Counted from the first letter of the stretch, positions 1 to 64,000 are shown. The stretch is DNA of 64,000 nt from Desulfobacterales bacterium (GCA_024637225.1 JAGXFP010000021.1:1-64000), one strand, 5' to 3'. A program made the numbers and translations. The notes: a model not told the origin generated them from the sequence alone.

Positions 1-1277
1 AGGTTCAGGGCGACCAGCTGGTCCCGGCCGGGCATGACGTTTAAGCCGCCCATGAATGAAACCAGGACCGGTTTGGTTCCCTTCAGATTGGCGCCGATGG
101 CCAGGGCGGTTTCCGCAGGTTTGGTCATCGCCTGGGGGGTGAGGATGATGATGATGGCATCGACTTCCCGGTCATCCTGGGCGGCAAGCAGGGCGGTAAC
201 GTAACGCTCCGGATCGGCATCGCCCAGCACATCGACCGGATTGCCGGTGCTCGCGGCTTCCGGCAGTTTCCGGCGCAGGGCGGTGGCGGTGTTGCGGGCG
301 AGCATCGCCACCCGCATCCCACCCTTTTCGACGCTATCGGCGGCCATGGTGCCCGGCCCGCCGGCGTTGGTGATGATCAGCACCCGGTCGCCCTTCGGCA
401 GGGGCTGCATGCTCAAGGCGGTGGCGTAATCGATGAGGGCTTCGAAGGTATCGGCCCGGACCACCCCCGAACGCTTGAAGGCAGCCCCGAAGGCGGTTTC
501 GGAGCCGGCCAGCACCCCGGTGTGGGAGGAGGCCGCCTTCAGGCCGGCGGCGGTGGTCCCCGATTTCAAGATGACCAGCGGTTTTCGGGCCGAGACCTCC
601 TCGGCCACCTTGATAAAAGAGTCGCCGGAGCTGATGTCCTCCAGATAGCCGATGATCACCCGGCTCTCTTCGTCTTTGGCCAGGGCACTGAGGATGTCGA
701 TTTCGTTGAGATCGGCCTTGTTGCCGATACTCACCATCTTGGCGATGCCCAGATGGCGAGCCCCGGCCAGATCGAGGATGGCGGTAAGCAGGGCGCCGGA
801 TTGGGAGACCACCGAGATCCCGCCCCGTTTCGGCATCCCGCCGGCGAAAGAGGCGTTAAGTTCCTTGGCGGTATTGATCAGGCCCAGACAGTTCGGACCC
901 AGGAGCCGCACCCCTTTGCCGCGGCAGAGCCCGGCCAGCTTTTCTTCGAGGGCCGCGCCTTCCGGGCCGCTTTCCTTGAATCCGGCACTGATCACGATCA
1001 GGGCCCGGACTCCGGCCCGGAGCGCCTCCGTTGCCGCATCGATGATCGCCGCCTTCGGAACCGCGATGATGCCCAGGTCGATCTTGGCCCCGTAGTCTCC
1101 GATACTCTTCAGGCAAGCCAGTCCGGCAACGGCCGCACCACTCGGGTTTACCGGCAGAATCCGGCCGCCGTAGCCGCCGTCGACCAGGTTTTTGACGATA
1201 TCATGGCCAACCTTGCCGGGGGTGCGCGAGGCCCCGATTACGGCGATTTCTTCCGGGTAGAAAAATTCTTCGAGCAT
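1..1277 (-). CDS. ADP-forming acetate/acyl-CoA ligase, N-terminal part (cut by window edge)
   Basis: Reading leftwards from an ATG at 1277 gives an open frame of about 425 codons that runs off the window. It starts MLEEFFYPEE, then an N-terminal CoA-binding Rossmann motif (GASRTPGKVG, residues about 15-24), a succinyl-CoA-ligase-like flavodoxin domain (VVSQSGALL near 157), and SSHTG near 250-254. In ADP-forming acetyl-CoA synthetases that His (about 252 here) is the phosphorylated catalytic residue. These cytosolic enzymes interconvert acyl-CoA, ADP and Pi with acid, CoA and ATP. The ATP-grasp half would lie to the left, either fused or as a separate subunit; this cannot be decided here. It is downstream of a CBS-ACT protein and an AcuC-like deacetylase on the same strand, separated from them by a family B repeat. 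Which acid is used is not shown by the sequence. Confidence 0.86.
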   Translation of the reverse strand, partial: MLEEFFYPEEIAVIGASRTPGKVGHDIVKNLVDGGYGGRILPVNPSGAAVAGLACLKSIGDYGAKIDLGIIAVPKAAIIDAATEALRAGVRALIVISAGFKESGPEGAALEEKLAGLCRGKGVRLLGPNCLGLINTAKELNASFAGGMPKRGGISVVSQSGALLTAILDLAGARHLGIAKMVSIGNKADLNEIDILSALAKDEESRVIIGYLEDISSGDSFIKVAEEVSARKPLVILKSGTTAAGLKAASSHTGVLAGSETAFGAAFKRSGVVRADTFEALIDYATALSMQPLPKGDRVLIITNAGGPGTMAADSVEKGGMRVAMLARNTATALRRKLPEAASTGNPVDVLGDADPERYVTALLAAQDDREVDAIIIILTPQAMTKPAETALAIGANLKGTKPVLVSFMGGLNVMPGRDQLVALN

Positions 1278-1317
1278 GGGATTTATTCTCGCTTATTCCG
1301 TTCCGAAGATTCAAGGG

Positions 1318-1545
1318 ATATTCCTGAATCCGTGACGGCTTCGTGGGGAATTTCACTGTATCCGTTTCTAATTTGCATTAGATAATCGTTTTTCCCCGGA
1401 TTGCCATGGTTCACCCCGCCGCCCTGCGGGGCGCCCGATAACGGCGCATCTGCCGCGTTGGCAACTCGTTGATATACCATCAGTATTATTAACCTCGTCG
1501 CCGCCTTGCATCTGCACCGATCTCGAACGCTCACGAATTCAGGAT
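1318..1545. repeat. Family B palindromic repeat, long form (copy B1)
   Basis: The element is bounded by inverted ends ATATTCCTGAATCCGTGA on the left and TCACGAATTCAGGATAT on the right. Its interior matches, in inverse orientation, the element at 46487-46703, including an inner segment of about 95 bp absent from the short copy at 28147-28274. The right end contains the stop codon and last few codons of the CBS-ACT gene. There is no convincing reading frame inside. Confidence 0.8.
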
Positions 1546-2190
1546 ATTTGTCTGGGGCGCCACCGCTTCAAAACCGGCCTCGGCCAGAGCATGGTGGAGC
1601 GCACTCAGTTTATAGGTATGAATGCGGATATAGATCAGGGTATCGCCGTTCTCTTCGCCGGTCCTGATCAGTCTGGTAAAGGGCACCTCCCGGGCTTCGA
1701 GAAGTTCAGTCAGCCGGGTCAGCGGTCGGGGCCGGCCGTCGTCCTTGACCACGATCAGCGAAGAGCCCCGGACCCCCAGGCCGAACAACTCCTTGTAGGC
1801 CTTGAGCAGATCGTTTATTGCCAGGATCCCGACGATCCGGTTATCCTCGTCAACCACGGGCAGTGCTCCGACCTTGTTCTCCTCGAAGAGGATCAGGGCG
1901 TCGTCCAGGGTCGCCTCGACCGCTAATCTGGTCAACACTTCGGTCATGATAAGGCTGACCGGCAGGGTCGTGTAACTATCAAGGTATTCCGTCTCCTCTC
2001 CCGAGATCATCATCGAGGGCAAGGCGCTGCGGATATCGCGGTCGGTTATAATGCCGAGGAGCAGATCATCGTCGTCGACGACCGGCAGATGGCGGCAGGA
2101 CGCGGCGGTCATGATCTCCCGGGCTTCGGGAACTAGGGTTTCCGGGCCGACGGTTCTGACCGGATAACTCATGAAGTTGCTGACGAACAT
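1531..2190 (-). CDS. CBS-pair plus ACT-like protein (AcuB-like)
   Basis: 219 aa. Two CBS motifs fill residues 1-130 (FMSYPVRTVGP..., GIITDRDIR near 46, then a second ending GILAINDLL near 125). A C-terminal segment of about 80 residues has the hydrophobic pattern of an ACT-like domain. CBS pairs bind adenosine nucleotides or SAM and ACT domains bind small ligands, so a regulatory role is likely. AcuB of the Bacillus acetoin/acetyl-CoA cluster has this architecture. It starts 12 bp after the deacetylase gene and precedes the acetyl-CoA ligase, so it probably senses adenylate or ligand state for that step (inference). The last residues (NILNS) and the TGA stop are read from the terminal inverted repeat of family B copy B1, so the original C-terminus may have been different. 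Confidence 0.85.
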   Translation of the reverse strand: MFVSNFMSYPVRTVGPETLVPEAREIMTAASCRHLPVVDDDDLLLGIITDRDIRSALPSMMISGEETEYLDSYTTLPVSLIMTEVLTRLAVEATLDDALILFEENKVGALPVVDEDNRIVGILAINDLLKAYKELFGLGVRGSSLIVVKDDGRPRPLTRLTELLEAREVPFTRLIRTGEENGDTLIYIRIHTYKLSALHHALAEAGFEAVAPQTNILNS

Positions 2191-2202
2191 TAGTAGACCT
2201 CC

Positions 2203-3171
2203 CTAGGGTGATTGCCACAGTCCCGAACAGTATTCGCTGAAGGATTCGCCGAGACTCGGCAGGTGATAGCCCCCTTCCAGAATCGACACCATCCTTCCCT
2301 GGCAGTGGTGGGCGGCCAGGGCAGTCAGCCGCTGGCCTAGAAAACGGTATAAGTTCGAGGAATAGGCCAGACCGGACATCTCGTCCAGGCGATGGCCGTC
2401 GAAACCGGCGGCAATGATCAGTGCATCGGGCTGGAAATCCGCCAGGGCCGGTTCGATGTGACGGCTGAAGGCTTTTTCCACCTGCGCATCTCCCGCCCCC
2501 GGCAGCAGGGGGAGGTTCAGGGTTGTGCCGCGGCCGCGGCCGGTGCCGTGCTCCTCGGCGAAACCGGTGCCGGGGAAGCTGAAGGTGGGGTGTTCGTGGA
2601 GGCTCAGGTAAAAAACCTCAGGCGACTCCTCGAAGGCGGCCTGGATGCCGTTGCCGTGATGGGCGTCGAAATCGATGATGGCGATGCGTTGGCGCTGATG
2701 TTGTTCCTGCCAGTAGCGGGCGGCAATGGCGACATTGTTTAAAAAACAGAAACCCAGGGCCATGGCTTTTTCGGCATGATGACCCGGTGGCCGGACGCTG
2801 CAGAAGATCACGGCCGCCCGTTCCTTTTCGGCAAGATCGATCCCGGTCAGACCCGCCCCGGCGGCAAGGAGGGCTATCTCGTAGGTGTCGTAACCGAGCT
2901 GGTTGTCGGGATGGCCGAAATGGCTTAGTCCGGACAGGGCCGTTTCCTCAAAACGTAAAAGATAGTCCTCGCTGTGGATTTTCAGGATCCAGTCCTGGGA
3001 GGCCGGACCGGCGGGTTCCCGGCTGATAACCCGACCGGGGCCGGTCAGGGTTTGCAGCCGCCGCTTAATCTCCTCCAGCCGTTCCGCGACCTCCGGGTGC
3101 TCGGAGAAGCCGGTGTCGTGCTCCAGATAGCGGGGGTGGCTGATGTGAATAAAGTTTTTCGGGAAGGGCAT
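2203..3171 (-). CDS. Histone deacetylase superfamily protein (AcuC-like)
   Basis: 322 aa, the length of a single arginase/deacetylase fold. It carries RPPGHHAE (His dyad at about 131-132), FDAHHGNG (zinc ligands Asp169 and His171), AAGFDGH (third ligand Asp258) and a C-terminal GGYH supplying the catalytic Tyr. Family members remove acetyl groups from lysines or polyamine-like amides in the cytosol. In Bacillus, AcuC deacetylates and so reactivates acetyl-CoA synthetase. Here it is the first gene of a leftward run followed by an AcuB-like protein and an ADP-forming acyl-CoA ligase, so deacetylation of that ligase is an attractive but unproven role. No AcuA-type acetyltransferase is adjacent. 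Confidence 0.88.
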   Translation of the reverse strand: MPFPKNFIHISHPRYLEHDTGFSEHPEVAERLEEIKRRLQTLTGPGRVISREPAGPASQDWILKIHSEDYLLRFEETALSGLSHFGHPDNQLGYDTYEIALLAAGAGLTGIDLAEKERAAVIFCSVRPPGHHAEKAMALGFCFLNNVAIAARYWQEQHQRQRIAIIDFDAHHGNGIQAAFEESPEVFYLSLHEHPTFSFPGTGFAEEHGTGRGRGTTLNLPLLPGAGDAQVEKAFSRHIEPALADFQPDALIIAAGFDGHRLDEMSGLAYSSNLYRFLGQRLTALAAHHCQGRMVSILEGGYHLPSLGESFSEYCSGLWQSP

Positions 3172-3359
3172 TTATCTCGACTCGTTAAGATCCGCTGTTT
3201 GAATTTCCCTTGGAAAGGGTGACCTTATCTATCCAAGTATAACTAAAAGGTTACAGGAGGGGCATTGCCCTTGTCCAAGTGAAAAGCAAGGCTGCCTGGC
3301 GATGGCAGATCAGCGGCCGCCTCTTTTCCCGGATAATTGAAAAAGTTTATTAAAATAAT

Positions 3360-3388
3360 TTGCTAATTAATTGTCGGCGTATTATATT
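3360..3388 (+). promoter_or_regulatory. Sigma70-type promoter for the cold-shock transcript
   Basis: TTGCTA (3360-3365), a 17-bp spacer and TATATT (3383-3388), in an AT-rich stretch. Predicted transcription start is near 3395, giving a leader of about 160 nt before the cold-shock ORF, which is typical for csp genes. Confidence 0.6.
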
Positions 3389-3438
3389 AATTTAAGTTGT
3401 GCAGTATGAGTTTGTAGATAAGCAATTATGTAAAAACT

Positions 3439-3475
3439 AACCGCACAAACCTAAACTGGGTATGCGGTTTTTTTT
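3439..3475 (+). terminator. Hairpin plus T-tract inside the cold-shock leader (attenuator or small-RNA terminator)
   Basis: AACCGCA (3439-3445) pairs with TGCGGTT (3463-3469), with an inner ACC/GGT pairing, followed by eight T residues (3468-3475). It lies about 80 nt after the predicted start of transcription and 83 nt before the ATG at 3558. A second small hairpin, GGGAG/CTCCC, follows near 3494-3509. Confidence 0.6.
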
Positions 3476-3557
3476 ATGCGCAATCATACTGCCGGGAGAA
3501 AATTCTCCCTTTTATCAAATGGCTCAATAAAGAGCCAAGTATAAGGAGTAGCAAAAG

Positions 3558-3758
3558 ATGTCTGAAGGAACAGTGAAATGGTTTAATGATGCTAAGGGTT
3601 TCGGTTTTATCGAGCAGGATAATGGTGGGGACGTTTTCGTTCATCACACTGCTATCCAGTCCGAAGGTTTCAAGTCTCTCCAGGAAGGGGCTCGGGTGAC
3701 CTTCGATGTAGTTGACGGCCCCAAGGGACCGGCTGCGTCGAATGTCGTTCAGCAGTAA
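3558..3758 (+). CDS. Cold-shock domain protein (CspA family)
   Basis: 66 aa, full length for the family. It has [14 protein letters not shown] (RNP1-type, residues 6-19) and DVFVHHTAI (RNP2-type, about 25-33). Such proteins bind single-stranded RNA or DNA and melt mRNA structure in the cytoplasm. A GGAG ribosome site lies about 8 nt before the ATG. The gene is monocistronic: it has its own promoter, a long leader containing a terminator-like hairpin, and a strong terminator immediately downstream. The leader suggests post-transcriptional control as in other csp genes; whether it responds to cold cannot be read from sequence. Confidence 0.95.
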
Positions 3759-3785
3759 GCCCGAAGGTATTTTTTAATTTACCTG

Positions 3786-3814
3786 AAAGCCCCGCTTCGG
3801 CGGGGCTTTTTTTG
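3786..3814 (+). terminator. Intrinsic terminator of the cold-shock gene
   Basis: AAAGCCCCG pairs with CGGGGCTTT around a CTTCGG-type tetraloop region, followed by a run of seven Ts; 28 bp after the stop codon. Confidence 0.9.
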
Positions 3815-3857
3815 TAGTACGTTATGGGTTATGATCAAATAAAAAAAGGAGAATTTC

Positions 3858-3974
3858 GTGGCAAGAAAAACCAATTATTCTTTTGAAAAAAGACAGAAAG
3901 AATTGGCCAAAAAGAAAAAGAAGGAAGAAAAAAGACTTCGCAAACAGGGCAAGACCGATGAGGAAGAGGAATGA
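3858..3974 (+). CDS. Small basic/acidic lysine-rich conserved protein
   Basis: A 38-aa ORF starting GTG at 3858 with a good AAAGGAG site 6 nt upstream. It begins MARKTNYSFEKRQKELAK, continues as a Lys/Arg-rich helix and ends with acidic residues (DEEEE). Very similar short proteins with the MARK-x-NYSFEKRQ start are widespread in proteobacteria, so it is very likely real although its function is unknown. Its composition suggests a nucleic-acid-associated or ribosome-associated helix (inference). It lies just after the cold-shock terminator, so it needs its own promoter or readthrough. Confidence 0.75.
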   Translation: MARKTNYSFEKRQKELAKKKKKEEKRLRKQGKTDEEEE

Positions 3975-4183
3975 TTCATAACGGGCCCTTGGTTAAGCGC
4001 CTCTTCAGGTTTTCCTCTTTTGTTTATTACCTCCCGACGTGCTTATTGCCGGCCGCCCGCCATTAATAATCCCGGATGGGCGGCGGGCGTAAATTCGCCA
4101 GATCATTCCGGCGGGTCATTAATATCCGTCGTTTGTTGATATAGGCTCAAAACCGACCTTGAATTCCGGCACTTCCTGGGCTT

Positions 4184-4632
4184 TTACACGCATTTGCGCT
4201 GTTCCTTCTTCCGCTCCCGGCCGATAAGCTCTACAAGATCATTCATCTCTTCCGCCAATAGCTCGATCAGGTCGTCGACGCTGATTATACCTTCAAGCAC
4301 CCCCTGCTTGTTGACCACCGGCACCCTCCTGACCCCCTGGCCCGCATCAGCTTGACGGCGTCGGCTATTGCCTCTTCCCCGGAAACGGTTAACAGGTCAC
4401 TACTCATAACATCGCCAACGCTCACGTCAGCAAAATCCACTTCACTGGCAATAAGCTCGATTACTATATCCCGGTCGGTCAGGATGCCGACCGGAAAAGC
4501 CAGACCTTCCCTTTTTTTAACCACGACCAGATCGCCGACATGATACGCGCGCATTAATTTTGCCGCACTCAGGACCGATTCGCTCTCCTCGATGATTACC
4601 ACTTCCCGGTTGCATAGCTCACCGCAATTCAT
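4184..4632 (-). pseudogene. Two-CBS-domain protein with a one-base frameshift
   Basis: From ATG 4632 the frame codes a CBS protein (LMRAYHVGDLVVV, GILTDRDIVIELI) up to about residue 98, where it turns to an out-of-family tail and stops at 4285. In the neighbouring frame the second CBS domain continues normally (RRVPVVNKQGVLEGIISVDDL) to a TAA at 4184-4186, for a total of about 149 aa. The break is at a run of five C on the plus strand (4333-4337); a sixth base would restore the frame. It is either a recent inactivating deletion, phase variation, programmed slippage or a sequencing error. Single CBS-pair proteins of this length are common stand-alone adenylate sensors. No partner gene is obvious. 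Confidence 0.8.
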
Positions 4633-4741
4633 GGCGCTCCCCTGCTCTAAATTTCTTCGTGGAAATACCTGTCGAGGACCTTAATTTATTCAGCCCGAAT
4701 CTTTTCACGGTGCTCCGCTTATCATCCCATGGGATCGCTTT

Positions 4742-5029
4742 TTACAGCATCTCCAGGAAATCATGCCAAGGTGTTGCAGTCATAGTCTCGGTGGCCGCGT
4801 TGCCATAGGACCTGATAATCATTGCCGCTTTCTGCACCTCTTTAAGGTCATCCGCTTCGACTATATCGACAACATCGTATCGACCTATGAGGGCATAGCT
4901 CTCCTTCCAGTGGATACCCGGACATTCGTTCTTGATTTTGTCGGAAACCACCTTGGCAACTGATTTCAGTTCGTTGGGATCGGTAACCGTACGGGATGTA
5001 AAGCGGCTGAGGATCATATAGGTCTGCAT
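4742..5029 (-). CDS. GYD-domain protein
   Basis: 95 aa with the family signature YALIGRYDVVDIVEADD (about 45-61), preceded by MILSRFT and followed by a region ending TMTATP. GYD proteins are small ferredoxin-fold proteins related to dimeric alpha-beta barrels; no biochemical role is established. It lies 109 bp after the start of the frameshifted CBS gene on the same strand, so the two may have been co-transcribed. A GGAGGGAAA site precedes the ATG. Confidence 0.82.
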   Translation of the reverse strand: MQTYMILSRFTSRTVTDPNELKSVAKVVSDKIKNECPGIHWKESYALIGRYDVVDIVEADDLKEVQKAAMIIRSYGNAATETMTATPWHDFLEML

Positions 5030-5338
5030 TGTTGTTTCCCTCCATGCTTAGGGGTTTTCAAGCAGGAACGATCGGGTCCATTTTGCTGAAATGTCCCATG
5101 CCCTTCTGCATCGTCTCTGTTTTTACGCTATTATTAAGCGAAAAAGATTGTCAAATTATTTATTTGACGATTCCGGGAGAACGCGGGTCCGGGTCTTTTG
5201 GCAGTCTAATCGGCGGAGGTGAGGCAGGAGAGCTGATGACCGGAGCAGCGCCTGGGGAAGGTACGGCTGAAGTTGATCTGGGATTACGTCAGCCATTTTC
5301 AAAGATTTGGGAAGGCGAACTTGGAGGAGGTCAGATAT
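5030..5338. other. Intergenic stretch without a supported gene
   Basis: An open frame crosses this region on the plus strand but has no family resemblance and overlaps the two-CW gene end, so it is not called. The AT-rich part (about 5110-5175) could hold the promoter for the GYD gene. Nothing else was seen. Confidence 0.5.
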
Positions 5339-5545
5339 CTATTTTTGATTTCTCCGCATATGCCGGTAGTAAGCGCAGCTGTGGCAATGGAATATCTTGC
5401 TTTCCTTTGTAACGGATTCAGGAAGCATGTTGGTACATGAGGTGGAGGTCGGTTCAATATCCCAACAGTTTCTTTTTTCATGTTCATCAAACATGCGGCA
5501 TTCATTTTTACTGCATTCAAAAAACTCGTGGCATTTGATAGCCAT
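5339..5545 (-). CDS. Small cysteine-rich two-CW-type metal-binding protein
   Basis: 68 aa from the ATG at 5545, chosen because GGAGGC lies just upstream; a longer frame would extend into a repeat. Seven cysteines are arranged as C5-x5-C11-x4-C16, NCWDIE (C27), C37 and C54-x2-C57-YY, which fits the two-CW pattern seen in small deltaproteobacterial proteins and at the ends of signalling proteins. Zinc or another metal is probably bound; the role is unknown. A family A repeat begins 18 bp upstream of the start, so the element lies in or near the promoter. Confidence 0.72.
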   Translation of the reverse strand: MAIKCHEFFECSKNECRMFDEHEKRNCWDIEPTSTSCTNMLPESVTKESKIFHCHSCAYYRHMRRNQK

Positions 5546-5562
5546 ATTGCCTCCGTCAAAAT

Positions 5563-5688
5563 GATGGCATCGCAAAAGCGCCAGCTCCCGCGTTGCTGCA
5601 AATTGTCTCGTCTTTGCAGCGTACTGAAGTGCGCTTCATTCCTCGAAATTCGCGCGCCTTGGATCTGACGATTTTAGCTTAGCCATCC
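5563..5688. repeat. Family A palindromic repeat (copy A1)
   Basis: It begins GATGGCATCGCAAAAG and ends ...TTAGCTTAGCCATC, with the family core TTGCTGCAAATTGTCTCGTC and a central hairpin GCGTACTGAAGTGCGC. The whole unit is an imperfect palindrome. A loose extra end motif, GGTGGCGTCGCAAAAAGG, lies at about 5718-5735. Confidence 0.85.
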
Positions 5689-6018
5689 CCATTTTTGACT
5701 TTCGGGCTGGCCACTTTGGTGGCGTCGCAAAAAGGCGTATAAAAGGGCATGGCAATCCGATCTACCGGGGAGTATAGCGAACATTTTATTTAGCCTATAA
5801 AATTAACAAATCCAAACTCCATCGTAACCGAATTGGATAGTTTCTCAAAATAAAAAATACCACACTGTGGCAGGTGCGTATAGGTCATACTCAACGGGGG
5901 AAAATGTGTCAGCCTGTGGAATTCCGAAGTTTAATCAATTCCACGGCGGCATCGTTTTTAACCGATAAAAATCCAGGAGGAAGGATTCAAAAAAGGCGGC
6001 GGGCTGGATTATTGCCGG
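5689..6018. other. Intergenic stretch, only a repeat-end fragment recognised
   Basis: It contains the family A end fragment at about 5718-5735. The remainder is AT-rich and without a supported reading frame or RNA gene. Confidence 0.5.
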
Positions 6019-6297
6019 TTAATGAAAAAGCAGCACCAGGCTCCCGTGAATTAAGGCGAGAGTCAAGGTGGTAAAGGCCATGCGCTTGTGCCAGGAGAAT
6101 ACCTTCAACCGCTTTCGATGGAACAGCAAACCGAGGCTTACAGTGGTGAGCAGAGTGAGGAAGGTCAGGATGCCCAGAATCGGAATGGTTGCTTTGAACG
6201 GTGATTGTGCAGCGCCGCCACCTCCGTTGGCAAAAGAAATTCCGGCCTGGAAAAATTCGGTGACCAGCAATAATAATATGATCGGTTTCAGGCGCAT
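6019..6297 (-). CDS. Small membrane protein of unknown function
   Basis: 92 aa from ATG 6297, chosen because a perfect AGGAGG lies 6 nt upstream; the ATG at 6318 would put that site inside the gene. A signal-like helix (residues 5-24) leads to a Gly-rich loop, then a hydrophobic helix (about 41-61) and a second one near the C-terminus (about 75-92). His residues sit at WHKRM and ALIHGS, a spacing seen in heme-binding membrane helices, but no family is recognised. It lies 50 bp downstream of the LysE-type gene on the same strand. Confidence 0.7.
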   Translation of the reverse strand: MRLKPIILLLLVTEFFQAGISFANGGGGAAQSPFKATIPILGILTFLTLLTTVSLGLLFHRKRLKVFSWHKRMAFTTLTLALIHGSLVLLFH

Positions 6298-6347
6298 GCT
6301 CGGCCTCCTGGTTTTCATGATTTATGGGATGGTTGATTCTATAATGA

Positions 6348-6965
6348 TTACCTGCCGAGCAGCAAGAGCCCTTCCCGAAAGAGAGCCAGGGCGAGCAGGA
6401 TCAGCAGCAGACCGAGCCCCTTGACGATCAGAACATAAAGAGGGCCGGACAGAAATGACCGTGATTTACCGATCAGAACGGCCATGCCGAGCTTGGCCCC
6501 GACCAGCATGGCGTAAAACGACAGGATGAAGCCCGCTGCGGCGGCAAGACTGTGCTCTCCGGCCTTGATCATCAGGGGGCCTCCGACGCTCAACCAGAAG
6601 AGGTATGGATGGGGACTCAGGAAATTAACGGCTATGCCTTTAAACAGCGCGCCGATCTTCGGCGGGGCCGGATTGATTTCTGGAGTAGTTCCGGTTCGGA
6701 GGGCCTTGATGCCCAAGAAGAGAACGACCAGGCCGCCGAGTCCCGAGATGGCGGCCATGACCAGATTGAATCCGGATAACTGCCGGAGGATAAACAGGGT
6801 CAGGATGATTATCGGCAGATCGGTAATAAGCGGCACCAAGGCCACCTTGAGCCCGGACCTGGTCCCGTGCCGCAGGGTTTCGCTGACCACCAGGGTGAGG
6901 AGAGGACCGGGGGCGAAACCGGCCGACAGGCCGAGAATTGTCCCGGTCAGCAGGAAATTAATCAT
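6348..6965 (-). CDS. LysE/RhtB-family amino-acid exporter
   Basis: 205 aa with about six hydrophobic helices. The N-terminus has the family signature GLSAGFAPGPLLTLVVSETL (about 13-32). LysE-type inner-membrane proteins export amino acids or related solutes by proton exchange. The length is normal. A small membrane protein follows on the same strand. The substrate cannot be inferred from sequence. Confidence 0.9.
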   Translation of the reverse strand: MINFLLTGTILGLSAGFAPGPLLTLVVSETLRHGTRSGLKVALVPLITDLPIIILTLFILRQLSGFNLVMAAISGLGGLVVLFLGIKALRTGTTPEINPAPPKIGALFKGIAVNFLSPHPYLFWLSVGGPLMIKAGEHSLAAAAGFILSFYAMLVGAKLGMAVLIGKSRSFLSGPLYVLIVKGLGLLLILLALALFREGLLLLGR

Positions 6966-7125
6966 TGCGGATTCTTGATTTTCCCATCATTACTCTTCGA
7001 TAAAGACCGCTACCACAGTTCGATTCGCAGCGTCGAGGTACAGTTGCTTTCCCGCTTGATCATGGGGTGTACAAGCGGTACGTTTGTTTTTGCACATATT
7101 GACTGGTTGGGGAAGGAAAAAATTT

Positions 7126-7707
7126 ATGGAAAGAGATAAGATTCGCCGTGCCGCGCTTGCCGCCCGGGACCGCTTGGCTCCGGGAGAACTGCGGGAGATC
7201 AGCAGGCTTGTCACGGCGAGGATCTTCCGTCTTGAAGAATTTACGGCCGCGGCCACGGTGCTGTTTTACGCAGCCTTCAAGAGCGAGGTGCAAACCATGG
7301 CCGCCATTGAAGAGTCTCTGGAGATGGGAAAGCGCGTTGCCCTCCCCCTGACCCTGGCTGCGGAAAGGCAACTGCAGCCATATCTTGTTACTGATCCGGC
7401 CCGTGAACTGCGGCCCGGTTACTGTTCTATTCAGGAACCCGATCCGGGCCTGGCCCCGGCGCTTGATCCGCGGGAGATCGATCTGGTCCTGGTGCCGGGG
7501 AGTGTTTTCGATCGCCATGGCGGCCGGCTCGGGTATGGAGGGGGTTTTTATGACCGTTTCCTGGCCAGGCCGGCGGTAAAGGCTTTCCGGGTCGGTCTGG
7601 CCTGCGAATTACAGGTGGCCCCCGGTCGTCTGGTTCTGGCCCCCCATGATCAGCCCCTTGATTGCCTGGTAACGGAGAAGACGGTTTACAGGTTTGCCCG
7701 GTCCTGA
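7126..7707 (+). CDS. 5-formyltetrahydrofolate cyclo-ligase
   Basis: 193 aa from ATG 7126, preceded by GGAAGGA at about 8 nt; an upstream frame extension lacks family similarity. Conserved parts are RRAALAARDRL at the N-terminus, LVLVPGSVFDRHGGRLGYGGGFYDRFL (Mg-ATP and folate loop, about 125-150) and the closing HDQPLDCLVTE. It converts 5-formyl-THF to 5,10-methenyl-THF with ATP in the cytosol. In many proteobacteria 6S RNA precedes this gene; I see no convincing 6S structure in the 160 bp upstream. It is convergent with the diguanylate cyclase, with an 8-bp gap. Confidence 0.92.
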   Translation: MERDKIRRAALAARDRLAPGELREISRLVTARIFRLEEFTAAATVLFYAAFKSEVQTMAAIEESLEMGKRVALPLTLAAERQLQPYLVTDPARELRPGYCSIQEPDPGLAPALDPREIDLVLVPGSVFDRHGGRLGYGGGFYDRFLARPAVKAFRVGLACELQVAPGRLVLAPHDQPLDCLVTEKTVYRFARS

Positions 7708-7715
7708 AGGTGGGG

Positions 7716-9020
7716 TTACAGCTTTTTTTCCAGATGCTGGACCTGGTTGCGCCCCTCTTCCTTGGCGATATAGAGGGCGTTATCCGCCCTGTAGAGCAGA
7801 CTGTCCAAGGTGTCGTCCTCCCGCAGGGACGCAACCCCGGCGCTGATGGTCAGCCCGATCTTCTGGTGGTTCCGGATCCGGATAACCACCGCCTCAATGA
7901 CCCGGCGAAGGCGTTCCGCGGTTTCCAGGGCTTTTGCCAGCTCGGTGGTCGGCAGGACGACCAGAAACTCTTCGCCGCCATATCTGCTGAGGACATCGTA
8001 ATCGCGGAGAGCGGCTTGCATGGTTGTGGCGACTGTCCTGATCGCCTCATCGCCGCTCTGGTGTCCGAAGTTGTCGTTTACCTGCTTGAAGAGGTCGATA
8101 TCGATGATGATTATCGACAGGGGCAGCTTCGCCCTGGAGCTGTGCGAAATTAACTCTTTGAACCGCCGGTTTCCCTCCCTTCGGTTGAAGAGTCCGGTCA
8201 GGGGGTCGGAGGTGGCCAGTTTGACCAGCTTTCTCTCATCTTCATCAATGACACTGACCAGACGCCGGGCCAGATAAATTATGACTGACAAGAGCAGCCC
8301 CAACAAGAAGAGACCCGAGGCCAGCAGGATGATTCTGGTCTTGTTCACCTCATCGGCGACCTGATCGGCCGGGATCGAGATAGTGATTCCTCCCCGGATG
8401 TCGCCCAGCTCGTAACCTTGCACGCCATGGCATTTCAAGCACTCTTTCCTGGCCGGCAGGGGAGCCATGTAGCGGAAGAGGAGACCGTTCGGGGTTTCCA
8501 CAAAACGGTGGACCTCCTTTTCGCCTTTTTCGAAATCGATCAGGGCGGCATGCTCGAAGGCATCCGGTTCGTTTAAGGGATTCAGGGGGTCGAGGCTGGT
8601 GATGTTGATTCCGAACAAACGTTCCTCGGTGGCCATTGCCGAGATCATTTTGGTGATGGCCGCGTGGTTGTGGAGGAGATAGGTTTCTCCCTCTTCGTCG
8701 GTGATCGAGGTTTTCAGGCCGGGAATTCCGGTCAGATAGGGGTCGATCCGCATTCCCGGTTTTTTCTTAACATAAACGCCGTCCTGCCTGATAATCCATT
8801 GGCGGGTCTGGACGATTTCATTAAAAAAAGCCTGCGCTTCGTGGGTCAGATGCTCTCTGACCATGCTGGAATGCCTGTAGCTGAAGCCCCAGAAAATAAT
8901 GGTGATCAGGAGGGTTACAATCAAAGAGATGATCGCCACATATTTTTTGACAAACCGTGAATTTGATTTGACCAAAGGGGTCGATGGCGCACCATGGCTA
9001 TCAATTTTCTGGTTTTTCAT
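7716..9020 (-). CDS. Membrane diguanylate cyclase with periplasmic heme-c type sensor domain
   Basis: 434 aa from ATG 9020; a TTG at 9038 in frame is an alternative. A TM helix (about 27-46) leads to a periplasmic DUF3365/Tll0287-like domain with CLKCHG (about 194-199), a single c-type heme attachment motif, then a second TM (about 230-251) and a GGDEF domain with GGEEF (348-352). An RxxD inhibitory site (R339, D342) lies five residues before it, so product inhibition is expected. Such a protein would make cyclic di-GMP in response to redox state or a heme ligand in the periplasm (inference). It stands alone and diverges from the second deacetylase. Confidence 0.92.
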   Translation of the reverse strand: MKNQKIDSHGAPSTPLVKSNSRFVKKYVAIISLIVTLLITIIFWGFSYRHSSMVREHLTHEAQAFFNEIVQTRQWIIRQDGVYVKKKPGMRIDPYLTGIPGLKTSITDEEGETYLLHNHAAITKMISAMATEERLFGINITSLDPLNPLNEPDAFEHAALIDFEKGEKEVHRFVETPNGLLFRYMAPLPARKECLKCHGVQGYELGDIRGGITISIPADQVADEVNKTRIILLASGLFLLGLLLSVIIYLARRLVSVIDEDERKLVKLATSDPLTGLFNRREGNRRFKELISHSSRAKLPLSIIIIDIDLFKQVNDNFGHQSGDEAIRTVATTMQAALRDYDVLSRYGGEEFLVVLPTTELAKALETAERLRRVIEAVVIRIRNHQKIGLTISAGVASLREDDTLDSLLYRADNALYIAKEEGRNQVQHLEKKL

Positions 9021-9206
9021 TATCTCCGGGGGAACCAAATCCGTTTAATGATTAAGGGCGCCATTATATCACATAAAACAGGCAAATTGAACGGGTTTAT
9101 ATAAAAGCAGGCTGGCGGCTATCCCAATTTGCCAGGGAACATTTGACCCTCCCATCGGACTCTGATAGAATTCGCTTTGACCAATCTAATCAGCCTGGAG
9201 GGTGTA

Positions 9207-10274
9207 ATGACCAGAACCGCTATCATGAAAAACGACCTGTTTCTGAAACATGACGCGGGTTTTTCCCATATCGAGTCTCCGGATCGCCTGGCCGCGATCT
9301 ATCATGGCTTAAGCGAATTTGAAAAACTGGAATGCCTGACATTTCCCGATTTTGTGGCGGCCGAAAAGCAATATCTGCAACTGATTCATAGCGACCGCCA
9401 TATCGGTCGGATTGCCGAAACCGCCGACCGCGGTTTCGTCAGTCTCGACCCGGATACCGGCGCCTCGTCCCGCTCCTACGATGCGGCCCGTCTGGCGGTC
9501 GGGGCGGTAATCGCCGGAACTGATCTGATCATGGCGGGCGAGGTTGATAACGTTTTCGCCCTGGTGCGTCCGCCCGGCCACCACGCCGAACCGGATCAAC
9601 CCATGGGTTTCTGTTTGTTCAACAATATCGCCATTGCCGCCGCTTACGCGACCCGGGTCTTGGGATTGAAACGGGTGATGATCGTCGATTGGGACCTCCA
9701 TCACGGCAACGGCACCCAGCATGCCTTTTATGAAAGCGAAGAGGTGCTCTATTTTTCAAGCCACCTTTATCCTTATTTCCCGGGCAGCGGCGCCTTGCAG
9801 GAAACCGGCAGCGGCCGCGGCGAGGGCTACACCGTCAATATCCCCCTGTCCGGCGGCCAGAACGACATGTCCTATGCCGCCATCTTCAACGATATAGTGG
9901 CGCCCCTGGCCCGGCAGTACAAACCCGAAATGATCATGGTCTCGGCCGGCTACGACATCTGTGTCGGCGACCCCCTGGGGGCGATGGCGGTTACCCCTGC
10001 TGGTTTCGCTTATCTGACCGAGCTCTTGAAGGATCTGGCTGATGAGCTTTGCCGTGGCCGGCTGCTCTTGGCCCTGGAAGGGGGCTATAATCTGACCGGG
10101 CTGCGCGACGGGGTCCTGGCGACCATCGGCGCCCTGGCCGATAATCCTTTGTTGCCCGACCCGGCCGTTGAGACAGGACGATTGAGTCAGGCCGCTTTTG
10201 GCCGGCCGGGTTGTCTGTCGGAAGACGCTTTAGATGTCATCAGAAAGGGCCATGGCAAGCATTGGCAATTTTGA
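9207..10274 (+). CDS. Second histone deacetylase superfamily protein
   Basis: 355 aa from ATG 9207, with GGAGGG 6 nt upstream; a TTG 30 bp earlier is in frame but would place that site inside the gene. The deacetylase signature is complete: RPPGHHAE (His dyad 125-126), WDLHHGNG (Asp163, His165), SAGYD (Asp250) and LEGGYN with the catalytic Tyr. It resembles class II or acetylpolyamine-amidohydrolase-like bacterial members more than the copy at 2203-3171, and is about 33 residues longer. Substrate is unknown; acetyl-lysine proteins or acetylated polyamines are candidates. It is monocistronic by position. Confidence 0.88.
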   Translation: MTRTAIMKNDLFLKHDAGFSHIESPDRLAAIYHGLSEFEKLECLTFPDFVAAEKQYLQLIHSDRHIGRIAETADRGFVSLDPDTGASSRSYDAARLAVGAVIAGTDLIMAGEVDNVFALVRPPGHHAEPDQPMGFCLFNNIAIAAAYATRVLGLKRVMIVDWDLHHGNGTQHAFYESEEVLYFSSHLYPYFPGSGALQETGSGRGEGYTVNIPLSGGQNDMSYAAIFNDIVAPLARQYKPEMIMVSAGYDICVGDPLGAMAVTPAGFAYLTELLKDLADELCRGRLLLALEGGYNLTGLRDGVLATIGALADNPLLPDPAVETGRLSQAAFGRPGCLSEDALDVIRKGHGKHWQF

Positions 10275-10387
10275 GAAATGGAAGCCGGGACAGGCTCTCG
10301 GCGAGGCGGCTCAATAGGTTTTGGCTCACCGCCGGCCAGGGAAAGATTGTTTGACTTGATGGGGGTTTTACGTTAATTGTTCAGGCC

Positions 10388-10672
10388 ATGAAGATAAGCA
10401 CCGATGAGGTAAAATACGTCGCCGGCCTGGCCCGGCTGGAGCTTTCGAACGAAGAGGCGGGGGAGATGGCCACCGAGCTCGATCAGATCCTTTCTTACGT
10501 CGATAAGTTGAACGAACTAGATACCAGTGCGGTCGAGCCGACCACCCATGCCATTTCCATCACCAATGCCTTCCGGGAAGACCAACTCCGGGAATCGCTG
10601 GCCAGGGAGAAGGCTTTGGCGAACAGCCCCCGCCAGAACGGCGAAGCCTTTGTTGTGCCCAAGATTATTTGA
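10388..10672 (+). CDS. gatC: Asp/Glu-tRNA amidotransferase subunit C
   Basis: 94 aa, normal for GatC: VKYVAGLARLELS at the start, LDQILSYVDKLNELDTS in the middle, and AFREDQLRESL then NSPRQNGEAFVVPKII at the end. With GatA and GatB it converts mischarged Glu-tRNA(Gln) and Asp-tRNA(Asn) to the amidated forms. gatA follows on the same strand but only after a 384-bp gap holding a hairpin terminator and a decayed repeat; gatB is not in the window. Confidence 0.93.
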   Translation: MKISTDEVKYVAGLARLELSNEEAGEMATELDQILSYVDKLNELDTSAVEPTTHAISITNAFREDQLRESLAREKALANSPRQNGEAFVVPKII

Positions 10673-10717
10673 GCGCAACCGGCCAGCAGTGCGTCGGCGT
10701 CGGCCCTGCCCTGCTTG

Positions 10718-10790
10718 ATCCGCAAGAGCAGATCGAAGCGTAAAAGCGTACTTCTCTACCCAGCAATGACGCGACAATCTGCTGTAAGCC
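10718..10790. repeat. Decayed family A repeat (copy A7)
   Basis: AGCGTACTTC...GCAATGACG-GACAAT-TGC (about 10744-10786) matches the family A core with scattered changes, and the preceding segment from GATCCGCAAG is more weakly similar. The terminal inverted repeats are not recognisable. Confidence 0.55.
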
Positions 10791-10808
10791 GGAAGCCGGC
10801 TTTTTTTT
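10786..10808 (+). terminator. Hairpin with T-run between gatC and gatA
   Basis: AGCCGG (10787-10792) and CCGGCT (10796-10801) around a 3-nt loop, followed by a run of T to 10808. It would end the gatC transcript and separate it from gatA. The remainder of the gap to 11056 shows no gene; a gatA promoter is presumably there. Confidence 0.7.
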
Positions 10809-11056
10809 GCTTAGCCGGATTGCTCTTTTTGTCCTGCCGTCATGAAACTCAAAGCGGATCTCATCTTTATCGGTAGATTCGCTTTTTTTGTCAGTAACCC
10901 GAGGCCGTGAAGAGCTTGTGGGGCGGTTGCCTCTCTCAATCTGTAATTGTAATTACCTGTTTGCCTGTCCGCAATCGCGCACCTGACTTTCTCAAGCCCT
11001 CATGGATTCAAGAGTAAAGATCAGGCCATATATCTTAAAAAGCACAGGGTAAGAAA

Positions 11057-12517
11057 ATGGAGCTATATTCCCTCACCGTTCACCAGTTGCGGGAGATGCT
11101 GAGCAAAGGCGAGGTATCCGCCGTTGAAATCACCGAATCGGTCCTGGCTCGAATAGAGCGGGTCGAAGATCGGATCGGGGCCTTTATCACCCTGGACCGG
11201 GATGGCGCTCTCGCCCAGGCCGCCGGAGCCGACCGGGAAATTGCCCGCTCCACCGCGGGCTCCCTGGCTGGAATTCCCCTCGCTTTGAAGGATGTGGCCT
11301 GCACGGAAGGTTTGCGGACCACCGCCGGCTCGAAGATCCTGGAGTCTTTCATCCCGCCCTATGACGCTACCATGGTTACGAAACTCAAGAAAGCCGGGGC
11401 GGTGATTCTCGGCAAGGTCAGCATGGATGAATTCGCCATGGGCTCCGCCAATGAAAACTGCGCTTTCGGAACCCCCCATAACCCATGGGCCCTTGATTAT
11501 GTCTGTGGCGGCTCCAGCGGCGGTTCGGCAGCAGCGGTGGCGGCCGATGAGTGTATCGCTTCAATCGGTTCCGATACCGGCGGTTCGATCCGCCAGCCCG
11601 CCTCCCATTGCGGGGTGGTTGGTTTGAAGCCCACCTACGGCCGGGTCTCGCGCTACGGCCTGATCGCCTACGCCTCTTCCCTTGATCAATTCGGACCACT
11701 GACCAAGGATGTTCGTGATTGCGCCACGATTCTCCAGGAGATCAGCGGTTATGACCAGCTTGATTCAACCTCCGTAAATATCGGGGTGCCCGATTATCAG
11801 GCCGCCCTGGAAAGAGGGGTTAAGGGCCTGAAGGTCGGCATTCCCAAGGAATATTTCGAGGAAGGGATTGACCCCGAAGTGGCGGTGGCGGTGCGAAACG
11901 GCATCGATTTGCTTAAGGAAGCCGGGGCCGAGCTCGTTGATATCTCCCTGCCCCATACCGATTATGGAGTGGCCGCCTACTACATCATCGCCCCAGCCGA
12001 GGCCAGCTCGAACCTTGCCCGATATGACGGGGTGCGCTACGGCCAGCGGAGCGCCGAAGCCGAAACTCTTCTGGAGATGTACCGGAAAACAAGATCGGAG
12101 GGTTTCGGCACCGAGGTGAAACGCAGGATAATGATTGGCACCTATGCCCTATCTTCTGGCTACTACGATGCCTACTACAAGAAGGCCTTGCAGGTCCGCA
12201 CCCTGATCATCAACGATTTCAAGGAGGCCTTCACCATATGCGATGTGATGGTCTCCCCGGTCACCCCCGGTCCGGCCTGGCGCATCGGGGAAAAAAATAA
12301 CGACCCCTTGAGCGTCTATCTCACCGATATTCTTACGATTCCGGCTAACATGGCCGGGGTGCCCGGTCTCTCCCTGCCCTGCGGCTTCACCAGCCAGGGG
12401 CTGCCGATCGGTTTCCAGATTCAGGCGGCCCATTTTGCCGAGGAGAAACTGTTGCAGACCGCTTACGCTCTGGAGCGTGAACTTGGACTTGTCGGGCGTA
12501 AGCCCGCCGGTCTTTAA
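11057..12517 (+). CDS. gatA: Glutamyl/aspartyl-tRNA amidotransferase subunit A
   Basis: 486 aa amidase-signature enzyme. Visible are GIPLALKDV with the catalytic Lys (about 74-82), the Gly/Ser loop [13 protein letters not shown] (about 150-162) with the cis-Ser, and [15 protein letters not shown] (about 170-184) with the nucleophilic Ser; [20 protein letters not shown] is typical of GatA rather than of general amidases. It releases ammonia from glutamine for tRNA-dependent amidation in the cytosol. hisC begins 12 bp after its stop and cmk 3 bp after that, so the three are likely co-transcribed. Confidence 0.96.
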
Positions 12518-12529
12518 AGGTGAATAATC

Positions 12530-13681
12530 ATGAAACTGAAGGTACCTGAAAACATCAGCAGCCTGGTGCCCTATCCTCCCGGCAAACCTATTGAGGAACT
12601 GGAGAGGGAGTACGGCATCAGCGGCTCGATCAAACTGGCCTCCAACGAAAATGCCCTCGGGCCCTCGCCCAAGGCGGTGGCGGCTATCAGGGACAACCTC
12701 GGCAAGCTCCATCGCTATCCCGATGGCAGCAGTTACTATCTGACCAGCCGGCTGGCTGAGAAGCTGGCGGTAAACCCAGACCAGATTGTCTTTGGCAACG
12801 GCTCCAACGAGATAATCGAGCTGCTGATCAACACCTTTCTCGCCTGCGGCGACGAGGTGATCACCAGTAATCCCACCTTTCTGGTTTATCAGAAGATGGT
12901 GCAGGCCCGGGGCGGGGTTAACCGGGTGATCCCTCTCAAGAAAATTCCGGGCCAGCATCTCGCGGGCCATGGCGGCGGCACTCCTCTCGGGGTCGGCCAT
13001 GATCTCGGGGCAATCCTTTCCCTGATTAATGGGCGGACCAGACTGATCTTTCTGGACAACCCCAACAATCCCACCGGGGTAATTTTCAGCAAAGCGGACT
13101 TCGAGGCCTTTCTGGCCGAGGTTCCCGATGAGATCATAGTGGTTTTAGACGAGGCCTACGTCGATTTTGTCGCGCCGGCGCTACAGATCGATGTCCGTGA
13201 CTATCTCGATCGGCAGACACCGGTGGTCGGCCTGCGCACCTTTTCCAAGGCCTATGGCCTGGCCGGTCTCAGGATCGGCTATGGCTTGATGAGCCGCGAG
13301 ATCGCCGGCTATCTCCATCGGGTTCGGCAGCCGTTCAATGTCAATCTCCCGGCCCAGATCGGCGCCCTGGCCGCCCTTGACGACGATGAGCATTATTACC
13401 GGACCCTCGACTTGACCAGGGAGGGAATCGCTTGGCTGACCAAGGAGATTACCACGCTCGGCTGCACGGTTTTCGACACCCATACCAATTTTTTTCTGGT
13501 CGATGCAGGTCGAAATTGCCGCGAACTGTACGAGAAGATGCTGACCAAGGGCGTGATTATCCGGCCGATGGCCGCTTACGGTTATCCCGAATATATCCGG
13601 ATCACCGTCGGTCTTCCCGAGGAGAACAGGCGGCTGGTTAACTCCCTGAAAGAAGCTCTGGCTGAGTTGCGGGAAGACTAG
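12530..13681 (+). CDS. hisC: Histidinol-phosphate aminotransferase with an internal insertion
   Basis: 383 aa, a little longer than the usual 350-365. Family features are LASNENALGPSP (about 36-47), RYPDGSSYYL, DNPNNPTG (about 176-183) and RTFSKAYGLAGLRIGYG with the PLP lysine (about 236-252). It is a PLP enzyme moving an amino group between glutamate and imidazole-acetol phosphate in histidine synthesis. The extra length comes from a Gly/His-rich segment at about residues 138-156 (12941-12998), where relatives have only a few residues before HDLGAIL. It sits in a gatA-hisC-cmk run. Confidence 0.93.
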   Translation: MKLKVPENISSLVPYPPGKPIEELEREYGISGSIKLASNENALGPSPKAVAAIRDNLGKLHRYPDGSSYYLTSRLAEKLAVNPDQIVFGNGSNEIIELLINTFLACGDEVITSNPTFLVYQKMVQARGGVNRVIPLKKIPGQHLAGHGGGTPLGVGHDLGAILSLINGRTRLIFLDNPNNPTGVIFSKADFEAFLAEVPDEIIVVLDEAYVDFVAPALQIDVRDYLDRQTPVVGLRTFSKAYGLAGLRIGYGLMSREIAGYLHRVRQPFNVNLPAQIGALAALDDDEHYYRTLDLTREGIAWLTKEITTLGCTVFDTHTNFFLVDAGRNCRELYEKMLTKGVIIRPMAAYGYPEYIRITVGLPEENRRLVNSLKEALAELRED

Positions 13682-13684
13682 ATC

Positions 13685-14353
13685 ATGGAAAAAGTCCCGA
13701 TCGTGACCATTGACGGCCCTTCCGGGGCCGGGAAGAGCACCATCAGCCAGCGGCTGGCCGCCAGAGTCGGCTATGCATATCTTGATACCGGCGCCATGTA
13801 CCGGGCGGTGGGCCTGAAGATCGAGCTGAGCGGCATCGATTGCGATGACGGCACGGTCCTGAGCCGTTTGCTCGACGATATCGATCTGCAGCTTAGCCCG
13901 GTTGGCGGCAAAACCAGGGTGATTCTCGACGGCCAAGATGTCTCGGAGGCGATCAGGACCCCGGAGATTTCCATGGCAGCCTCCAGGGTATCAGCCCTGC
14001 CGCTGGTCCGGGCAAAACTCACCTCCCTGCAGCGCGCAATCGGCGGCCGCGGCGGCGTGGTCGCCGAGGGCCGGGATATGGGCACCGTGGTTTTTCCCGA
14101 GGCGGCCTGGAAGTTTTTCCTTGATGCCACCACCGAGGAGCGGGCTCGGCGCCGGGTTTTGCAGCTTAAGGAACAGGGCCAACAGGTCGATGCCCAGGAA
14201 ACCCTGACCCAGATCATCGAGCGGGACCGGGCCGACAGCAGCCGGGCCCTGGCCCCCTTGAAAGCGGCGACGGATGCCGTGATCATCGATTCTTCGCGAA
14301 TGACCATCGAGGAAGTTGTCGCCTTTATGGCTGCTCGGGTAGCCGGAAGTTGA
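13685..14353 (+). CDS. cmk: Cytidylate kinase
   Basis: 222 aa, normal length. P-loop GPSGAGKS (11-18), YLDTGAMYRAVG (about 32-43) and AEGRDMGTVVFPEA (about 128-141) are the CMP/dCMP kinase signatures; a C-terminal LID with repeated Arg follows. It phosphorylates CMP and dCMP in the cytosol. It starts 3 bp after hisC and ends the gatA-hisC-cmk run. Confidence 0.95.
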   Translation: MEKVPIVTIDGPSGAGKSTISQRLAARVGYAYLDTGAMYRAVGLKIELSGIDCDDGTVLSRLLDDIDLQLSPVGGKTRVILDGQDVSEAIRTPEISMAASRVSALPLVRAKLTSLQRAIGGRGGVVAEGRDMGTVVFPEAAWKFFLDATTEERARRRVLQLKEQGQQVDAQETLTQIIERDRADSSRALAPLKAATDAVIIDSSRMTIEEVVAFMAARVAGS

Positions 14354-14450
14354 TCGTCAAATTTATGGTTTGCTTTAATGATTTCCGTGGCTGTAGTCAC
14401 CCTGCTTATGCAAAATCGCGCCTTGATGATTTAGCAAGGAAATCTTAAAT

Positions 14451-15770
14451 ATGCACTGCGATCTTCTGATAACAAACGGATTACTGAAAACCCCTGGCCA
14501 CCCAGGGCCAGACTGTGGGCAACCCGGTTTTGTCGCGGTCCGGGACGGCATAATCAGCACAATGGGTTCGATAGCTGAGCTTCCCGGCGGAGTTGAAGCG
14601 GCCAGGATTATCGATGCCCGGGGCAGTCTTGTTTTACCCGGGCTGATCAACTGCCATAACCATGCCGCCATGACCCTGTTCAGGGGGCTGGCCGATGATT
14701 TACCGCTGATGGTCTGGCTTCAGGACCACATCTTTCGGGCCGAGGCGCGATTTGTCAGTTCGGAAATGGTCTATTGGTGCAGTAAGCTTGCGGCGGCGGA
14801 AATGATCCTTTCGGGAACCACCACCGTGGCCGACGGTTATTTTTTTGAGGATGACTGCGTCCGCTCCTTCAAGGAAGCGGGCCTGCGGGCGGTTGCCGCC
14901 CAGGGGATTATCGATTTTCCAGCCCCCGGGGTACCCGATCCCGCCGATAATATCGACACCGGCGCCCGATTCCTCCAAAAATGGCGGGGGGATGAGCTGA
15001 TTACCCCGGCCATCTTCTGCCACTCTCCCTATACGTGCAGCGCCGAGACCATCGTCAGGGCCAAGGATCTGGCTCGCCAGGCCGATTGTCGTTTCTTTAT
15101 TCACCTCGCCGAAACCGCGAACGAGGTCGTGGAATCCCGGAAACTCCATAATCTTTCACCGGCTGCTTACCTGAAGCGACTCGGGGTCTTGGACCAGGCC
15201 ACCGTTCTGGTTCACTGCGTCTGGCTGGATGACGATGATCTTCGGATTATCAAGGAGGCGGGGGCCGGGGTGGTGAGCTGTCCCCAGAGTAACATGAAAC
15301 TGGGGGCGGGTGCGGCGCCGGTCGACAAATTTGATGAGTTCGGTATTCCGGCGGGACTGGGAACCGACAGTTGCGCCAGCAATAACAATCTCGACATGTT
15401 CAGAGAGATCAGTGTCGCCGCCAAACTGGCCAAGGTTAACCGCCTAGATCCCACCCTGCTGCCGGCCGGCCGGGTTATGGAGATGGCCACCAGCGGCGGC
15501 GCCGGGGTACTCGGTCTTTCCGATCGGATCGGCGAACTAACGGTCGGCCGGGCCGCCGATATAATCATTGTCGATCTGCGGAAACCCCATTTGACCCCGA
15601 TGTACTCGGTCGATTCTTTGCTTGTTTACGCCGCGTCGGGCAGCGATGTCAGTACTTCGATCATCAACGGCCGACTGGTGATGGATAACCGTGAGCTCTT
15701 GAGCATCGATCTTCCGGAGGTTATCGGCAAAGTCAACGAAATGGCCAGACGGCTTAAAGCAGAAACTTGA
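14451..15770 (+). CDS. Amidohydrolase, MTA/SAH deaminase type
   Basis: 439 aa TIM-barrel amidohydrolase. Zinc-binding NCHNH (His69, His71), TTTVADGYFFED, SPYTCS, FIHLAET (third His), VHCVWL and GTDSCASNNNLDM (catalytic Asp) follow the order of 5-methylthioadenosine/S-adenosylhomocysteine deaminases and related chlorohydrolases. The likely reaction is deamination of SAH or MTA to the inosyl form in the cytosol. It follows cmk by 97 bp; its end overlaps the convergent DedA-type gene by 17 bp. Guanine deaminase or another nucleobase specificity cannot be excluded. Confidence 0.88.
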   Translation: MHCDLLITNGLLKTPGHPGPDCGQPGFVAVRDGIISTMGSIAELPGGVEAARIIDARGSLVLPGLINCHNHAAMTLFRGLADDLPLMVWLQDHIFRAEARFVSSEMVYWCSKLAAAEMILSGTTTVADGYFFEDDCVRSFKEAGLRAVAAQGIIDFPAPGVPDPADNIDTGARFLQKWRGDELITPAIFCHSPYTCSAETIVRAKDLARQADCRFFIHLAETANEVVESRKLHNLSPAAYLKRLGVLDQATVLVHCVWLDDDDLRIIKEAGAGVVSCPQSNMKLGAGAAPVDKFDEFGIPAGLGTDSCASNNNLDMFREISVAAKLAKVNRLDPTLLPAGRVMEMATSGGAGVLGLSDRIGELTVGRAADIIIVDLRKPHLTPMYSVDSLLVYAASGSDVSTSIINGRLVMDNRELLSIDLPEVIGKVNEMARRLKAET

Positions 15771-16380
15771 CCAGCACAAAGCCGGTGACCAGCAAGGCCA
15801 GCAGGATTATGGTCAGCAGGTTGAGGTAGCGCTCGATAAAGGTTCTGATCGGCGCCCCGAAGCGATAGATCAAAGCGGCCACCAGGAAAAACCGGGCGGC
15901 GCGGGAGACCAGGGAGACCGCGACAAAGGTCGGGAAGTTGATCTGGAAGGCCCCCGCCGTAATGGTGAAAACCTTATATGGCAGGGGTGTGAAACCGGCC
16001 ACTCCTACCGCCCAGGCATCGTATTTCTGATAAAGCTCCTGGACCAACTCGTATTTGTCGGCCAGGCCGTAGAGCTCGATGATTCTGCTGCCGGCAATAT
16101 CCATGAACCAGAAACCCAGGCCATAGCCGAACATGCCGCCCAGAACCGAGCCGACTGCACAGATACCGGCGTAGCGAAAGGATTTTTTGGGGGAACCGAT
16201 ACAGAGGGCCATCAGAAAGACATCGGGTGGGATCGGGAAAAAGGAGGATTCGGCCACGGCCACCAGGAAGAGCACCCAGACCCCGTAAGGAGTTTGCAGC
16301 CATTCCTGGATCCATTCATACAAGCGATGCAGGGGGCCGCCGTTATTGCCTCTCCCGGTCGCGGTTAGCTCATTGTTCAA
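15754..16380 (-). CDS. DedA-family (YqaA-type) membrane protein
   Basis: 208 aa with about five hydrophobic segments. ESSFFPIPPDVFLMALCIGSP (about 44-64) and FTPLPYKVFTITAGAF (about 129-144) are the conserved re-entrant-like motifs of DedA/YqaA proteins, which are thought to move lipids or protons across the inner membrane. The given start is a TTG overlapping the pcm stop by 11 bp; a downstream TTG at the LYEWIQ segment is an alternative. Third gene of a leftward lipoprotein-pcm-dedA run. Confidence 0.88.
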   Translation of the reverse strand: MNNELTATGRGNNGGPLHRLYEWIQEWLQTPYGVWVLFLVAVAESSFFPIPPDVFLMALCIGSPKKSFRYAGICAVGSVLGGMFGYGLGFWFMDIAGSRIIELYGLADKYELVQELYQKYDAWAVGVAGFTPLPYKVFTITAGAFQINFPTFVAVSLVSRAARFFLVAALIYRFGAPIRTFIERYLNLLTIILLALLVTGFVLVKFLL

Positions 16381-17035
16381 TCTTCCACCCCTGGGCTCCG
16401 ATCAGACTGACGAATCTGACCTTTTCCCCTTTTTCGTAATTTACCCTGCCATCCTTCTTGCTTACCCTGACCAGTTGTTGGCTGTCTCTGGGCCCGACCG
16501 GAATAACCATGATGCCCGGCTCGGTCAGCTGCTCGATGAGAGTGCTCGGGATCTCCGGGCCGCCGGCCGTGACGATAATGCCGTCATAGGGTCCGTGTTC
16601 AGGCCAGCCCATGGTGCCGTCCGCCATCTTGCAGAGGGTGTTGAAACACCCCGCCTTGTCCAGATTTATTCTGGCCCGGGCCATGAGCTTTTTGATTCTC
16701 TCGACCGAATATACCCGGTCGCAGAGTTTGGCCAGCACCGCAGTCTGGTATCCGCAGCCGGTGCCGATCTCCAGTACTTTTTCATTCCCTTTAAGCTCGA
16801 GCATCTCGGTCATCAAGGCGACGATGTAGGGCTGGGAGATAGTCTGGCCTTCCCCGATCGGCAGGGGATAATCACCATAGGCCTGGACCTGGAGAGCGTC
16901 TTCGACGAAGATATGGCGGGGCACCTCGCCAATGGCTTTCAGGACGAGGGGATCGTTGATGCCCCGGGGGATCAGCTGCTCCCGCACCATGCGTTCCCTG
17001 ACCTTGAGGTATTGCTGCATACCCCTTGGCTTCAC
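16370..17035 (-). CDS. pcm: Protein-L-isoaspartate O-methyltransferase
   Basis: 221 aa. RERMVREQLIPRGI at the start, the SAM-binding EIGTGCGYQTAVLA (about 91-104), VYSVERI, and DGIIVTAGGPEIP (about 148-160) are family signatures. It methylates isoaspartyl residues in aged proteins for repair. The GTG at 17035 is chosen because it overlaps the preceding stop as GTGA and has GGAG upstream; ATG at 17020 is an alternative but has no properly spaced site. Translationally coupled to the lipoprotein upstream and to the DedA gene downstream. Confidence 0.95.
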   Translation of the reverse strand: MKPRGMQQYLKVRERMVREQLIPRGINDPLVLKAIGEVPRHIFVEDALQVQAYGDYPLPIGEGQTISQPYIVALMTEMLELKGNEKVLEIGTGCGYQTAVLAKLCDRVYSVERIKKLMARARINLDKAGCFNTLCKMADGTMGWPEHGPYDGIIVTAGGPEIPSTLIEQLTEPGIMVIPVGPRDSQQLVRVSKKDGRVNYEKGEKVRFVSLIGAQGWKIEQ

Positions 17036-17421
17036 GGCAGCTCCGTGTTGAATTCTTTGAATTCGGACTCACTGAGCTGGCGATAGAGACATGTTCTGAC
17101 TCGGTCGCCGGCGAAGGTTACGGTCACCGTTTCGTAGTCCTCGGTGCCGAGCTGATCGCCAACCATAGGCATTTTTCTCAAAAAACTTTTGTTAGCTTTC
17201 AGGTAGAGCCAGAGTTCCTGGTTTTCCGCGGTGGTCATCTTTTGGTCCGGCTCGCCGAGAAAAGAGATGACTTCTTCCCGGGTGGTCTTTTCCGGCATCA
17301 CCAGGCAGACATCCGAGGATAGATGACGAACCGGCGTTGCCGTACCGGCACAAGCCGCTGTCAGCAAGAAAAGCAAAGTGACTCCCAACAGATTGGTATG
17401 ACTGCGTTTTAAATTAAACAT
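17032..17421 (-). CDS. Small lipoprotein with BamE/SmpA-like fold signature
   Basis: 129 aa from ATG 17421 (GTG at 17427 is also in frame). A signal peptide ends in a lipobox LLTAAC (about 20-25), so the Cys is probably lipidated. The mature part has TTREEVISFLGEPDQ, ELWLYL and TVTVTFAGDRVRTC, the pattern of SmpA/OmlA/BamE-like envelope lipoproteins. A role in outer-membrane assembly is possible but not shown; many lipoproteins share this fold. It overlaps pcm by 4 bp. Confidence 0.72.
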   Translation of the reverse strand: MFNLKRSHTNLLGVTLLFLLTAACAGTATPVRHLSSDVCLVMPEKTTREEVISFLGEPDQKMTTAENQELWLYLKANKSFLRKMPMVGDQLGTEDYETVTVTFAGDRVRTCLYRQLSESEFKEFNTELP

Positions 17422-17851
17422 AAGCACAAAATTGACCCATTAGTTTCAGTTTTCATTAAATCAAAGCGGTTTAGCAGGTATCCCGGAGATGGCGGATCGT
17501 TTCTTCCTCGTTCGCAGCCGTTTTCCGATTCAAAAGTTACGTCACTATGGGGCTCCAAAGGGCGGTGTGGCCAAATTTTTGCAATCTATCCCGATCATTT
17601 CGATAATGCAACTGGGAAGGCGAAATATAGACTAACCGGACCGAAGTATCATCCTATTCTAATCCACTTTTTTACGTTTGTAGTTGAAATTTTATTGTTT
17701 TCCTATATTCAATAGGATAATCTAAAAAAATAGTAGTAAAATCGGCTAGTTTATGCACTTTTTATCTTTAGATTACTTTGAATGATCATTCGGGTGATTG
17801 ATAAAAAATAGTCGATAAAACAACAACCTGTTCAAACCTAGGTGGTTAAAG
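17422..17851. other. AT-rich intergenic region between divergent genes
   Basis: This 430-bp gap separates the lipoprotein run from the acidic protein gene. It becomes strongly AT-rich from about 17640 and contains a small palindrome, TCCTAT-ATTCA-ATAGGA, near 17700-17716, a possible operator or hairpin. Promoters for both sides must be here. No gene or RNA was recognised. Confidence 0.5.
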
Positions 17852-19363
17852 ATGCGTTGCCCCAAGTGTAAATTTATTTCCTTCGATGATCTCTCAAATT
17901 GCGCCAAGTGTCGAAATGACCTCTCTGCAATTGCCCTGCAATTGCACGGGACTTGCACCGAGACCAGACTCCCTTTTTTTCTTGCTTCAGTTGTTCAGTC
18001 GCCTGATACTGAGGAGCAGACCTTATCCGAGACCCAGGACTTGCCTGCTTTCGACGATGCCGATATAAATTTCGATGACACGGTGCCCGCCGATTTCACC
18101 GTTCCCGATGCGACGGAGCAGATTTCTACCAATTTTGACGACAGTATCGAGATCAACGAGGACGATTTATCCTTGGAACTTGGCGATATAATGCCAATCG
18201 ATCTTGATCAGCTCGATCAACCCGGCCTGCCGGATGATGATTTTGACGCGGATTCAACCCAGATTTTCTCTGCCGACTTCCAAGATGAAGAAATTTCTCT
18301 CGAGGAAATAGATCTTGATCTGGGTGACGATTTCGGTGCTGACGTAAGTTCTGAATTTGATGCAACGGAAATATTGCATACCAAGAAGACAGATGAAGAT
18401 ATCATTAACTTCGATCTTACCGGTGATTTTGATAATAACATCGACTTTGATCTGAGTGGTGATTTTGGCGAATTGGAACTTGACGACACCACTATTCTCT
18501 CGGCTGATTCTGGAGTCGGCCAAGCGGAAACGCAGGCCGATGAGCCTGGTGATTCCTTTGACGATGCTTTCCTGTTTGACGAAGAGGCGCCGTCTGCGGT
18601 TGACGACAATCTGACATTTGACAACGACCAGACCGAATATCTCGAACTGGAAGACGATATGCTGGAGGAATTCGAGCCAGCTAATCTGGATGCAGACAAT
18701 ACTGAAGAGATTCTTTCAGGCTCCGGCTCAGTGGCTGCGGATTTTGCTCCGGATGTCCCCGGCGGGGTGGAAGAGTTTCAGATTGACACCACTCAGACCG
18801 ACGCCCTTGATTTTGGCTTTGACGAAGAAGTCGTGACTTCCCAGACCTATGAGTCGTTCTCTCAAATGGAGGAGAATCCGGCGGGTGGCACTTCCGATGA
18901 TCGACAATCCGGCCTTGAATCCTCTGAGTTTGATCTTGGCTCCGGTCTTGACGATGTAAGCGGGGGTGGCGCGGAGGAAGCTGATCGGCTCGGGGATGAG
19001 CTGTTGGCTACCCTTGACGACGAAATGGATTTTGATGTGGCCGAACTTGACAACGATCGCCAAGAAGCATGGTCCGCATCCGGTGAATCTTCAGATGAAG
19101 ATCTAGAGGACGAACTGTTTGCAATGGATGATGATGATATGGAGGCAGGCTCACCTCCCTCTTTGGGGCTGGAAGATATCGATGTCTCCGACCTGGTTTC
19201 CTCCTCTGCTCAGGATGATGATTCCTCCCTTGTTCCTGATTCCGCGGATGAGCTAGACCTTGCTGCTATGATGGAAGAAGATGACGAGACCAGCGATGTT
19301 GACCTCCACCTTTCCAAGGAAGATATTTCGGAAAGCGACCTCGTTGAGGATGACAATAAATAA
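17852..19363 (+). CDS. Long, very acidic protein with an N-terminal zinc ribbon
   Basis: 503 aa. The N-terminus MRCPKCKFISFDDLSNCAKC holds two CxxC knuckles (C3/C6 and C17/C20), a rubredoxin-type zinc ribbon. The remaining 480 residues are dominated by Asp and Glu in irregular repeats of the type DFD-DL, with hydrophobic residues spaced between them and no TM helix or other domain. The composition suggests an intrinsically disordered scaffold whose short hydrophobic/acidic motifs bind partners. I do not recognise a named family, though zinc-ribbon proteins with acidic tails are common in this phylum. It stands alone between the lipoprotein run and tRNA-Phe/parAB. The frame is unbroken and clearly coding. 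Confidence 0.85.
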   Translation: MRCPKCKFISFDDLSNCAKCRNDLSAIALQLHGTCTETRLPFFLASVVQSPDTEEQTLSETQDLPAFDDADINFDDTVPADFTVPDATEQISTNFDDSIEINEDDLSLELGDIMPIDLDQLDQPGLPDDDFDADSTQIFSADFQDEEISLEEIDLDLGDDFGADVSSEFDATEILHTKKTDEDIINFDLTGDFDNNIDFDLSGDFGELELDDTTILSADSGVGQAETQADEPGDSFDDAFLFDEEAPSAVDDNLTFDNDQTEYLELEDDMLEEFEPANLDADNTEEILSGSGSVAADFAPDVPGGVEEFQIDTTQTDALDFGFDEEVVTSQTYESFSQMEENPAGGTSDDRQSGLESSEFDLGSGLDDVSGGGAEEADRLGDELLATLDDEMDFDVAELDNDRQEAWSASGESSDEDLEDELFAMDDDDMEAGSPPSLGLEDIDVSDLVSSSAQDDDSSLVPDSADELDLAAMMEEDDETSDVDLHLSKEDISESDLVEDDNK

Positions 19364-19423
19364 AGCTTATTTGACTTATCCTTGGTTTCGCGTCTGCTTT
19401 AACGAAGACATTCTACAAAACAC

Positions 19424-19452
19424 TTGACATCCATGGCTCATTTTCTTAAGTT
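19424..19452 (+). promoter_or_regulatory. Promoter of tRNA-Phe
   Basis: TTGACA (19424-19429), 17-bp spacer, TAAGTT (19447-19452); predicted start a few bases before the tRNA at 19467. The -10 matches only partly. Confidence 0.55.
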
Positions 19453-19466
19453 AGCGCATCGATTAA

Positions 19467-19542
<76 letters not shown>

Positions 19543-19551
19543 TTTCAGTTT

Positions 19552-19594
19552 AAGGCCCCAAGGCAAAGTTATTTGTTGCCCGGGGCCTTTTTTT
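19552..19594 (+). terminator. Terminator after tRNA-Phe
   Basis: AAGGCCCC (19552-19559) pairs with GGGGCCTT (19582-19589), with an inner GGCAA/TTGCC helix, then a T-run to 19594. Confidence 0.85.
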
Positions 19595-19892
19595 ATCTGA
19601 TCGCCGCCGTAATTTTTGAGTTTTCCCTGATTGGTAACCTGTTGATTTATTGAGTAAAAACTCCCCTGGCCGATTTTCCCTCCTGTTTAACATGGGCTTA
19701 AACGGTCAGAGAACTCGCGCTTTTGACTGAAAGTTTTCGGTCGAATGTTATAGGTAGCGCGACCGTAAATTCCTCGTCACACTGGCGGCATTCTTTTGCC
19801 TGTCCCCACGTATATTACCTGAAATCTCGTAGTGAATATTACGTCGTAAAGGTTAACCTTTTTTTGTGCTGATCCCCGCCACCCCACTTTAT

Positions 19893-19908
19893 TGTTTCAC
19901 GTGGAACA
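19893..19908. promoter_or_regulatory. parS: parS centromere site
   Basis: TGTTTCACGTGGAACA; its reverse complement, TGTTCCACGTGAAACA, is the classical chromosomal parS consensus. It lies 129 bp upstream of parA. ParB should nucleate here, load as a CTP-dependent clamp and spread. It may also autoregulate parAB. Only this copy was seen in the window. Confidence 0.93.
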
Positions 19909-20036
19909 ATGGTAAAAATAAATTGATGTGAAAAGCAAGGATTGTGGTTTTTGAATTGCGTGACCTTGTAATTAAGGGTAAGCATACGTGAGAGGTTTGC
20001 TTCTTTGTTACGGAATATAACTCGGGGTATTTTGAA

Positions 20037-20855
20037 ATGGCTAACATCGATAAGCGGCAGTCGGAAGGCAAGAAGGGCGGGGGCTCTGCAAAAATTGTCG
20101 CCCTGGCCAATCAAAAAGGTGGGGTTGGCAAATCGACGACCGCCATGAACCTTTCCTCGGCTCTGGCTGTGTCCGGCAAGAGAGTCCTTTTGATAGATGC
20201 GGACCCCCAGGGTAATGCATCTAGCGGTTTGGGGGTTGATTCCAGAGGGCAGGAGCATCATCTTTATCATTGTCTGATCGGAGAAGCTTCGACCGATAAT
20301 GCAATTTGCAGCATTGCAGACCACGAGTGCTTCGATCTGGTGCCCACCCATATCGACTTGATCGGCGCAGAAATTGAATTGGTTTCAGCGGCCAACCGGG
20401 AGTATTTTTTGGGCAAAGCCCTGCGGACTGTTAAAGATAAATATGATTATATTTTTATCGATTGCCCTCCGTCCCTGGGGCTTTTAACCATAAATGCCCT
20501 GACCGCGGCCGATTCGGTTATTATTCCGATGCAATGTGAGTACTTTGCCTTGGAGGGATTGAGTCAGCTGGTTCGCACGATTAGACTGGTTAAAAATTCT
20601 TTTAATAAAAAGCTGATTATTGAAGGGTTGCTGTTGACCATGTTTGATCGGCGTAACCGGCTTACCTTCCAGGTTGCCAAGGAGGTCCGGGAACATTTTC
20701 AGGGCACGGTATATGATATTGTGATCCCCCGAAATGTTCGTTTAAGCGAGAGCCCCAGCCATGGTCAGCCGGTATTAACTTATGCGCCGGGGTCGGTGGG
20801 TGCGGTGAGTTACCTGAACCTTGCCAAAGAATTTCTGAAAAAGCAAAAGGCATAA
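20037..20855 (+). CDS. parA: Chromosome partitioning ATPase ParA (Soj)
   Basis: 272 aa. The deviant Walker A KGGVGKST (about 27-34) with the signature Lys, LLIDADPQGNASSGLG, and YIFIDCPPSLG (Walker B) mark a chromosomal ParA. ATP-bound dimers bind the nucleoid and interact with ParB-parS to move origins. The N-terminal tail of about 18 residues is Lys/Gly-rich. It is followed after 175 bp by parB and preceded by a parS site, forming the complete parABS module. The 175-bp gap shows no gene. Confidence 0.96.
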   Translation: MANIDKRQSEGKKGGGSAKIVALANQKGGVGKSTTAMNLSSALAVSGKRVLLIDADPQGNASSGLGVDSRGQEHHLYHCLIGEASTDNAICSIADHECFDLVPTHIDLIGAEIELVSAANREYFLGKALRTVKDKYDYIFIDCPPSLGLLTINALTAADSVIIPMQCEYFALEGLSQLVRTIRLVKNSFNKKLIIEGLLLTMFDRRNRLTFQVAKEVREHFQGTVYDIVIPRNVRLSESPSHGQPVLTYAPGSVGAVSYLNLAKEFLKKQKA

Positions 20856-21030
20856 GACCGACAAGTTCATAACTTTTTGAGAACCAACTTAGTTGAAGTT
20901 GATAGAATCACAAAAAAATCGCGGAAGCCTAAGCAAAAAGTTCGATAAACGTCCCGCAGGGAATGCCTTTCCCACGACAATTAGAGCGGAGTTTTTGCTT
21001 AGTCATCAAAATTTAGAGGCGGAAAGATAA

Positions 21031-21951
21031 ATGGTTATTAAGTCGAGATCACTTGGCAAGGGGTTGAATGCGTTATTGCCTTCCGCGGATGAAAGTAGTA
21101 ATGGCGGCACATCTTCTAGCGGTACACTGTTGATGTGCCCAATCAATGACCTGGTGCCGAATCCCTATCAGCCGCGGAAAAAACTTGAAAAGGCCGGTCT
21201 TAAGGAGCTGGCCGATTCAATTGCGGAAAAAGGGATTTTGCAGCCGCTGGTGGTCAGAAAAAAAGAGGATGAAAGCGGCTATGAACTGATCGCCGGAGAG
21301 CGTCGGTTACAAGCGGGTAAGCTTGCCGGCCTGAAAGAGGTGCCGGTTCTGGTGATCGTGGCGGATCGGGTTAGCCGTCTGGAACTTGCCATTATTGAAA
21401 ATATTCAGCGGAAAAATCTTAACGCCCTTGAAGAGGCGGAAGCCTATAACCGCCTGATTAAGGAGTTCGGGCATACCCAGGAGGATGTTGCCAAGAAGGT
21501 CGGCAGGGATAGATCAACAGTTGCCAATACCCTTCGCCTCCTGCACCTGCCGGACTATGCTCAAAATGACTTGATGAAAGGCAGCATCTCCATGGGCCAT
21601 GCAAGGGTGCTGCTTTCCGCCCCTGACCTTGCTAGCATGAAGGTGCTCAGGGATGAGATAGTTTTGAAGAATATATCGGTACGACAGGCCGAAAAGCTGG
21701 TCAAAAAATTGAAAGACGGGATGACGACACCGCCCGGCACCACCTCGCGCAGCACTTCACCGAAGAAAAAAAGGCAGGAAATACCGGAATCATATTGTCA
21801 GACCCTGACCGGAGATATTGCCCGTTACCTGGATACCAAGGCGGCGATCGTTCAAAATGGTGCTCGCGGCAAAGTTGAAATAGAGTACTACTCCCTGGAC
21901 GACCTGGAACGGTTGGTCAGCCTGGTCACTAAATCTCCCTCGGTAGCTTAG
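21031..21951 (+). CDS. parB: Chromosome partitioning protein ParB (Spo0J)
   Basis: 306 aa. The start SRSLGKGLNALLP is typical of chromosomal ParB. The N-terminal CTP-binding domain has NPYQPRK and GERRLQAGKLAGL (GERR at 89-92); a central HTH with DVAKKVGRDRSTVANTLRLL (about 154-173) binds parS; and a C-terminal dimer domain follows a Lys/Ser/Thr-rich linker. It binds the parS upstream of parA and stimulates ParA. Confidence 0.96.
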   Translation: MVIKSRSLGKGLNALLPSADESSNGGTSSSGTLLMCPINDLVPNPYQPRKKLEKAGLKELADSIAEKGILQPLVVRKKEDESGYELIAGERRLQAGKLAGLKEVPVLVIVADRVSRLELAIIENIQRKNLNALEEAEAYNRLIKEFGHTQEDVAKKVGRDRSTVANTLRLLHLPDYAQNDLMKGSISMGHARVLLSAPDLASMKVLRDEIVLKNISVRQAEKLVKKLKDGMTTPPGTTSRSTSPKKKRQEIPESYCQTLTGDIARYLDTKAAIVQNGARGKVEIEYYSLDDLERLVSLVTKSPSVA

Positions 21952-22132
21952 GCATGACGGCGTCGGAAAAAAGCTCCCAAAAGGGGCAAAACGATCCGCT
22001 TTACGACTTGGCGTGTTTTTGCTCCTGCGGCATACCGTGGGGCTGGCCTCCATCACAACAGTACACCCTTCCCTGCATCCCAAGTGTATTTCCCACGAGG
22101 CCTATATCGAACCTTTTGCCCCTTCAAATATC

Positions 22133-22951
22133 ATGATGCCAATCAAATGCGAAGCAGAACTGCTCGGTAATGAAAAAATTGCCGGCGACACCTGGCGGAT
22201 AACCTTGTCGGCCCCGGCTTTGGCCCGCGGCGCCGGCCCGGGCCAGTTTGTCATGGTCAAAGGCGGCAAAGGGGCCAACCCTCCCCTCTGGCGTCGCCCT
22301 TTTTCCATACATCAGGTCATCGATAACGAGCGAATCCAGCTTTTAATCAAGGCGGTCGGTACCGGCTCCGAATTTATTGTTAGTCGCCGACCCGGTGAAA
22401 CCTTGAGTCTGGTCGGGCCATTGGGTAGAGGCTTTACCCTCCCCGAGCATGCCGAAAATATCTGTGTCATCGGAGGTGGAGTCGGCGCGGCCCCTCTCTT
22501 TTATTTGACCAGTCAGCTCCTGGCTCGCTCCACTAAGCCCGATACGATTAAAGTCTTCCTGGGGGGGGCTACTGCTGCCGATATCCAGGTCCTGGAAAAG
22601 GACTTCAGCGGTCTCGGCGCCGTGGTCCTGGTAGCTACGGATGACGGCAGTGCCGGTCATCACGGTTTGGTCACCGAACTGTTATTCCATGACTTGGACC
22701 CGGCGATGCAGTGGCGTGTCTATAGCTGCGGACCTCAACCGATGATGAAAAGCGTAGCTCGCTATTGTCTGGATAAGAACTGGCCATGCCAGGTTTCCCT
22801 TGAAACCCTGATGGCCTGCGGTATTTCGGCCTGCCTGGGCTGTGTCGTTCGCGGTACCGGCCAGACAGACCTTGATGGTGGCGGCCCCTACCTGCATGTC
22901 TGTAAAGAAGGGCCGGTCTTCGGAGCGGGGGAGATACGATGGGAGACCTAG
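22133..22951 (+). CDS. pyrK: Dihydroorotate dehydrogenase electron-transfer subunit
   Basis: 272 aa from the ATG-ATG at 22133; the frame extends 40 codons further but without family similarity. There is no strong ribosome site. RPFSIH (FAD/FMN-binding), GGGVGAAPLFYL (NAD-binding, about 113-124) and a C-terminal Cys cluster CGISACLGC...C for a [2Fe-2S] centre are visible. It passes electrons from PyrD to NAD+ in pyrimidine synthesis. The end overlaps pyrD by 13 bp, indicating coupled translation. Confidence 0.92.
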   Translation: MMPIKCEAELLGNEKIAGDTWRITLSAPALARGAGPGQFVMVKGGKGANPPLWRRPFSIHQVIDNERIQLLIKAVGTGSEFIVSRRPGETLSLVGPLGRGFTLPEHAENICVIGGGVGAAPLFYLTSQLLARSTKPDTIKVFLGGATAADIQVLEKDFSGLGAVVLVATDDGSAGHHGLVTELLFHDLDPAMQWRVYSCGPQPMMKSVARYCLDKNWPCQVSLETLMACGISACLGCVVRGTGQTDLDGGGPYLHVCKEGPVFGAGEIRWET

Positions 22952-23865
22952 GAAACCTGCTCAGGGTCGATATAGCCGACGGCTTGCAGCTTGTCAATCC
23001 GATCATGACCGCTTCCGGCACCTTTGGTTACGGTGAAGAGTTCAGCAACTTCGTTAACCTGGACCGCTTGGGTGCGCTGGTCGTGAAAGGGATCTCCTTA
23101 AAACCGCGGCCCGGTAACCCCCCACCCCGGATTGCCGAAACAAGTTGCGGGATGCTGAACGCGATCGGTCTGGAGAACGTCGGCCTGGAAAAGTTTGTCA
23201 GCGATAAAATGCCTTTTCTCCGTACAATCCAGGCCCCGGTGATCGTCAATATCTTGGGGGATACCCTGGAAGAGTACGCTGCTCTGTCGGAAAATCTCAA
23301 TGATATCAAGGGCATATCGGCTATTGAGGTCAATATATCCTGCCCCAATGTCAAAAAGGGCGGGGTGGCCTTCGGCACCGACCCGGCCATGGTTTTCCAG
23401 GTTACCGAAGCGGTCAAATCCCGAACCACGCTGCCGGTGATCATCAAGCTCTCCCCGAATGTGACCGACATTACCGCCACGGCCGGCGCTGCTGAAGACG
23501 GCGGCGCCGATGCGATTTCCCTGATCAACACCCTGATGGGCATGGCGATTGACCACCGATCGAGGCGACCCCGGCTGGCCAATATTATCGGCGGCCTTTC
23601 CGGACCGGCCATCAAGCCCGTGGCCTTGAGAATGGTCTGGCAGGTGGCCAATGTCGTCAAGATTCCGATTATCGGCATTGGCGGAATTATGACCGTCGAA
23701 GACGTTCTCGAGTTCATGATCGCCGGCGCCTCGGCCGTGGAGATCGGTACCGCCAACCTGATTGAGCCGGATGCGACAGAAAGGATTATCGAGGGCCTTC
23801 ACGATTATATCGAGGAGTCCGGCTGCCGGTCGATCCGGGAGATTATCGGCTCCCTGCAAACGTAA
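22939..23865 (+). CDS. pyrD: Dihydroorotate dehydrogenase, class 1B catalytic subunit
   Basis: 308 aa FMN TIM barrel. TASGTFGYGEEF, VVKGISLKPRPGNPPPR, INISCPNVKKGG-type motif VNISCPNVKKGG (about 131-142) with the class 1 catalytic Cys before it in sequence order typical of 1B, and GIGGIMTVEDVLEFMIAGASAVEIGTAN. It oxidises dihydroorotate to orotate, with PyrK as partner. Its TAA stop (23863-23865) is part of the terminal inverted repeat of family C copy C1. Confidence 0.94.
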   Translation: MGDLGNLLRVDIADGLQLVNPIMTASGTFGYGEEFSNFVNLDRLGALVVKGISLKPRPGNPPPRIAETSCGMLNAIGLENVGLEKFVSDKMPFLRTIQAPVIVNILGDTLEEYAALSENLNDIKGISAIEVNISCPNVKKGGVAFGTDPAMVFQVTEAVKSRTTLPVIIKLSPNVTDITATAGAAEDGGADAISLINTLMGMAIDHRSRRPRLANIIGGLSGPAIKPVALRMVWQVANVVKIPIIGIGGIMTVEDVLEFMIAGASAVEIGTANLIEPDATERIIEGLHDYIEESGCRSIREIIGSLQT

Positions 23866-23969
23866 CCGTTCAGCACCGCCACATCTTTGGACGATCAGTC
23901 CGGCTTATGTACACGAGGTACGCGGCGCCGGCCCGCTTGTCTAAATCTGCACCACTGCTGAACGGTTAC
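23862..23969. repeat. Family C palindromic repeat (copy C1)
   Basis: 108 bp with perfect 14-bp ends GTAACCGTTCAGCA and TGCTGAACGGTTAC and a central GTACACGAGGTAC hairpin; nearly the whole unit can pair end to end. The other copy is at 30474-30581. It begins one base before the pyrD stop codon. Beyond it, 23970-24124 shows nothing recognisable. Confidence 0.92.
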
Positions 23970-24124
23970 AGTCCGGCGGTTTTGGGTACTTTGGCGACCG
24001 CCCCGGTGGAACGATTACCTGCAAACCGGCTGACCCTAAACGATCAACGGGTTATCCGGCCGAGCATTTCGAAGCCGTCTCTTTACCGGCATCCCTAATC
24101 CAATAAATTGTTGACTATTTATAC

Positions 24125-24793
24125 ATGCTTAACGATCTTCATACATTCTGGGCCGGGATCGAGCTCGTGCTGCTCGATATGGACGGCACCTTGCTGGACC
24201 GGCATTTTGACGATTACTTCTGGAACATCCTCGTTCCGGAAACCTATGCCGCGAAACATAACCTCGATCTCGATCGGGCCAGAACGGAACTGTTCGCTAG
24301 ATTCAAAAGCCGTGAGGGAACCCTGGAGTGGGCCGACCTGGATTTCTGGTCCGAGGAGCTCGGTCTGGATATTCCCGCCCTGAAGATGCAGATCGAGCAC
24401 CTGATCGAAGTTCATCCGTATGTGCTTGATTTTATTGATTATTGTCGGGAAACTGAAAAAAGGGTCTGTCTGGTCACCAATGCCCACGGCAAAACCCTGG
24501 ACATCAAGATGGCCAAAACCGACCTGCGCAATCGATTCGATAAAATCATCTGTTCCCAGCAGATCGGGGTGGCCAAGGAGGAGCCGATTTTCTGGGAACG
24601 GTTAAAGGATCATCTGGATTTTGATCCCGCCATGACCATGCTTGCCGATGATACCGAGGCGGTCCTGGTTTCGGCCGACCAGGCCGGGATCTCGAAACTG
24701 GTCCATGTGGCCAGGCCGAGCAGTAAACTGGTTCCCCGAAAATCGGCGCGCTTTCATTCGATCAGCTATTTCAAGGAATTGATAATCAGCTGA
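24125..24793 (+). CDS. HAD-family nucleotidase, YrfG-like
   Basis: 222 aa. HAD motif I LLDMDGTLLD (about 17-26) is followed by DDYFWNILVPETYAAKHN, which closely follows the E. coli GMP/IMP 5'-nucleotidase YrfG; motif II LVTNAHGKTLD and motif III/IV MLADDTEAVLVSA follow. It probably dephosphorylates nucleoside monophosphates in the cytosol; exact substrate is inferred. It is separated from pyrD by a family C repeat and from hemL by a clear promoter. Confidence 0.83.
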   Translation: MLNDLHTFWAGIELVLLDMDGTLLDRHFDDYFWNILVPETYAAKHNLDLDRARTELFARFKSREGTLEWADLDFWSEELGLDIPALKMQIEHLIEVHPYVLDFIDYCRETEKRVCLVTNAHGKTLDIKMAKTDLRNRFDKIICSQQIGVAKEEPIFWERLKDHLDFDPAMTMLADDTEAVLVSADQAGISKLVHVARPSSKLVPRKSARFHSISYFKELIIS

Positions 24794-24850
24794 TTTATCC
24801 GTCTGGACGGGGTGTTGCCGGGGCAGATAACCGGTGGTGCCAACTAGGCT

Positions 24851-24880
24851 TTGACATTATCGAGAAGGCCGTGCTATATT
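24851..24880 (+). promoter_or_regulatory. Sigma70-type promoter upstream of hemL
   Basis: TTGACA (24851-24856), 18-bp spacer, TATATT (24875-24880), with a T-run just after. Confidence 0.7.
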
Positions 24881-24941
24881 CGTTTTTTTTGAAAACTTAA
24901 GATAAATGCGCGAATCCCAATATTCACCTGGAGATACTCCC

Positions 24942-26234
24942 ATGAACACAGATACATCCAGTAAGTTGTTCGAGAAGGCCCAGAAATTGATTCCCGGCGG
25001 GGTAAACAGTCCGGTCCGGGCCTGTAAGTCGGTTGGTTGCGATCCGGTTTTTATTGAAAAAGCGGCGGGCGCGAAGATTTACGATGTTGACGGTAACGTC
25101 AATATCGATTTTGTCGGATCCTGGGGTCCGATGATCCTCGGTCATAACCATCCGGCCGTGATCGCGGCCATCAAGGCGGCCATCGAAAACGGCACCAGCT
25201 TCGGGGCGCCGTGCAAGTTGGAAATCGATTTGGCCGAGCTGGTCATCGATGCGGTGCCTTCGATCGAGATGGTCCGTTTCGTCAGCTCCGGAAGCGAGGC
25301 CACCATGAGCGCCATTCGCCTCGCCCGGGGTTATACCGGCCGCAATGTGATAGTCAAGTTCGACGGCGGATTCCACGGCCATGCCGATTCTTTTCTGGTC
25401 AAGGCCGGCTCCGGGGTGATTACCCTGGGAATTCCGGGCAGTCCCGGAGTTCCGCAAGACATCGTCAAGAACACGATTTCCATCCCTTACAACAACCTGG
25501 AAAAACTTGAAGAGACCCTTCGGGACGCCGATCTTGATATAGCCTGCGTGATTATTGAGCCGATTGCCGGCAATATGGGCGTGATCCAGCCCCAGCCGGG
25601 CTTTCTGGAAAAACTACGGGAGTTGACCACGGAACTCGGCATCGTCTTGATCTTTGACGAAGTGATCTCCGGATTCAGGGCGGGTCTCGGCGGCGCCCAA
25701 GACAAGTTCGGGGTCACTCCGGATCTTACCTGCCTCGGCAAGATTATCGGCGGGGGCTTGCCGGTGGGTGCCTACGGCGGCAAAAGGGAAATCATGGAGA
25801 TGGTCGCCCCGGTAGGGCCGGTTTATCAGGCCGGGACCCTGTCCGGCAATCCCCTGGCCATGGCGGCGGGCAAGGCAACCCTTACCGAGCTGGCCAAGCC
25901 CGGCTTTTACGAAGAACTGGACCGGAAAGCCACCGAGTTCGGCACTAGACTGCTGAGCCTGGCCCGTAAGCATCTCGGCGACAAGGTCTGCATGAACCAG
26001 GCCGGTTCGGTCCTGACCCTCTTTTTCACAGAAGGACCGGTTACCGATTTCGATTCGGCGATGAAGTCCGATACCGAAATGTATGGCCGCTATTACCGGG
26101 AAATGCTGCAGGAAGGCGTATATCTGGCCCCTGCCCAGTTTGAAGGGATGTTTATCTCCGCGGCCCATACCGCCGACGACCTTGAAGCTACCTTGAAAAA
26201 AGCTGAATCGGTATTCATAAAATTGGCGAAATAG
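24942..26234 (+). CDS. hemL: Glutamate-1-semialdehyde 2,1-aminomutase
   Basis: 430 aa from ATG 24942, with CTGGAG upstream; an ATG at 24906 lacks such a site. LIPGGVNSPVRACKSVG at the N-terminus, FVSSGSEATMSAIRLARG, FDGGFHGHADSFLVKAGSG, FDEVISGFRAGLGGAQ and CLGKIIGGGLPVGAYGG with the PLP-Lys are diagnostic. It forms 5-aminolevulinate from glutamate-1-semialdehyde. The partner hemA is in the same window at 36.7 kb, showing the C5 route of tetrapyrrole synthesis. Confidence 0.97.
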   Translation: MNTDTSSKLFEKAQKLIPGGVNSPVRACKSVGCDPVFIEKAAGAKIYDVDGNVNIDFVGSWGPMILGHNHPAVIAAIKAAIENGTSFGAPCKLEIDLAELVIDAVPSIEMVRFVSSGSEATMSAIRLARGYTGRNVIVKFDGGFHGHADSFLVKAGSGVITLGIPGSPGVPQDIVKNTISIPYNNLEKLEETLRDADLDIACVIIEPIAGNMGVIQPQPGFLEKLRELTTELGIVLIFDEVISGFRAGLGGAQDKFGVTPDLTCLGKIIGGGLPVGAYGGKREIMEMVAPVGPVYQAGTLSGNPLAMAAGKATLTELAKPGFYEELDRKATEFGTRLLSLARKHLGDKVCMNQAGSVLTLFFTEGPVTDFDSAMKSDTEMYGRYYREMLQEGVYLAPAQFEGMFISAAHTADDLEATLKKAESVFIKLAK

Positions 26235-26332
26235 CTTCAAAGCCGTTGACTTTGCTAAAAAGCCATGATAATGATTGAACGCTTATTCAGTTTGGCGGGC
26301 GCCTGGCTTAATAAGCCTGATTTGAGGAAACC

Positions 26333-26572
26333 ATGGCCGGATTCGGTAAGGAAATGACCAAGATGCTGATCGAAGTAAGCACGATCGGCATGACGGTCTC
26401 TTTTTCGATTTTTATCGGGGTTGGATTCGGCTACTACCTGGATACCCATGTCTTTGACGGTAGGACCAAGCCCTGGTTTACCCTGATTTTTCTTGGCTTC
26501 GGCGTGGCGGCGGCCTTTTTGAACCTCTACCGGATGGCCACCAGGAAAGATATCGGCGATGGCAAGGAATGA
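26333..26572 (+). CDS. atpZ: AtpZ/AtpI-type small ATP synthase accessory protein
   Basis: 79 aa with two TM helices and the family start GKEMTKMLIEVSTIGMTVSFSIFIGVGFGYYLD, then an FGVAAAFLNLYR helix. AtpZ proteins pair with AtpI and are implicated in c-ring assembly or Mg/Ca transport. Its end overlaps the next gene by 14 bp. First gene of an atpZ-atpI-atpB-atpE run. Confidence 0.82.
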   Translation: MAGFGKEMTKMLIEVSTIGMTVSFSIFIGVGFGYYLDTHVFDGRTKPWFTLIFLGFGVAAAFLNLYRMATRKDIGDGKE

Positions 26573-26951
26573 ATTACAGCTGCTCGGAGTGGTGCAGCTC
26601 TCCAGCTGGGGGCTGTTGGCCCTTATGGTGGCAGCCGGCTGGCTCGGCTTTGGGGCGCCGGCGGGCAAGTCCTTGTTAGTTGGCGGCCTGCTTGCCAATG
26701 GAAGCTTCTGGCTCTTGAAAAGAGACTTGCTCGGACTGCTCCGGGGGGAACTGACCGCGGTCAAGAGCAGGTTTTTCATTAAATATTATAGCCGCTTGAC
26801 CCTGATGGCGGTCTTGCTGTTTTTGGTTATCAGATACGGCGCTTTACCGATCCCGGGCCTGCTGATCGGCCTTTCCACCGTTTTTGTCAGTATCACGGCG
26901 GTGGCGATCCTCGGCGTTCGGAAAGAATTAAATATCAAGGAGGCATCATAA
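26559..26951 (+). CDS. atpI: ATP synthase subunit I
   Basis: 130 aa with four hydrophobic segments; LLVGGLLANGSFWLLKRDLL and the position directly before atpB fit the ATP synthase I chain. It is thought to help c-ring assembly. Sequence similarity of this family is low, so position is the main support. Confidence 0.78.
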   Translation: MARNELQLLGVVQLSSWGLLALMVAAGWLGFGAPAGKSLLVGGLLANGSFWLLKRDLLGLLRGELTAVKSRFFIKYYSRLTLMAVLLFLVIRYGALPIPGLLIGLSTVFVSITAVAILGVRKELNIKEAS

Positions 26952-26957
26952 AAAGAG

Positions 26958-27680
26958 ATGGAACATCCGATATTATTCATTTCAGTTCTACTTGAGGCCC
27001 TGCACCTGCCGGTACCCCACGGCCTGGTTGGGGATTCACTTCTGGCCAAACTGGTTTCCCCCCACATGACCTACACCTGGCTGGTGATGGCCTTTCTGAT
27101 CATCATGCCCAAACTGACCATCGGTAAGGTCGAGATGGTCCCCGGCAAGGCCCAGAATTTCTGGGAAGCGGTGATCAGCGGCATGGAGGGTTTCATGGCC
27201 GAGAATATGGGCAAAGAGGGTGCCCGGATGATGTTCCCGATGCTGGCCACCTTCGCCTTTTATATTCTGGTGGCCAACATGATCGGGCTGATGCCCGGCT
27301 TCATGTCCCCTACCTCGAATCTCAATATCACCCTGGGTTGCACCCTGATCGTTTTCTTTACGACCCATATCCTAGGCTTCAAGTTTCACGGGATCAACTA
27401 CTACAAGCATTTCCTGGGACCGGTCTGGTGGTTGACCCCCCTGATCGCCCCGATCGAGATTATCAGCCATCTGGCTAGGATTCTCTCCCTGTCCATTCGA
27501 CTCTTCGGTAACATTATGGCCAAGGAGACCCTGCTCGGCATTCTCTTCATCCTGGCCGGCGCCTATTTCGCGCCACTGCCCATTCTTGTGCTGGGGGTCT
27601 TCGTCTCCATCGTCCAGGCCCTGGTTTTTGTGCTCCTGTCGATTCTGTACTTCTCGGCTTCGATGGAACACGCCCATTAA
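26958..27680 (+). CDS. atpB: F1Fo ATP synthase subunit a
   Basis: 240 aa, multi-pass. MGLMPGFMSPTSNLNITLGCTLIVF-like segment and LSLSIRLFGNIMAKETLLG with the essential Arg of the ion half-channel (about 176) are diagnostic. Subunit a forms the stator channel next to the c-ring in the inner membrane. It starts 7 bp after atpI. atpF, H, A, G, D and C are not adjacent, so the synthase operon is split. Confidence 0.95.
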   Translation: MEHPILFISVLLEALHLPVPHGLVGDSLLAKLVSPHMTYTWLVMAFLIIMPKLTIGKVEMVPGKAQNFWEAVISGMEGFMAENMGKEGARMMFPMLATFAFYILVANMIGLMPGFMSPTSNLNITLGCTLIVFFTTHILGFKFHGINYYKHFLGPVWWLTPLIAPIEIISHLARILSLSIRLFGNIMAKETLLGILFILAGAYFAPLPILVLGVFVSIVQALVFVLLSILYFSASMEHAH

Positions 27681-27731
27681 TCAAATTGAAAAGTAAGTTC
27701 TTGTAAGAAAGAAGGCCAAACATAAACTTAA

Positions 27732-28088
<357 letters not shown>

Positions 28089-28116
28089 GACCTGATTCAT
28101 AGTTTTTTGTTACATT

Positions 28117-28146
28117 AGGCCGCAGGGGAAACCCTGCGGCCTTTTT
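28117..28146 (+). terminator. Terminator of the atp run
   Basis: An 11-bp perfect stem AGGCCGCAGGG / CCCTGCGGCCT with a GAAA loop and a T-run, 28 bp after atpE. Confidence 0.93.
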
Positions 28147-28274
28147 ATATTCCTGAATCCGTGAGCGCCCGAGAACGGTGCATCTGCGGCGTTGGCATCA
28201 TGCTGATATACCATTAGTTATCAACATAGTTGCCGCTTTCCATCTGCACCGTTCTCGAACGCTCACAGTTCAGG
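28147..28274. repeat. Family B palindromic repeat, short form (copy B2)
   Basis: It starts ATATTCCTGAATCCGTGAGC directly at the tail of the atpE terminator and ends GAACGCTCACAGTTCAGG. GTGAGCG-CGAGAACGGTGCA on the left pairs with its near-exact inverse on the right, so it could fold into one long hairpin. It lacks the inner segment of about 95 bp found in B1 and B3. Confidence 0.85.
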
Positions 28275-28391
28275 TTGTTGATAGCGCCGCAAAAAAGATC
28301 GATCCTTTCCCTGCCGGCTCGGTCCGGGTCACGTCTCGAAAACCTGTTTATTGCTTTACAACGGCTTTCAGGCGGGTAGAATCCATGTCCT

Positions 28392-29144
28392 ATGACTGAA
28401 GAAACCATCATCAGCCCCCGAAGGCAGAAGGGGGAGCCGCAGTTGCCCGGCATCGGTCTGTTCTGCGTAAATCCAGGGGATGCGCGATATCTGGGCGGCC
28501 GGGCCGAAAAATTGGGGGCCAGCCGCCATTTTCTGTTCAACAGTACTCTGCAGGTTATTTCCGGGAATTCGGGGGCGGAAGGCGTATTTGTGGCCGGACC
28601 GGCGGTTGGCGCGCCCATGGCGGTGATGACCCTGGAGAAGCTCGTTGCCCTTGGCGCCAGGAAGGTTATCGTTTATGGATGGTGCGGCTCCTTGAATCCG
28701 GCCCTGCGAACGGGCGACCTTCTCCTGCCCACCTGGGGACTTTCCGAAGAAGGCACCTCCAGTCACTACCCCATTCAAGGAAGAGCCGCCAGCAGTGCAG
28801 CCCTGCGCGACGATCTGCACCGTTATTTGCGCTCCGAGGGACTTACCATCCAGGAAGGCCCTGTATGGACCACTGACGCGCCTTATCGGGAAACACGGGC
28901 CAAGGTGGCTGGTTATGCCGAAAAATCGATTCTCGGGGTGGATATGGAGTTTAGCGCCCTGGCTACGGTGGCAAGCTATCGACAGATCGATTTGGCGGCA
29001 CTTTTTTTGGTTTCCGATGAACTCTGGCACCAGAGCTGGCAGCCGGGCTTCAAAGGTAAAACGTTTTCAGCCAAAAACCGGCGGATTCTCGCCGCTTTGC
29101 TGGATAAGACAATTGTAAAAGGCGGCGGTGCTCATGGCCAATAA
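28392..29144 (+). CDS. Nucleoside phosphorylase family protein
   Basis: 250 aa. GPAVGAPMAVMTLEKLVALGARKVIVYGWCGSL (about 67-100) and GVDMEFSALATVA (the ribose-binding Glu-Met-Glu-like motif, about 180-192) place it in the PNP/UDP phosphorylase family. It probably splits a nucleoside with phosphate in the cytosol. SLNPALRTGDLLLP is also typical. Substrate (purine, uridine or a modified nucleoside) is not evident. Its end overlaps rimO by 11 bp, an unusual pairing. Confidence 0.85.
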   Translation: MTEETIISPRRQKGEPQLPGIGLFCVNPGDARYLGGRAEKLGASRHFLFNSTLQVISGNSGAEGVFVAGPAVGAPMAVMTLEKLVALGARKVIVYGWCGSLNPALRTGDLLLPTWGLSEEGTSSHYPIQGRAASSAALRDDLHRYLRSEGLTIQEGPVWTTDAPYRETRAKVAGYAEKSILGVDMEFSALATVASYRQIDLAALFLVSDELWHQSWQPGFKGKTFSAKNRRILAALLDKTIVKGGGAHGQ

Positions 29145-30477
29145 AGTATTTATTCAAAGTTTGGGCTGTCCCAAGAATCTGGTGGATTCCGAGGTGATGA
29201 GCGGCTGTCTCCGGGACGCGGGGTATGAGCTGGTCGAGGATCCGGCCCGGGCCGATGTTCTGGTGGTTAATACCTGCGGCTTTATTCAGCCCGCCGTGGA
29301 AGAGGGCATCGAGGCAATCCTTGATCTGGCACAGGCCAAAAAGGTCAAGCCGGCCACCAAGCTGCTCGTTACCGGTTGCATGGTCCAGCGTTACGGCGCC
29401 AAACTGCGCCGGGAGCTGCCGGAGGTCGATCTCTTTCTGGGGGTCGACCAGATCGAAACGGTAGTGGCCGCCCTGGAAAAGCTCACCGCCTCGGAAGCTG
29501 TCAGCCTCGATCCGAGCGAGCCCGACTATCTGATGAGCTCTGCTTCCCCGCGGCTCATCTCAACCCCGCCGTTCCGGGCCTATCTCAAGGCGACCGAGGG
29601 TTGCTCGAATCGTTGTTCATACTGTCTGATTCCCAGCCTGCGCGGTCCCTTGCGCAGCCGATCCCTCGACGATCTGATCAAAGAGGCCCGGCGGCTCGAG
29701 CAGGACGGAGTCAAGGAGTTGACCCTGATCGCCCAGGATCTCACCGCTTACGGGCGCGATCTTGGTGCGGACCGGGAGGGGCTGGCCGATCTGCTCACGG
29801 CGCTCCTGGATAAGACCGAAATTCCCTGGCTCAGGATGCTCTATCTCTATCCGATGCGGCTGGATCGGACAGTTCTTGAGCTGGTGGCGGCCAACGAACG
29901 GATATTGCCCTATTTCGATATACCTTTGCAGCATATCAGCAATCGGATCCTCAAGGCGATGAACCGCCCCTATGATCGCAGGAGCGTCGAGAGGCTGCTG
30001 GCTTCGATCAGAGCTCAGCTGCCCCACGCGGCGATCCGCACAACCTTCATGGTCGGTTTCCCAGGGGAGAGCGAGGCCGATGTTGAGGAACTGGCCGAAT
30101 TCATCGCGGAGCAGAGGTTGAATCACGTCGGAATCTTTACTTATTGCAACGAAGAGGGATGTGCAGCCGCCAAACTTCCGGATCAGTGCGGGGAAGAGGT
30201 CAAGGAGGCGCGGAAGGAACGCCTGATGGCCTTACAGGCCGAGATCTCCCTGGAGCTTAACCGGGGGCTGGTGGGCACCATCCAGCCCGTTCTCATGGAA
30301 GGGGTAAGCCGGGAAAGCGATCTGCTTCTGGAGGGACGCACCCGTTTCCAGGCCCCGGAGATTGACGGCTGCGTTTACATCACGGCCGGAAACAGCCGGC
30401 CCGGTGAGCTGGTCGAGGTGGAAATCACCGAGGCCCACCCCTATGATCTGGTTGGAGAGATTGTCGGGACCTGGTAA
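29134..30477 (+). CDS. rimO: Ribosomal protein S12 methylthiotransferase
   Basis: 447 aa from ATG 29134 (a GTG 6 bp earlier is in frame). The UPF0004 domain has SLGCPKNLVDSE, VNTCGFI and VTGCMVQRY, whose three Cys hold the auxiliary [4Fe-4S]; the radical-SAM motif is CSNRCSYCLIP (about 152-162); a TRAM domain ends the protein. It methylthiolates Asp88-equivalent of S12. SLGCPKNLVDSE separates RimO from MiaB. The TAA stop (30475-30477) is supplied by family C copy C2. Confidence 0.96.
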   Translation: MANKVFIQSLGCPKNLVDSEVMSGCLRDAGYELVEDPARADVLVVNTCGFIQPAVEEGIEAILDLAQAKKVKPATKLLVTGCMVQRYGAKLRRELPEVDLFLGVDQIETVVAALEKLTASEAVSLDPSEPDYLMSSASPRLISTPPFRAYLKATEGCSNRCSYCLIPSLRGPLRSRSLDDLIKEARRLEQDGVKELTLIAQDLTAYGRDLGADREGLADLLTALLDKTEIPWLRMLYLYPMRLDRTVLELVAANERILPYFDIPLQHISNRILKAMNRPYDRRSVERLLASIRAQLPHAAIRTTFMVGFPGESEADVEELAEFIAEQRLNHVGIFTYCNEEGCAAAKLPDQCGEEVKEARKERLMALQAEISLELNRGLVGTIQPVLMEGVSRESDLLLEGRTRFQAPEIDGCVYITAGNSRPGELVEVEITEAHPYDLVGEIVGTW

Positions 30478-30581
30478 CCGTTCAGCAGCACCGCATCTTC
30501 GGACGATCGGCCCGGCTCACGTACACGAGGTACGCGGCGACGGTCCGCTTGTCCAAATCTGCACCACTGTTGAAAGGTTAC
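30474..30581. repeat. Family C palindromic repeat (copy C2)
   Basis: 108 bp, the same length as C1 and highly similar throughout. Left end GTAACCGTTCAGCA, right end TGTTGAAAGGTTAC (two changes). The first base precedes the rimO stop codon, exactly as C1 precedes the pyrD stop. Confidence 0.92.
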
Positions 30582-30623
30582 GGGACTTGAAGCGCACCTG
30601 AATCAGGCGCAATCCTGGAAGGC

Positions 30624-30935
30624 TTACTTGCTGGCGAGGTCTTGGGAAGCGGCGGCTGCCTCTTCGTTGATCTTTTCCTTTAAATCCTTGCCGACCTTGA
30701 AGAAGGGCAGCTTTTTGGGAGGTACTTTGATGCTGATTCCGGTTTTGGGGTTGCGGCCGGTATAGGCGTCGTATTCCTTGACCACGAAACTTCCGAAGCC
30801 GCGGATTTCGATACTTTCGCCGCCGGCCAGGGCATCAACCAGGGTGTCGAGAATAGTATCGGTTATGGGGCTGGCCTCGCGGACCGGGATGTTCACCTCC
30901 TGGGCCAAAGTTTCGATCAGCTGCGACTTGTTCAT
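30624..30935 (-). CDS. HU/IHF-family DNA-binding protein
   Basis: 103 aa. NKSQLIETLAQEVNI, GGESIEIRGFGSFVV and GRNPKTGISIKVPPKKLPFFKVGK (DNA-binding arm with the tip Pro) are standard. A C-terminal tail of about 10 residues is slightly longer than typical HU. It bends and compacts DNA. HU versus IHF subunit cannot be decided. Confidence 0.93.
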   Translation of the reverse strand: MNKSQLIETLAQEVNIPVREASPITDTILDTLVDALAGGESIEIRGFGSFVVKEYDAYTGRNPKTGISIKVPPKKLPFFKVGKDLKEKINEEAAAASQDLASK

Positions 30936-31177
30936 TTTCCCCTACCTTTGTTTGCCCTGTGAATCTTTTAAAAATCGGTATTATTGGCTATCGGGGAAGC
31001 GGGAGGCACCATTATACCGCCACCCATCCCGGCTTTGCCCGTTTTGCGGCTGGGCCGAGGGACATTGATATGTCTCAAGGACCATAATAAGTAATTGAAA
31101 AAAATTTAAGTTCTAGCGATCAGGAAATGTTTCAAAAACAACAGATATACTGTAACTATTCGAATGTAAAGACTTTT

Positions 31178-31885
31178 TTATTTAAATATCTTTTTGAGGT
31201 CGGCGGCGCTTAATTTTCGGAATTTCCCCACCGGCAACTCAGCCAAAAACAGCTTTCCATAGGCGATGCGTCGCAGCTCCCGGACCGGGTGGCCGATGGC
31301 GGCGAACATCAGGCGCACCTGGCGCTTTCTCCCTTCATGGATCACCACCTCAATCGTGGTGGCGGCGGAATTTTTTTTAAGAACACGAAGTTTGGCCGGC
31401 CAGGTTTTCCTTCCTTCCAAGACTATGCCGTCGGCCAGTTCGGCAAGCTTTTGCCGGGAGGGCTGGCCGACGACGGTCGCCTCGTAGGTTCTCTCGATCT
31501 CGTTACTGGGATGAAGAATCCGCTGGGTTAAATCGCCGTCGTTGGTCAGCAGCAAGGCGCCTTCGGTATCGATATCGAGCCGGCCCACCGGAAAGACCCG
31601 CTCCTTAATCCCTTTCAACAGCGAGGTGACGATCGGCCTACCCTGGGGATCGTTCATGGTGGTCACGTAACCGCGGGGCTTGTTGAGGAGATAGTAGGCC
31701 GGTTCCGGTCGATGCAGCGGTTTGTCGTCAAAGTGGATCGTCTGCCGATTGGGGTCGACCTTGGTGCCAAGCTCGGTAACGACCCGGCCGTCGACCTTGA
31801 CCCTGCCTGCCACAATCAACCGCTCGGCCTGGCGACGGGAACAGATGCCGGCGGCGGCCAGGATTTTTTGCAGTCGTTCTTCCAT
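31178..31885 (-). CDS. Ribosomal large subunit pseudouridine synthase, RluB-like
   Basis: 235 aa. An N-terminal S4 domain (RLQKILAAAGICSRRQAERLI) precedes the catalytic motif GRLDIDTEGALLLTNDGDL with the nucleophilic Asp (about 103) and a KTYxV-like RTYEATV. The RsuA/RluB/E/F family makes pseudouridine in rRNA; architecture and length favour RluB. It starts 47 bp upstream of nothing on its own strand except the ubiD-like gene stop at 31932, so the two may be co-transcribed. Confidence 0.9.
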   Translation of the reverse strand: MEERLQKILAAAGICSRRQAERLIVAGRVKVDGRVVTELGTKVDPNRQTIHFDDKPLHRPEPAYYLLNKPRGYVTTMNDPQGRPIVTSLLKGIKERVFPVGRLDIDTEGALLLTNDGDLTQRILHPSNEIERTYEATVVGQPSRQKLAELADGIVLEGRKTWPAKLRVLKKNSAATTIEVVIHEGRKRQVRLMFAAIGHPVRELRRIAYGKLFLAELPVGKFRKLSAADLKKIFK

Positions 31886-31931
31886 ATGGGATTATCCGCT
31901 TTACTCTATTGATTTTTTAAATACACTTTAC

Positions 31932-33698
31932 TCAGGGGATCCAGCGGGCCGGCAGGATTCGGCCAATCTTGTCATCTACTTTGGTCCGGGTAGGCTCGTC
32001 GACCTCAAGTATCCGGGGATACCAGGGCTTCATCCGGCAATCAAAGACGATGGGCGGGGTCAGGCCGGGGTGGAAACGGGTAAGGGTGGTGGCGGCTGCA
32101 TGGATATCGGCGGCCGGTTCGAATCTGGTAAAGAAAGACCAGAGAAACTCCTGGAGGCTTTCGGTCGCGGCCCGGGTGTCGTCGACCAGCAGAACCACGG
32201 GCCAATCGGCCAGGGGTGCATGGGCGGCGATTTTTTTGGGAAGATCCGGGCCAAGCAGATAACCGCTGCCCTGAACCACCAGGGTGCCGGGCAAATAGAC
32301 CAGGGGGTTCGAGCAGCCGGGGATAAGCTGGCCGCTAAAATGGCGGGGCAATATTCGTCTGGGCTGCTCCCCGAGGCCCATCAGCATCGCCTTCGAGCCT
32401 TTGTTGACCGAGGGGCCGGTGTAATCCAGGGTGTCCTGGGAAACGTTGGCAAAGACGAAAAGATCCCCTTGCCAGTCGATCCTTTCCAGAACATGGACCC
32501 AGAGCTTCTTGAAATCGCTGACGTCAATGTCGCCGTCGGTAAGGATTAAAAATTTAGTGAGGGAAAGCTGCCCTTCCCCAAGAATCCGTAGGCCGCTGGC
32601 GAAGGCCTCCCGGGGATAACGGTTGGTCACCCTGGCCGCGGCCAGGCAGTGAAAACCGGTTTCGCCGTAAGTTTTTAACTGCTTGACCCCGCTCATCACC
32701 AGGGGGAAAAGGGGCGAGAGCAGGTCCTGGAGAAAATCGCCGATATAGAAATCCTCCTGCCGGGGCCGGCCGACCACGGTGGCGGGATAAATTGCGTCGC
32801 GGCGATGATAGAGACGTTCGACATGGAAAACCGGATAGTCGTGTTTGAGGGAATTATAGCCGTAATGGTCGCCAAAGGGCCCTTCCGGGCGGCGCTTATG
32901 GGGAGGGACATAGCCCTTGGCGACAAACTCAGCAAAGGCGGGAAGTTTATGGCCGCCCCGGGGATCCTTGGCCAGAGGGAACTTGCCACCCATCAGCAGG
33001 GAGGCGATCATCAGTTCCGGGATGTTTTCGGGCAGGGGGGCGATGGCCGCCAGCATCAGGGCCGGCGGTCCGCCGATAAACAGGGAAAGGGGCAGGTTCT
33101 CGCCTTTCTGTTCCGCTTCGTGGTAGTGAAAGCCGCCGCCCTTGTGAATCTGCCAGTGGATGCCGGTGGTGGTGTCGTCATACCGCTGAATCCGGTACAT
33201 GCCGAGATTGTGACCCCGGCCGTCGGGATGCTCGGTGTAGACCAGAGGCAGGGTGACGAAGGGGCCGCCGTCGGTTTGCCATGAGGTAAGCATCGGCAGC
33301 TCGCCGAGGCGCGGCGGGATCATGCACTCTTCAAGGATCGGAGCCTTTCTTGCGGTTGTGGTGCCGATTTTGGCGGTCTGGGCCAGAATGCCCTTCATCG
33401 ACCAGAGCTTTTTCAAGGTAGGGGCTAATTCCTCCGCCGCCTTGACCAGGTCAGCAACATAGTCGAGGGGGCGGCGCCCGAAGGCCAGTTCCAGTCGGCG
33501 GCTTGAGCCGAAAAGATTGGTCACCACCGGAAAGCGGCTCCCCTTGACGTTGGTAAAGAGAAGGGCCGGGCCGCCCATGCTGATTACGCGGCGGTGAATT
33601 TCGGCGATCTCCAGATAGGGATCCACCTCGGCATCGATTTCAATGAGCTCGCCATTCTTGCCCAGAATGGCGATAAAGTCGCGAAGGTCCTTGATCAT
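31932..33698 (-). CDS. UbiD-family decarboxylase
   Basis: 588 aa from ATG 33698, chosen for AAGGGA upstream and for the typical start MIKDLRDFIAIL; the frame continues 59 codons upstream without similarity. MGGPALLFTNVKGSRFPVVTNLFGS, EHPDGRGHNLGMYR and GPFGDHYGYNSL (with the acidic prFMN-site residues) are UbiD signatures. Enzymes of this type need prenylated FMN from a UbiX partner, which is not in the window. About 590-620 aa is the size of the menaquinone (futalosine-route) UbiD homologues, so a menaquinone role is plausible but not proved. Confidence 0.88.
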   Translation of the reverse strand: MIKDLRDFIAILGKNGELIEIDAEVDPYLEIAEIHRRVISMGGPALLFTNVKGSRFPVVTNLFGSSRRLELAFGRRPLDYVADLVKAAEELAPTLKKLWSMKGILAQTAKIGTTTARKAPILEECMIPPRLGELPMLTSWQTDGGPFVTLPLVYTEHPDGRGHNLGMYRIQRYDDTTTGIHWQIHKGGGFHYHEAEQKGENLPLSLFIGGPPALMLAAIAPLPENIPELMIASLLMGGKFPLAKDPRGGHKLPAFAEFVAKGYVPPHKRRPEGPFGDHYGYNSLKHDYPVFHVERLYHRRDAIYPATVVGRPRQEDFYIGDFLQDLLSPLFPLVMSGVKQLKTYGETGFHCLAAARVTNRYPREAFASGLRILGEGQLSLTKFLILTDGDIDVSDFKKLWVHVLERIDWQGDLFVFANVSQDTLDYTGPSVNKGSKAMLMGLGEQPRRILPRHFSGQLIPGCSNPLVYLPGTLVVQGSGYLLGPDLPKKIAAHAPLADWPVVLLVDDTRAATESLQEFLWSFFTRFEPAADIHAAATTLTRFHPGLTPPIVFDCRMKPWYPRILEVDEPTRTKVDDKIGRILPARWIP

Positions 33699-33858
33699 TT
33701 TGATTTCCCTTGGGGGCTTACTCGTTTCGAGCCTTAAAATAAAAAGACAGTTTGGTTTGAAATGACTTGAAGATGCCGGTTTTTGCTGTCCGTAAATGGA
33801 TGTCATTTTATTTGCCCAAGACGTGGATAAAGGGCAAAAAGGTGACTTAGGGACGGCG

Positions 33859-34113
33859 CTAGTCCGCCTCGCCAAGAAAGAGGCGGTGATACTCTTTTTT
33901 GCTCAGATGCTTTTTCATTAACCCCGTAAAACGATCGACGAGTTCCTCGATTTCATGGTCTTCGAGACGGCAAACCAGAGTTTCCAGCAGAGGCTGATTG
34001 GCGATCCGTTCCAAAAAAAGGGTCAGCGAAGATTCATCGGTGGGGCGGTCAAAGCCGAAGACCATGTTGCCGGCGGGCCCGGAGGCCTCCTTCGAATTTT
34101 TCTGTTCCGTCAT
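33859..34113 (-). CDS. Small conserved hypothetical protein
   Basis: 84 aa, soluble, with a helical C-terminal half LEDHEIEELVDRFTGLMKKHLSKKEYHRLFL. No family name is recognised. It starts with ATG and lies in line between yjbQ and the ubiD-like gene on the same strand, with 83 and 160 bp gaps; codon use looks coding and no better frame is present. Confidence 0.6.
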   Translation of the reverse strand: MTEQKNSKEASGPAGNMVFGFDRPTDESSLTLFLERIANQPLLETLVCRLEDHEIEELVDRFTGLMKKHLSKKEYHRLFLGEAD

Positions 34114-34196
34114 AGCATGCCTTTCCGAAATGAAGGGTATTTTTTTAATCGGGAATCGATAGTCTGAATCGGGATTGCCAGAGAAAGGCTAGACTC

Positions 34197-34595
34197 TTAA
34201 GTAAGCCGCCAGAGGAGTTTGCGGCTGCGGGGACCGTCGAACTCGCAAAAATAGAGCTTCTGCCAGGTTCCCAGCCTCAAATGTCCCTTTTCGACAATAA
34301 CGGTCAGCGAACTGCCCATCAGCGATGCCATGATATGGGCCGGGGAGTTGCCTTCCAGGTGTTGGTATGGATAGTCCATGGGAACAATCTGCTTTAAAAC
34401 GGCCAGGATATCGGCCCGGACAGCCGGGTCCGCCCCTTCGTTAATGGTCAGTCCCGCCGTGGTATGGGGATTGAAGACGAAACATAGGCCGTCGCTCTTC
34501 TTGCCGGCAGCGGCGAGCGCTTCCCCGATCCGGTCGGTAATGTCGATAAACTCCATCCGCTTCGAAGTTGAAACGGAAATCTCGCCGCCGGTCAT
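34197..34595 (-). CDS. YjbQ-family protein
   Basis: 132 aa, normal for the family. VFNPHTTAGLTINEGADPAV (about 40-59), GNSPAHIMASLMGSSLTV and LGTWQKLYFCEFDGPR with the conserved His and Gln/Trp positions are visible. YjbQ proteins show weak thiamin-phosphate-synthase-like activity in E. coli; the true role is unclear. First gene of a possible leftward run towards rluB. Confidence 0.92.
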   Translation of the reverse strand: MTGGEISVSTSKRMEFIDITDRIGEALAAAGKKSDGLCFVFNPHTTAGLTINEGADPAVRADILAVLKQIVPMDYPYQHLEGNSPAHIMASLMGSSLTVIVEKGHLRLGTWQKLYFCEFDGPRSRKLLWRLT

Positions 34596-34688
34596 GGCTT
34601 CACTCTTATATATTAAAAAAGTTTAAGTTTCTTTGCCTGCATTCAAATTATATCTTGATCCGGATATCTGTCAAATCAATTAAAGATC

Positions 34689-34995
34689 GATGGCGTCGCA
34701 AAAAGTCGCCAGCTCCGGTGTTGCTGCAAATTGTCTCGTCATTGCAGCGTACTTCAGTACGCCTCATTCCTCGAAATTCGCGCGCCTTGGATCTGACGAT
34801 TTTTGCTTAGCCATCCCCGTCGAGATCGATGGCGTCGCAAAAAGTCGCCAGCTCCCGCATTGCTGCAAATTGTCTCGTCATTGCAGCGCACTGAAGTGCG
34901 CTTCATTCCTCGAAATTTCGCTCGCCTTGGATCGGACGTTTTTAGCTTAGCCATCCTCATCGAGACTGATTGGCGTCGCAAAAAGTCCTTTTTGC
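34689..34995. repeat. Tandem family A repeat array (copies A2, A3 and an end fragment)
   Basis: Copy A2 is 34689-34816 and A3 34828-34956. Both run GATGGCGTCGCAAAAAGTCG to CTTAGCCATCC, with a similar 11-bp spacer (CCGTCGAGATC; after A3 TCATCGAGACT), so the array has a period of about 139 bp. A third start, TTGGCGTCGCAAAAAGTCC, is at about 34969-34987 and breaks off. The two copies differ at several sites, including the central hairpin (GCGTACTTCAGTACGC versus GCGCACTGAAGTGCGC), where changes on both arms keep pairing. Confidence 0.9.
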
Positions 34996-35126
34996 GATGC
35001 ATTCAGGCTCAATGGCAAAATTAAAAGAAAGTAGCGATATTGTGAAGATACGATGGATATGCTAAGAAGATGCCTTTCACTAATCGGTTCGACAGCTCGG
35101 ATACTTTAAGATCTTTTGAAAACCCC

Positions 35127-35801
35127 ATGAAATATTTTCCGATAAATCTCGACATCAACAACCGGCGCTGCGTGGTGATCGGCGGCGGCAAGGTGGCCGC
35201 GCGCAAGGTAGCCGGCCTGCTGGCCTGCGGCGGCAAGATCCGGCTGATCAGCCCGGAGCTTGACGACGAACTGCGGCAGTTGGCCCAAGCCGGGCGGATT
35301 GAATGGCGGCAGCGCCCTTATCGGCAAGGGGATCTGGCCGAGGCCTTTCTGGTGATCGCCGCCACCGACGAGGAACGAGTCCAAGCCGAGGTTTTCCGTG
35401 AGGCAGAAAAAAACAATCAGCTTATCAATGTGGCCGATGTGCCGCCCCGCTGCAACTTCATCCTGCCGGCCGTGGTTCGGCGCAATGATTTGACCATCGC
35501 AGTCTCGACGGCCGGCGCCAGTCCCGCTCTGGCCCGTAAGCTCAGGCACTGGGTTGAAGAGCTGATTGGCCCGGAATACGGCGTCCTGACGGAAATCATG
35601 GGGCTATTGCGGCCGGAAGTTCTCAAACAGGGGCGGTCCCATGCCGAAAACAAAAAAATATTCGCCGCTCTCCTTGATGAGCATTTTCCCGCCTGGATCA
35701 GGGAGGGGGATTGGCGGCGGATCGAGGCGCATTTAACCGCGATCCTGGGCGATAATATTTCTCCAGACTGTTTAAACACTTTAAAAAAAGTGCTAAATTA
35801 A
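35127..35801 (+). CDS. Precorrin-2 dehydrogenase / sirohydrochlorin ferrochelatase (siroheme synthase)
   Basis: 224 aa from ATG 35127, where family similarity begins (MKYFPINLDINNRRCVVIGGG); an ATG at 35070 is upstream in frame. NAD-binding VVIGGGKVAARKVAGLL (about 15-31), AATDEERVQAEVF and ADVPPRCNFILPAVVRR (about 107-123) match the CysG N-terminal/Met8 fold. It oxidises precorrin-2 to sirohydrochlorin and may insert iron. It heads a sirC-hemX-hemA run. Confidence 0.92.
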   Translation: MKYFPINLDINNRRCVVIGGGKVAARKVAGLLACGGKIRLISPELDDELRQLAQAGRIEWRQRPYRQGDLAEAFLVIAATDEERVQAEVFREAEKNNQLINVADVPPRCNFILPAVVRRNDLTIAVSTAGASPALARKLRHWVEELIGPEYGVLTEIMGLLRPEVLKQGRSHAENKKIFAALLDEHFPAWIREGDWRRIEAHLTAILGDNISPDCLNTLKKVLN

Positions 35802-35851
35802 CACTTTTTTGCTAAAAGCTATGGTTTCCCATCCCCTTCCGGCGGGAGTAA

Positions 35852-36646
35852 ATGAACATGAAATTACTTTTCCAGCTTACTTTCCTCATCTATATCTTTG
35901 TGACGCTCGCTTATCTGGTTTATTTTGTCAACCAGAACAAGCGGGTCAGGACCCTGGCCCGTTACGGAATGCTGGTCGCGGCGGTCGGCCATCTGCTCTA
36001 CACCATGATTCGTTATCTGGAGGCGGGGCATACTCCGATTACCAGTCTTCATGAGACCATTTCCTTTTCGGCCTTGGCGGTGACCTGGGGCTATCTCTCC
36101 TTTCGCTGGCGCTATCAGGTAAAGAACTTCGGAGTTTTTGTCAGCCCGCTGATTACGACCCTGATGATAGTTGCCGCCTTCGCCCCCCAAGGGACCACCA
36201 GGGAACTTACCCCGGAGCTGCAAAGCATCTGGCTGCCGATCCACGCCGGGATTTCCCTGCTGGCCTATGGCTTTCTGGCCTTGGCCTTTTGCGGCGGCGT
36301 CATGTATCTCCTCCAGGAACGGGAGATTAAGAACAAGCGCTTCGGACTTTTTTACAGCAGACTGCCTTCCCTGGAGGCCCTGGACCGCCTGAACCGCCAC
36401 GGCCTCTCCGCCGGTTTTCCGCTGATGACCCTGGGGATAATCACCGGGATGATCTGGACCAAGCAGGGTTCGGGGGCATATTGGCAATGGGATCCGAAGG
36501 AGACCCTCTCCCTGATCACCTGGCTGGTCTACGCGGCGATAATCCATCAGCGCTTCACCCTGGGATGGCGGCGGCGACGGGCCGCGATCATGGTTATCCT
36601 CGGATTCGGGATTGCCCTTGTAACCTTGTACTTTGCAAGCTATTAG
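35852..36646 (+). CDS. CcsA/HemX-type cytochrome c assembly membrane protein
   Basis: 264 aa with about eight hydrophobic helices. The Trp-rich motif YWQWDPKETLSLITWLVYAAIIH (about 210-232) and conserved His in LLYTMIR/HETISF and IHAGISLLAYG are typical of CcsA/CcmC heme-handling proteins. HemX-type members lie directly before hemA and influence its level or handle heme. Its position between sirC and hemA (50 and 54 bp gaps) favours HemX over the CcsA of a ccs operon. Confidence 0.9.
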   Translation: MNMKLLFQLTFLIYIFVTLAYLVYFVNQNKRVRTLARYGMLVAAVGHLLYTMIRYLEAGHTPITSLHETISFSALAVTWGYLSFRWRYQVKNFGVFVSPLITTLMIVAAFAPQGTTRELTPELQSIWLPIHAGISLLAYGFLALAFCGGVMYLLQEREIKNKRFGLFYSRLPSLEALDRLNRHGLSAGFPLMTLGIITGMIWTKQGSGAYWQWDPKETLSLITWLVYAAIIHQRFTLGWRRRRAAIMVILGFGIALVTLYFASY

Positions 36647-36700
36647 GCGGCTTACCCTGTGATCGGTTACCTATAAGATACAAATTTCGGCGGGATTCAT

Positions 36701-37978
36701 ATGCAGGTTGATAATATCATAATTCTCGGGGTAAACCATAAAACCGCGCCGGTCGCGATCAGGGAGCAGCTCGCTTTTTCGGGCGATAGCGGTCTGCCCT
36801 TTTCCGATCTGATGGCCATGGAAGGGGTTACCGAGTGCTGTATCCTCTCCACCTGCAACCGGGTCGAGATCATCGTGGTCAGCCGCGATCCCGCCAGGAC
36901 CACCCAATTGCTGCGCCCTTTTCTGTTTGGAAAAAGCGCGGTTAACGATCAGGAGTTTGAAAAATACAGCTATCTTTATCAGGGCGAGGAGGCAATCACC
37001 CATCTGTTCCGGGTCGGGGCCAGCCTGGATTCAATGATCGTCGGCGAGCCTCAGATCCTCGGACAGTTGAAGCAGGCCTATAAAGCCTCCGCCGATAACA
37101 ACTGCACGGGCGCGATTTTGAACCGCTTTCTGCATAAATCCTTTTCAGTGGCCAAAAGGATCAGGACCGAGACCAATATCGGCGGTAGCGCGGTCTCGAT
37201 CAGCTATGCGGCGGTTGAGCTGGCCAAAAAGATTTTCGGAGAACTGCAGGACAAAACGGTCATGCTGGTTGGCGCCGGCGAGATGGCGGAACTGGCGGCC
37301 GAGCATCTGATCACCCAGGGGATCAGCCAGGTAGTCGTGGTCAACCGCACCTTTGAGAACGCGGTTAAGCTGGCCCGCCGTTTTAACGGCAAGGCGGCCG
37401 GCCTTGACGATTTGATTCCCCAGCTCGAGAATGTCGATATCCTGATCAGTTCGACCGGGGCTACCGATCTGGTCCTGAGACATGAGGACGTCAAACCGGT
37501 GATGAACCGGCGGATGAACCGTCCCCTTTTTCTGATCGACATCGCCATGCCGCGCGATCTCGACGCGAAATTAAACAAGCTGGATAACGTCTATCTCTAC
37601 GATATCGACGACCTGACCCAGGTGGTCGATATCAATAAGGCGGAAAGAGACAAGGAGGCGGGGCGCGGTGAGCGCATAGTGGTTGAAGAGACCATGAAGT
37701 TCACCCAGTGGCTGGCAGGCATGGAGGTCACCCCCACCATTGTGGCGCTTCGCCGAAAGGCCGAGGGCATCTGCCGGACGGAAATCGAACGCACCGCCGG
37801 CAATATCAAGGATCTTTCCCCCAAGCAGGAAAAAGCGATCGAGAAGATGGCCGGCGCCATTGCCAACAAGCTGCTCCATGATCCGATCACTTATCTGAAA
37901 GCGGATCAGCCGGGTGACAAAGGCGAAAAGCTGGCCTTGATCAGACAGCTGTTCGGACTCGACGATGATCGTGCGTAG
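36701..37978 (+). CDS. hemA: Glutamyl-tRNA reductase
   Basis: 425 aa. GVNHKTAPVAIREQLAF, the nucleophile motif ILSTCNRVEI (Cys about 51), GASLDSMIVGEPQILGQLKQAY and the NADPH site VMLVGAGEMAELAAEHL are all intact. It reduces Glu-tRNA to glutamate-1-semialdehyde, the first committed tetrapyrrole step, feeding HemL encoded at 24.9 kb. Last gene of the sirC-hemX-hemA run. Confidence 0.97.
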   Translation: MQVDNIIILGVNHKTAPVAIREQLAFSGDSGLPFSDLMAMEGVTECCILSTCNRVEIIVVSRDPARTTQLLRPFLFGKSAVNDQEFEKYSYLYQGEEAITHLFRVGASLDSMIVGEPQILGQLKQAYKASADNNCTGAILNRFLHKSFSVAKRIRTETNIGGSAVSISYAAVELAKKIFGELQDKTVMLVGAGEMAELAAEHLITQGISQVVVVNRTFENAVKLARRFNGKAAGLDDLIPQLENVDILISSTGATDLVLRHEDVKPVMNRRMNRPLFLIDIAMPRDLDAKLNKLDNVYLYDIDDLTQVVDINKAERDKEAGRGERIVVEETMKFTQWLAGMEVTPTIVALRRKAEGICRTEIERTAGNIKDLSPKQEKAIEKMAGAIANKLLHDPITYLKADQPGDKGEKLALIRQLFGLDDDRA

Positions 37979-38048
37979 GGTTTTGTTTAGGCGGTTCTTT
38001 CCGATCGACTGCTTGTTTAGTTCTCTCCCTGTGCGGTTCCCTTTTTAT

Positions 38049-38077
38049 TTGACATAAGAAAGCCGACTCGGTATGTT
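38049..38077 (+). promoter_or_regulatory. Promoter of the rpmH-rnpA-yidD-yidC run
   Basis: TTGACA (38049-38054), 17-bp spacer, TATGTT (38072-38077). The leader to rpmH is about 140 nt and contains two perfect direct copies of AAGGATCGTCTTTT (38163-38176, 38177-38190). Confidence 0.72.
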
Positions 38078-38224
38078 ACTCTGTTTTTACGGCCGGGACC
38101 GATCGCGTTATAATCACCCCGGCGGAATTTTCGTAACGATCCGGACATGTTGGCGGATTTTCAAGGATCGTCTTTTAAGGATCGTCTTTTATCGAGACAG
38201 ACAGCATAAATTGAAGGAAAAATC

Positions 38225-38362
38225 ATGAGTAAAAGAACTTTCCAGCCCAGTAATTTGAAGCGTCACCGGACCCACGGATTCAGAGGCAGAATGAAAACCA
38301 AGGCCGGGCAGGCCGTCATTAATCGTCGGCGGGCCAAGGGCCGGCACCGTTTGGCCGTCTAG
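38225..38362 (+). CDS. rpmH: 50S ribosomal protein L34
   Basis: 45 aa. [20 protein letters not shown] followed by [19 protein letters not shown] is the near-invariant L34 sequence. An AGGAAAAATC stretch precedes the ATG. It is followed by rnpA, yidD, yidC, jag and mnmE in the widely conserved order. Confidence 0.98.
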
Positions 38363-38407
38363 GAAGAGACCGTCGCTCGTTTGTGCCAACTTGACCGAGC
38401 TTGTCCC

Positions 38408-38770
38408 ATGAAGCCGTTGACACTCCCTAAATCGAGTTTGCTCAGAAAACCCCGGGAGTATAAGCAGGTGTATAACCGCGGCAGAAGGGTCAGGGGGGAC
38501 AGGTTTACCATTATCCATGCACCGAACGGCAACGAAGGGAGCAGACTGGGAACCAGTGTTCACGGAGAAAAAAGGGCTGTCAGAAGGAACAGGATCAAGC
38601 GGATCATTCGCGAATTTTTCCGGTTGAACCGTTCTTTCATAACGCCGGCTTCAGATATTGTTTTCGCCGTTCGCAAGGACTTCACCGCGGACAGCCCTGC
38701 CGAGATAAAACAACATGTCGAGCGTATGTTCAGCAACAACAAAGATAGAGACGCTGCTGGTCAGTGTTGA
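38408..38770 (+). CDS. rnpA: Ribonuclease P protein component
   Basis: 120 aa from ATG 38408; a TTG start 27 bp upstream is possible. LLRKPREYKQVYNRGRRVRG and the RNR motif KRAVRRNRIKRIIREFFR are diagnostic. It helps the RNase P RNA to process tRNA precursors. An unassigned 130-bp gap follows before yidD. Confidence 0.95.
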   Translation: MKPLTLPKSSLLRKPREYKQVYNRGRRVRGDRFTIIHAPNGNEGSRLGTSVHGEKRAVRRNRIKRIIREFFRLNRSFITPASDIVFAVRKDFTADSPAEIKQHVERMFSNNKDRDAAGQC

Positions 38771-38900
38771 TTTTACCGGTTATTGTCACATATCGCCTGA
38801 ATCGCGAAATTCCCCGTCTGTAGAAGAAAATTAAAACAGCTGAAAACGATATCGCCACCCCTGCGCGACGATATCCTGTTTTTGCGCGGGAACACCGATA

Positions 38901-39116
38901 TTGACTTTTAAAAATTTTTTCATCCTACTGATCCGATTTTATCAGCTGGCGATTTCGCCGCTGATCCCGCCCAGCTGCCGTTTTATTCCCACCTGTTCCC
39001 AATATGCCATAGAAGCCGTTGAGCTGTACGGACCGATCCGGGGCTCCGGTCTCGCAATTCGGCGAATTCTCCGCTGCCACCCCTTCCACCGGGGCGGGTA
39101 CGATCCCGTCAAATAA
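38901..39116 (+). CDS. yidD: Membrane protein insertion efficiency factor YidD
   Basis: 71 aa with TTG as likely start. [31 protein letters not shown] and [17 protein letters not shown] contain the conserved three-Cys signature. It aids YidC-dependent insertion at the inner membrane. Its place between rnpA and yidC is canonical. Confidence 0.95.
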
Positions 39117-39219
39117 TTGACTCAGGCACCGAATATGTTGCGAAACCACGAAAACCACATGGGGCCAGAGGCCGATAACGATAGGAATCGCGCCAAAACT
39201 CGCCAAGGAAACAGATAAC

Positions 39220-40896
39220 ATGGATTCAAAAAACGCCTTTCTGGCCATCGTATTGTCTATGGCCGTACTTTTCGGTTATCAACTGCTTTTTCCTCCCCAG
39301 CAAGCGCCTCCGTCGCCCCCGGAACAACAGCCGACTGCGCAAAACGGCGACCTCCGGCCTTCGGCCCCCGCCGCTCCCTATACCGCGGAAATAGCAGCCG
39401 GCCAGCCGTTTGGCCAAGCCGCGGCGCCTGAACCGGAGCGGCCGGCCCGGGACATCCAGGTCTCCACCGCGCTTTATTCGGCAGTGGTCAGTGAAGAGGG
39501 CGGCACCATAAAAAGCTTTCGCCTCAACGAATACCGGCAGGAACTCGATGTCGATTCACCCCCCATGGAGCTTGTCAGCGGTGATGACCGGGGCAAGGCG
39601 CTTCCTCTCTTTTTTTCCTGGGGGGCCGACCCGGCGACCGTTGCAGCGGCCCCGATTTATGAAGCGGCTCTGACCAGGATTACCACCCGGCAGGACGGCC
39701 GGGCGGCGCTAACCATGACCGGCCGGCTGCCGGGAGACCTGACCGTCATCCGGACCATGACCTTCAATGATGACAGCTATCTGGTCGAACTGGTTGTCGA
39801 AGTGGTCAATAACTCCGATACCGCTCTGCAGGGTGCCCCTTATCTGAGTCTGCCCGGCCGGCCTTTCTCCACAGATGCCCAGGATACCAGGTTTCTGTTC
39901 AATGGTCCTGCTGTGCTGGTCGACGATACTCTCGAGGAGATCAAGGTCAAGGATCTCCAGGAAGACGGCCCGGTCACCCTGCGCGGCGACGTGACCTGGA
40001 CGGCTTACGAGGATACCTATTTCATAATGGCCGTGGCCCCGGAAAAGGAAGGCGCTTCGAGTCATAGCGTGCGCCTGGCCGCCGCCGGGGCCGACAGGGT
40101 CGAAAATGTCCTGTTTGGCCCCGCCGATGTCATCACCCCGGGTGCCAGCCATCAATACCGCTACACCGCCTATATCGGCCCCAAGAAGATGGCCGGTTTG
40201 AAAGCGGCGGGCCACGAGTTCGACCGGGCCGTGAATTTCGGCTGGTTCGGTTTTGTGGCCAAGCCGGTTCTGGTCCTGCTGAACCTGATTTACAAGTACT
40301 TTCATAACTACGGGGTTGCCATCATCCTGGTTACAGTGCTGATTAAATTGTTTTTCTGGCCGATCACCCAGAAGGGCATGAAGTCCATGAAGAACATGCA
40401 GAAGCTCCAGCCCAAACTGGCCAAGATCCGCGAAAAGTACAAGGGTGACAAGGAGCGTCTGGCCCAGGAGCAGATGAAGATGTACCAGACCAACAAGATT
40501 AACCCCCTTGGCGGCTGTTTGCCGATGGTTATTCAGATTCCGGTTTTTTTCGCACTCTACCGGGTGCTGATGCAGGCCATTGAATTGCGGCACGCCCCGT
40601 TCATCTTGTGGATCGACGATCTTTCCGCACCGGAGCGGCTCTCCATCGGTTTCGAGCTCCCTTATCTGGGCGGTTTTCCGCTGCTTACCGTGTTGATGGG
40701 CGCCTCGATGTTTTTCCAGCAGAAGATGACGCCGATGCCGTCGGCCAACCCGGAAATGGCGAAGATGATGATGTTTATGCCGGTGATTTTCACCTTCATT
40801 TTCATTAATTTCGCCTCGGGCCTGGTCCTCTACTTTTTCGTCAACAATTTTCTGCAGATGGCCCAGCAGTATTACGTCAACAAAGACCGCGCATAG
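39220..40896 (+). CDS. yidC: Membrane protein insertase YidC
   Basis: 558 aa, Gram-negative type: an N-terminal TM (about 5-22), a Pro/Ala-rich linker, a large periplasmic beta domain (about 80-350) and the conserved C-terminal five-helix core starting FGWFGFVAKPVLVLLNLIYKYFHNYG, with a KxxF..MKNMQKLQPKLAKIREKYKGD cytoplasmic hairpin and NPLGGCLPMVIQIPVFFALYRVL. It inserts and folds inner-membrane proteins, among them Fo subunit c. Confidence 0.97.
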   Translation: MDSKNAFLAIVLSMAVLFGYQLLFPPQQAPPSPPEQQPTAQNGDLRPSAPAAPYTAEIAAGQPFGQAAAPEPERPARDIQVSTALYSAVVSEEGGTIKSFRLNEYRQELDVDSPPMELVSGDDRGKALPLFFSWGADPATVAAAPIYEAALTRITTRQDGRAALTMTGRLPGDLTVIRTMTFNDDSYLVELVVEVVNNSDTALQGAPYLSLPGRPFSTDAQDTRFLFNGPAVLVDDTLEEIKVKDLQEDGPVTLRGDVTWTAYEDTYFIMAVAPEKEGASSHSVRLAAAGADRVENVLFGPADVITPGASHQYRYTAYIGPKKMAGLKAAGHEFDRAVNFGWFGFVAKPVLVLLNLIYKYFHNYGVAIILVTVLIKLFFWPITQKGMKSMKNMQKLQPKLAKIREKYKGDKERLAQEQMKMYQTNKINPLGGCLPMVIQIPVFFALYRVLMQAIELRHAPFILWIDDLSAPERLSIGFELPYLGGFPLLTVLMGASMFFQQKMTPMPSANPEMAKMMMFMPVIFTFIFINFASGLVLYFFVNNFLQMAQQYYVNKDRA

Positions 40897-40935
40897 CGCT
40901 CTGTTACGCTTACATAAAATCAGAGGGAACACGAA

Positions 40936-41709
40936 ATGACCGAAGAAAAACAGTACAGCGGGGCGGATGTCTCCACGGCCATTGCCAATGCCTGTATGGA
41001 CTTGAACACCAGCCAGGATGAACTGAATATAGAAGTGGTCGCGCCGGGCTCGGCCGGTTTCCTGGGAGTTTTCGGCAAGAAAGCAGCCATGGTAAAAGTT
41101 TCGCTCAAAAACCAGGGCCGCCAGTCCGCCGAACCCCAGCACCGGAAAAAGGGACGGAGCGAGCGGCCCGCGAAGGGAGCGGCCCGCGGCCCTTCCGGCG
41201 GCCGTGCCCCGGAAAAGGCTCCCGCTGAAATCTCCCAGAGCCACCTCGATGAAGTGAAAAGGGATCTGGAGAAAATCCTTGAACTGATGGGTTTCCCCGC
41301 CGCGGTGGAGGTGACCAACGAGGCCAACAAAATCAAGGCCCTGATCGCCGGTGACTTTGACGAGGCTATCATCGGACCGGAGGGGCAGACCCTGGACAGC
41401 ATCCAGTACCTGATGCGCAAAATCATCAGTCGGCGGGTTGAGGGCAAGGTCATGTTCTCCCTTGATGCCGGCGACTATCGTAACCAGCGCCGGGATGAGC
41501 TTGAGGAGAAGGCCTTGAAACTAGCCCAAGAGGTGAAAGAGTCGGGGCGCACCCAGAGCATTCCCGCCCTTAATCCGGCCGAGCGGCGCATCGTCCATAT
41601 GACCCTGCAGACCGATCGCGCCATCCGCAGCCGCAGCGTCGGCGACGGTCATTTCAAGAAAATTCTCATCTATGTGCCGACCCAGGGCAAAAAGCAGAAA
41701 AACCGCTAA
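40936..41709 (+). CDS. jag: Jag/KhpB RNA-binding protein
   Basis: 257 aa: an N-terminal Jag_N domain (EVVAPGSAGFLGVFGKKAAMV near 36-56), a Lys/Arg/Pro linker, a KH-like domain containing IIGPEGQTLDSIQYLMRKI (about 136-154) and a C-terminal R3H domain with NPAERRIVHMTL (about 211-222). It binds RNA and in Gram-positives affects cell elongation with KhpA. Located between yidC and mnmE as usual. Confidence 0.94.
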   Translation: MTEEKQYSGADVSTAIANACMDLNTSQDELNIEVVAPGSAGFLGVFGKKAAMVKVSLKNQGRQSAEPQHRKKGRSERPAKGAARGPSGGRAPEKAPAEISQSHLDEVKRDLEKILELMGFPAAVEVTNEANKIKALIAGDFDEAIIGPEGQTLDSIQYLMRKIISRRVEGKVMFSLDAGDYRNQRRDELEEKALKLAQEVKESGRTQSIPALNPAERRIVHMTLQTDRAIRSRSVGDGHFKKILIYVPTQGKKQKNR

Positions 41710-41727
41710 CCGGGCCATCCCATAACC

Positions 41728-43134
41728 ATGACCGTTGTCCAACCCCGCCATGATCGGGACGGCGCTACCATCGCCGCGATTGCCACGCCGCCGGGTCCCG
41801 GCGGGATCGGCATCGTCAGGATCAGCGGCCCGGCCGCCAGGTCGATTCTGACCGAACTTTTCGTCCCCCACCGCCAAAAATCGCTGAGCAGTCACCAGTT
41901 GACCTATGGCCGTCTGATCGAGCCCGGCAGCGGCAGGCCCCTTGACGAGGTTATGGCGGTTTTCATGGCCGCTCCCCATTCCTATACCCGTGAAGATGTG
42001 GTCGAGATTCAATGCCACAGCAGTTACCTGGTTCTCCAGGAAATTCTCGGCCTAGTTCTCAAGTTCGGTGCGGTGGCCGCCCAACCCGGCGAATTCACCA
42101 AACGCGCTTTCCTGAACGGCCGGATCGATCTTACCCAGGCGGAGGCGGTGATCGAGCTGCTCCAGGCTAAAACCGGAGAAGGTCTCCAGATCGCGCTCTC
42201 CCAGCTCGAGGGGGGTCTTCATGCACGGATTGTTGCCATCCGCGAAGCCCTGATCGCGATCAGGGCGGTGATCGAGGTGGCCATTGATTTCCCCGATGAG
42301 GACGTTGACATCATCAACCCGCGGCAAATGCTCGACGATCTTCAAAATCAGGTGATCACCCCTCTGAACGAACTCGTCAACGCGGCCGAGCGCGGCAAGA
42401 TCTTCCGGGAGGGGATCTCTGTGGTGATCCTCGGCCGTCCAAACGTCGGCAAATCGAGCCTGCTCAACAGTCTGCTCCGGGAAGACCGGGCGATCGTTAC
42501 CGAGATCCCCGGCACCACCCGGGATATCATCGAGGAGTATCTCGATATCAAGGGGATCCCGGTGCGGATTATCGACACGGCCGGCATCCGCCAGGGCGCG
42601 GAAGCGGTCGAGGAGATCGGGATCAGGAAGGCTCGGCAGAAACTGGAATCGGCCGATCTGGTCCTCTTGGTGGTTGACGGGGCCGGTGAATTGAGCGACG
42701 AGGATCGGGCCCTTGCCGAAATTATCGGCGAGCAGCCGGCAATTCTGGTCGTCAACAAGGTGGATCTGGTGCCCGGCAAGGATCTCCACTCCTACCGGGC
42801 ATCCTTCCCGCGCTTTTCAGCAGTGGAGATCTCGGCAAAGACCAGCCAGGGCCTGGCCCGGCTGGAAGGGGCCATATTTGCCGCGGTAAGCGGCGGCGGC
42901 GAGCAGTCGGAGCCGGACCATGCCTGCGTGCCGAACGTGCGCCATGCCGCCTCCCTGGCTGTCTCCCTGGCGGCGGCCAGGGAGCTGGTCGGCGCCCTTC
43001 GGGAAAATCTGCCGCCGGACCTGGTGGCCATCGAAGTCCAGGCGGCTCTGGATCATCTGGGTGATATTATCGGGGAAACCACTACCGATGACATCCTGGA
43101 GATGATCTTCACCAGATTCTGCTTGGGCAAATAG
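41728..43134 (+). CDS. mnmE: tRNA modification GTPase MnmE
   Basis: 468 aa. An N-terminal folate-binding domain (IAAIATPPGPGGIGIVRISG), a central helical part and an inserted G domain with GRPNVGKSSLLN (G1, about 232-243), GTTRDI (G2), DTAG (G3) and NKVD (G4). The C-terminus FCLGK is the conserved Cys-x-Gly-Lys. With MnmG it makes 5-carboxymethylaminomethyluridine at the tRNA wobble base. mnmG is not present nearby. Confidence 0.97.
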   Translation: MTVVQPRHDRDGATIAAIATPPGPGGIGIVRISGPAARSILTELFVPHRQKSLSSHQLTYGRLIEPGSGRPLDEVMAVFMAAPHSYTREDVVEIQCHSSYLVLQEILGLVLKFGAVAAQPGEFTKRAFLNGRIDLTQAEAVIELLQAKTGEGLQIALSQLEGGLHARIVAIREALIAIRAVIEVAIDFPDEDVDIINPRQMLDDLQNQVITPLNELVNAAERGKIFREGISVVILGRPNVGKSSLLNSLLREDRAIVTEIPGTTRDIIEEYLDIKGIPVRIIDTAGIRQGAEAVEEIGIRKARQKLESADLVLLVVDGAGELSDEDRALAEIIGEQPAILVVNKVDLVPGKDLHSYRASFPRFSAVEISAKTSQGLARLEGAIFAAVSGGGEQSEPDHACVPNVRHAASLAVSLAAARELVGALRENLPPDLVAIEVQAALDHLGDIIGETTTDDILEMIFTRFCLGK

Positions 43135-43158
43135 GCGATTAGCGGGTGGCGGACAGCC

Positions 43159-43671
43159 ATGGAGAAGGAGCTGGTCATATCGAGGGCGGAGATTGCCCGG
43201 CGGGTTGATGAACTCGGCCGCCGGATATCCGAGCGATCTCCGGACGGACTCCTGGTCGTCGGGGTTCTGAAGGGCGCTTTTATCTTTACCGGCGATCTGG
43301 TCCGGGCGATCTCGACCCCTCTTGAGGTTGATTTTATCCGGGTGGCCAGCTATGGTTCCGACCGCTGTTCCTCCGGGCGGATCAGACTGAGCAAGGATCT
43401 TGAAACCGACTTGGCCGGCAGGGAGGTGCTGCTGGTCGAAGATATCGTCGATACCGGCACAACCCTTGCCTGGCTGCTGGCTCATCTGCACGACCGCGGG
43501 GCCTGCTCCGTAAAGGTCTGCGCCTTGATCGATAAACGCCGGAGACGACGGGAAAAAGTGAGCATCGACTATTACGGTTTCCGGCGGGAAGGTTTCCTGG
43601 TCGGCTACGGTCTCGATTATAACGAGCGCTACCGGGAACTGCCCGATATCTTTGAGCTCAAAGCCTCCTGA
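43159..43671 (+). CDS. hpt: Hypoxanthine phosphoribosyltransferase
   Basis: 170 aa. VVGVLKGAFIFTGDLVRAI, DFIRVASYG and the PRPP loop LLVEDIVDTGTTL (about 93-105) are diagnostic; KVCALIDKRRRRR and VDYVG-like DYYGFRREGFLVGYGLDYNERYR follow. It salvages hypoxanthine and guanine. It follows mnmE by 24 bp. Confidence 0.93.
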   Translation: MEKELVISRAEIARRVDELGRRISERSPDGLLVVGVLKGAFIFTGDLVRAISTPLEVDFIRVASYGSDRCSSGRIRLSKDLETDLAGREVLLVEDIVDTGTTLAWLLAHLHDRGACSVKVCALIDKRRRRREKVSIDYYGFRREGFLVGYGLDYNERYRELPDIFELKAS

Positions 43672-43775
43672 ACGCTACCGTCTGGATTTTTTCGGGAAAA
43701 GAAGTTACGTTGTTGTTTAATTCCCCGTCGGGCGACGCAATCCGGCGGCGGCATCAATAATCGTAAGATCCCAAT

Positions 43776-43852
43776 GCGCTCGTAGCTCAGCTGGATAGAG
43801 CATCGGCCTTCGAAGCCGAGAGTCGCAGGTTCGAATCCTGCCGGGCGCACCA
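43776..43852 (+). tRNA. tRNA-Arg (TCG)
   Basis: Acceptor GCGCTCG pairs with CGGGCGC (one G-T); D-arm AGCTCAGCTGGATAGAGC; anticodon loop CTTCGAA gives TCG, reading CGA; T-arm GGTTCGAATCC; ACCA is encoded. Confidence 0.96.
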
Positions 43853-43855
43853 CTC

Positions 43856-44074
43856 TTATTCCGCCGGCCATTTTTCCTGGCGTCTCTCCTCGACAAATAA
43901 ATAGGGCTTGTCGCATTCTATTTCCACTCCGGAAACCGGGCAGCGCAGCCTGATTTTTTTGGGACCGGCCTTGACCACCAGCCAGTCGCCGTGCCGCACG
44001 CCGTCGGCAATGTGGATTTCTTGCCCCTCTTTCAGGGGATATTCCCTGAATACCGTGACCTTGTGCTCCGTCAT
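43856..44074 (-). CDS. Small conserved hypothetical protein
   Basis: 72 aa, soluble. VTVFREYPLKEGQEIHIADGVRHGDWLVV and a CPVSGVEIEC pair of Cys suggest a small beta-barrel, possibly metal-binding. It overlaps the alpha/beta hydrolase stop by 4 bp (ATGA), which supports translation, and ends 3 bp from the tRNA-Arg gene on the other strand. No known function. Confidence 0.68.
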   Translation of the reverse strand: MTEHKVTVFREYPLKEGQEIHIADGVRHGDWLVVKAGPKKIRLRCPVSGVEIECDKPYLFVEERRQEKWPAE

Positions 44075-44910
44075 CGCTTGCCTCCCCTTTTGATTTTATC
44101 GGGTTCGAGCATGGTCTGCAGAATCTGATCCCTGGCAGTGATAATAATATAGTTATGATCGCCGTTTTCCACCTCTAAATAATCGATCTTCGGGGAGATC
44201 CCCGCCAGCTCCCGGCCCATTTCAACCGGGACTATCTTGTCACTGGCCCCGTGGATAATAGCGATTGGCGGAGGCGGTTGCCGCTTGATGATCTTCCGCA
44301 GTCGGGAGCGGTTGTCGTAATCAGCGAAAATGGTACGAGCCAGAAACGGGCCGACCAGGCGGGCGGCCATATCTTTAAGGCTGGTAAAAGGTGAAATCAG
44401 TACGATGCGTTTCACTTGGTGCTTTTCGGCGAAAAGCAGGGCCACCGCCGCTCCCAGGGAATGGCCCGCCAAGAGGAGTCTTTGTTCCAGGTCGGCCGGA
44501 GGGGTGCCAAGCTGCGCGGCCAGGGTTAGCAGGGCCGTTTCGGCCGACTCCAGTATCGCGGCGGGGCCGGGCCGCCCCTCGGATCTGCCGTAGCCGGGAT
44601 AGTCCACCAGCAAAAAGGCGACCTCCGGGTCGGGAAAGTCCTTGATCAATCCCAACCAATCGAGGGCCAGAGAGGCATTGCCGCCGAACATCAACCATAA
44701 GCGTTCGGGAGTATGGCCAGGGTCTTTGGCAGGGGGCAGATAAAAGGCCGCCTGCCGCCCCTGGCCGGTGTTGTATTCCAGGACCTCCCCCCGTTCGGGA
44801 AGGGGGGGCTTGCCGACATAGGATCGCGGGTAGTAGATCAGCCGGTGCTGAGCGCTGAGCACTAAGCCCGCGATTAGTAAGATGACCAGCAGCAGAAATA
44901 TGATCTTCAT
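44071..44910 (-). CDS. Membrane-anchored alpha/beta hydrolase
   Basis: 279 aa. An N-terminal hydrophobic anchor (about 4-20), the oxyanion motif FGGNAS (75-80), DYPGYGRSEG, the nucleophile elbow AGHSLGAA (Ser151), HGASDKIVP with the acid and a final NGDHNYI His complete a serine hydrolase triad. It resembles YfhR/ABHD12-13-like esterases or thioesterases. The substrate is unknown. It heads a two-gene run with a 72-aa protein. Confidence 0.87.
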   Translation of the reverse strand: MKIIFLLLVILLIAGLVLSAQHRLIYYPRSYVGKPPLPERGEVLEYNTGQGRQAAFYLPPAKDPGHTPERLWLMFGGNASLALDWLGLIKDFPDPEVAFLLVDYPGYGRSEGRPGPAAILESAETALLTLAAQLGTPPADLEQRLLLAGHSLGAAVALLFAEKHQVKRIVLISPFTSLKDMAARLVGPFLARTIFADYDNRSRLRKIIKRQPPPPIAIIHGASDKIVPVEMGRELAGISPKIDYLEVENGDHNYIIITARDQILQTMLEPDKIKRGGKR

Positions 44911-45358
44911 GGAAAATCCTGTCGCGCTTTTAAATTTAGACTGTTAATCTTTGATGTACTCGAAAAAAAGTCGAGAGGGCCATAATGTTATTTCGATAAC
45001 GGGAGAAATTTTAATAGTCGTAATGAGTTAACGAACAAGATTTCTCACATGCGTTCGAAATGGCAGCTTTTTCGACTTTATGCGAACTCATCAATCTTGA
45101 TAAGTTTCGGAAAAACTGATTTGCCACGTCATTGCGAGTAGCGAAGCGACGGGGCAATCCAGTATTACTTGTCTTGATTGCTTCGCTACGCTTGCAATAA
45201 CTGAATTAGTGCCTTTTCGCGACGCCATCACATTACTCGACCAGGATAAAAACAGGGGAGGTCTGGATTAATATGCCGGTTTATTCGCCCTCTTCCGCCG
45301 AGCACCATTATCACAATGGTACCGTTATTTGTTGACCACGCCTTGCAAAAATATGCAA
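44911..45358. repeat. Intergenic region with family D palindromic repeat (45127-45201) and a family A end (45211-45229)
   Basis: CGTCATTGCGAGTAGCGAAGC (shortened core) pairs with GCTTCGCTACGCTTGCAATAAC, a palindrome of a kind common in many bacterial genomes. Just after it, CCTTTTCGCGACGCCATC matches the end of family A. The rest of the 448-bp gap shows no gene. Confidence 0.75.
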
Positions 45359-45592
45359 ATGAATGAGCAAATCGAAATAAGAGGCGGAACTATCCGGCTC
45401 GGCCAGTTTCTTAAAATCGCGATGCTGGTGGAAACCGGCGGCGAAGCGAAGGCCAGGATCCAGGGAGGCGAGGTTCTGGTTAACGGTGAAGTCGAGACCA
45501 GGCGCGGCAGGCAGCTCCGCCACCATGATCTCGTGCAGATCGCCGGTCAGACCGCCCAAGTCTGCTATCTCGATCCGCAGCCAATCGACTGA
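45359..45592 (+). CDS. S4-domain RNA-binding protein (YbcJ-like)
   Basis: 77 aa from ATG 45359; upstream in-frame starts exist. IRGGTIRLGQFLKIAMLVETGGEAKARIQGGEVLVNGEVETRRGRQL is a stand-alone S4 domain, as in YbcJ/YaaA. It likely binds structured RNA. It sits 6 bp before the HAD gene. Confidence 0.86.
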   Translation: MNEQIEIRGGTIRLGQFLKIAMLVETGGEAKARIQGGEVLVNGEVETRRGRQLRHHDLVQIAGQTAQVCYLDPQPID

Positions 45593-45598
45593 ACGATC

Positions 45599-46450
45599 AT
45601 GGCCATCAAGCAAGTTCTGCTCTGCACCGACCTTGACCGGACCCTCCTGCCGAACGGTATTCAGCCGGAATCCCCGGCGGCGCGGCCGCTTTTCGGCAAA
45701 TTAGCCGCCGAACCATTCGTGACCCTGGCCTATGTGAGCGGCCGCGATTTCCATCTTCTCCAACAGGCGATTGAGGAATTCGATCTGCCCCGACCGGATT
45801 TCATGGTTGGCGATGTGGGGACCACCATCTATCGGCAAGCGGCGGGGAGCTGGCACTCCTGGCAGGAATGGCAGGAATGGCAGGAGATGATCGGCAAGGA
45901 TTGGCGAGGGACCACCACCGGTGAACTGGCCGCCCTGCTCGATGGTTTAGCCGAGCTTGAACTTCAGGAGCCGGAAAAGCAGGGCCGCTTCAAATTAAGT
46001 TATTATACCGATCCCGGGATCGATTCTGCTATACTGAAAGCCAGGGTGCGGAGCCGTCTGGCCCCTTGCCAGGCTAAGGTCCGGTCTGTTTTCAGCGTTG
46101 ACGAGGTGAACCGGGTGGGTCTTTTCGATCTGCTCCCGGAATCGGCCAGCAAACTGGAAGCGGTAAGATTCATCGTCGGCCGGACCGGAGTTGCCCCGGA
46201 GCGTACCCTTTATGCGGGGGACAGCGGCAACGATCTCGAGGTGTTGACCAGTGAGGTCAGATCGATACTGGTGGCCAACGCGATCGATGAAGTAAAAAGC
46301 CAGGCCCGGCAAGGTGCCCCGGCAGGCACCCTGTATATCGCCCGGGGAGATTTCCTTGATATGAACGGCAATTACGCGGCCGGTCTGCTGGAGGGTGCGG
46401 TTCATTATCTGCCGGAACTCGCTCCGCTCCTTGAAAACGGGCGGCGCTAA
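45599..46450 (+). CDS. HAD hydrolase, sucrose-phosphate-phosphatase-like
   Basis: 283 aa. Motif I LCTDLDRTLLPNG (about 7-19), LAYVSGRDFHLLQQAI, PDFMVGDVGTTIY and motif IV YAGDSGNDLEVL (about 205-216) match the C2b cap group that includes sucrose-6-phosphate phosphatase and mannosyl-glycerate phosphatase. A triplet WQEWQEWQE comes from a short in-frame DNA repeat. It is probably a sugar-phosphate phosphatase; no sucrose-phosphate synthase gene is adjacent. Confidence 0.82.
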   Translation: MAIKQVLLCTDLDRTLLPNGIQPESPAARPLFGKLAAEPFVTLAYVSGRDFHLLQQAIEEFDLPRPDFMVGDVGTTIYRQAAGSWHSWQEWQEWQEMIGKDWRGTTTGELAALLDGLAELELQEPEKQGRFKLSYYTDPGIDSAILKARVRSRLAPCQAKVRSVFSVDEVNRVGLFDLLPESASKLEAVRFIVGRTGVAPERTLYAGDSGNDLEVLTSEVRSILVANAIDEVKSQARQGAPAGTLYIARGDFLDMNGNYAAGLLEGAVHYLPELAPLLENGRR

Positions 46451-46486
46451 GATTTCGTATAGAGGAAAAAATCGACAACCCGATAG

Positions 46487-46703
46487 CCTGGATCGTGAGC
46501 GTTCGAGAATGGTGGAGATGCAAGGCGGCAAGGAATACTAATGGTATATCAACGAGTTGCCAACGCCGCAGAAGCGCCGTTCTCGGGCGCCCTGCTGGGC
46601 GGCAGGGTTAATCGAGGCGACCTAGTGAAAAAACGATTATTGTTACTAACAACAAACGACTAAAACAAAATCTCCCACTAAGCCGTCACGGATTCAGGAG
46701 TAA
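46487..46703. repeat. Family B palindromic repeat, long form, inverted (copy B3)
   Basis: Read on the minus strand it starts CTGAATCCGTGACGGCTT and ends GAACGCTCACGATCCAGG, with the same extra inner segment as B1. It begins 37 bp after the HAD stop codon and ends just before the ribosome site of the barrel protein gene. Confidence 0.85.
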
Positions 46704-46727
46704 TTCAAACAGGGGAACGGACCTGCC

Positions 46728-47714
46728 ATGAAAAATAATTTTAAAGTTGTGGTTTTAACGATTTCGGGCCTTTTCCTGCTGGCAAATGCCAATGCGGCCG
46801 CGGCACGGGATCGGCTTGCCAAATTCGATCTGGAGGTTAACGCCGGCCGCCGGGTTGATCAGTTAGACTGGAATATCGCCGGCAACTTCAGCGGCACCGA
46901 TCCCAATATTCTCTCCGAGCTAAGCTGGGATGAGCTGGAAATCATCGAAATCAACACCAAGGGCAGGGTGCTCATGGTTAATGACCGGGCCCGCTTTGGC
47001 GGCACCGCCAAGGTCAGATTTAATTTCGGGGAGATCCAGAGCGGCCAAAATCAGGATTCCGATTACCAGTTCGATAATCGCGGCAATGAATGGTCGCGCT
47101 CCAACAATCAGGCGGATGACGGCAGCGTCTACGATTTCACGACCGGCATCGGCCTCGCTTTTTTGAGCGCCAATGGCAGGGTGATGGTTTCGCCCCTGGT
47201 CGGTTACTCTTATCATACCCAGGATCTGTCTATTCATGACGGCTACCAGACCCTTTCCCTGGATAACCCCTTCAGTCCGGATCCGGCCGATAATCCGCCG
47301 CCGCTGGGGCCGATAGCGGGACTTGACAGCACCTATGAAACCGCCTGGAACAGTGGTTGGGTCGGGGTCGATCTTGAAATCAGACCGACCCGAAATCTCC
47401 TGCTGCGCGGTTTTATCGAACTGCACGCGGGCGAATACCGGGCCGAGGCCAACTGGAACCTTCGAACCGATCTTGCCCATCCAACCAGTTTCGAACATCA
47501 TTCAAATGATGCCTCGGGCTTTGTGACCGGTTTCGGAACCAGATTCGGTAGCGGTCACCTGCTGATCAACCTTGATATGCTTTATCAGAAATGGCAGGCG
47601 CAAGAGGGGGTTGACACGATTTATTCTGCCAATGGTTCCATCGGCGTGACTCGATTAAACGAGGTCAACTGGGAATCGTTCAGTGTCACCGCCGGTCTGA
47701 CCGTCAGCTTTTAA
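46728..47714 (+). CDS. Outer-membrane beta-barrel protein (omptin/Pom-like pattern)
   Basis: 328 aa. A signal peptide (about 1-26, ending ANAAAA) is followed by alternating aromatic/hydrophobic strands typical of a barrel, ending in a terminal Phe (TVSF) for the BAM machinery. The early segment QLDWNIAGNFSGTDPNILSELSWDEL resembles omptin or Protochlamydia-type outer-membrane barrels. No protease active site could be confirmed, so only the location is confident. An upstream family B repeat may contain or disturb its promoter. Confidence 0.75.
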   Translation: MKNNFKVVVLTISGLFLLANANAAAARDRLAKFDLEVNAGRRVDQLDWNIAGNFSGTDPNILSELSWDELEIIEINTKGRVLMVNDRARFGGTAKVRFNFGEIQSGQNQDSDYQFDNRGNEWSRSNNQADDGSVYDFTTGIGLAFLSANGRVMVSPLVGYSYHTQDLSIHDGYQTLSLDNPFSPDPADNPPPLGPIAGLDSTYETAWNSGWVGVDLEIRPTRNLLLRGFIELHAGEYRAEANWNLRTDLAHPTSFEHHSNDASGFVTGFGTRFGSGHLLINLDMLYQKWQAQEGVDTIYSANGSIGVTRLNEVNWESFSVTAGLTVSF

Positions 47715-49073
47715 TCAGCATTTTTGGAAGGTCATACTTCTGGACCGGGCCGAAGATTGCAGGACCGGGACCGGGTCGGCATAGTCGTAGACCAGGGCTT
47801 TTTTGTCGCCAGCCGGTCTTAGAATGCGGCCGACCACTTGGAGGAGCCGGCCGCTGAATTTGATCGGGGTCGTTAAAAATAGGGCCCGCAGACCGGGGCA
47901 GTCGAATCCCTCGCCGATCAGCTGCACCGTGGAGATCAGCACCTCAATTTCGCCCTTACGGACCTCACCGATCAGGGTGGTTCGCCGTTCGGAAGGCATC
48001 TTGCCGGTGAGCACCGCCACCTTCAGTTCGGGGGCCAGGGCGGTGATCGAACCGGCCAGCGCCTCGCAATGGGCGACCCGGTCGCTTACTACCAGAATGG
48101 TTCCTTTCTCCCGCCTCGCCTCGGCGACGATATCCCGGCAGATCAAGCTGTTGCGCTCGGCATTCCCGGTCAGCGCCTTTAAGAGGTTCTGATAATTACC
48201 CCGGTAGCCGTAAGTGAAATCGGTGGGTTTCTGGATTAACTCCGGCTTGAGGACCGCGCCGCTGGCGTGGAGATCGTTGGCGGCGACCCGGTGCAGGCAT
48301 TCGCCGAGATATAAATGGATAAGGTTTGTCAGTCCGTCCCTTCTGAAGGCGGTGGCCGATAAGCCCAGGGCGTATCGGCAGTCGAAGGCGGTGACCACCT
48401 CGGTGAACAGGGAGGCGGGCACCCGGTGGCATTCGTCGACGCAGATCTGCCCGAAATGCCCGGGCAGATCCGCCAACCTTTTCTGGGCCGAATTGACAAT
48501 CGCCACGGTGACCGGCTCCAAACGGTAATGGCCATCGCCGATCAATCCCGCCTCGCAGCCCAGGAAAAGTTCGATCTGGGCCGCCCATTGGTGCAGGAGT
48601 TCCTTGCTGTGGACCAGAATCAGGGTGGGCTGGTGCCGATGGGCGATAACGGCCAGGCCGATCACGGTCTTGCCGGAGCCGGTGCCGGACTCGATGACCC
48701 CGAAGTCTCTTTTAACCGTATCGGCAAAAGCGGCGAGCTGATAGGGCCGCAACTCGCCGCTAAAAGAAAAATCGATCTCGGCCAGGCTCCGGCGCCGGTC
48801 GATAAGGCGCGGTGATTCCTGCCCGTAACGCTGCCGGCAGAGCCGCACGGCCTGATTGGCAAAACCGCGCGGGAATCGGAGACCCCGGCTGGTTTCGCTG
48901 TAGAAATAGAGAAAGGGTTTAAGCTTCTTGCCGATCCAGCGCCCGTATTTTCTGGCATCGAGATAGAGGGGGTTGGCCACGGTGAGTTCTTTCTTGATCT
49001 CGCTGACCAGATGGGGCGGGCCATTTTCCAGCAGGCAATCGGCGCCGACGGTCAAGCTTATATCAACGGCCAT
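47715..49073 (-). CDS. Superfamily 2 DEAD/DEAH-type helicase (XPB/RecQ-like restriction-type)
   Basis: 452 aa. GTGSGKT (130-136), VDECHRVPA (Walker B/DECH), LSATAFRRDG (motif III), and motifs V-VI QLIGEGFDCPGL and RLLQVVGRILRP are in order. The first 100 residues carry a small basic domain (ARKYGRWIGKKLKPFLYFY) seen in XPB-like bacterial helicases. It probably moves on or unwinds double-stranded DNA or RNA. slyX overlaps its start by 11 bp. No nuclease or conflict-system partner is adjacent. Confidence 0.86.
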   Translation of the reverse strand: MAVDISLTVGADCLLENGPPHLVSEIKKELTVANPLYLDARKYGRWIGKKLKPFLYFYSETSRGLRFPRGFANQAVRLCRQRYGQESPRLIDRRRSLAEIDFSFSGELRPYQLAAFADTVKRDFGVIESGTGSGKTVIGLAVIAHRHQPTLILVHSKELLHQWAAQIELFLGCEAGLIGDGHYRLEPVTVAIVNSAQKRLADLPGHFGQICVDECHRVPASLFTEVVTAFDCRYALGLSATAFRRDGLTNLIHLYLGECLHRVAANDLHASGAVLKPELIQKPTDFTYGYRGNYQNLLKALTGNAERNSLICRDIVAEARREKGTILVVSDRVAHCEALAGSITALAPELKVAVLTGKMPSERRTTLIGEVRKGEIEVLISTVQLIGEGFDCPGLRALFLTTPIKFSGRLLQVVGRILRPAGDKKALVYDYADPVPVLQSSARSRSMTFQKC

Positions 49074-49266
49074 GGCTTTGCTCAGATCCGCTGAGAAGTT
49101 GCTTGAGCCGCCCCCCGATCGCTTTAAAATCGGCTTGAAGTTCGTCGAGTTGCCGCTGCTGGCCGGTAATCACCTTGTTTAGTTCCTCGATGGTGTGTTC
49201 CTGAAAGGCCAGTCTGGTCTCGAGTTCGACGATTCTTGCCGCCAATGCTTCTCTTTCTGTCACCAT
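49063..49266 (-). CDS. SlyX-family coiled-coil protein
   Basis: 67 aa, almost all heptad-like: ARIVELETRLAFQEHTIEELNKVITGQQRQLDEL matches SlyX. ATG at 49266. Function unknown. It overlaps the helicase start by 11 bp, so the two are coupled. Confidence 0.88.
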   Translation of the reverse strand: MVTEREALAARIVELETRLAFQEHTIEELNKVITGQQRQLDELQADFKAIGGRLKQLLSGSEQSHGR

Positions 49267-49412
49267 GCTTTCTACCTGTTAGTTATAACTGCGTCTTGAA
49301 GCGAACATTTTGCGACTCATCAAAGCCGGCTTTCCGGTGCCGTGGATTTCAATTCGCCCTATCCACTCAGCCTTCTGATCAGCATAACTGCTGAAATGGC
49401 CGGGCGCACACC

Positions 49413-51524
49413 TTACTTATAATCAAAAACGGTAACGCCGCGCCAGTCGAGCGGCGGCGGATTTTCGCGCAACTCGGTGATCCGCTCCAGATAAAGTCGG
49501 GCCGGACCGTCATTGGGAACACCCTCCAGAACCCGGCGGAACAACTGCTCGGCCCGCTGCCACTCTCGACCCCGAAAGGCAGCGACTCCCTGGTCAAACA
49601 GTAAGAAGAGGTCGAGGATGCTTGCCGGCTGCCGATCCTGCCACCCGGCAAGTTCATAGATGGCTATCGCTTCCGTCTTGCCCTTTACCTTGACCATGTC
49701 CAGCTCGCGGAGCAGGAACCGCTCATCAAGCTTGCGGGCCGTAAACTCGCTGCAAAGGATACTGGTGCCGTAGACCTTGTTCAACCCCTCCAGGCGGGAG
49801 GCAAGGTTTACCGGATCGCCGATTATCGTATAATCCATAAAGACATTACTGCCCAGATTGCCGACCGTGACCTCGCCGGTGTTAAGGCCGATGCCGATCT
49901 TAAGCTCCTCGGCACCTTTGACCTCGCCGCTTTGTTTCAGCTCCCACAGCTTCTCGATCATCAAGAGAGCGGTGGAGGCCGCCCGGGCCGGATGAGCGGG
50001 CAGCGGCAACGGGGCGCCGAAAAAGGCCATGACCGCATCACCCATCAGTTTGTCGAGGGTGCCCCGCTGTTCGAAGACCAGGGGGATCATCGCGTCGAAA
50101 TAACGGTTTAAGAGCCGGCCGGTTTCCCGGGCTCCGAGTTTTTCGGAAATGGTGGTGAAATCCCGCAGATCGGAAAAGAGGATGGTCAGGTTCTCCCGGC
50201 GTCCCTCAAGGGTGGCGGCGATATCGCCCTTGATCAATTCGTTGACTACCCCGGAGGAGACGTATTTACCGAAGAGTGAAGTAATCAGGGCGGTTTTCTT
50301 GCGGTCGAAAGATTTTTGCAGGGTGACTCCCACGATGAACTGGCCGGCCAGAACCGCCAGCAGCGGCGCGATATCGAGACGGACCGCCCTGGCCTGGAAA
50401 AACCAGGAGGAGAGGAAGAGCAGGGCGGCCAGGCCGGTCAAAAGCAGGAGTATTTCCAGGCCCATGCTGATCCTGGGTAGATAGAAAAGCAGGCCGAGCA
50501 GGCCCAGAAGGACGATCAGTCCGGCCACCGGGGAGCCGCTGAAGTGGCGAATAAAGTTGCCGCCGAGAATGGTTTCCACGGCGTGGGCATGGCAGGCTAA
50601 GCCCGGTTCATTGCTGCCCAGCACATTCCGGTCGATGGCCCCGAAGAGATCAGCCAGCTCACCGCTGTCCCTCTGGAAACGGGAAAAGGGAGTGGTGAAG
50701 AAGTCCTTCTGGGTGGAGAGGGTCGAGCCGATCAGGACTATCTTGCCGCGCAGATCTTCAGCGGCGACGCGGTTATCGACTGCATCGGCATAGGAGACCG
50801 TATTAAAGGCCGTGTAGTTCCCATGGTAGTTGAGCAGCAGATCGGGATAGGGCAGCTGCAACTGTTGTTCGGCGTAGGCGCCCATCAGGAAGTGGTCCGG
50901 ACCGGAAAAATCAAAATCGAAGGTCAGATCGAGAAAGAGTCGGGAGATTTCCAGGGCGAAAGCGGGCAGTAACTCAATGCCGCTGTCGGCCAGGGGTTTG
51001 GCAGTGAAAAAACGGATTTTGCGGAGGACGCCGTCGGGATCGAGGGGGAGATCGATAAAGCCGTCGCCGAGCATCGCCTCCTGGAAAATCTCGAGGGGGG
51101 AGACCTCGGCCACCCCTGGGGCGGCCGAGACCCGGGCCATCACGACATTGTTGCACTCCCAGATTGAGCGGGCCAGGCGCAGGTCGGCGGCGGGGTCCGG
51201 ATCCGGGGCGGACATCACCATATCGAGACCGACCACCGCGGCGCCGGCTTCGCAGATATGATCCAGGGCCGCGGCCAGGTTGTTTCTGGACCATTGGCCG
51301 CGATGCCGGTCCAGGCGGAGAGCGCTTTCCTCGTCCATCAGGACGAGGGTGATCCGCTCGGAGGTAGGCAGCGGACCGCGCCAGGAGACATTCAGATCGT
51401 AGAGATAATGGTCAACCCGGTTGAAAACCCCGGCCCGATAAGCAAAAATCACCGAAACGGTCACCAGGATCAGACAAAGGGCCGAAAAAAACAGCTGGCG
51501 GCGAAAAAGGCTTTTCCCGGTCAT
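49413..51524 (-). CDS. CHASE2-type membrane adenylate/guanylate cyclase
   Basis: 703 aa. TM1 (about 11-30), a periplasmic CHASE2 domain (about 35-325), three TM helices (about 333-402) and a class III cyclase domain with metal Asp in ILFSDLRDFT (D452) and MGDAVMAFFG (D496), the base-binding KLMGD Lys492, and YTIIGDPVNLASRLEG supplying Asp, Asn and Arg (about 565-580). Lys and Asp at the base positions favour ATP. A helical, TPR-like tail (630-703) ends it. It overlaps the periplasmic protein gene by ATGA, so the two are coupled. CHASE2 probably senses a periplasmic signal. A Crp-type regulator and a cNMP-PilZ protein nearby are possible cAMP receivers (inference). Confidence 0.93.
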   Translation of the reverse strand: MTGKSLFRRQLFFSALCLILVTVSVIFAYRAGVFNRVDHYLYDLNVSWRGPLPTSERITLVLMDEESALRLDRHRGQWSRNNLAAALDHICEAGAAVVGLDMVMSAPDPDPAADLRLARSIWECNNVVMARVSAAPGVAEVSPLEIFQEAMLGDGFIDLPLDPDGVLRKIRFFTAKPLADSGIELLPAFALEISRLFLDLTFDFDFSGPDHFLMGAYAEQQLQLPYPDLLLNYHGNYTAFNTVSYADAVDNRVAAEDLRGKIVLIGSTLSTQKDFFTTPFSRFQRDSGELADLFGAIDRNVLGSNEPGLACHAHAVETILGGNFIRHFSGSPVAGLIVLLGLLGLLFYLPRISMGLEILLLLTGLAALLFLSSWFFQARAVRLDIAPLLAVLAGQFIVGVTLQKSFDRKKTALITSLFGKYVSSGVVNELIKGDIAATLEGRRENLTILFSDLRDFTTISEKLGARETGRLLNRYFDAMIPLVFEQRGTLDKLMGDAVMAFFGAPLPLPAHPARAASTALLMIEKLWELKQSGEVKGAEELKIGIGLNTGEVTVGNLGSNVFMDYTIIGDPVNLASRLEGLNKVYGTSILCSEFTARKLDERFLLRELDMVKVKGKTEAIAIYELAGWQDRQPASILDLFLLFDQGVAAFRGREWQRAEQLFRRVLEGVPNDGPARLYLERITELRENPPPLDWRGVTVFDYK

Positions 51525-52645
51525 GAATCTTCGGGATTATTGACGACTCCGTGATTGAAGGAGGCCAGCCGGGTCGGCAGGGCGCCTTCAATGCCGCCGA
51601 TCGGGCTGGAGACGATCACCAGGACCCGGCATTTGCGAAGAATTCGGGAAGCGGCATCCTCAGCCTTTAGGGCCATGGCGTCCCGGCTGCTGATCACCAG
51701 ATTGGTCCTGGCCAGGCCCTGAACCCCGGTGACGTTCTTAACGATATATTGCCCCCGTTTTTCCCTTCTTTGCCGGGGTGGCGTTGCTGGCGCCGGGGCC
51801 ACCGGGATTTCCAGGGTTTTTTCCACCGTTTCCGCCCAAGCTTCCCCTACCCCTCCCCATACGGGGGCGGCCTTGGCGAGCAGCCGGTCGAGGAGGCGAT
51901 GATCGGCCCGCAGTTCGGCCGCGCTCTTATCCGAAACCACGTAACGCATCATGCCGCGATTGACCAGGGCGGCCTCCTCGACCCGGCTCAGCTCGTAAAC
52001 GGGCTCGCCGTTTTCGCCAACGATTTTAGGGAAAATGGCCGGTTCGACCCGGTCGTTATTTGCCAGATCCCGGGCATCCAGGACCAGCCAGGGTTGGTCC
52101 TGGTCATCTAGTTCCGCCCGAGGCTTCAGGGTCTGAACGGGAAAATCCCGCCAGCTCGGCTCGTTGTCTAATTGTTTCAGTAACTTGGCGGTCAGCCCGC
52201 TGAGCCCCTTCATCTCTGCGACCTTGATCACCTCGTAATAGGGATCGCTGCCGTCATCAACGAACTCGCTTTGATATTCCCGGTCTCTTAGAAAGGCTTC
52301 CAGCTTGATGGTAACCCGGTCGCCGCCGAGGGATTCAAGGGTCCTGGCCTCATCCAGATGGATTCCCGAGGCCAGCTTGACAATGTTGCCCGAGGCCAGC
52401 ACCCCGGCGACCCCTTGGGATAAAGGGCGGTTATTGCGATTTTTGGCGAGATAGCCCCGGCCGATCCCGTAAATCAAGCCCTTGTCCCAGTCGATCCAGC
52501 CGTTCGCGTGTTTCTCAATGAAAGAATCGAAACGCTTCTGGTCAACACTGGCCGAAATAGCAGGTAAACAAAGGGTGCAGAACAGGACCAGGGCAAGGAG
52601 CCGGCTCAATCCGCAAGGGGTTTTCGGGCGTTTAGTCATGGGCAT
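51521..52645 (-). CDS. Secreted/periplasmic protein coupled to the cyclase
   Basis: 374 aa with a signal peptide (about 1-32, ending AISA). ATG 52645 has GGAG 6 nt upstream. The mature part begins RFDSFIEKHANGWIDWDKGLIYGIGRGYL and has a region like LPP20/FlgT-type envelope proteins (GVAGVLASGNIVKLASGIH), a Pro-rich spacer near 285-295 and a C-terminal domain. I do not recognise a named family. The 4-bp overlap with the CHASE2 cyclase suggests it feeds a signal to that sensor. Confidence 0.75.
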   Translation of the reverse strand: MPMTKRPKTPCGLSRLLALVLFCTLCLPAISASVDQKRFDSFIEKHANGWIDWDKGLIYGIGRGYLAKNRNNRPLSQGVAGVLASGNIVKLASGIHLDEARTLESLGGDRVTIKLEAFLRDREYQSEFVDDGSDPYYEVIKVAEMKGLSGLTAKLLKQLDNEPSWRDFPVQTLKPRAELDDQDQPWLVLDARDLANNDRVEPAIFPKIVGENGEPVYELSRVEEAALVNRGMMRYVVSDKSAAELRADHRLLDRLLAKAAPVWGGVGEAWAETVEKTLEIPVAPAPATPPRQRREKRGQYIVKNVTGVQGLARTNLVISSRDAMALKAEDAASRILRKCRVLVIVSSPIGGIEGALPTRLASFNHGVVNNPEDS

Positions 52646-52682
52646 GGCGCTCTCCGGTCCGGGCCTGGGCGGTTGGATCAGC

Positions 52683-53627
52683 TTAAACGGGCAGCGAAGT
52701 TGCCTGGTCGTAAAAATCGGTTACCTTGTCCTTGTCATCGGACTCCATCTGGGCAATGGCCGCTCTGGGGTGCTGGTTCAGAGTGCCGGTCACCATGTAG
52801 GGGATCGAGTAGCCCCACTCGATCTTTTTGCTCCAGGGCAACACTTCCCGTTCGATAACCTCGATAAGCGGGCGCACGTCGAATTTGGGGTTTTTCAGAA
52901 AGGAGACCAGCAGCTCCAGGGGACAGTTGCCCGCCCCGCGGCCGATCCCGTAAAGGGTGGCATCGAGATAATTTATGCCGTTGATGATCGCCGAGATCGT
53001 ATTGGCAAAGGCGAGCTGCTGGTTGTTGTGGCCGTGGATACCGATGGACTTGCCCGGCAGGGATTCGATATACTTCCTGGCCAGAGCGTCGATATGTTCC
53101 GAATAAAAGAAACCGAAGCTGTCGACCAGATAGATGATCGGCACCCGGCTCCTGGCCAGGTCGTCGAGGGCCTCCTCGAGATCCCGCTGATTGACGGTGG
53201 AGACCGCCATCAGGTTGATCGTCACTTCATAGCCCTTGTCCATGCAGTGCTCGGCCAGGTAGATGGCCTTATCGACCTGGTGGACGTAGCAGGCGACCCT
53301 GATCATGTCCAGAGAGCTCTCGGTGCAGGGGGGGATGTCGTCGTAGCTGATCCGGCCGATATCGGCCATGGCCGAAAACTTGATGGTCTTTTCGGCGTCG
53401 CCGATGATCCGCTTGAGATCGTCTTCGGCGCAGAACTTCCACGGCCCCATTTCATCCCGGGAAAACATGCCCTCCGAGGAAAGGTAGCCGACTTCCATGT
53501 AGTCCACGCCCGATTTGGACAAGGCCTGGTAAACGTGGCGGACGAAGGCGTCGTCGAACTGCCACTTGTTCATCAGGCCGCCGTCCCTGACGGTGCAGTC
53601 AATAACCTTTATCTGGGGTCTGTACAT
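52683..53627 (-). CDS. HMGL-like aldolase family protein
   Basis: 314 aa TIM barrel. IDCTVRDGGLMNKWQF (metal Asp, about 9-24), YMEVGYLSS, STVNQRDLEEAL and GIHGHNNQQLAFANTISAI (His pair for the metal, about 195-213) fit the 4-hydroxy-2-oxovalerate aldolase / HMG-CoA lyase group. Such enzymes do divalent-metal-dependent aldol or Claisen chemistry. LDATLYGIGRGAGN is also typical. Substrate unknown; a KDPG-type aldolase is 84 bp upstream on the same strand. Confidence 0.87.
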   Translation of the reverse strand: MYRPQIKVIDCTVRDGGLMNKWQFDDAFVRHVYQALSKSGVDYMEVGYLSSEGMFSRDEMGPWKFCAEDDLKRIIGDAEKTIKFSAMADIGRISYDDIPPCTESSLDMIRVACYVHQVDKAIYLAEHCMDKGYEVTINLMAVSTVNQRDLEEALDDLARSRVPIIYLVDSFGFFYSEHIDALARKYIESLPGKSIGIHGHNNQQLAFANTISAIINGINYLDATLYGIGRGAGNCPLELLVSFLKNPKFDVRPLIEVIEREVLPWSKKIEWGYSIPYMVTGTLNQHPRAAIAQMESDDKDKVTDFYDQATSLPV

Positions 53628-53710
53628 TACTCTCTCCTGTCTGTCTTAAATGGTTTTTTTTATGATTTGACTCGGCTGGTTTGGCGAAATAAGCGGGCTG
53701 TTGCGCGGCA

Positions 53711-54337
53711 TCATGATGACCGGGCAACCGAGGCCGCCGCTTCGACAAATCTGCCGACATTTTCGCTGATTTTTACCGGATCTTTTTCCTGGATGGCTTT
53801 GGCGCCGAACAGGGCGGAACCGACTCCTACTCCGGCGGCGCCGGCCCTGAAATAGTCGGCAAGATTTTCCAGGCTGACGCCGCCCACCGCCAGCAGGGGG
53901 ATATCCTCAAAGGGTCCGCGGATTTCCCGGAGGTAAGCGGGCCCGACAACGCCGCAGGGAAAAACCTTGACCATCGTTGCCCCGGCCTGCCAGGCCGTAT
54001 AAATCTCGGTGGGTGTGAAGGCTCCGGCGATTACCGGAATATTTCTCTTGGCGCCATATTCAATGACCCGGATATCGGTGTTGGGAGTTACCAGGAACAT
54101 GGCTCCCGCCTCAAGGGCGATCCGGGCCTCTTCCGGATTACGAATCGTGCCGATGCCCAGAAGTTTCCCGGCCGGGACTCGTGACCGGCAGCTTTGCACA
54201 ATCCCGGCCGCGTTTTCGGTGTTCATGGTTATTTCGAGGGCCTGCAAACCTGCCCCAAAAGAGGCGGTCATCACTTCACGGAAGAAGCCGCCGTCAATTC
54301 CGCGCAGGATGCCGATCACCGGCATGTCCAGCTTCAT
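53711..54337 (-). CDS. eda: KDPG/KHG aldolase
   Basis: 208 aa. Family motifs LEITMNT with catalytic Glu35, GIGTIRNPEEA, and ATMVKVFPCGVVGPAYL with the Schiff-base Lys124, then VGGVSLENLADYF. It splits 2-keto-3-deoxy-6-phosphogluconate to pyruvate and glyceraldehyde-3-phosphate. No edd or kdgK is adjacent, so the source of its substrate in this organism is not shown. Confidence 0.9.
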   Translation of the reverse strand: MKLDMPVIGILRGIDGGFFREVMTASFGAGLQALEITMNTENAAGIVQSCRSRVPAGKLLGIGTIRNPEEARIALEAGAMFLVTPNTDIRVIEYGAKRNIPVIAGAFTPTEIYTAWQAGATMVKVFPCGVVGPAYLREIRGPFEDIPLLAVGGVSLENLADYFRAGAAGVGVGSALFGAKAIQEKDPVKISENVGRFVEAAASVARSS

Positions 54338-54384
54338 ATTTCCACCTCACGCCTCTCCCGGCCCTTCGCGCTGCAACGGCCCGA

Positions 54385-55428
54385 TCAGCGGTTCTGTTCG
54401 TTGACTTTGAGCATTTTAATGAAACGTTCCGCTTCGACAATGGATTTTTCGGGTAAAATTTCACTGAACCGCAAATGTACCGAATATCTTTCCTTGGTTT
54501 CAAAAGCCGCGGCGTGGCGACGGACCCCCAGAACCGTGCCTATCTGGGCGATCTCGTTCATGTCGGGGGGCATATTGAAACGTAAATGGAGATTATGGCC
54601 CAAAAGCATCAGGGCCTGTTCCCGGGTCGGGGTCTGAATGAAAACCGAAACCCCCCCAATCGAAACATCGGCGAGATCTCCCCTGATGGTATTGCCGACC
54701 AAGGTTCCTCCGGCGTCGATGGCCTTGAGCAGAATTCGGCCGGGCAGGGAAATTCTCCTCTGGATCCGCCGGTCCAGGGAATTTTTTTTCAGCAGTTCGG
54801 GGATCTTGACGTCGCGGCCACATAAATCGCGCAATTTCGATTCCAGGGCCGGCAGATACCCTTCCCAGCTGAGCAGGGTGATGGCGGGCAGAAAATGGAC
54901 CGTGACCTGATTGATGGCCACCAGCGAGGTGGTGCTTAAAGCGGCATCGAAAAAGGAGGTTTCATTGGCAGTATTGCCGGCGGAAATCTTGCTGATAAAA
55001 ATCTCCCTGTTTTCCTGGTGATAAAGATGCTTGGCCTGACCGGCGTCGATAAAATAGAGATTTGAATTATTCTGGCCTTGGGCGAAGATGGTCTGGCCCG
55101 GCTCAAAGGTGGCCTCGCGCAGTTCGTTTTGCAGGGCCCGGGACTCTTCGTCGGTCAAGATGTCATACAGTTCCGCCCACACTTTCCGGTGACTTTCGGC
55201 GACCGGTTTCGAACGGGCCGAATCGATTAGCTGCTGGGCCAGAATAACCTCGCTCAGGGCAGAGGGGTTGACCTCGGTTATCCGTTCCCGCAACTCTTCG
55301 GCCTTGGCAAAATCCTTGTTTTGGGCGTAGAGTTTGATCAGGGCAAGCAGGCCCTTAACGGCTTTTTGGTGGTCGCCCTGCCGGAGGTAATGCTCAATGG
55401 TTTTTTCATATTTGATCAAGTCGTTCAT
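54385..55428 (-). CDS. Cyclic-nucleotide-binding plus PilZ protein
   Basis: 347 aa from ATG 55428, with GGAG 6 nt upstream; the longer frame runs into family A copy A4. An N-terminal TPR-like helical part (about 1-100) is followed by a cNMP-binding domain (ATFEPGQTIFAQGQNNSNLYFIDAGQ near 107-132) and a C-terminal PilZ domain with RRIQRRISLP (RxxxR-type, about 243-252) and DVSIGGVSVF (DxSxxG, about 273-282). This couples two second-messenger folds and could read cAMP and cyclic di-GMP together. The RDGE-type phosphate loop of true cAMP binders is weak here, so cNMP binding is uncertain. Confidence 0.86.
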   Translation of the reverse strand: MNDLIKYEKTIEHYLRQGDHQKAVKGLLALIKLYAQNKDFAKAEELRERITEVNPSALSEVILAQQLIDSARSKPVAESHRKVWAELYDILTDEESRALQNELREATFEPGQTIFAQGQNNSNLYFIDAGQAKHLYHQENREIFISKISAGNTANETSFFDAALSTTSLVAINQVTVHFLPAITLLSWEGYLPALESKLRDLCGRDVKIPELLKKNSLDRRIQRRISLPGRILLKAIDAGGTLVGNTIRGDLADVSIGGVSVFIQTPTREQALMLLGHNLHLRFNMPPDMNEIAQIGTVLGVRRHAAAFETKERYSVHLRFSEILPEKSIVEAERFIKMLKVNEQNR

Positions 55429-55458
55429 CCACATCTCCGTGCCGGAACTTTTATCTTT

Positions 55459-55552
55459 GATGGCGTCGCAAAAAAATCCGATCTCCTGCGTCGTTGCGCA
55501 CCCCAAGGGCACTTCCTGTGGGGCGTTTAGCGGACTTTTTGCTTAGCCATCC
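55459..55552. repeat. Family A repeat, short variant (copy A4)
   Basis: 94 bp. The ends GATGGCGTCGCAAAAAAATC and CGGACTTTTTGCTTAGCCATCC (shared ends, read in 20-base pieces) match family A, but the interior differs: GCACCCCAAGGGCACTTCC then GTGGGGCG. It lies 31 bp upstream of the cNMP-PilZ start. Confidence 0.8.
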
Positions 55553-56017
55553 AGCGACTTATTGCGAGTTTGTCATTTTGGACCGGGGAAAATTATTTGG
55601 TTGAAGAGTAAAGCTAAAATTAATCTAAGACAATTGTTTTCATGGATTTATACGGTTAAAGTCAGGGGATTATGCAACTTTTAGCATAACAAGTCTTTCG
55701 AAAACGGCAGCTTCTGCCAATTAGTGAGGGCTTTTACGCTGTCCCCAGGTAACACTTTGAATTTATGTCATATCCGAAACTTGCCCGGCATGCTAGAATG
55801 GCTGTCGGCCTGAGTGGGTATCCGTTTTAGCTTTCCGAGGGGCCGCTGCTTCAGGCTTTTCAAAAAATGGGCGAATCACCCGGCCGCCCTTTCGGGCATG
55901 ATAAACAAACGTAAAATCACTGACAAGATGGCCGGGTTTTTAATATCTCTCCGGCAATCCGCCCCTGCGGCGGCTCGTTAAACGAAAACAGCTAAAACAA
56001 TATTTTAAGGGAAAACC
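55553..56017. other. Intergenic region upstream of ettA
   Basis: 465 bp without a supported frame. CTGACA (about 55919) followed after 16-17 bp by AATATC is a weak promoter candidate for ettA. Nothing else was recognised. Confidence 0.45.
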
Positions 56018-57700
56018 ATGGCAAACGAAGACAACAAGATCATCTATTCGATGATCAAGGTCAGTAAATTTTTCAATAAAAAACCGGTTCTGGAGAATAT
56101 TTCGCTCTCTTATTTTTACGGAGCCAAGATCGGCGTCCTGGGCCTGAACGGATCCGGCAAGAGTTCCCTGCTGCGGATCCTGGCCGGCGAGGATCAGGAG
56201 TTCAACGGCGAAATTCATCTCTCGCCCGGCTATACGATCGGCTTTCTGGAGCAGGAACCCCTGATTGACGGCGAGAAGAGCGTCCGGCAGGTGGTCGAGG
56301 AGGGGGTTCAGGAGACCGTCGATCTGCTTAATGAGTTCAACTTGATCAACGAAAAATTTTCCGAACCGATGTCCGATGACGAGATGAACGATCTGATCGA
56401 ACGGCAGGGCAAGGTCCAGGATAAACTCGATGTCCTCGACGCCTGGAACCTCGATTCCCGCCTGGAGATGGCTATGGACGCCCTGCGCTGCCCGCCTCCC
56501 GAGACTAAAATCGGGATTCTGTCCGGCGGCGAGAAACGCAGGGTGGCCCTCTGCCGGCTGCTCCTCCGCAAGCCCGATATCCTTCTCCTCGACGAGCCGA
56601 CCAACCATCTCGATGCCGAGACGGTGGCCTGGCTGGAGCAGCATTTGCAGCGCTACGAGGGAACGGTTATCGCCGTTACCCATGACCGCTATTTTCTGGA
56701 TAATGTTGCTGGCTGGATTCTGGAGCTGGACCGGGGCCGGGGCATTCCCTGGAAGGGCAATTATTCCTCTTGGCTGGAACAGAAACAAAAAAGGCTGAGC
56801 CAGGAGGAAAAGCAGGAAAGCGACCGCCAGAAGACCATGAAACGGGAACTGGAATGGATTCGCATGTCCCCCAAGGGCCGCCACGCCAAGGGTAAGGCCC
56901 GGATTACCGCCTATGAAAAACTTCTGGATGACACTACTCCGGACCGCTTGAAGGATATGCAGCTCTTTATCCCGCCCGGTCCCCGGCTCGGCAAGGTGGT
57001 GATCGAGGCCGAGAAGGTTAAAAAGGGTTATGGCGACCGGCTTCTGGTTGATGAGATGACCTTCTCCCTGCCCCCCGGTGGTATCGTCGGGGTGATCGGT
57101 CCGAACGGCGCCGGCAAGACCACCCTGTTCCGGATGATAACCGGCCAGGAAGCGCCGGACGCCGGCAGTGTTACGGTCGGCGACACGGTCAGGCTCGCCT
57201 ATGTCGATCAGAGCCGGGAGCTCGATCCCGACAAGACCATCTGGGAGGTGATCTCGGACGGCCGGGACACGATCCAGCTCGGCACCGGCGAGATCAACTC
57301 CCGGGCCTATGTGGGCCGCTTTAACTTCTCCGGGACCGAGCAGCAGCAGAAGGTCGGACTCCTGTCCGGCGGACAGCGCAACCGGGTTCATCTGGCCAAG
57401 GTCCTCAAGGAGGGGGCCAACGTCATCCTGCTCGACGAGCCCACCAACGATCTCGATATCAATACCCTGCGCGCCCTGGAAGAGGCCCTGGGCAACTTTG
57501 GAGGCTGCGCGGTGGTGATCAGCCATGACCGCTGGTTTCTGGACCGGATCGCCACCCACATCCTGGCCTTCGAAGGCGACAGCCGGGTGGTGTGGTTCGA
57601 CGGCAACTATTCCGAATACGAGGAGGACCGCAAGGCCAGACTAGGCCACGAGGCCGATCAGCCCCACCGCATCAAGTACCGGCATCTGACCAGGGTTTGA
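56018..57700 (+). CDS. ettA: Energy-dependent translational throttle ABC-F protein EttA
   Basis: 560 aa, no TM. Two ABC domains: GLNGSGKSSLLR and GPNGAGKTTLFR P-loops (about 43 and 359), signatures LSGGEKRRVALC and LSGGQRNRVHLA, and DEPTNHLD and DEPTNDLD. Both Walker B motifs are intact. The linker contains LELDRGRGIPWKGNYSSWLEQK, which follows E. coli EttA closely. It binds the ribosomal E site and gates translation by ADP/ATP ratio. Confidence 0.95.
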   Translation: MANEDNKIIYSMIKVSKFFNKKPVLENISLSYFYGAKIGVLGLNGSGKSSLLRILAGEDQEFNGEIHLSPGYTIGFLEQEPLIDGEKSVRQVVEEGVQETVDLLNEFNLINEKFSEPMSDDEMNDLIERQGKVQDKLDVLDAWNLDSRLEMAMDALRCPPPETKIGILSGGEKRRVALCRLLLRKPDILLLDEPTNHLDAETVAWLEQHLQRYEGTVIAVTHDRYFLDNVAGWILELDRGRGIPWKGNYSSWLEQKQKRLSQEEKQESDRQKTMKRELEWIRMSPKGRHAKGKARITAYEKLLDDTTPDRLKDMQLFIPPGPRLGKVVIEAEKVKKGYGDRLLVDEMTFSLPPGGIVGVIGPNGAGKTTLFRMITGQEAPDAGSVTVGDTVRLAYVDQSRELDPDKTIWEVISDGRDTIQLGTGEINSRAYVGRFNFSGTEQQQKVGLLSGGQRNRVHLAKVLKEGANVILLDEPTNDLDINTLRALEEALGNFGGCAVVISHDRWFLDRIATHILAFEGDSRVVWFDGNYSEYEEDRKARLGHEADQPHRIKYRHLTRV

Positions 57701-57840
57701 TTCGATCGGGGGTTATCGGTCTGCTCATCTGCATCAGTACACATCGCAGGCCGATGCCTTGCATCTCCGGCACCCCGTGATCGGTTACGATCGGGGGGAT
57801 GATTTGTGGCGGTGACGGGTTGCAAACGCAAGCCGAATTT

Positions 57841-58047
57841 GATGAGTTTGCAAAAAGTTAAAGCTGAGTTGAGTAGCTTGCTTGCTCGTACAAAACTTAT
57901 GCCCTGTGGGTGCAAAAAGAGGATGGCTAAGCAAAAATCGTCAGATCCAAGGCGCGCAAATTTCGAGGAATGAAGCGTACTTCAGTACGCTGCAATGACG
58001 AGACAATTTGCAGCAACGCAGGAGCTGGCGATTTTTTGCGACGCCAT
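57841..58047. repeat. Composite family A repeat: short module (57841-57920) plus standard copy A5 (57921-58047)
   Basis: The short module starts GATGAGTTTGCAAAAAGTT and runs into GGATGGCTAAGCAAAAATCG, where A5 starts. A5 has the central AGCGTACTTCAGTACGCT hairpin and ends TTTTGCGACGCCAT one base before the TTA (stop) of the crp-like gene. The same two-module arrangement is at 61730-61959. Confidence 0.88.
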
Positions 58048-58728
58048 TTAAAGCTTTTCCTCACCGGAGGCCAAAGCCTCCAGGCCTTCCCGGTCAACGA
58101 TCTTGACTCGGGGACCGCTGGATTCGATATATCCCTTGCTGTTCAGCCGGTTGAAGATTCGCGACAGGGTTTCCGGGATGGTGCCGAGCAGGCTGGCCAG
58201 CTGGGTTTTGCTGATGTTCAGGGGGAAATCGCTGCTGCCCTGCTGCTCGCTTAACAGCAACAGATGGGAGGCGAGGCGGCCGGGCACCTCTTTCAGGGAA
58301 AGGGCCTCGATCATTCCGGCGAATTTTTTCAGGCGCATCGACAGGGCGCCCAGCATGTTCATGGCCAGGGACGGGTTGGCCTCGATCAGTTCCACGAAGG
58401 CCTGGCGCGGAAGGAAAAAGGTCTTGCTGTTCTGCATGGCGTCGGCATAGGCCGGGAAAGAGCGCCCGGTAAAGACCGCCGCCTCGGCAAAGGGTTCGCC
58501 GGGGCCGAAAATATGGAGAATCTGCTCCTTGCCCTCCACCGATAGTTTATAGATCTTGACCTGCCCCTCCGCCAGAATATAGAAGCCGACGCCATCGTCG
58601 CCCTCGGCGAAGATATTCTCGCCCTTTTTAAAATTTCGCTCGGCAATTATCCTGGCCAGATCAGTGAGTTGCTGCTCGGTCAGGCCGTTAAAGAGGGGGA
58701 TCGTTTTCAAAACTTCAGTTGATTGCAT
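58048..58728 (-). CDS. Crp/Fnr-family transcription regulator without cysteines
   Basis: 226 aa. A cNMP-fold sensor (KGENIFAEGDDGVGFYILAEGQVKIY, about 36-61; FGPGEPFAEAAVF) and a winged helix (ISKTQLASLLGTIPETLSRIFNRL, about 172-195). There is no Cys anywhere, so it is not an Fe-S FNR. It could bind cAMP or another small ligand or act through heme; the FGEPFAE pattern is compatible with a nucleotide site. A phosphopantetheinyl transferase gene ends 12 bp before its start on the same strand. Confidence 0.91.
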   Translation of the reverse strand: MQSTEVLKTIPLFNGLTEQQLTDLARIIAERNFKKGENIFAEGDDGVGFYILAEGQVKIYKLSVEGKEQILHIFGPGEPFAEAAVFTGRSFPAYADAMQNSKTFFLPRQAFVELIEANPSLAMNMLGALSMRLKKFAGMIEALSLKEVPGRLASHLLLLSEQQGSSDFPLNISKTQLASLLGTIPETLSRIFNRLNSKGYIESSGPRVKIVDREGLEALASGEEKL

Positions 58729-58740
58729 CGGTAGGGTTCC

Positions 58741-59484
58741 TTAAGGTTTTGGGAGCAGGCAAATGGCCGTGGCGAAATCTTTATGAAAGAAAGTCAGAAT
58801 CCGGTAAGTATCGTCAGCGGCCCGCATTGTCAGGAGCCAGCTCTCGGGGCTTGCCTCCACGGCTCCGGTCAGCCGCATCGCGGTAAAGCCGGTCAGGGGA
58901 TGCCCGCCCCGGGCCTTGCGCAGGGCCTCTTTGCCGCTCCACAACAGGCTTAGAGCGGCGGGCGGCGGCATTGACCGATCAAGAGAGCTGATTATCTCTT
59001 CCTCCGCCGGAGTGCAGAACTTCTCTTTGACCCGGACGGTGGCTGCGGAGATCTTCTGGATATCCAGTCCGCAAGCTTTATTGCTCACGGCCATGGCTAA
59101 AGCAAGGCCTTGACTGTGGGAGATCGACAGTTCGGGCGGCGGCGCCGGGCCTATTAAAAAAGGTTTGCCGTGTTGATCGGCGCTGATCACCGATTCGCGC
59201 ATGGCTCCGGCGGTCGGCTCCCGGCCGGTCAGGTCGAGGACAGCCAGCTTGGCGGCCAGTCGCCCGCCCAGCCACTCGACTTTTCTTTTCTGATATTTAA
59301 AACCCTGAAAAGTTGCAAGTTCCCGCGGATCAAGGTATTCAGCCGGATTAAAAACCTTTGAGGCCAGTTCTTTTTGGAGCCGGTCAAGATCGATCAAAAC
59401 CGGTTCCGGGAATTGATCCCGGCCGAAGTTGTCCTTGAGGGAATGATTGGCGACTTCCAGTATTAACCTTTCGGCGGGAATCAT
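58741..59484 (-). CDS. 4'-phosphopantetheinyl transferase
   Basis: 247 aa from ATG 59484; the frame extends further upstream but into repeat E, so the shorter start is preferred. PELSISHSQGLALAMAVSNKACGLDIQKI (about 117-145) with the Mg-binding DIQ Asp, and LLWSGKEALRKA (WxxKEA, about 178-189) are the Sfp/AcpS superfamily signature. It moves phosphopantetheine from CoA to a carrier protein. A crp-like regulator follows 12 bp downstream. No PKS or NRPS gene is nearby, so the carrier may be acyl carrier protein. Confidence 0.88.
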   Translation of the reverse strand: MIPAERLILEVANHSLKDNFGRDQFPEPVLIDLDRLQKELASKVFNPAEYLDPRELATFQGFKYQKRKVEWLGGRLAAKLAVLDLTGREPTAGAMRESVISADQHGKPFLIGPAPPPELSISHSQGLALAMAVSNKACGLDIQKISAATVRVKEKFCTPAEEEIISSLDRSMPPPAALSLLWSGKEALRKARGGHPLTGFTAMRLTGAVEASPESWLLTMRAADDTYRILTFFHKDFATAICLLPKP

Positions 59485-59570
59485 TCGGTTATGATATCTC
59501 TTGAATCCGTGACCGGCATGATCAAGATCGTCGCCTCTTTGTTTCTGAGCTGCTGATTGAGGATCATATC

Positions 59571-59716
59571 TAGTGCATGTCCATAAATGGTCTTTATGCC
59601 CGATAACTTCGTCGCTGCAGAGTCGGAAAGTGCTCACCTACCCAAGTACGCTGCGCTTTTCCGACATCCTTGCTTCTTGTTCTCGGATAAAAATTCTCAT
59701 TCCTGGACAGGCACTA
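59571..59716. repeat. Family E palindromic repeat (single copy)
   Basis: 146 bp with ends TAGTGCATGTCCA and TGGACAGGCACTA, 12 of 13 bases matching, and a central GTCGGAAA...TTTCCGAC-type hairpin. TA at both ends fits a TA target duplication. It lies in the gap between the divergent transferase gene and cvpA. Confidence 0.8.
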
Positions 59717-59802
59717 TCTATTTATAATTATTGTAAAAATACGATTTAGCCAAATTTTTAAATGCTTGAGTTTAACCAGAAAAAGTTTAATATTAAAACC
59801 CG

Positions 59803-60438
59803 ATGAGTTCAATTGATTCCGCAATAATTCTAATACTTTCTCTGCTCACCGCCCGTGGGGTCTGGACCGGATTTGCCCGGCAATTATCCTTTATCGTCGC
59901 CCTGGTACTCGCCTTTATCGTTGCCGGCCGGTTTTATCTCTTTTTTTCCAGCTTTCTGACGAGCTATATTTCGACCCCGCAACTGGCCTTTCTGCTTACC
60001 TACTTTCTCCTGTTTTGCCTGGTCTATCTGGCCGTTATCTACCTGGGCTTCGGTCTCCGGAAGTTTCTGAAGATTTCGATGCTCGGCGGTCTGGATCGGG
60101 TCATGGGGGGGGTGTTCGGAATGGGCAAGGGGATCTTTGTTGTCATTCTGATCTTCATGGTTCTGGCCGGGCTGATGTCTAATTCGGCGACCTTTCTGAA
60201 AAAATCTTATTTCTACCCTTTTCTGAACGGGGGCTCCCTTCTGGTTATGGCCTTTATTAACGACCCGGACCTGCGGGCCGGTTTCAGGCCCAAGGTGCCG
60301 GCTATCCCTTCGATTTATGCCGAGAACAGCGAACGTCTGGCTGCCCGGCCCCGGCTGCCGGATCCCAAATATCAGCGGCAACTGGACGAGATTCGGTACC
60401 AGCTGGCCAGAGAGGTCGGCGACCGGCCGAGCAGATAG
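59803..60438 (+). CDS. CvpA-family membrane protein
   Basis: 211 aa with four TM helices in the first 140 residues. SAIILILSLLTARGVWTGFARQL, then DRVMGGVFGMGKGIFVV (about 98-114) are the CvpA signature. E. coli CvpA is needed for colicin V production and bile-salt tolerance; the molecular function is unknown. The last 67 bp overlap the convergent glycosyltransferase gene end. Confidence 0.88.
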   Translation: MSSIDSAIILILSLLTARGVWTGFARQLSFIVALVLAFIVAGRFYLFFSSFLTSYISTPQLAFLLTYFLLFCLVYLAVIYLGFGLRKFLKISMLGGLDRVMGGVFGMGKGIFVVILIFMVLAGLMSNSATFLKKSYFYPFLNGGSLLVMAFINDPDLRAGFRPKVPAIPSIYAENSERLAARPRLPDPKYQRQLDEIRYQLAREVGDRPSR

Positions 60439-61079
60439 CCGATGACGATGGCCTGGTTGATCAGGGTGGTTCTGACCACCCCCAGTTTCCGCCAGCGCCG
60501 ACCGGAAGTGGTCGCCGCGGCCGGTAAGGTCTTGATCCGGCCCAGTTGCCGCAGTTTGCCGACCAGGGCGAAATCTTCCATGATCTCTATTTCCGGAAAA
60601 CCTCCGATTCTCGCGAAATTCCGCCTGGTCATGAACAGGGCCTGATCGCCATAGGGTCGCTGCAGCAGCCTTGATCTCAGATTGGCCATCCTTTCAATGA
60701 ACCTGATTGCCGGCCCCGCCAGCTCTATTGACAGACTGAAGGCGCCAGCCGCTACGCCATTTTTGCACAGGCAGGCGCGGCTCAGTTCGGCAAAATCGGC
60801 GGGCAGACGGGTGTCGGCATGGAGGAATAAGAGTATTTCGCCGGTGGCGGCGGCGGCCCCGGCATTCTGCTGGAAAGCGCGGCCCGGGCGCGAGCTCACC
60901 ACCCTGGCGCCGCCCTTTTCGGCAATAGCGACCGTTGCATCGCTGCTGCCGCCGTCGGCGACGATGACTTCCAGATTGCGGCCCATCCGAAGAGATTCGA
61001 GGGCGGCGTTCAGCCTGCCCGCCTCATTCAGGGTCGGAATGATTACTGAAAGTTTTGAGGTCTTCGGGACGGTCGACAT
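60372..61079 (-). CDS. Family 2 glycosyltransferase-like protein (TIGR04283 type)
   Basis: 235 aa from ATG 61079. LSVIIPTLNEAGRLNAALESL, VIVADGGSSDATVAIAEKGGARVV and LFLHADTRLPADF (DxD-like) are GT2 signatures; VAGAFSL and YGDQALFMTRRNFARIGGFPEIEIMEDFALV follow the transferase-2 subgroup. It shares a long overlap with the upstream TIGR04282-type gene, a pairing also known from arsenosugar- and selenodomain-associated clusters. No radical-SAM partner is nearby. Confidence 0.85.
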   Translation of the reverse strand: MSTVPKTSKLSVIIPTLNEAGRLNAALESLRMGRNLEVIVADGGSSDATVAIAEKGGARVVSSRPGRAFQQNAGAAAATGEILLFLHADTRLPADFAELSRACLCKNGVAAGAFSLSIELAGPAIRFIERMANLRSRLLQRPYGDQALFMTRRNFARIGGFPEIEIMEDFALVGKLRQLGRIKTLPAAATTSGRRWRKLGVVRTTLINQAIVIGYLLGRSPTSLASWYRISSSCR

Positions 61080-61641
61080 CGGCCAGCTCCTCAAGAAGAT
61101 GAAAGGTCAGATCAAGTTTTCGGGCAACGTCGATGGTTGCCGACAACAGCGTATCGCTCCCCCAGGGTTGTCCGGCGAAAAGCTCCGGACAGGGACGGCT
61201 GAGGCCGATCAGGTAGTAGCCGCCATCCGCGGCCGGTCCGAGGACCAGTTCATGGTCGCGGAGCCCGGCAAAGCCATCGGCCAGAGTTCTAGGGGTTAGG
61301 GCAGGGCAGTCGGCCCCGATGATCATGACCTGGTGATAGTGCTCCCGAAAGGCGTCGGCAAAAGCGCGGGCCAGTTTGTCGCCAAGATCGCCGGATCCCT
61401 GCCCGCGATAGCTGCGGTGCGGCCCGAGCCATGCCGCCATCTGTTCGGTATTGCTGCCCGCGTGATGAATTTCCAGATCGAGGCCGTTTTCGGCGGCTGC
61501 CGCCTCGGCGGTCCGCAGGGTATCTTCGGTCATCCGTTCTTGCAGGTCGGCGGCCCCCTGAGGGCCCAAAGCCGGGATTAATCTGGTTTTAACCCGGCCC
61601 ACTTCCGGGTACCGGGTGAAGATGATCAGTTTTTTTTTCAA
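61024..61641 (-). CDS. TIGR04282/DUF2064-type transferase
   Basis: 205 aa. IIFTRYPEVGRVKTRLIPALG (about 5-25), the nucleotidyltransferase-like motif, then VMIIGADCPALTPRTL (about 106-121) and LVLGPAADGGYYLIGL. The family is a GT-A-fold pair partner of TIGR04283. The substrate is unknown, although arsenosugar synthesis has been proposed for some. Overlap with the next gene is 56 bp at the chosen start, unusually long. Confidence 0.88.
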   Translation of the reverse strand: MKKKLIIFTRYPEVGRVKTRLIPALGPQGAADLQERMTEDTLRTAEAAAAENGLDLEIHHAGSNTEQMAAWLGPHRSYRGQGSGDLGDKLARAFADAFREHYHQVMIIGADCPALTPRTLADGFAGLRDHELVLGPAADGGYYLIGLSRPCPELFAGQPWGSDTLLSATIDVARKLDLTFHLLEELADVDRPEDLKTFSNHSDPE

Positions 61642-61729
61642 ATAACCTTCCTGCCTGTGCGGGATAATTCGATTTTTCTGCTAAAAGCGGCTTTTCGCCG
61701 TCGGGTCGCTTCGCGAGATCGACAATCTT

Positions 61730-61959
61730 GATGGTCTCGCAAAAAGTTAAAGCTGAGTTGAGCAGCTTGTCTGCTCATACGAAACTTATGCCCTATGGGT
61801 ACAAAAATGGGATGGCTAAGCAAAAATCGTCAGATCCAAGGCGCGCGAATTTCGAGGAATGAAGCGTACTTCAGTAAGTATGCTGCAATGACGAGACAAT
61901 TTGCAGCAACGCAGGAGTTGGCGATTTTTGCCCTTTAGGGTGCTTTTTGCGACGCCATC
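61730..61959. repeat. Composite family A repeat: short module (61730-61809) plus standard copy A6 (61810-61959)
   Basis: The short module starts GATGGTCTCGCAAAAAGTT and matches 57841-57920 closely. A6 has the standard core but its hairpin and right end carry small insertions (GTACTTCAGTAAGTATGC and CCCTTTAGGGTG). It ends TTTTGCGACGCCATC 25 bp before the UPF0280 gene. Confidence 0.87.
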
Positions 61960-61983
61960 AATTTTCAGGATAACCGAGAACTT

Positions 61984-62742
61984 ATGGCCGGCAAACGAAA
62001 AAAACTCCCGGAATCATATCGGGAGCGCCGATATCGAAGGATTCCCGATCCTGGCGGCTTGCAATCATTCCAGATCACGGTCCGGGAAACCGATCTGCAC
62101 ATCCTCGCCCCAGTGGACCTTAGGGAAGAGGCCACCAATTTGGTCGTCCAGTACAGGAACCAGCTGGAAAATTATCTAAGCCGCTGTCCCGCCTTCGTCG
62201 ATGCCCTTACGCCTCTATCAGACGACCCCACCGCCGTGCCGCTGGTTCGGGATATGCTTCAGGCCGGCCAGGCGGCCGGGGTCGGGCCGATGGCAGCGGT
62301 TGCCGGTGTCATTGCCGAGTATGTGGGCCGGGGGCTATTAAAGGGCGAAGGTTGTTCCGAGGTGGTGGTGGAAAATGGCGGGGACATCTTTATGAAAAGG
62401 GGCAGGGAGAGCATCGTTGCCATTTTCGCCGGCGAATCCCCTTTAAGCTATCGGCTTGGGCTCAAGGTTCCAGCCGGGGATATGCCGGTCGGCATTTGCA
62501 CATCTTCCGGCACGGTCGGTCATTCCCTCAGCCTGGGACAGGCCGACTCGGTAACGGTTGTAGCCCGATCTACCGCCCTGGCCGATGCCGCCGCGACTCG
62601 ATTAGGCAATGAAGTCGGCCGGGGCGGCGATCTCGGCCGGGCTCTGGCTTTAGCTCCCGGGATCGGCGGTCTTACGGGGGTGATGATCGTGATCGGCGAA
62701 GAGCTGGGGGCGTGGGGGCGGATCGAGCTGGTGGAGCTTTGA
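61984..62742 (+). CDS. UPF0280 (ApbE-like fold) family protein
   Basis: 252 aa. ESYRERRYRR at the start, GVGPMAAVAGVIAEYVGRGLL (about 99-119), VVVENGGDIFMKRG and GICTSSGTVGHSLSLGQADSVTVVA (about 162-186) match UPF0280, which has the fold of ApbE flavin transferases. The Asp/Gly positions that bind FAD in ApbE are partly kept. It may transfer flavin or bind a nucleotide; no function is established. Single gene, family A repeat upstream, tandem repeat downstream. Confidence 0.82.
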   Translation: MAGKRKKLPESYRERRYRRIPDPGGLQSFQITVRETDLHILAPVDLREEATNLVVQYRNQLENYLSRCPAFVDALTPLSDDPTAVPLVRDMLQAGQAAGVGPMAAVAGVIAEYVGRGLLKGEGCSEVVVENGGDIFMKRGRESIVAIFAGESPLSYRLGLKVPAGDMPVGICTSSGTVGHSLSLGQADSVTVVARSTALADAAATRLGNEVGRGGDLGRALALAPGIGGLTGVMIVIGEELGAWGRIELVEL

Positions 62743-62813
62743 CGAGATCGCAAAAATTCGAGCGGCCGCGGCCCGGCGGATTTTTATTGCTTGGCATACC
62801 AGCGATTACAGAA

Positions 62814-62858
62814 GCCAGGAGCCAGGAGCCAGGAGCCAGGAGCCAGGAGCCAGGAGCC
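62814..62858. repeat. Seven-base tandem repeat (GCCAGGA) x 6
   Basis: Six perfect copies of GCCAGGA (62814-62855) and a partial one, between the UPF0280 stop and the rdgB end. It is noncoding and probably length-variable by slippage. Confidence 0.93.
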
Positions 62859-62921
62859 AGGAGCCCCTCTCTATCGATGCAATGCCCCCTCTATCGCGCT
62901 GACAATGGTTGAATTCCGGAG

Positions 62922-63605
62922 TCAGACCATCTTGTCTTCCGACCAGTCATTGTGCTCGAACTGGCGGTGGTCCGGTTTGGGCGGTTTTTCTTCGAGCAGT
63001 CTGGCCTCCAGCCATTTGGCGATTTTATCGCATTCCCCGGCCAGCTCTTTTAAGGCCCGACCGCGGTGGCTGATCTTGTTTTTTTCCTCAAGAGTGCTTT
63101 CGGCAAAGGTTTTGCCTAGTTCGGAGGAAAAGAAAACCGGGTCGTAACCGAACCCCCCGCTGCCTTTGGGTTCGGCGGTGATGGTCCCCTCGCATCTTCC
63201 TTCGTAGGTCAGGGCCGGTCCGGAGGGAACGGCGAGGGAGATCACGCATTCGAAGGCAGCCCGCCGGTCCTCAATCCCTTCCATCTCCTTGAGGAGTTTG
63301 GCGATATTGTCCTTGTCATCGGCCTTGTCGCCGGCATAGCGGGCCGAGTGTACACCCGGAGCGCCGTTCAGGGCTTCCACCACCAGGCCCGAATCGTCGG
63401 ACATCGCCGGCAGACCCAGGACCTTGGCGGTGAAATGGGCCTTTTTGTGGGCGTTTTCATCAAAGGTTTCGCCGTCTTCGACCGCCTCAGGAATCGGGCC
63501 GAAATCGTTCAGACTGCGCAGATCCACGTCGAAATCGCGCAAAATCTCCCTGAACTCCCTGACCTTCCCTTCGTTGCGGGTGGCCAGCACTATGGTATGT
63601 TTCAT
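62922..63605 (-). CDS. rdgB: XTP/dITP pyrophosphatase
   Basis: 227 aa, about 25 longer than usual through a basic/charged C-terminal tail. LATRNEGKVREFREIL (about 7-22), SDDSGLVVEALNGAPGVHSARYAG (about 69-92), KGSGGFGYDPVF and SHRGRAL are the Ham1 signatures. It removes non-canonical purine nucleotides from the pool. Confidence 0.95.
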   Translation of the reverse strand: MKHTIVLATRNEGKVREFREILRDFDVDLRSLNDFGPIPEAVEDGETFDENAHKKAHFTAKVLGLPAMSDDSGLVVEALNGAPGVHSARYAGDKADDKDNIAKLLKEMEGIEDRRAAFECVISLAVPSGPALTYEGRCEGTITAEPKGSGGFGYDPVFFSSELGKTFAESTLEEKNKISHRGRALKELAGECDKIAKWLEARLLEEKPPKPDHRQFEHNDWSEDKMV

Positions 63606-63694
63606 CGATGCTCTCCGTCATTGTAATTGAGATGGTTTTCAAGACATTTAAGGCAATTTGCCGATGACCGCAAGGGGGATCAGCGCTTTTCTAT

Positions 63695-63723
63695 TTGACA
63701 GCCGGACCGATAAACTCTTAAAT
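63695..63723 (+). promoter_or_regulatory. Possible promoter for the shikimate kinase gene
   Basis: TTGACA (63695-63700), then TTAAAT (63718-63723) after 17 bp. The -10 is imperfect. The remainder of the 241-bp gap holds nothing else clear. Confidence 0.45.
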
Positions 63724-63846
63724 GTAAGGGTTTACAGGTATCTTATTCCTCCCGGTCGCGTACCGGAATACCCTTTCCCGGTCCCGGCATCAGGTCCACG
63801 GCCGTGATTATTATATAGTCATTTAAAACAGGCCATGGAGTAAATC

Positions 63847-64000
63847 GTGCCCGCACAGCTTAAAAAAATCATCCTGACCGGCTATCGGGCGACCGGCAAG
63901 AGTTCGGTGGGACGTCTGCTGGCACAGCGATTAAACCTCGATTTTGTCGATATGGATGAAGTTTTGCAGAACCGGCATGGCGAGATCAGCGAGCTGGTCA
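63847..64000 (+). CDS. aroK: Shikimate kinase, N-terminal part (cut by window edge)
   Basis: 51 residues from GTG 63847 with GGAG upstream. LKKIILTGYRATGKSSVGRLLA contains the P-loop (GYRATGKS), and NLDFVDMDEVLQNRHG contains the D-x-D that contacts Mg/shikimate. The rest lies outside the window. The fifth step of aromatic amino acid synthesis. Confidence 0.9.
   Translation, partial: MPAQLKKIILTGYRATGKSSVGRLLAQRLNLDFVDMDEVLQNRHGEISELV

Follow-up and report, generated by a model that had tools for sequence, protein, structure and literature searches.

The first 3,171 nucleotides of the window, the 64,000-nt stretch of a Desulfobacterales genome analysed here (GCA_024637225.1 JAGXFP010000021.1:1-64000), hold neighbouring genes for a deacetylase, a CBS-ACT protein and an ADP-forming ligase, and the question raised by this arrangement is whether reversible lysine acetylation and adenylate sensing bear on an ADP-forming ligase, as an earlier note on this DNA had proposed. 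In Bacillus, acuABC and acsA likewise bring together a writer, an eraser and a CBS-ACT sensor beside an acetate-activating enzyme (PMC13039410, PMC13121692). These two papers, both from 2026, describe AcuB as an inhibitor of the deacetylase AcuC that acts via its ACT domain and that binds adenine nucleotides or Ap4A; they disagree on whether Ap4A or AMP is the relevant ligand. Their subject is Bacilli and the AMP-forming AcsA, and a search of PMC13121692 for 'ADP-forming' gave no hit. All three genes of the earlier note were found where it had placed them, on the minus strand, and they are listed here together with an intervening repeat and a fourth gene.

2203-3171, minus strand: eraser gene, encoding a putative HDAC-fold lysine deacetylase of class II type (322 aa; PF00850, E 1.2e-86)
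1531-2190, minus strand: sensor gene, encoding an AcuB-like CBS-CBS-ACT protein (219 aa; two CBS domains by Pfam, ACT by fold)
1322-1525, minus strand: dispersed repeat element of ~205 nt between the CBS-ACT and ligase genes (41 matches in the same genome)
3-1277, minus strand: ADP-forming acyl-CoA ligase of the ACD superfamily (N-terminal 425 of 702 aa; PF13380, PF13607, PF19045)
L158:900-2780, plus strand, outside the window: fourth gene, encoding a CoA-transferase-GNAT fusion (626 aa; 4-nt overlap with the ligase stop codon)

The deacetylase and CBS-ACT genes are separated by 12 nt, with a GGAGG ribosome-binding site in place. The spacer between the CBS-ACT and ligase genes measures 253 nt, and it is this long because the ~205-nt repeat, which occurs in about 40 places genome-wide in copies of 77-94% identity, has been inserted here; in a relative of the same genus (locus L070) the two genes lie 3 nt apart. 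Scans for sigma-70 and sigma-54 promoters around the operon gave hits no more numerous than those in shuffled sequence. The earlier note had stated that no acetyltransferase is adjacent, which proved to be an effect of the assembly. The window begins with the first base of contig C47, and the ligase gene is therefore truncated by the contig end. Another contig of the same genome, C6, opens with a 32-nt remnant of a Nextera adapter and one more base, after which 38 nt overlap exactly with the ligase end in the window. The rest of the ligase gene is found on this contig (L158:1-903), giving a complete ligase of 702 aa, and it is followed by the gene for the CoA-transferase-GNAT fusion. In L070, the four genes stand unbroken in the same order, either 3 nt apart or overlapping. 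Thus, an acetyltransferase was seemingly missing because the assembly broke inside the ligase gene.

The earlier note had put forward a survey of gene order as a test of its proposal, and such a survey found the order conserved far beyond this genome. At the level of the bacterial order, 58 genomes were sampled, of which 39 carried an orthologue of the operon deacetylase, and in 30 of the 37 loci that were fetched the deacetylase, CBS-ACT and ligase genes followed each other in this order. Scanning GTDB genomes yielded 80 named loci, most of them from Desulfobulbales. Here, the deacetylase gene preceded the CBS-ACT gene in 65/73 testable loci, the ligase gene followed in 58/77, and the CoA-transferase gene came after the ligase gene in 53/54 loci where this could be scored. 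The full four-gene set was present in 42/80 loci. Cultured strains are among them, including Desulfobulbus elongatus DSM 2908, D. rhabdoformis DSM 8777, D. alkaliphilus DSM 24258, Desulfofustis glycolicus DSM 9705 and Desulfurivibrio sp. AMeS2. The order was kept at 40-55% protein identity, in many families and with variable flanking genes, and it lies far beyond chance. Four Desulfobulbales loci contain the deacetylase, CBS-ACT and CoA-transferase-GNAT genes without the ligase gene, and six contain the deacetylase and CBS-ACT genes alone, and the ligase is therefore no obligatory member. For more distant deacetylases of the phylum, a CBS-ACT partner without the other operon genes was found in 9/15 loci.

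The CBS-ACT protein resembles AcuB in sequence and in fold. Its best sequence match in the PDB was AcuB (9s4w, E 3.9e-20), and the top 19 fold matches of its structural model (pLDDT 89.1) were all AcuB or TTHA0829, with a TM-score of about 0.8. The C-terminus of the model follows the pattern strand-helix-strand-strand-helix-strand. R33, H34, R51 and D52, the residues that hold AMP or Ap4A in Bacillus AcuB (PMC13039410, PMC13121692), are shared by the CBS-ACT protein, and among its relatives R33 was found in 56/57 and each of the other three in 57/57 sequences. The aspartate of the second CBS domain, D127, was also kept in 57/57. At position 125, which corresponds to Lys120 of Bacillus AcuB, the lysine is not conserved. 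Of the sites that contact AcuC, M188/189 is not clearly conserved, most relatives having Y, F or M there, and D89/E92 lie where the alignment with AcuB is gapped. By analogy, the protein is a predicted adenylate- or Ap4A-binding inhibitor of the deacetylase, and we infer that both the AcuB-type inhibition and the ligand carry over from Bacillus.

The deacetylase has its full catalytic set, with the zinc ligands D169, H171 and D258, the histidine pair H131/H132 and Y302, and these residues (HH, D-x-H, D and Y) were invariant in 38/38 orthologues. Its closest solved relatives are HDAC6 and HDAH, and the best 60 solved relatives comprise class II HDACs, HDAH-type deacetylases or amidohydrolases and an acetylpolyamine aminohydrolase; no class I HDAC or HDLP is named among these 60. 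AcuC of Bacillus, by contrast, has been described as belonging to class I. Judged by its closest solved relatives, the deacetylase is filed with the class II HDACs and called AcuC-like for its role. Therefore, the label 'AcuC-like' of the earlier note holds as the name of a role and does not denote proven orthology or membership of the class I subfamily. Because the two deacetylases differ in class, an AcuB-type interface is not guaranteed. A further class II HDAC is encoded in the window, at 9177-10274.

The protein encoded by the fourth gene joins a CoA-transferase (PF02550 and PF13336) to a GNAT domain. The CoA-transferase part is nearest to 4-hydroxybutyrate CoA-transferases, and the N-terminal 440 aa of the fusion are like the 4-hydroxybutyrate and butyryl-CoA:acetate CoA-transferases (9vag, 2oas, 3gk7), with Glu249 kept; in contrast to these known enzymes it adds a C-terminal Pat-like GNAT. 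The closest solved relatives of the GNAT part are the protein lysine acetyltransferases PatZ, PatA and MtPat, the mycobacterial Pat. Glu555 of the GNAT domain (in AEVAF), its Q-x-x-x-x-G motif and Glu249 of the CoA-transferase were each present in 46/46 sequences. A fold model of the fusion was middling, with the GNAT half weakest (pLDDT 77), and was left out of the conclusions. The fusion is the only Pat-like GNAT in its own genome (E 1e-8), and a search of this genome for a PatZ-type writer elsewhere found none. Across the phylum, 83/158 sampled genomes had matches to the CoA-transferase of the fourth gene, mostly full-length fusions. The described GNAT types I-V are distinguished by their partners, which are an NDP-forming acyl-CoA synthetase (I and II), a small ligand-binding domain (III), no accessory domain (IV) or a second GNAT (V) (PMC8556138), and a CoA-transferase as accessory domain falls outside these types. 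The fusion is probably a protein acetyltransferase, of a family uncharacterised so far.

A different writer accompanies the deacetylase elsewhere in the phylum. In seven independent loci (L091, L098, L103, L125, L166, L167 and L168), some of them from families outside the order, the gene directly upstream of the HDAC gene encodes an acetyltransferase of PatZ type (about 900 aa, with an ACD-like part and a GNAT), and the CoA-transferase-GNAT fusion was absent from these loci wherever this was testable. This writer is of the same type as the type I GNATs Salmonella Pat and E. coli PatZ (PMC8556138), which differ from the operon studied here, where a CoA-transferase carries the GNAT and no PatZ is present. 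In a tree of 87 HDACs, the PatZ loci fell into one group of 12, with one CoA-transferase-GNAT locus (L119). Writer and eraser co-occurred, with 37/39 versus 6/19 genomes (Fisher 7e-7, genomes being counted regardless of relatedness).

The ligase has the domains of the ACD superfamily (CoA-binding, succinyl-CoA-ligase-like and ATP-grasp_5), as have three relatives that were also checked, and its catalytic phospho-histidine, His252, was kept in 52/52 sequences. The same three domains make up Korarchaeum ACD1 (4xyl) and 4-hydroxybutyrate-CoA ligase (8wzu); here they form one chain of 702 aa, which, unlike the known ligases, is encoded alongside an acetylation module. A full-length relative scored 560.6 bits against the acetate model TIGR02717, below the cut-off of 567.15, and the enzyme was therefore filed as an ACD-type acyl-CoA ligase with no acid substrate assigned. 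Reading the ligase itself as a PatZ acetyltransferase was rejected, as full-length relatives have no GNAT, ending after about 700 aa, and keep the catalytic histidine. An apparent fusion of CBS-ACT protein and ligase in locus L044 spans a scaffold gap filled with N and was discarded, and contig C49 carries a two-subunit ACD paralogue that is distinct from the operon ligase. For the deacetylase, the ligase and the fourth gene, nothing in the active-site residues suggests degenerate parts.

Taken together, a writer-eraser-sensor module beside an ADP-forming ligase is well supported, and we consider it likely that these genes form a reversible lysine-acylation module that is complete in itself, of the AcuABC kind but assembled from different parts. 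Whereas Bacillus acuABC, a Firmicutes system, uses a class I HDAC, the small GNAT AcuA and the AMP-forming AcsA, the module described here has a class II HDAC, a CoA-transferase-GNAT (or PatZ) and an ADP-forming ligase, and belongs to Thermodesulfobacteriota. In the proposed mechanism, the GNAT fused to the CoA-transferase, or the PatZ-type acetyltransferase in other families, would act as writer, and the class II HDAC-fold deacetylase would remove the acyl groups. A dimer of the AcuB-like CBS-ACT protein would bind AMP or Ap4A through its paired CBS domains and plug the deacetylase with its ACT domain, so that at low energy charge or under stress deacetylation would stop and the targets would stay acetylated. 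Of the earlier proposal of acetylation and adenylate sensing at an ADP-forming ligase, the part that stands is thus a conserved module with an AcuB-like sensor, and the part that falls is the absent acetyltransferase.

The targets of the module and the direction of its effect we only infer. In Bacillus, the logic is that ATP-spending acetate activation is halted at low energy charge. An ADP-forming ligase works in both directions, and therefore even the sign of an acetylation effect on it is unpredictable. As a tentative and rather doubtful extension, the CoA-transferase-GNAT fusions may be a further class of bacterial protein lysine acetyltransferases whose CoA-transferase half is a sensor or a source of acyl-CoA, and which together with the HDAC and the AcuB-like sensor set the acylation of the ligase. 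A serious alternative, to which we give somewhat less than an even chance, is that the ADP-forming ligase and the CoA-transferase are merely co-transcribed metabolic partners that stand outside acetylation control. The AMP-forming acetyl-CoA synthetase Acs, which is the known target of AcuC in Bacillus (PMC13039410), would then be an obvious substrate: it was found in 55/58 genomes of the order (52 above the family cut-off), the genome studied here encodes one with the motif PKTRSGK on another contig, and in RIFOXYD12 (L097/L191) the acs gene lies directly upstream of the HDAC gene. However, this adjacency was seen in one lineage only, against an ADP-forming ligase in 58/77 loci, which makes the ligase the commonest neighbour. 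The PxxxxGK motif of Pat targets is missing from the ligase in 51/52 sequences, which fits the same alternative, but the motif is specific to AMP-forming enzymes and its absence from the ligase is therefore weak evidence.

An operon that is catabolic, in which the HDAC and the GNAT work on small molecules such as acetylpolyamines and protein acetylation plays no part, appears improbable. The class IIb enzyme HDAC10 and bacterial APAH act on small molecules, and the solved relatives of the deacetylase do include HDAC10 and an acetylpolyamine aminohydrolase. Its best matches, however, are the protein deacetylases HDAC6 and HDAH, the GNAT is nearest to protein acetyltransferases, and the partners are an AcuB-like regulator and, in other loci, a writer of PatZ type. 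That the gene order is simply an inherited neighbourhood, devoid of functional meaning, we regard as very improbable. Most loci do come from one order, and relatives share gene order by descent, but the order persists over the divergence and the changing flanks described above, and a loss of the order in most equally diverged families was looked for and not seen. In addition, the cluster has stayed together through the replacement of its writer by an unrelated fusion protein, which favours function over an inherited neighbourhood.

The reversible acylation module that we favour looks, from its sequences, like a so far little-known variant of the acu-type acetylation switch, whose writer is built unlike any of the described GNAT types. 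A search of non-subscription literature found no paper on the cluster or on the CoA-transferase-GNAT fusion, nor on this combination of genes, which agrees with the remark in the earlier note that such a link is not standard knowledge. ADP-forming ligases and CoA-transferases are reversible and energy-saving, and are used by anaerobes that live near thermodynamic limits, and it is with these two enzymes that a complete set of writer, eraser and energy sensor travels. Should the module indeed control acylation of the ligase, this would be the first acetylation control known for the ADP-forming ligase family. Desulfobulbus elongatus, D. rhabdoformis, D. alkaliphilus and Desulfofustis glycolicus are cultured carriers in which the module is open to testing. 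If the proposed reading is true, AcuB-type energy sensing reaches from Firmicutes to the sulfate-reducing Desulfobulbales.

The ligase gene is interrupted by an assembly break at the adapter-bearing end of contig C6 of the same genome, where the locus that completes the gene (L158) begins with a remnant of the Nextera transposase adapter (L158:1-32, CGTCGGCAGCGTCAGATGTGTATAAGAGACAG). Four further features lie in the window or on contig C6:

Window 1322-1525: dispersed repeat of ~205 nt, between the CBS-ACT and ligase genes
L158:2911-4719, minus strand: PAS and sigma-54 activator gene
Window 9177-10274, plus strand: second class II HDAC gene, outside the operon
Window 4285-4632, minus strand: additional CBS-domain gene

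This genome carries about 40 copies of the repeat, which are 77-94% identical. The activator gene is oriented toward the end of the operon both here and in L070, the locus of a same-genus relative, and its product is a possible regulator.

The second HDAC shares 38% identity with the operon deacetylase, and a third HDAC, with a frame of about 590 aa, is located on contig C64 of the same genome. The additional CBS-domain gene appears to be frameshifted, with the latter half of the coding sequence running on in a different frame, to about position 4200. Of note, in one other genome a single open frame of 560 aa (L048:1021-2703) spans both the deacetylase and the CBS-ACT protein, which reflects either a genuine gene fusion or an error in the sequence. 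Fusion genes of the CoA-transferase-GNAT type, to which the fourth operon gene belongs, are common in the phylum Thermodesulfobacteriota, and some genomes carry several of them.
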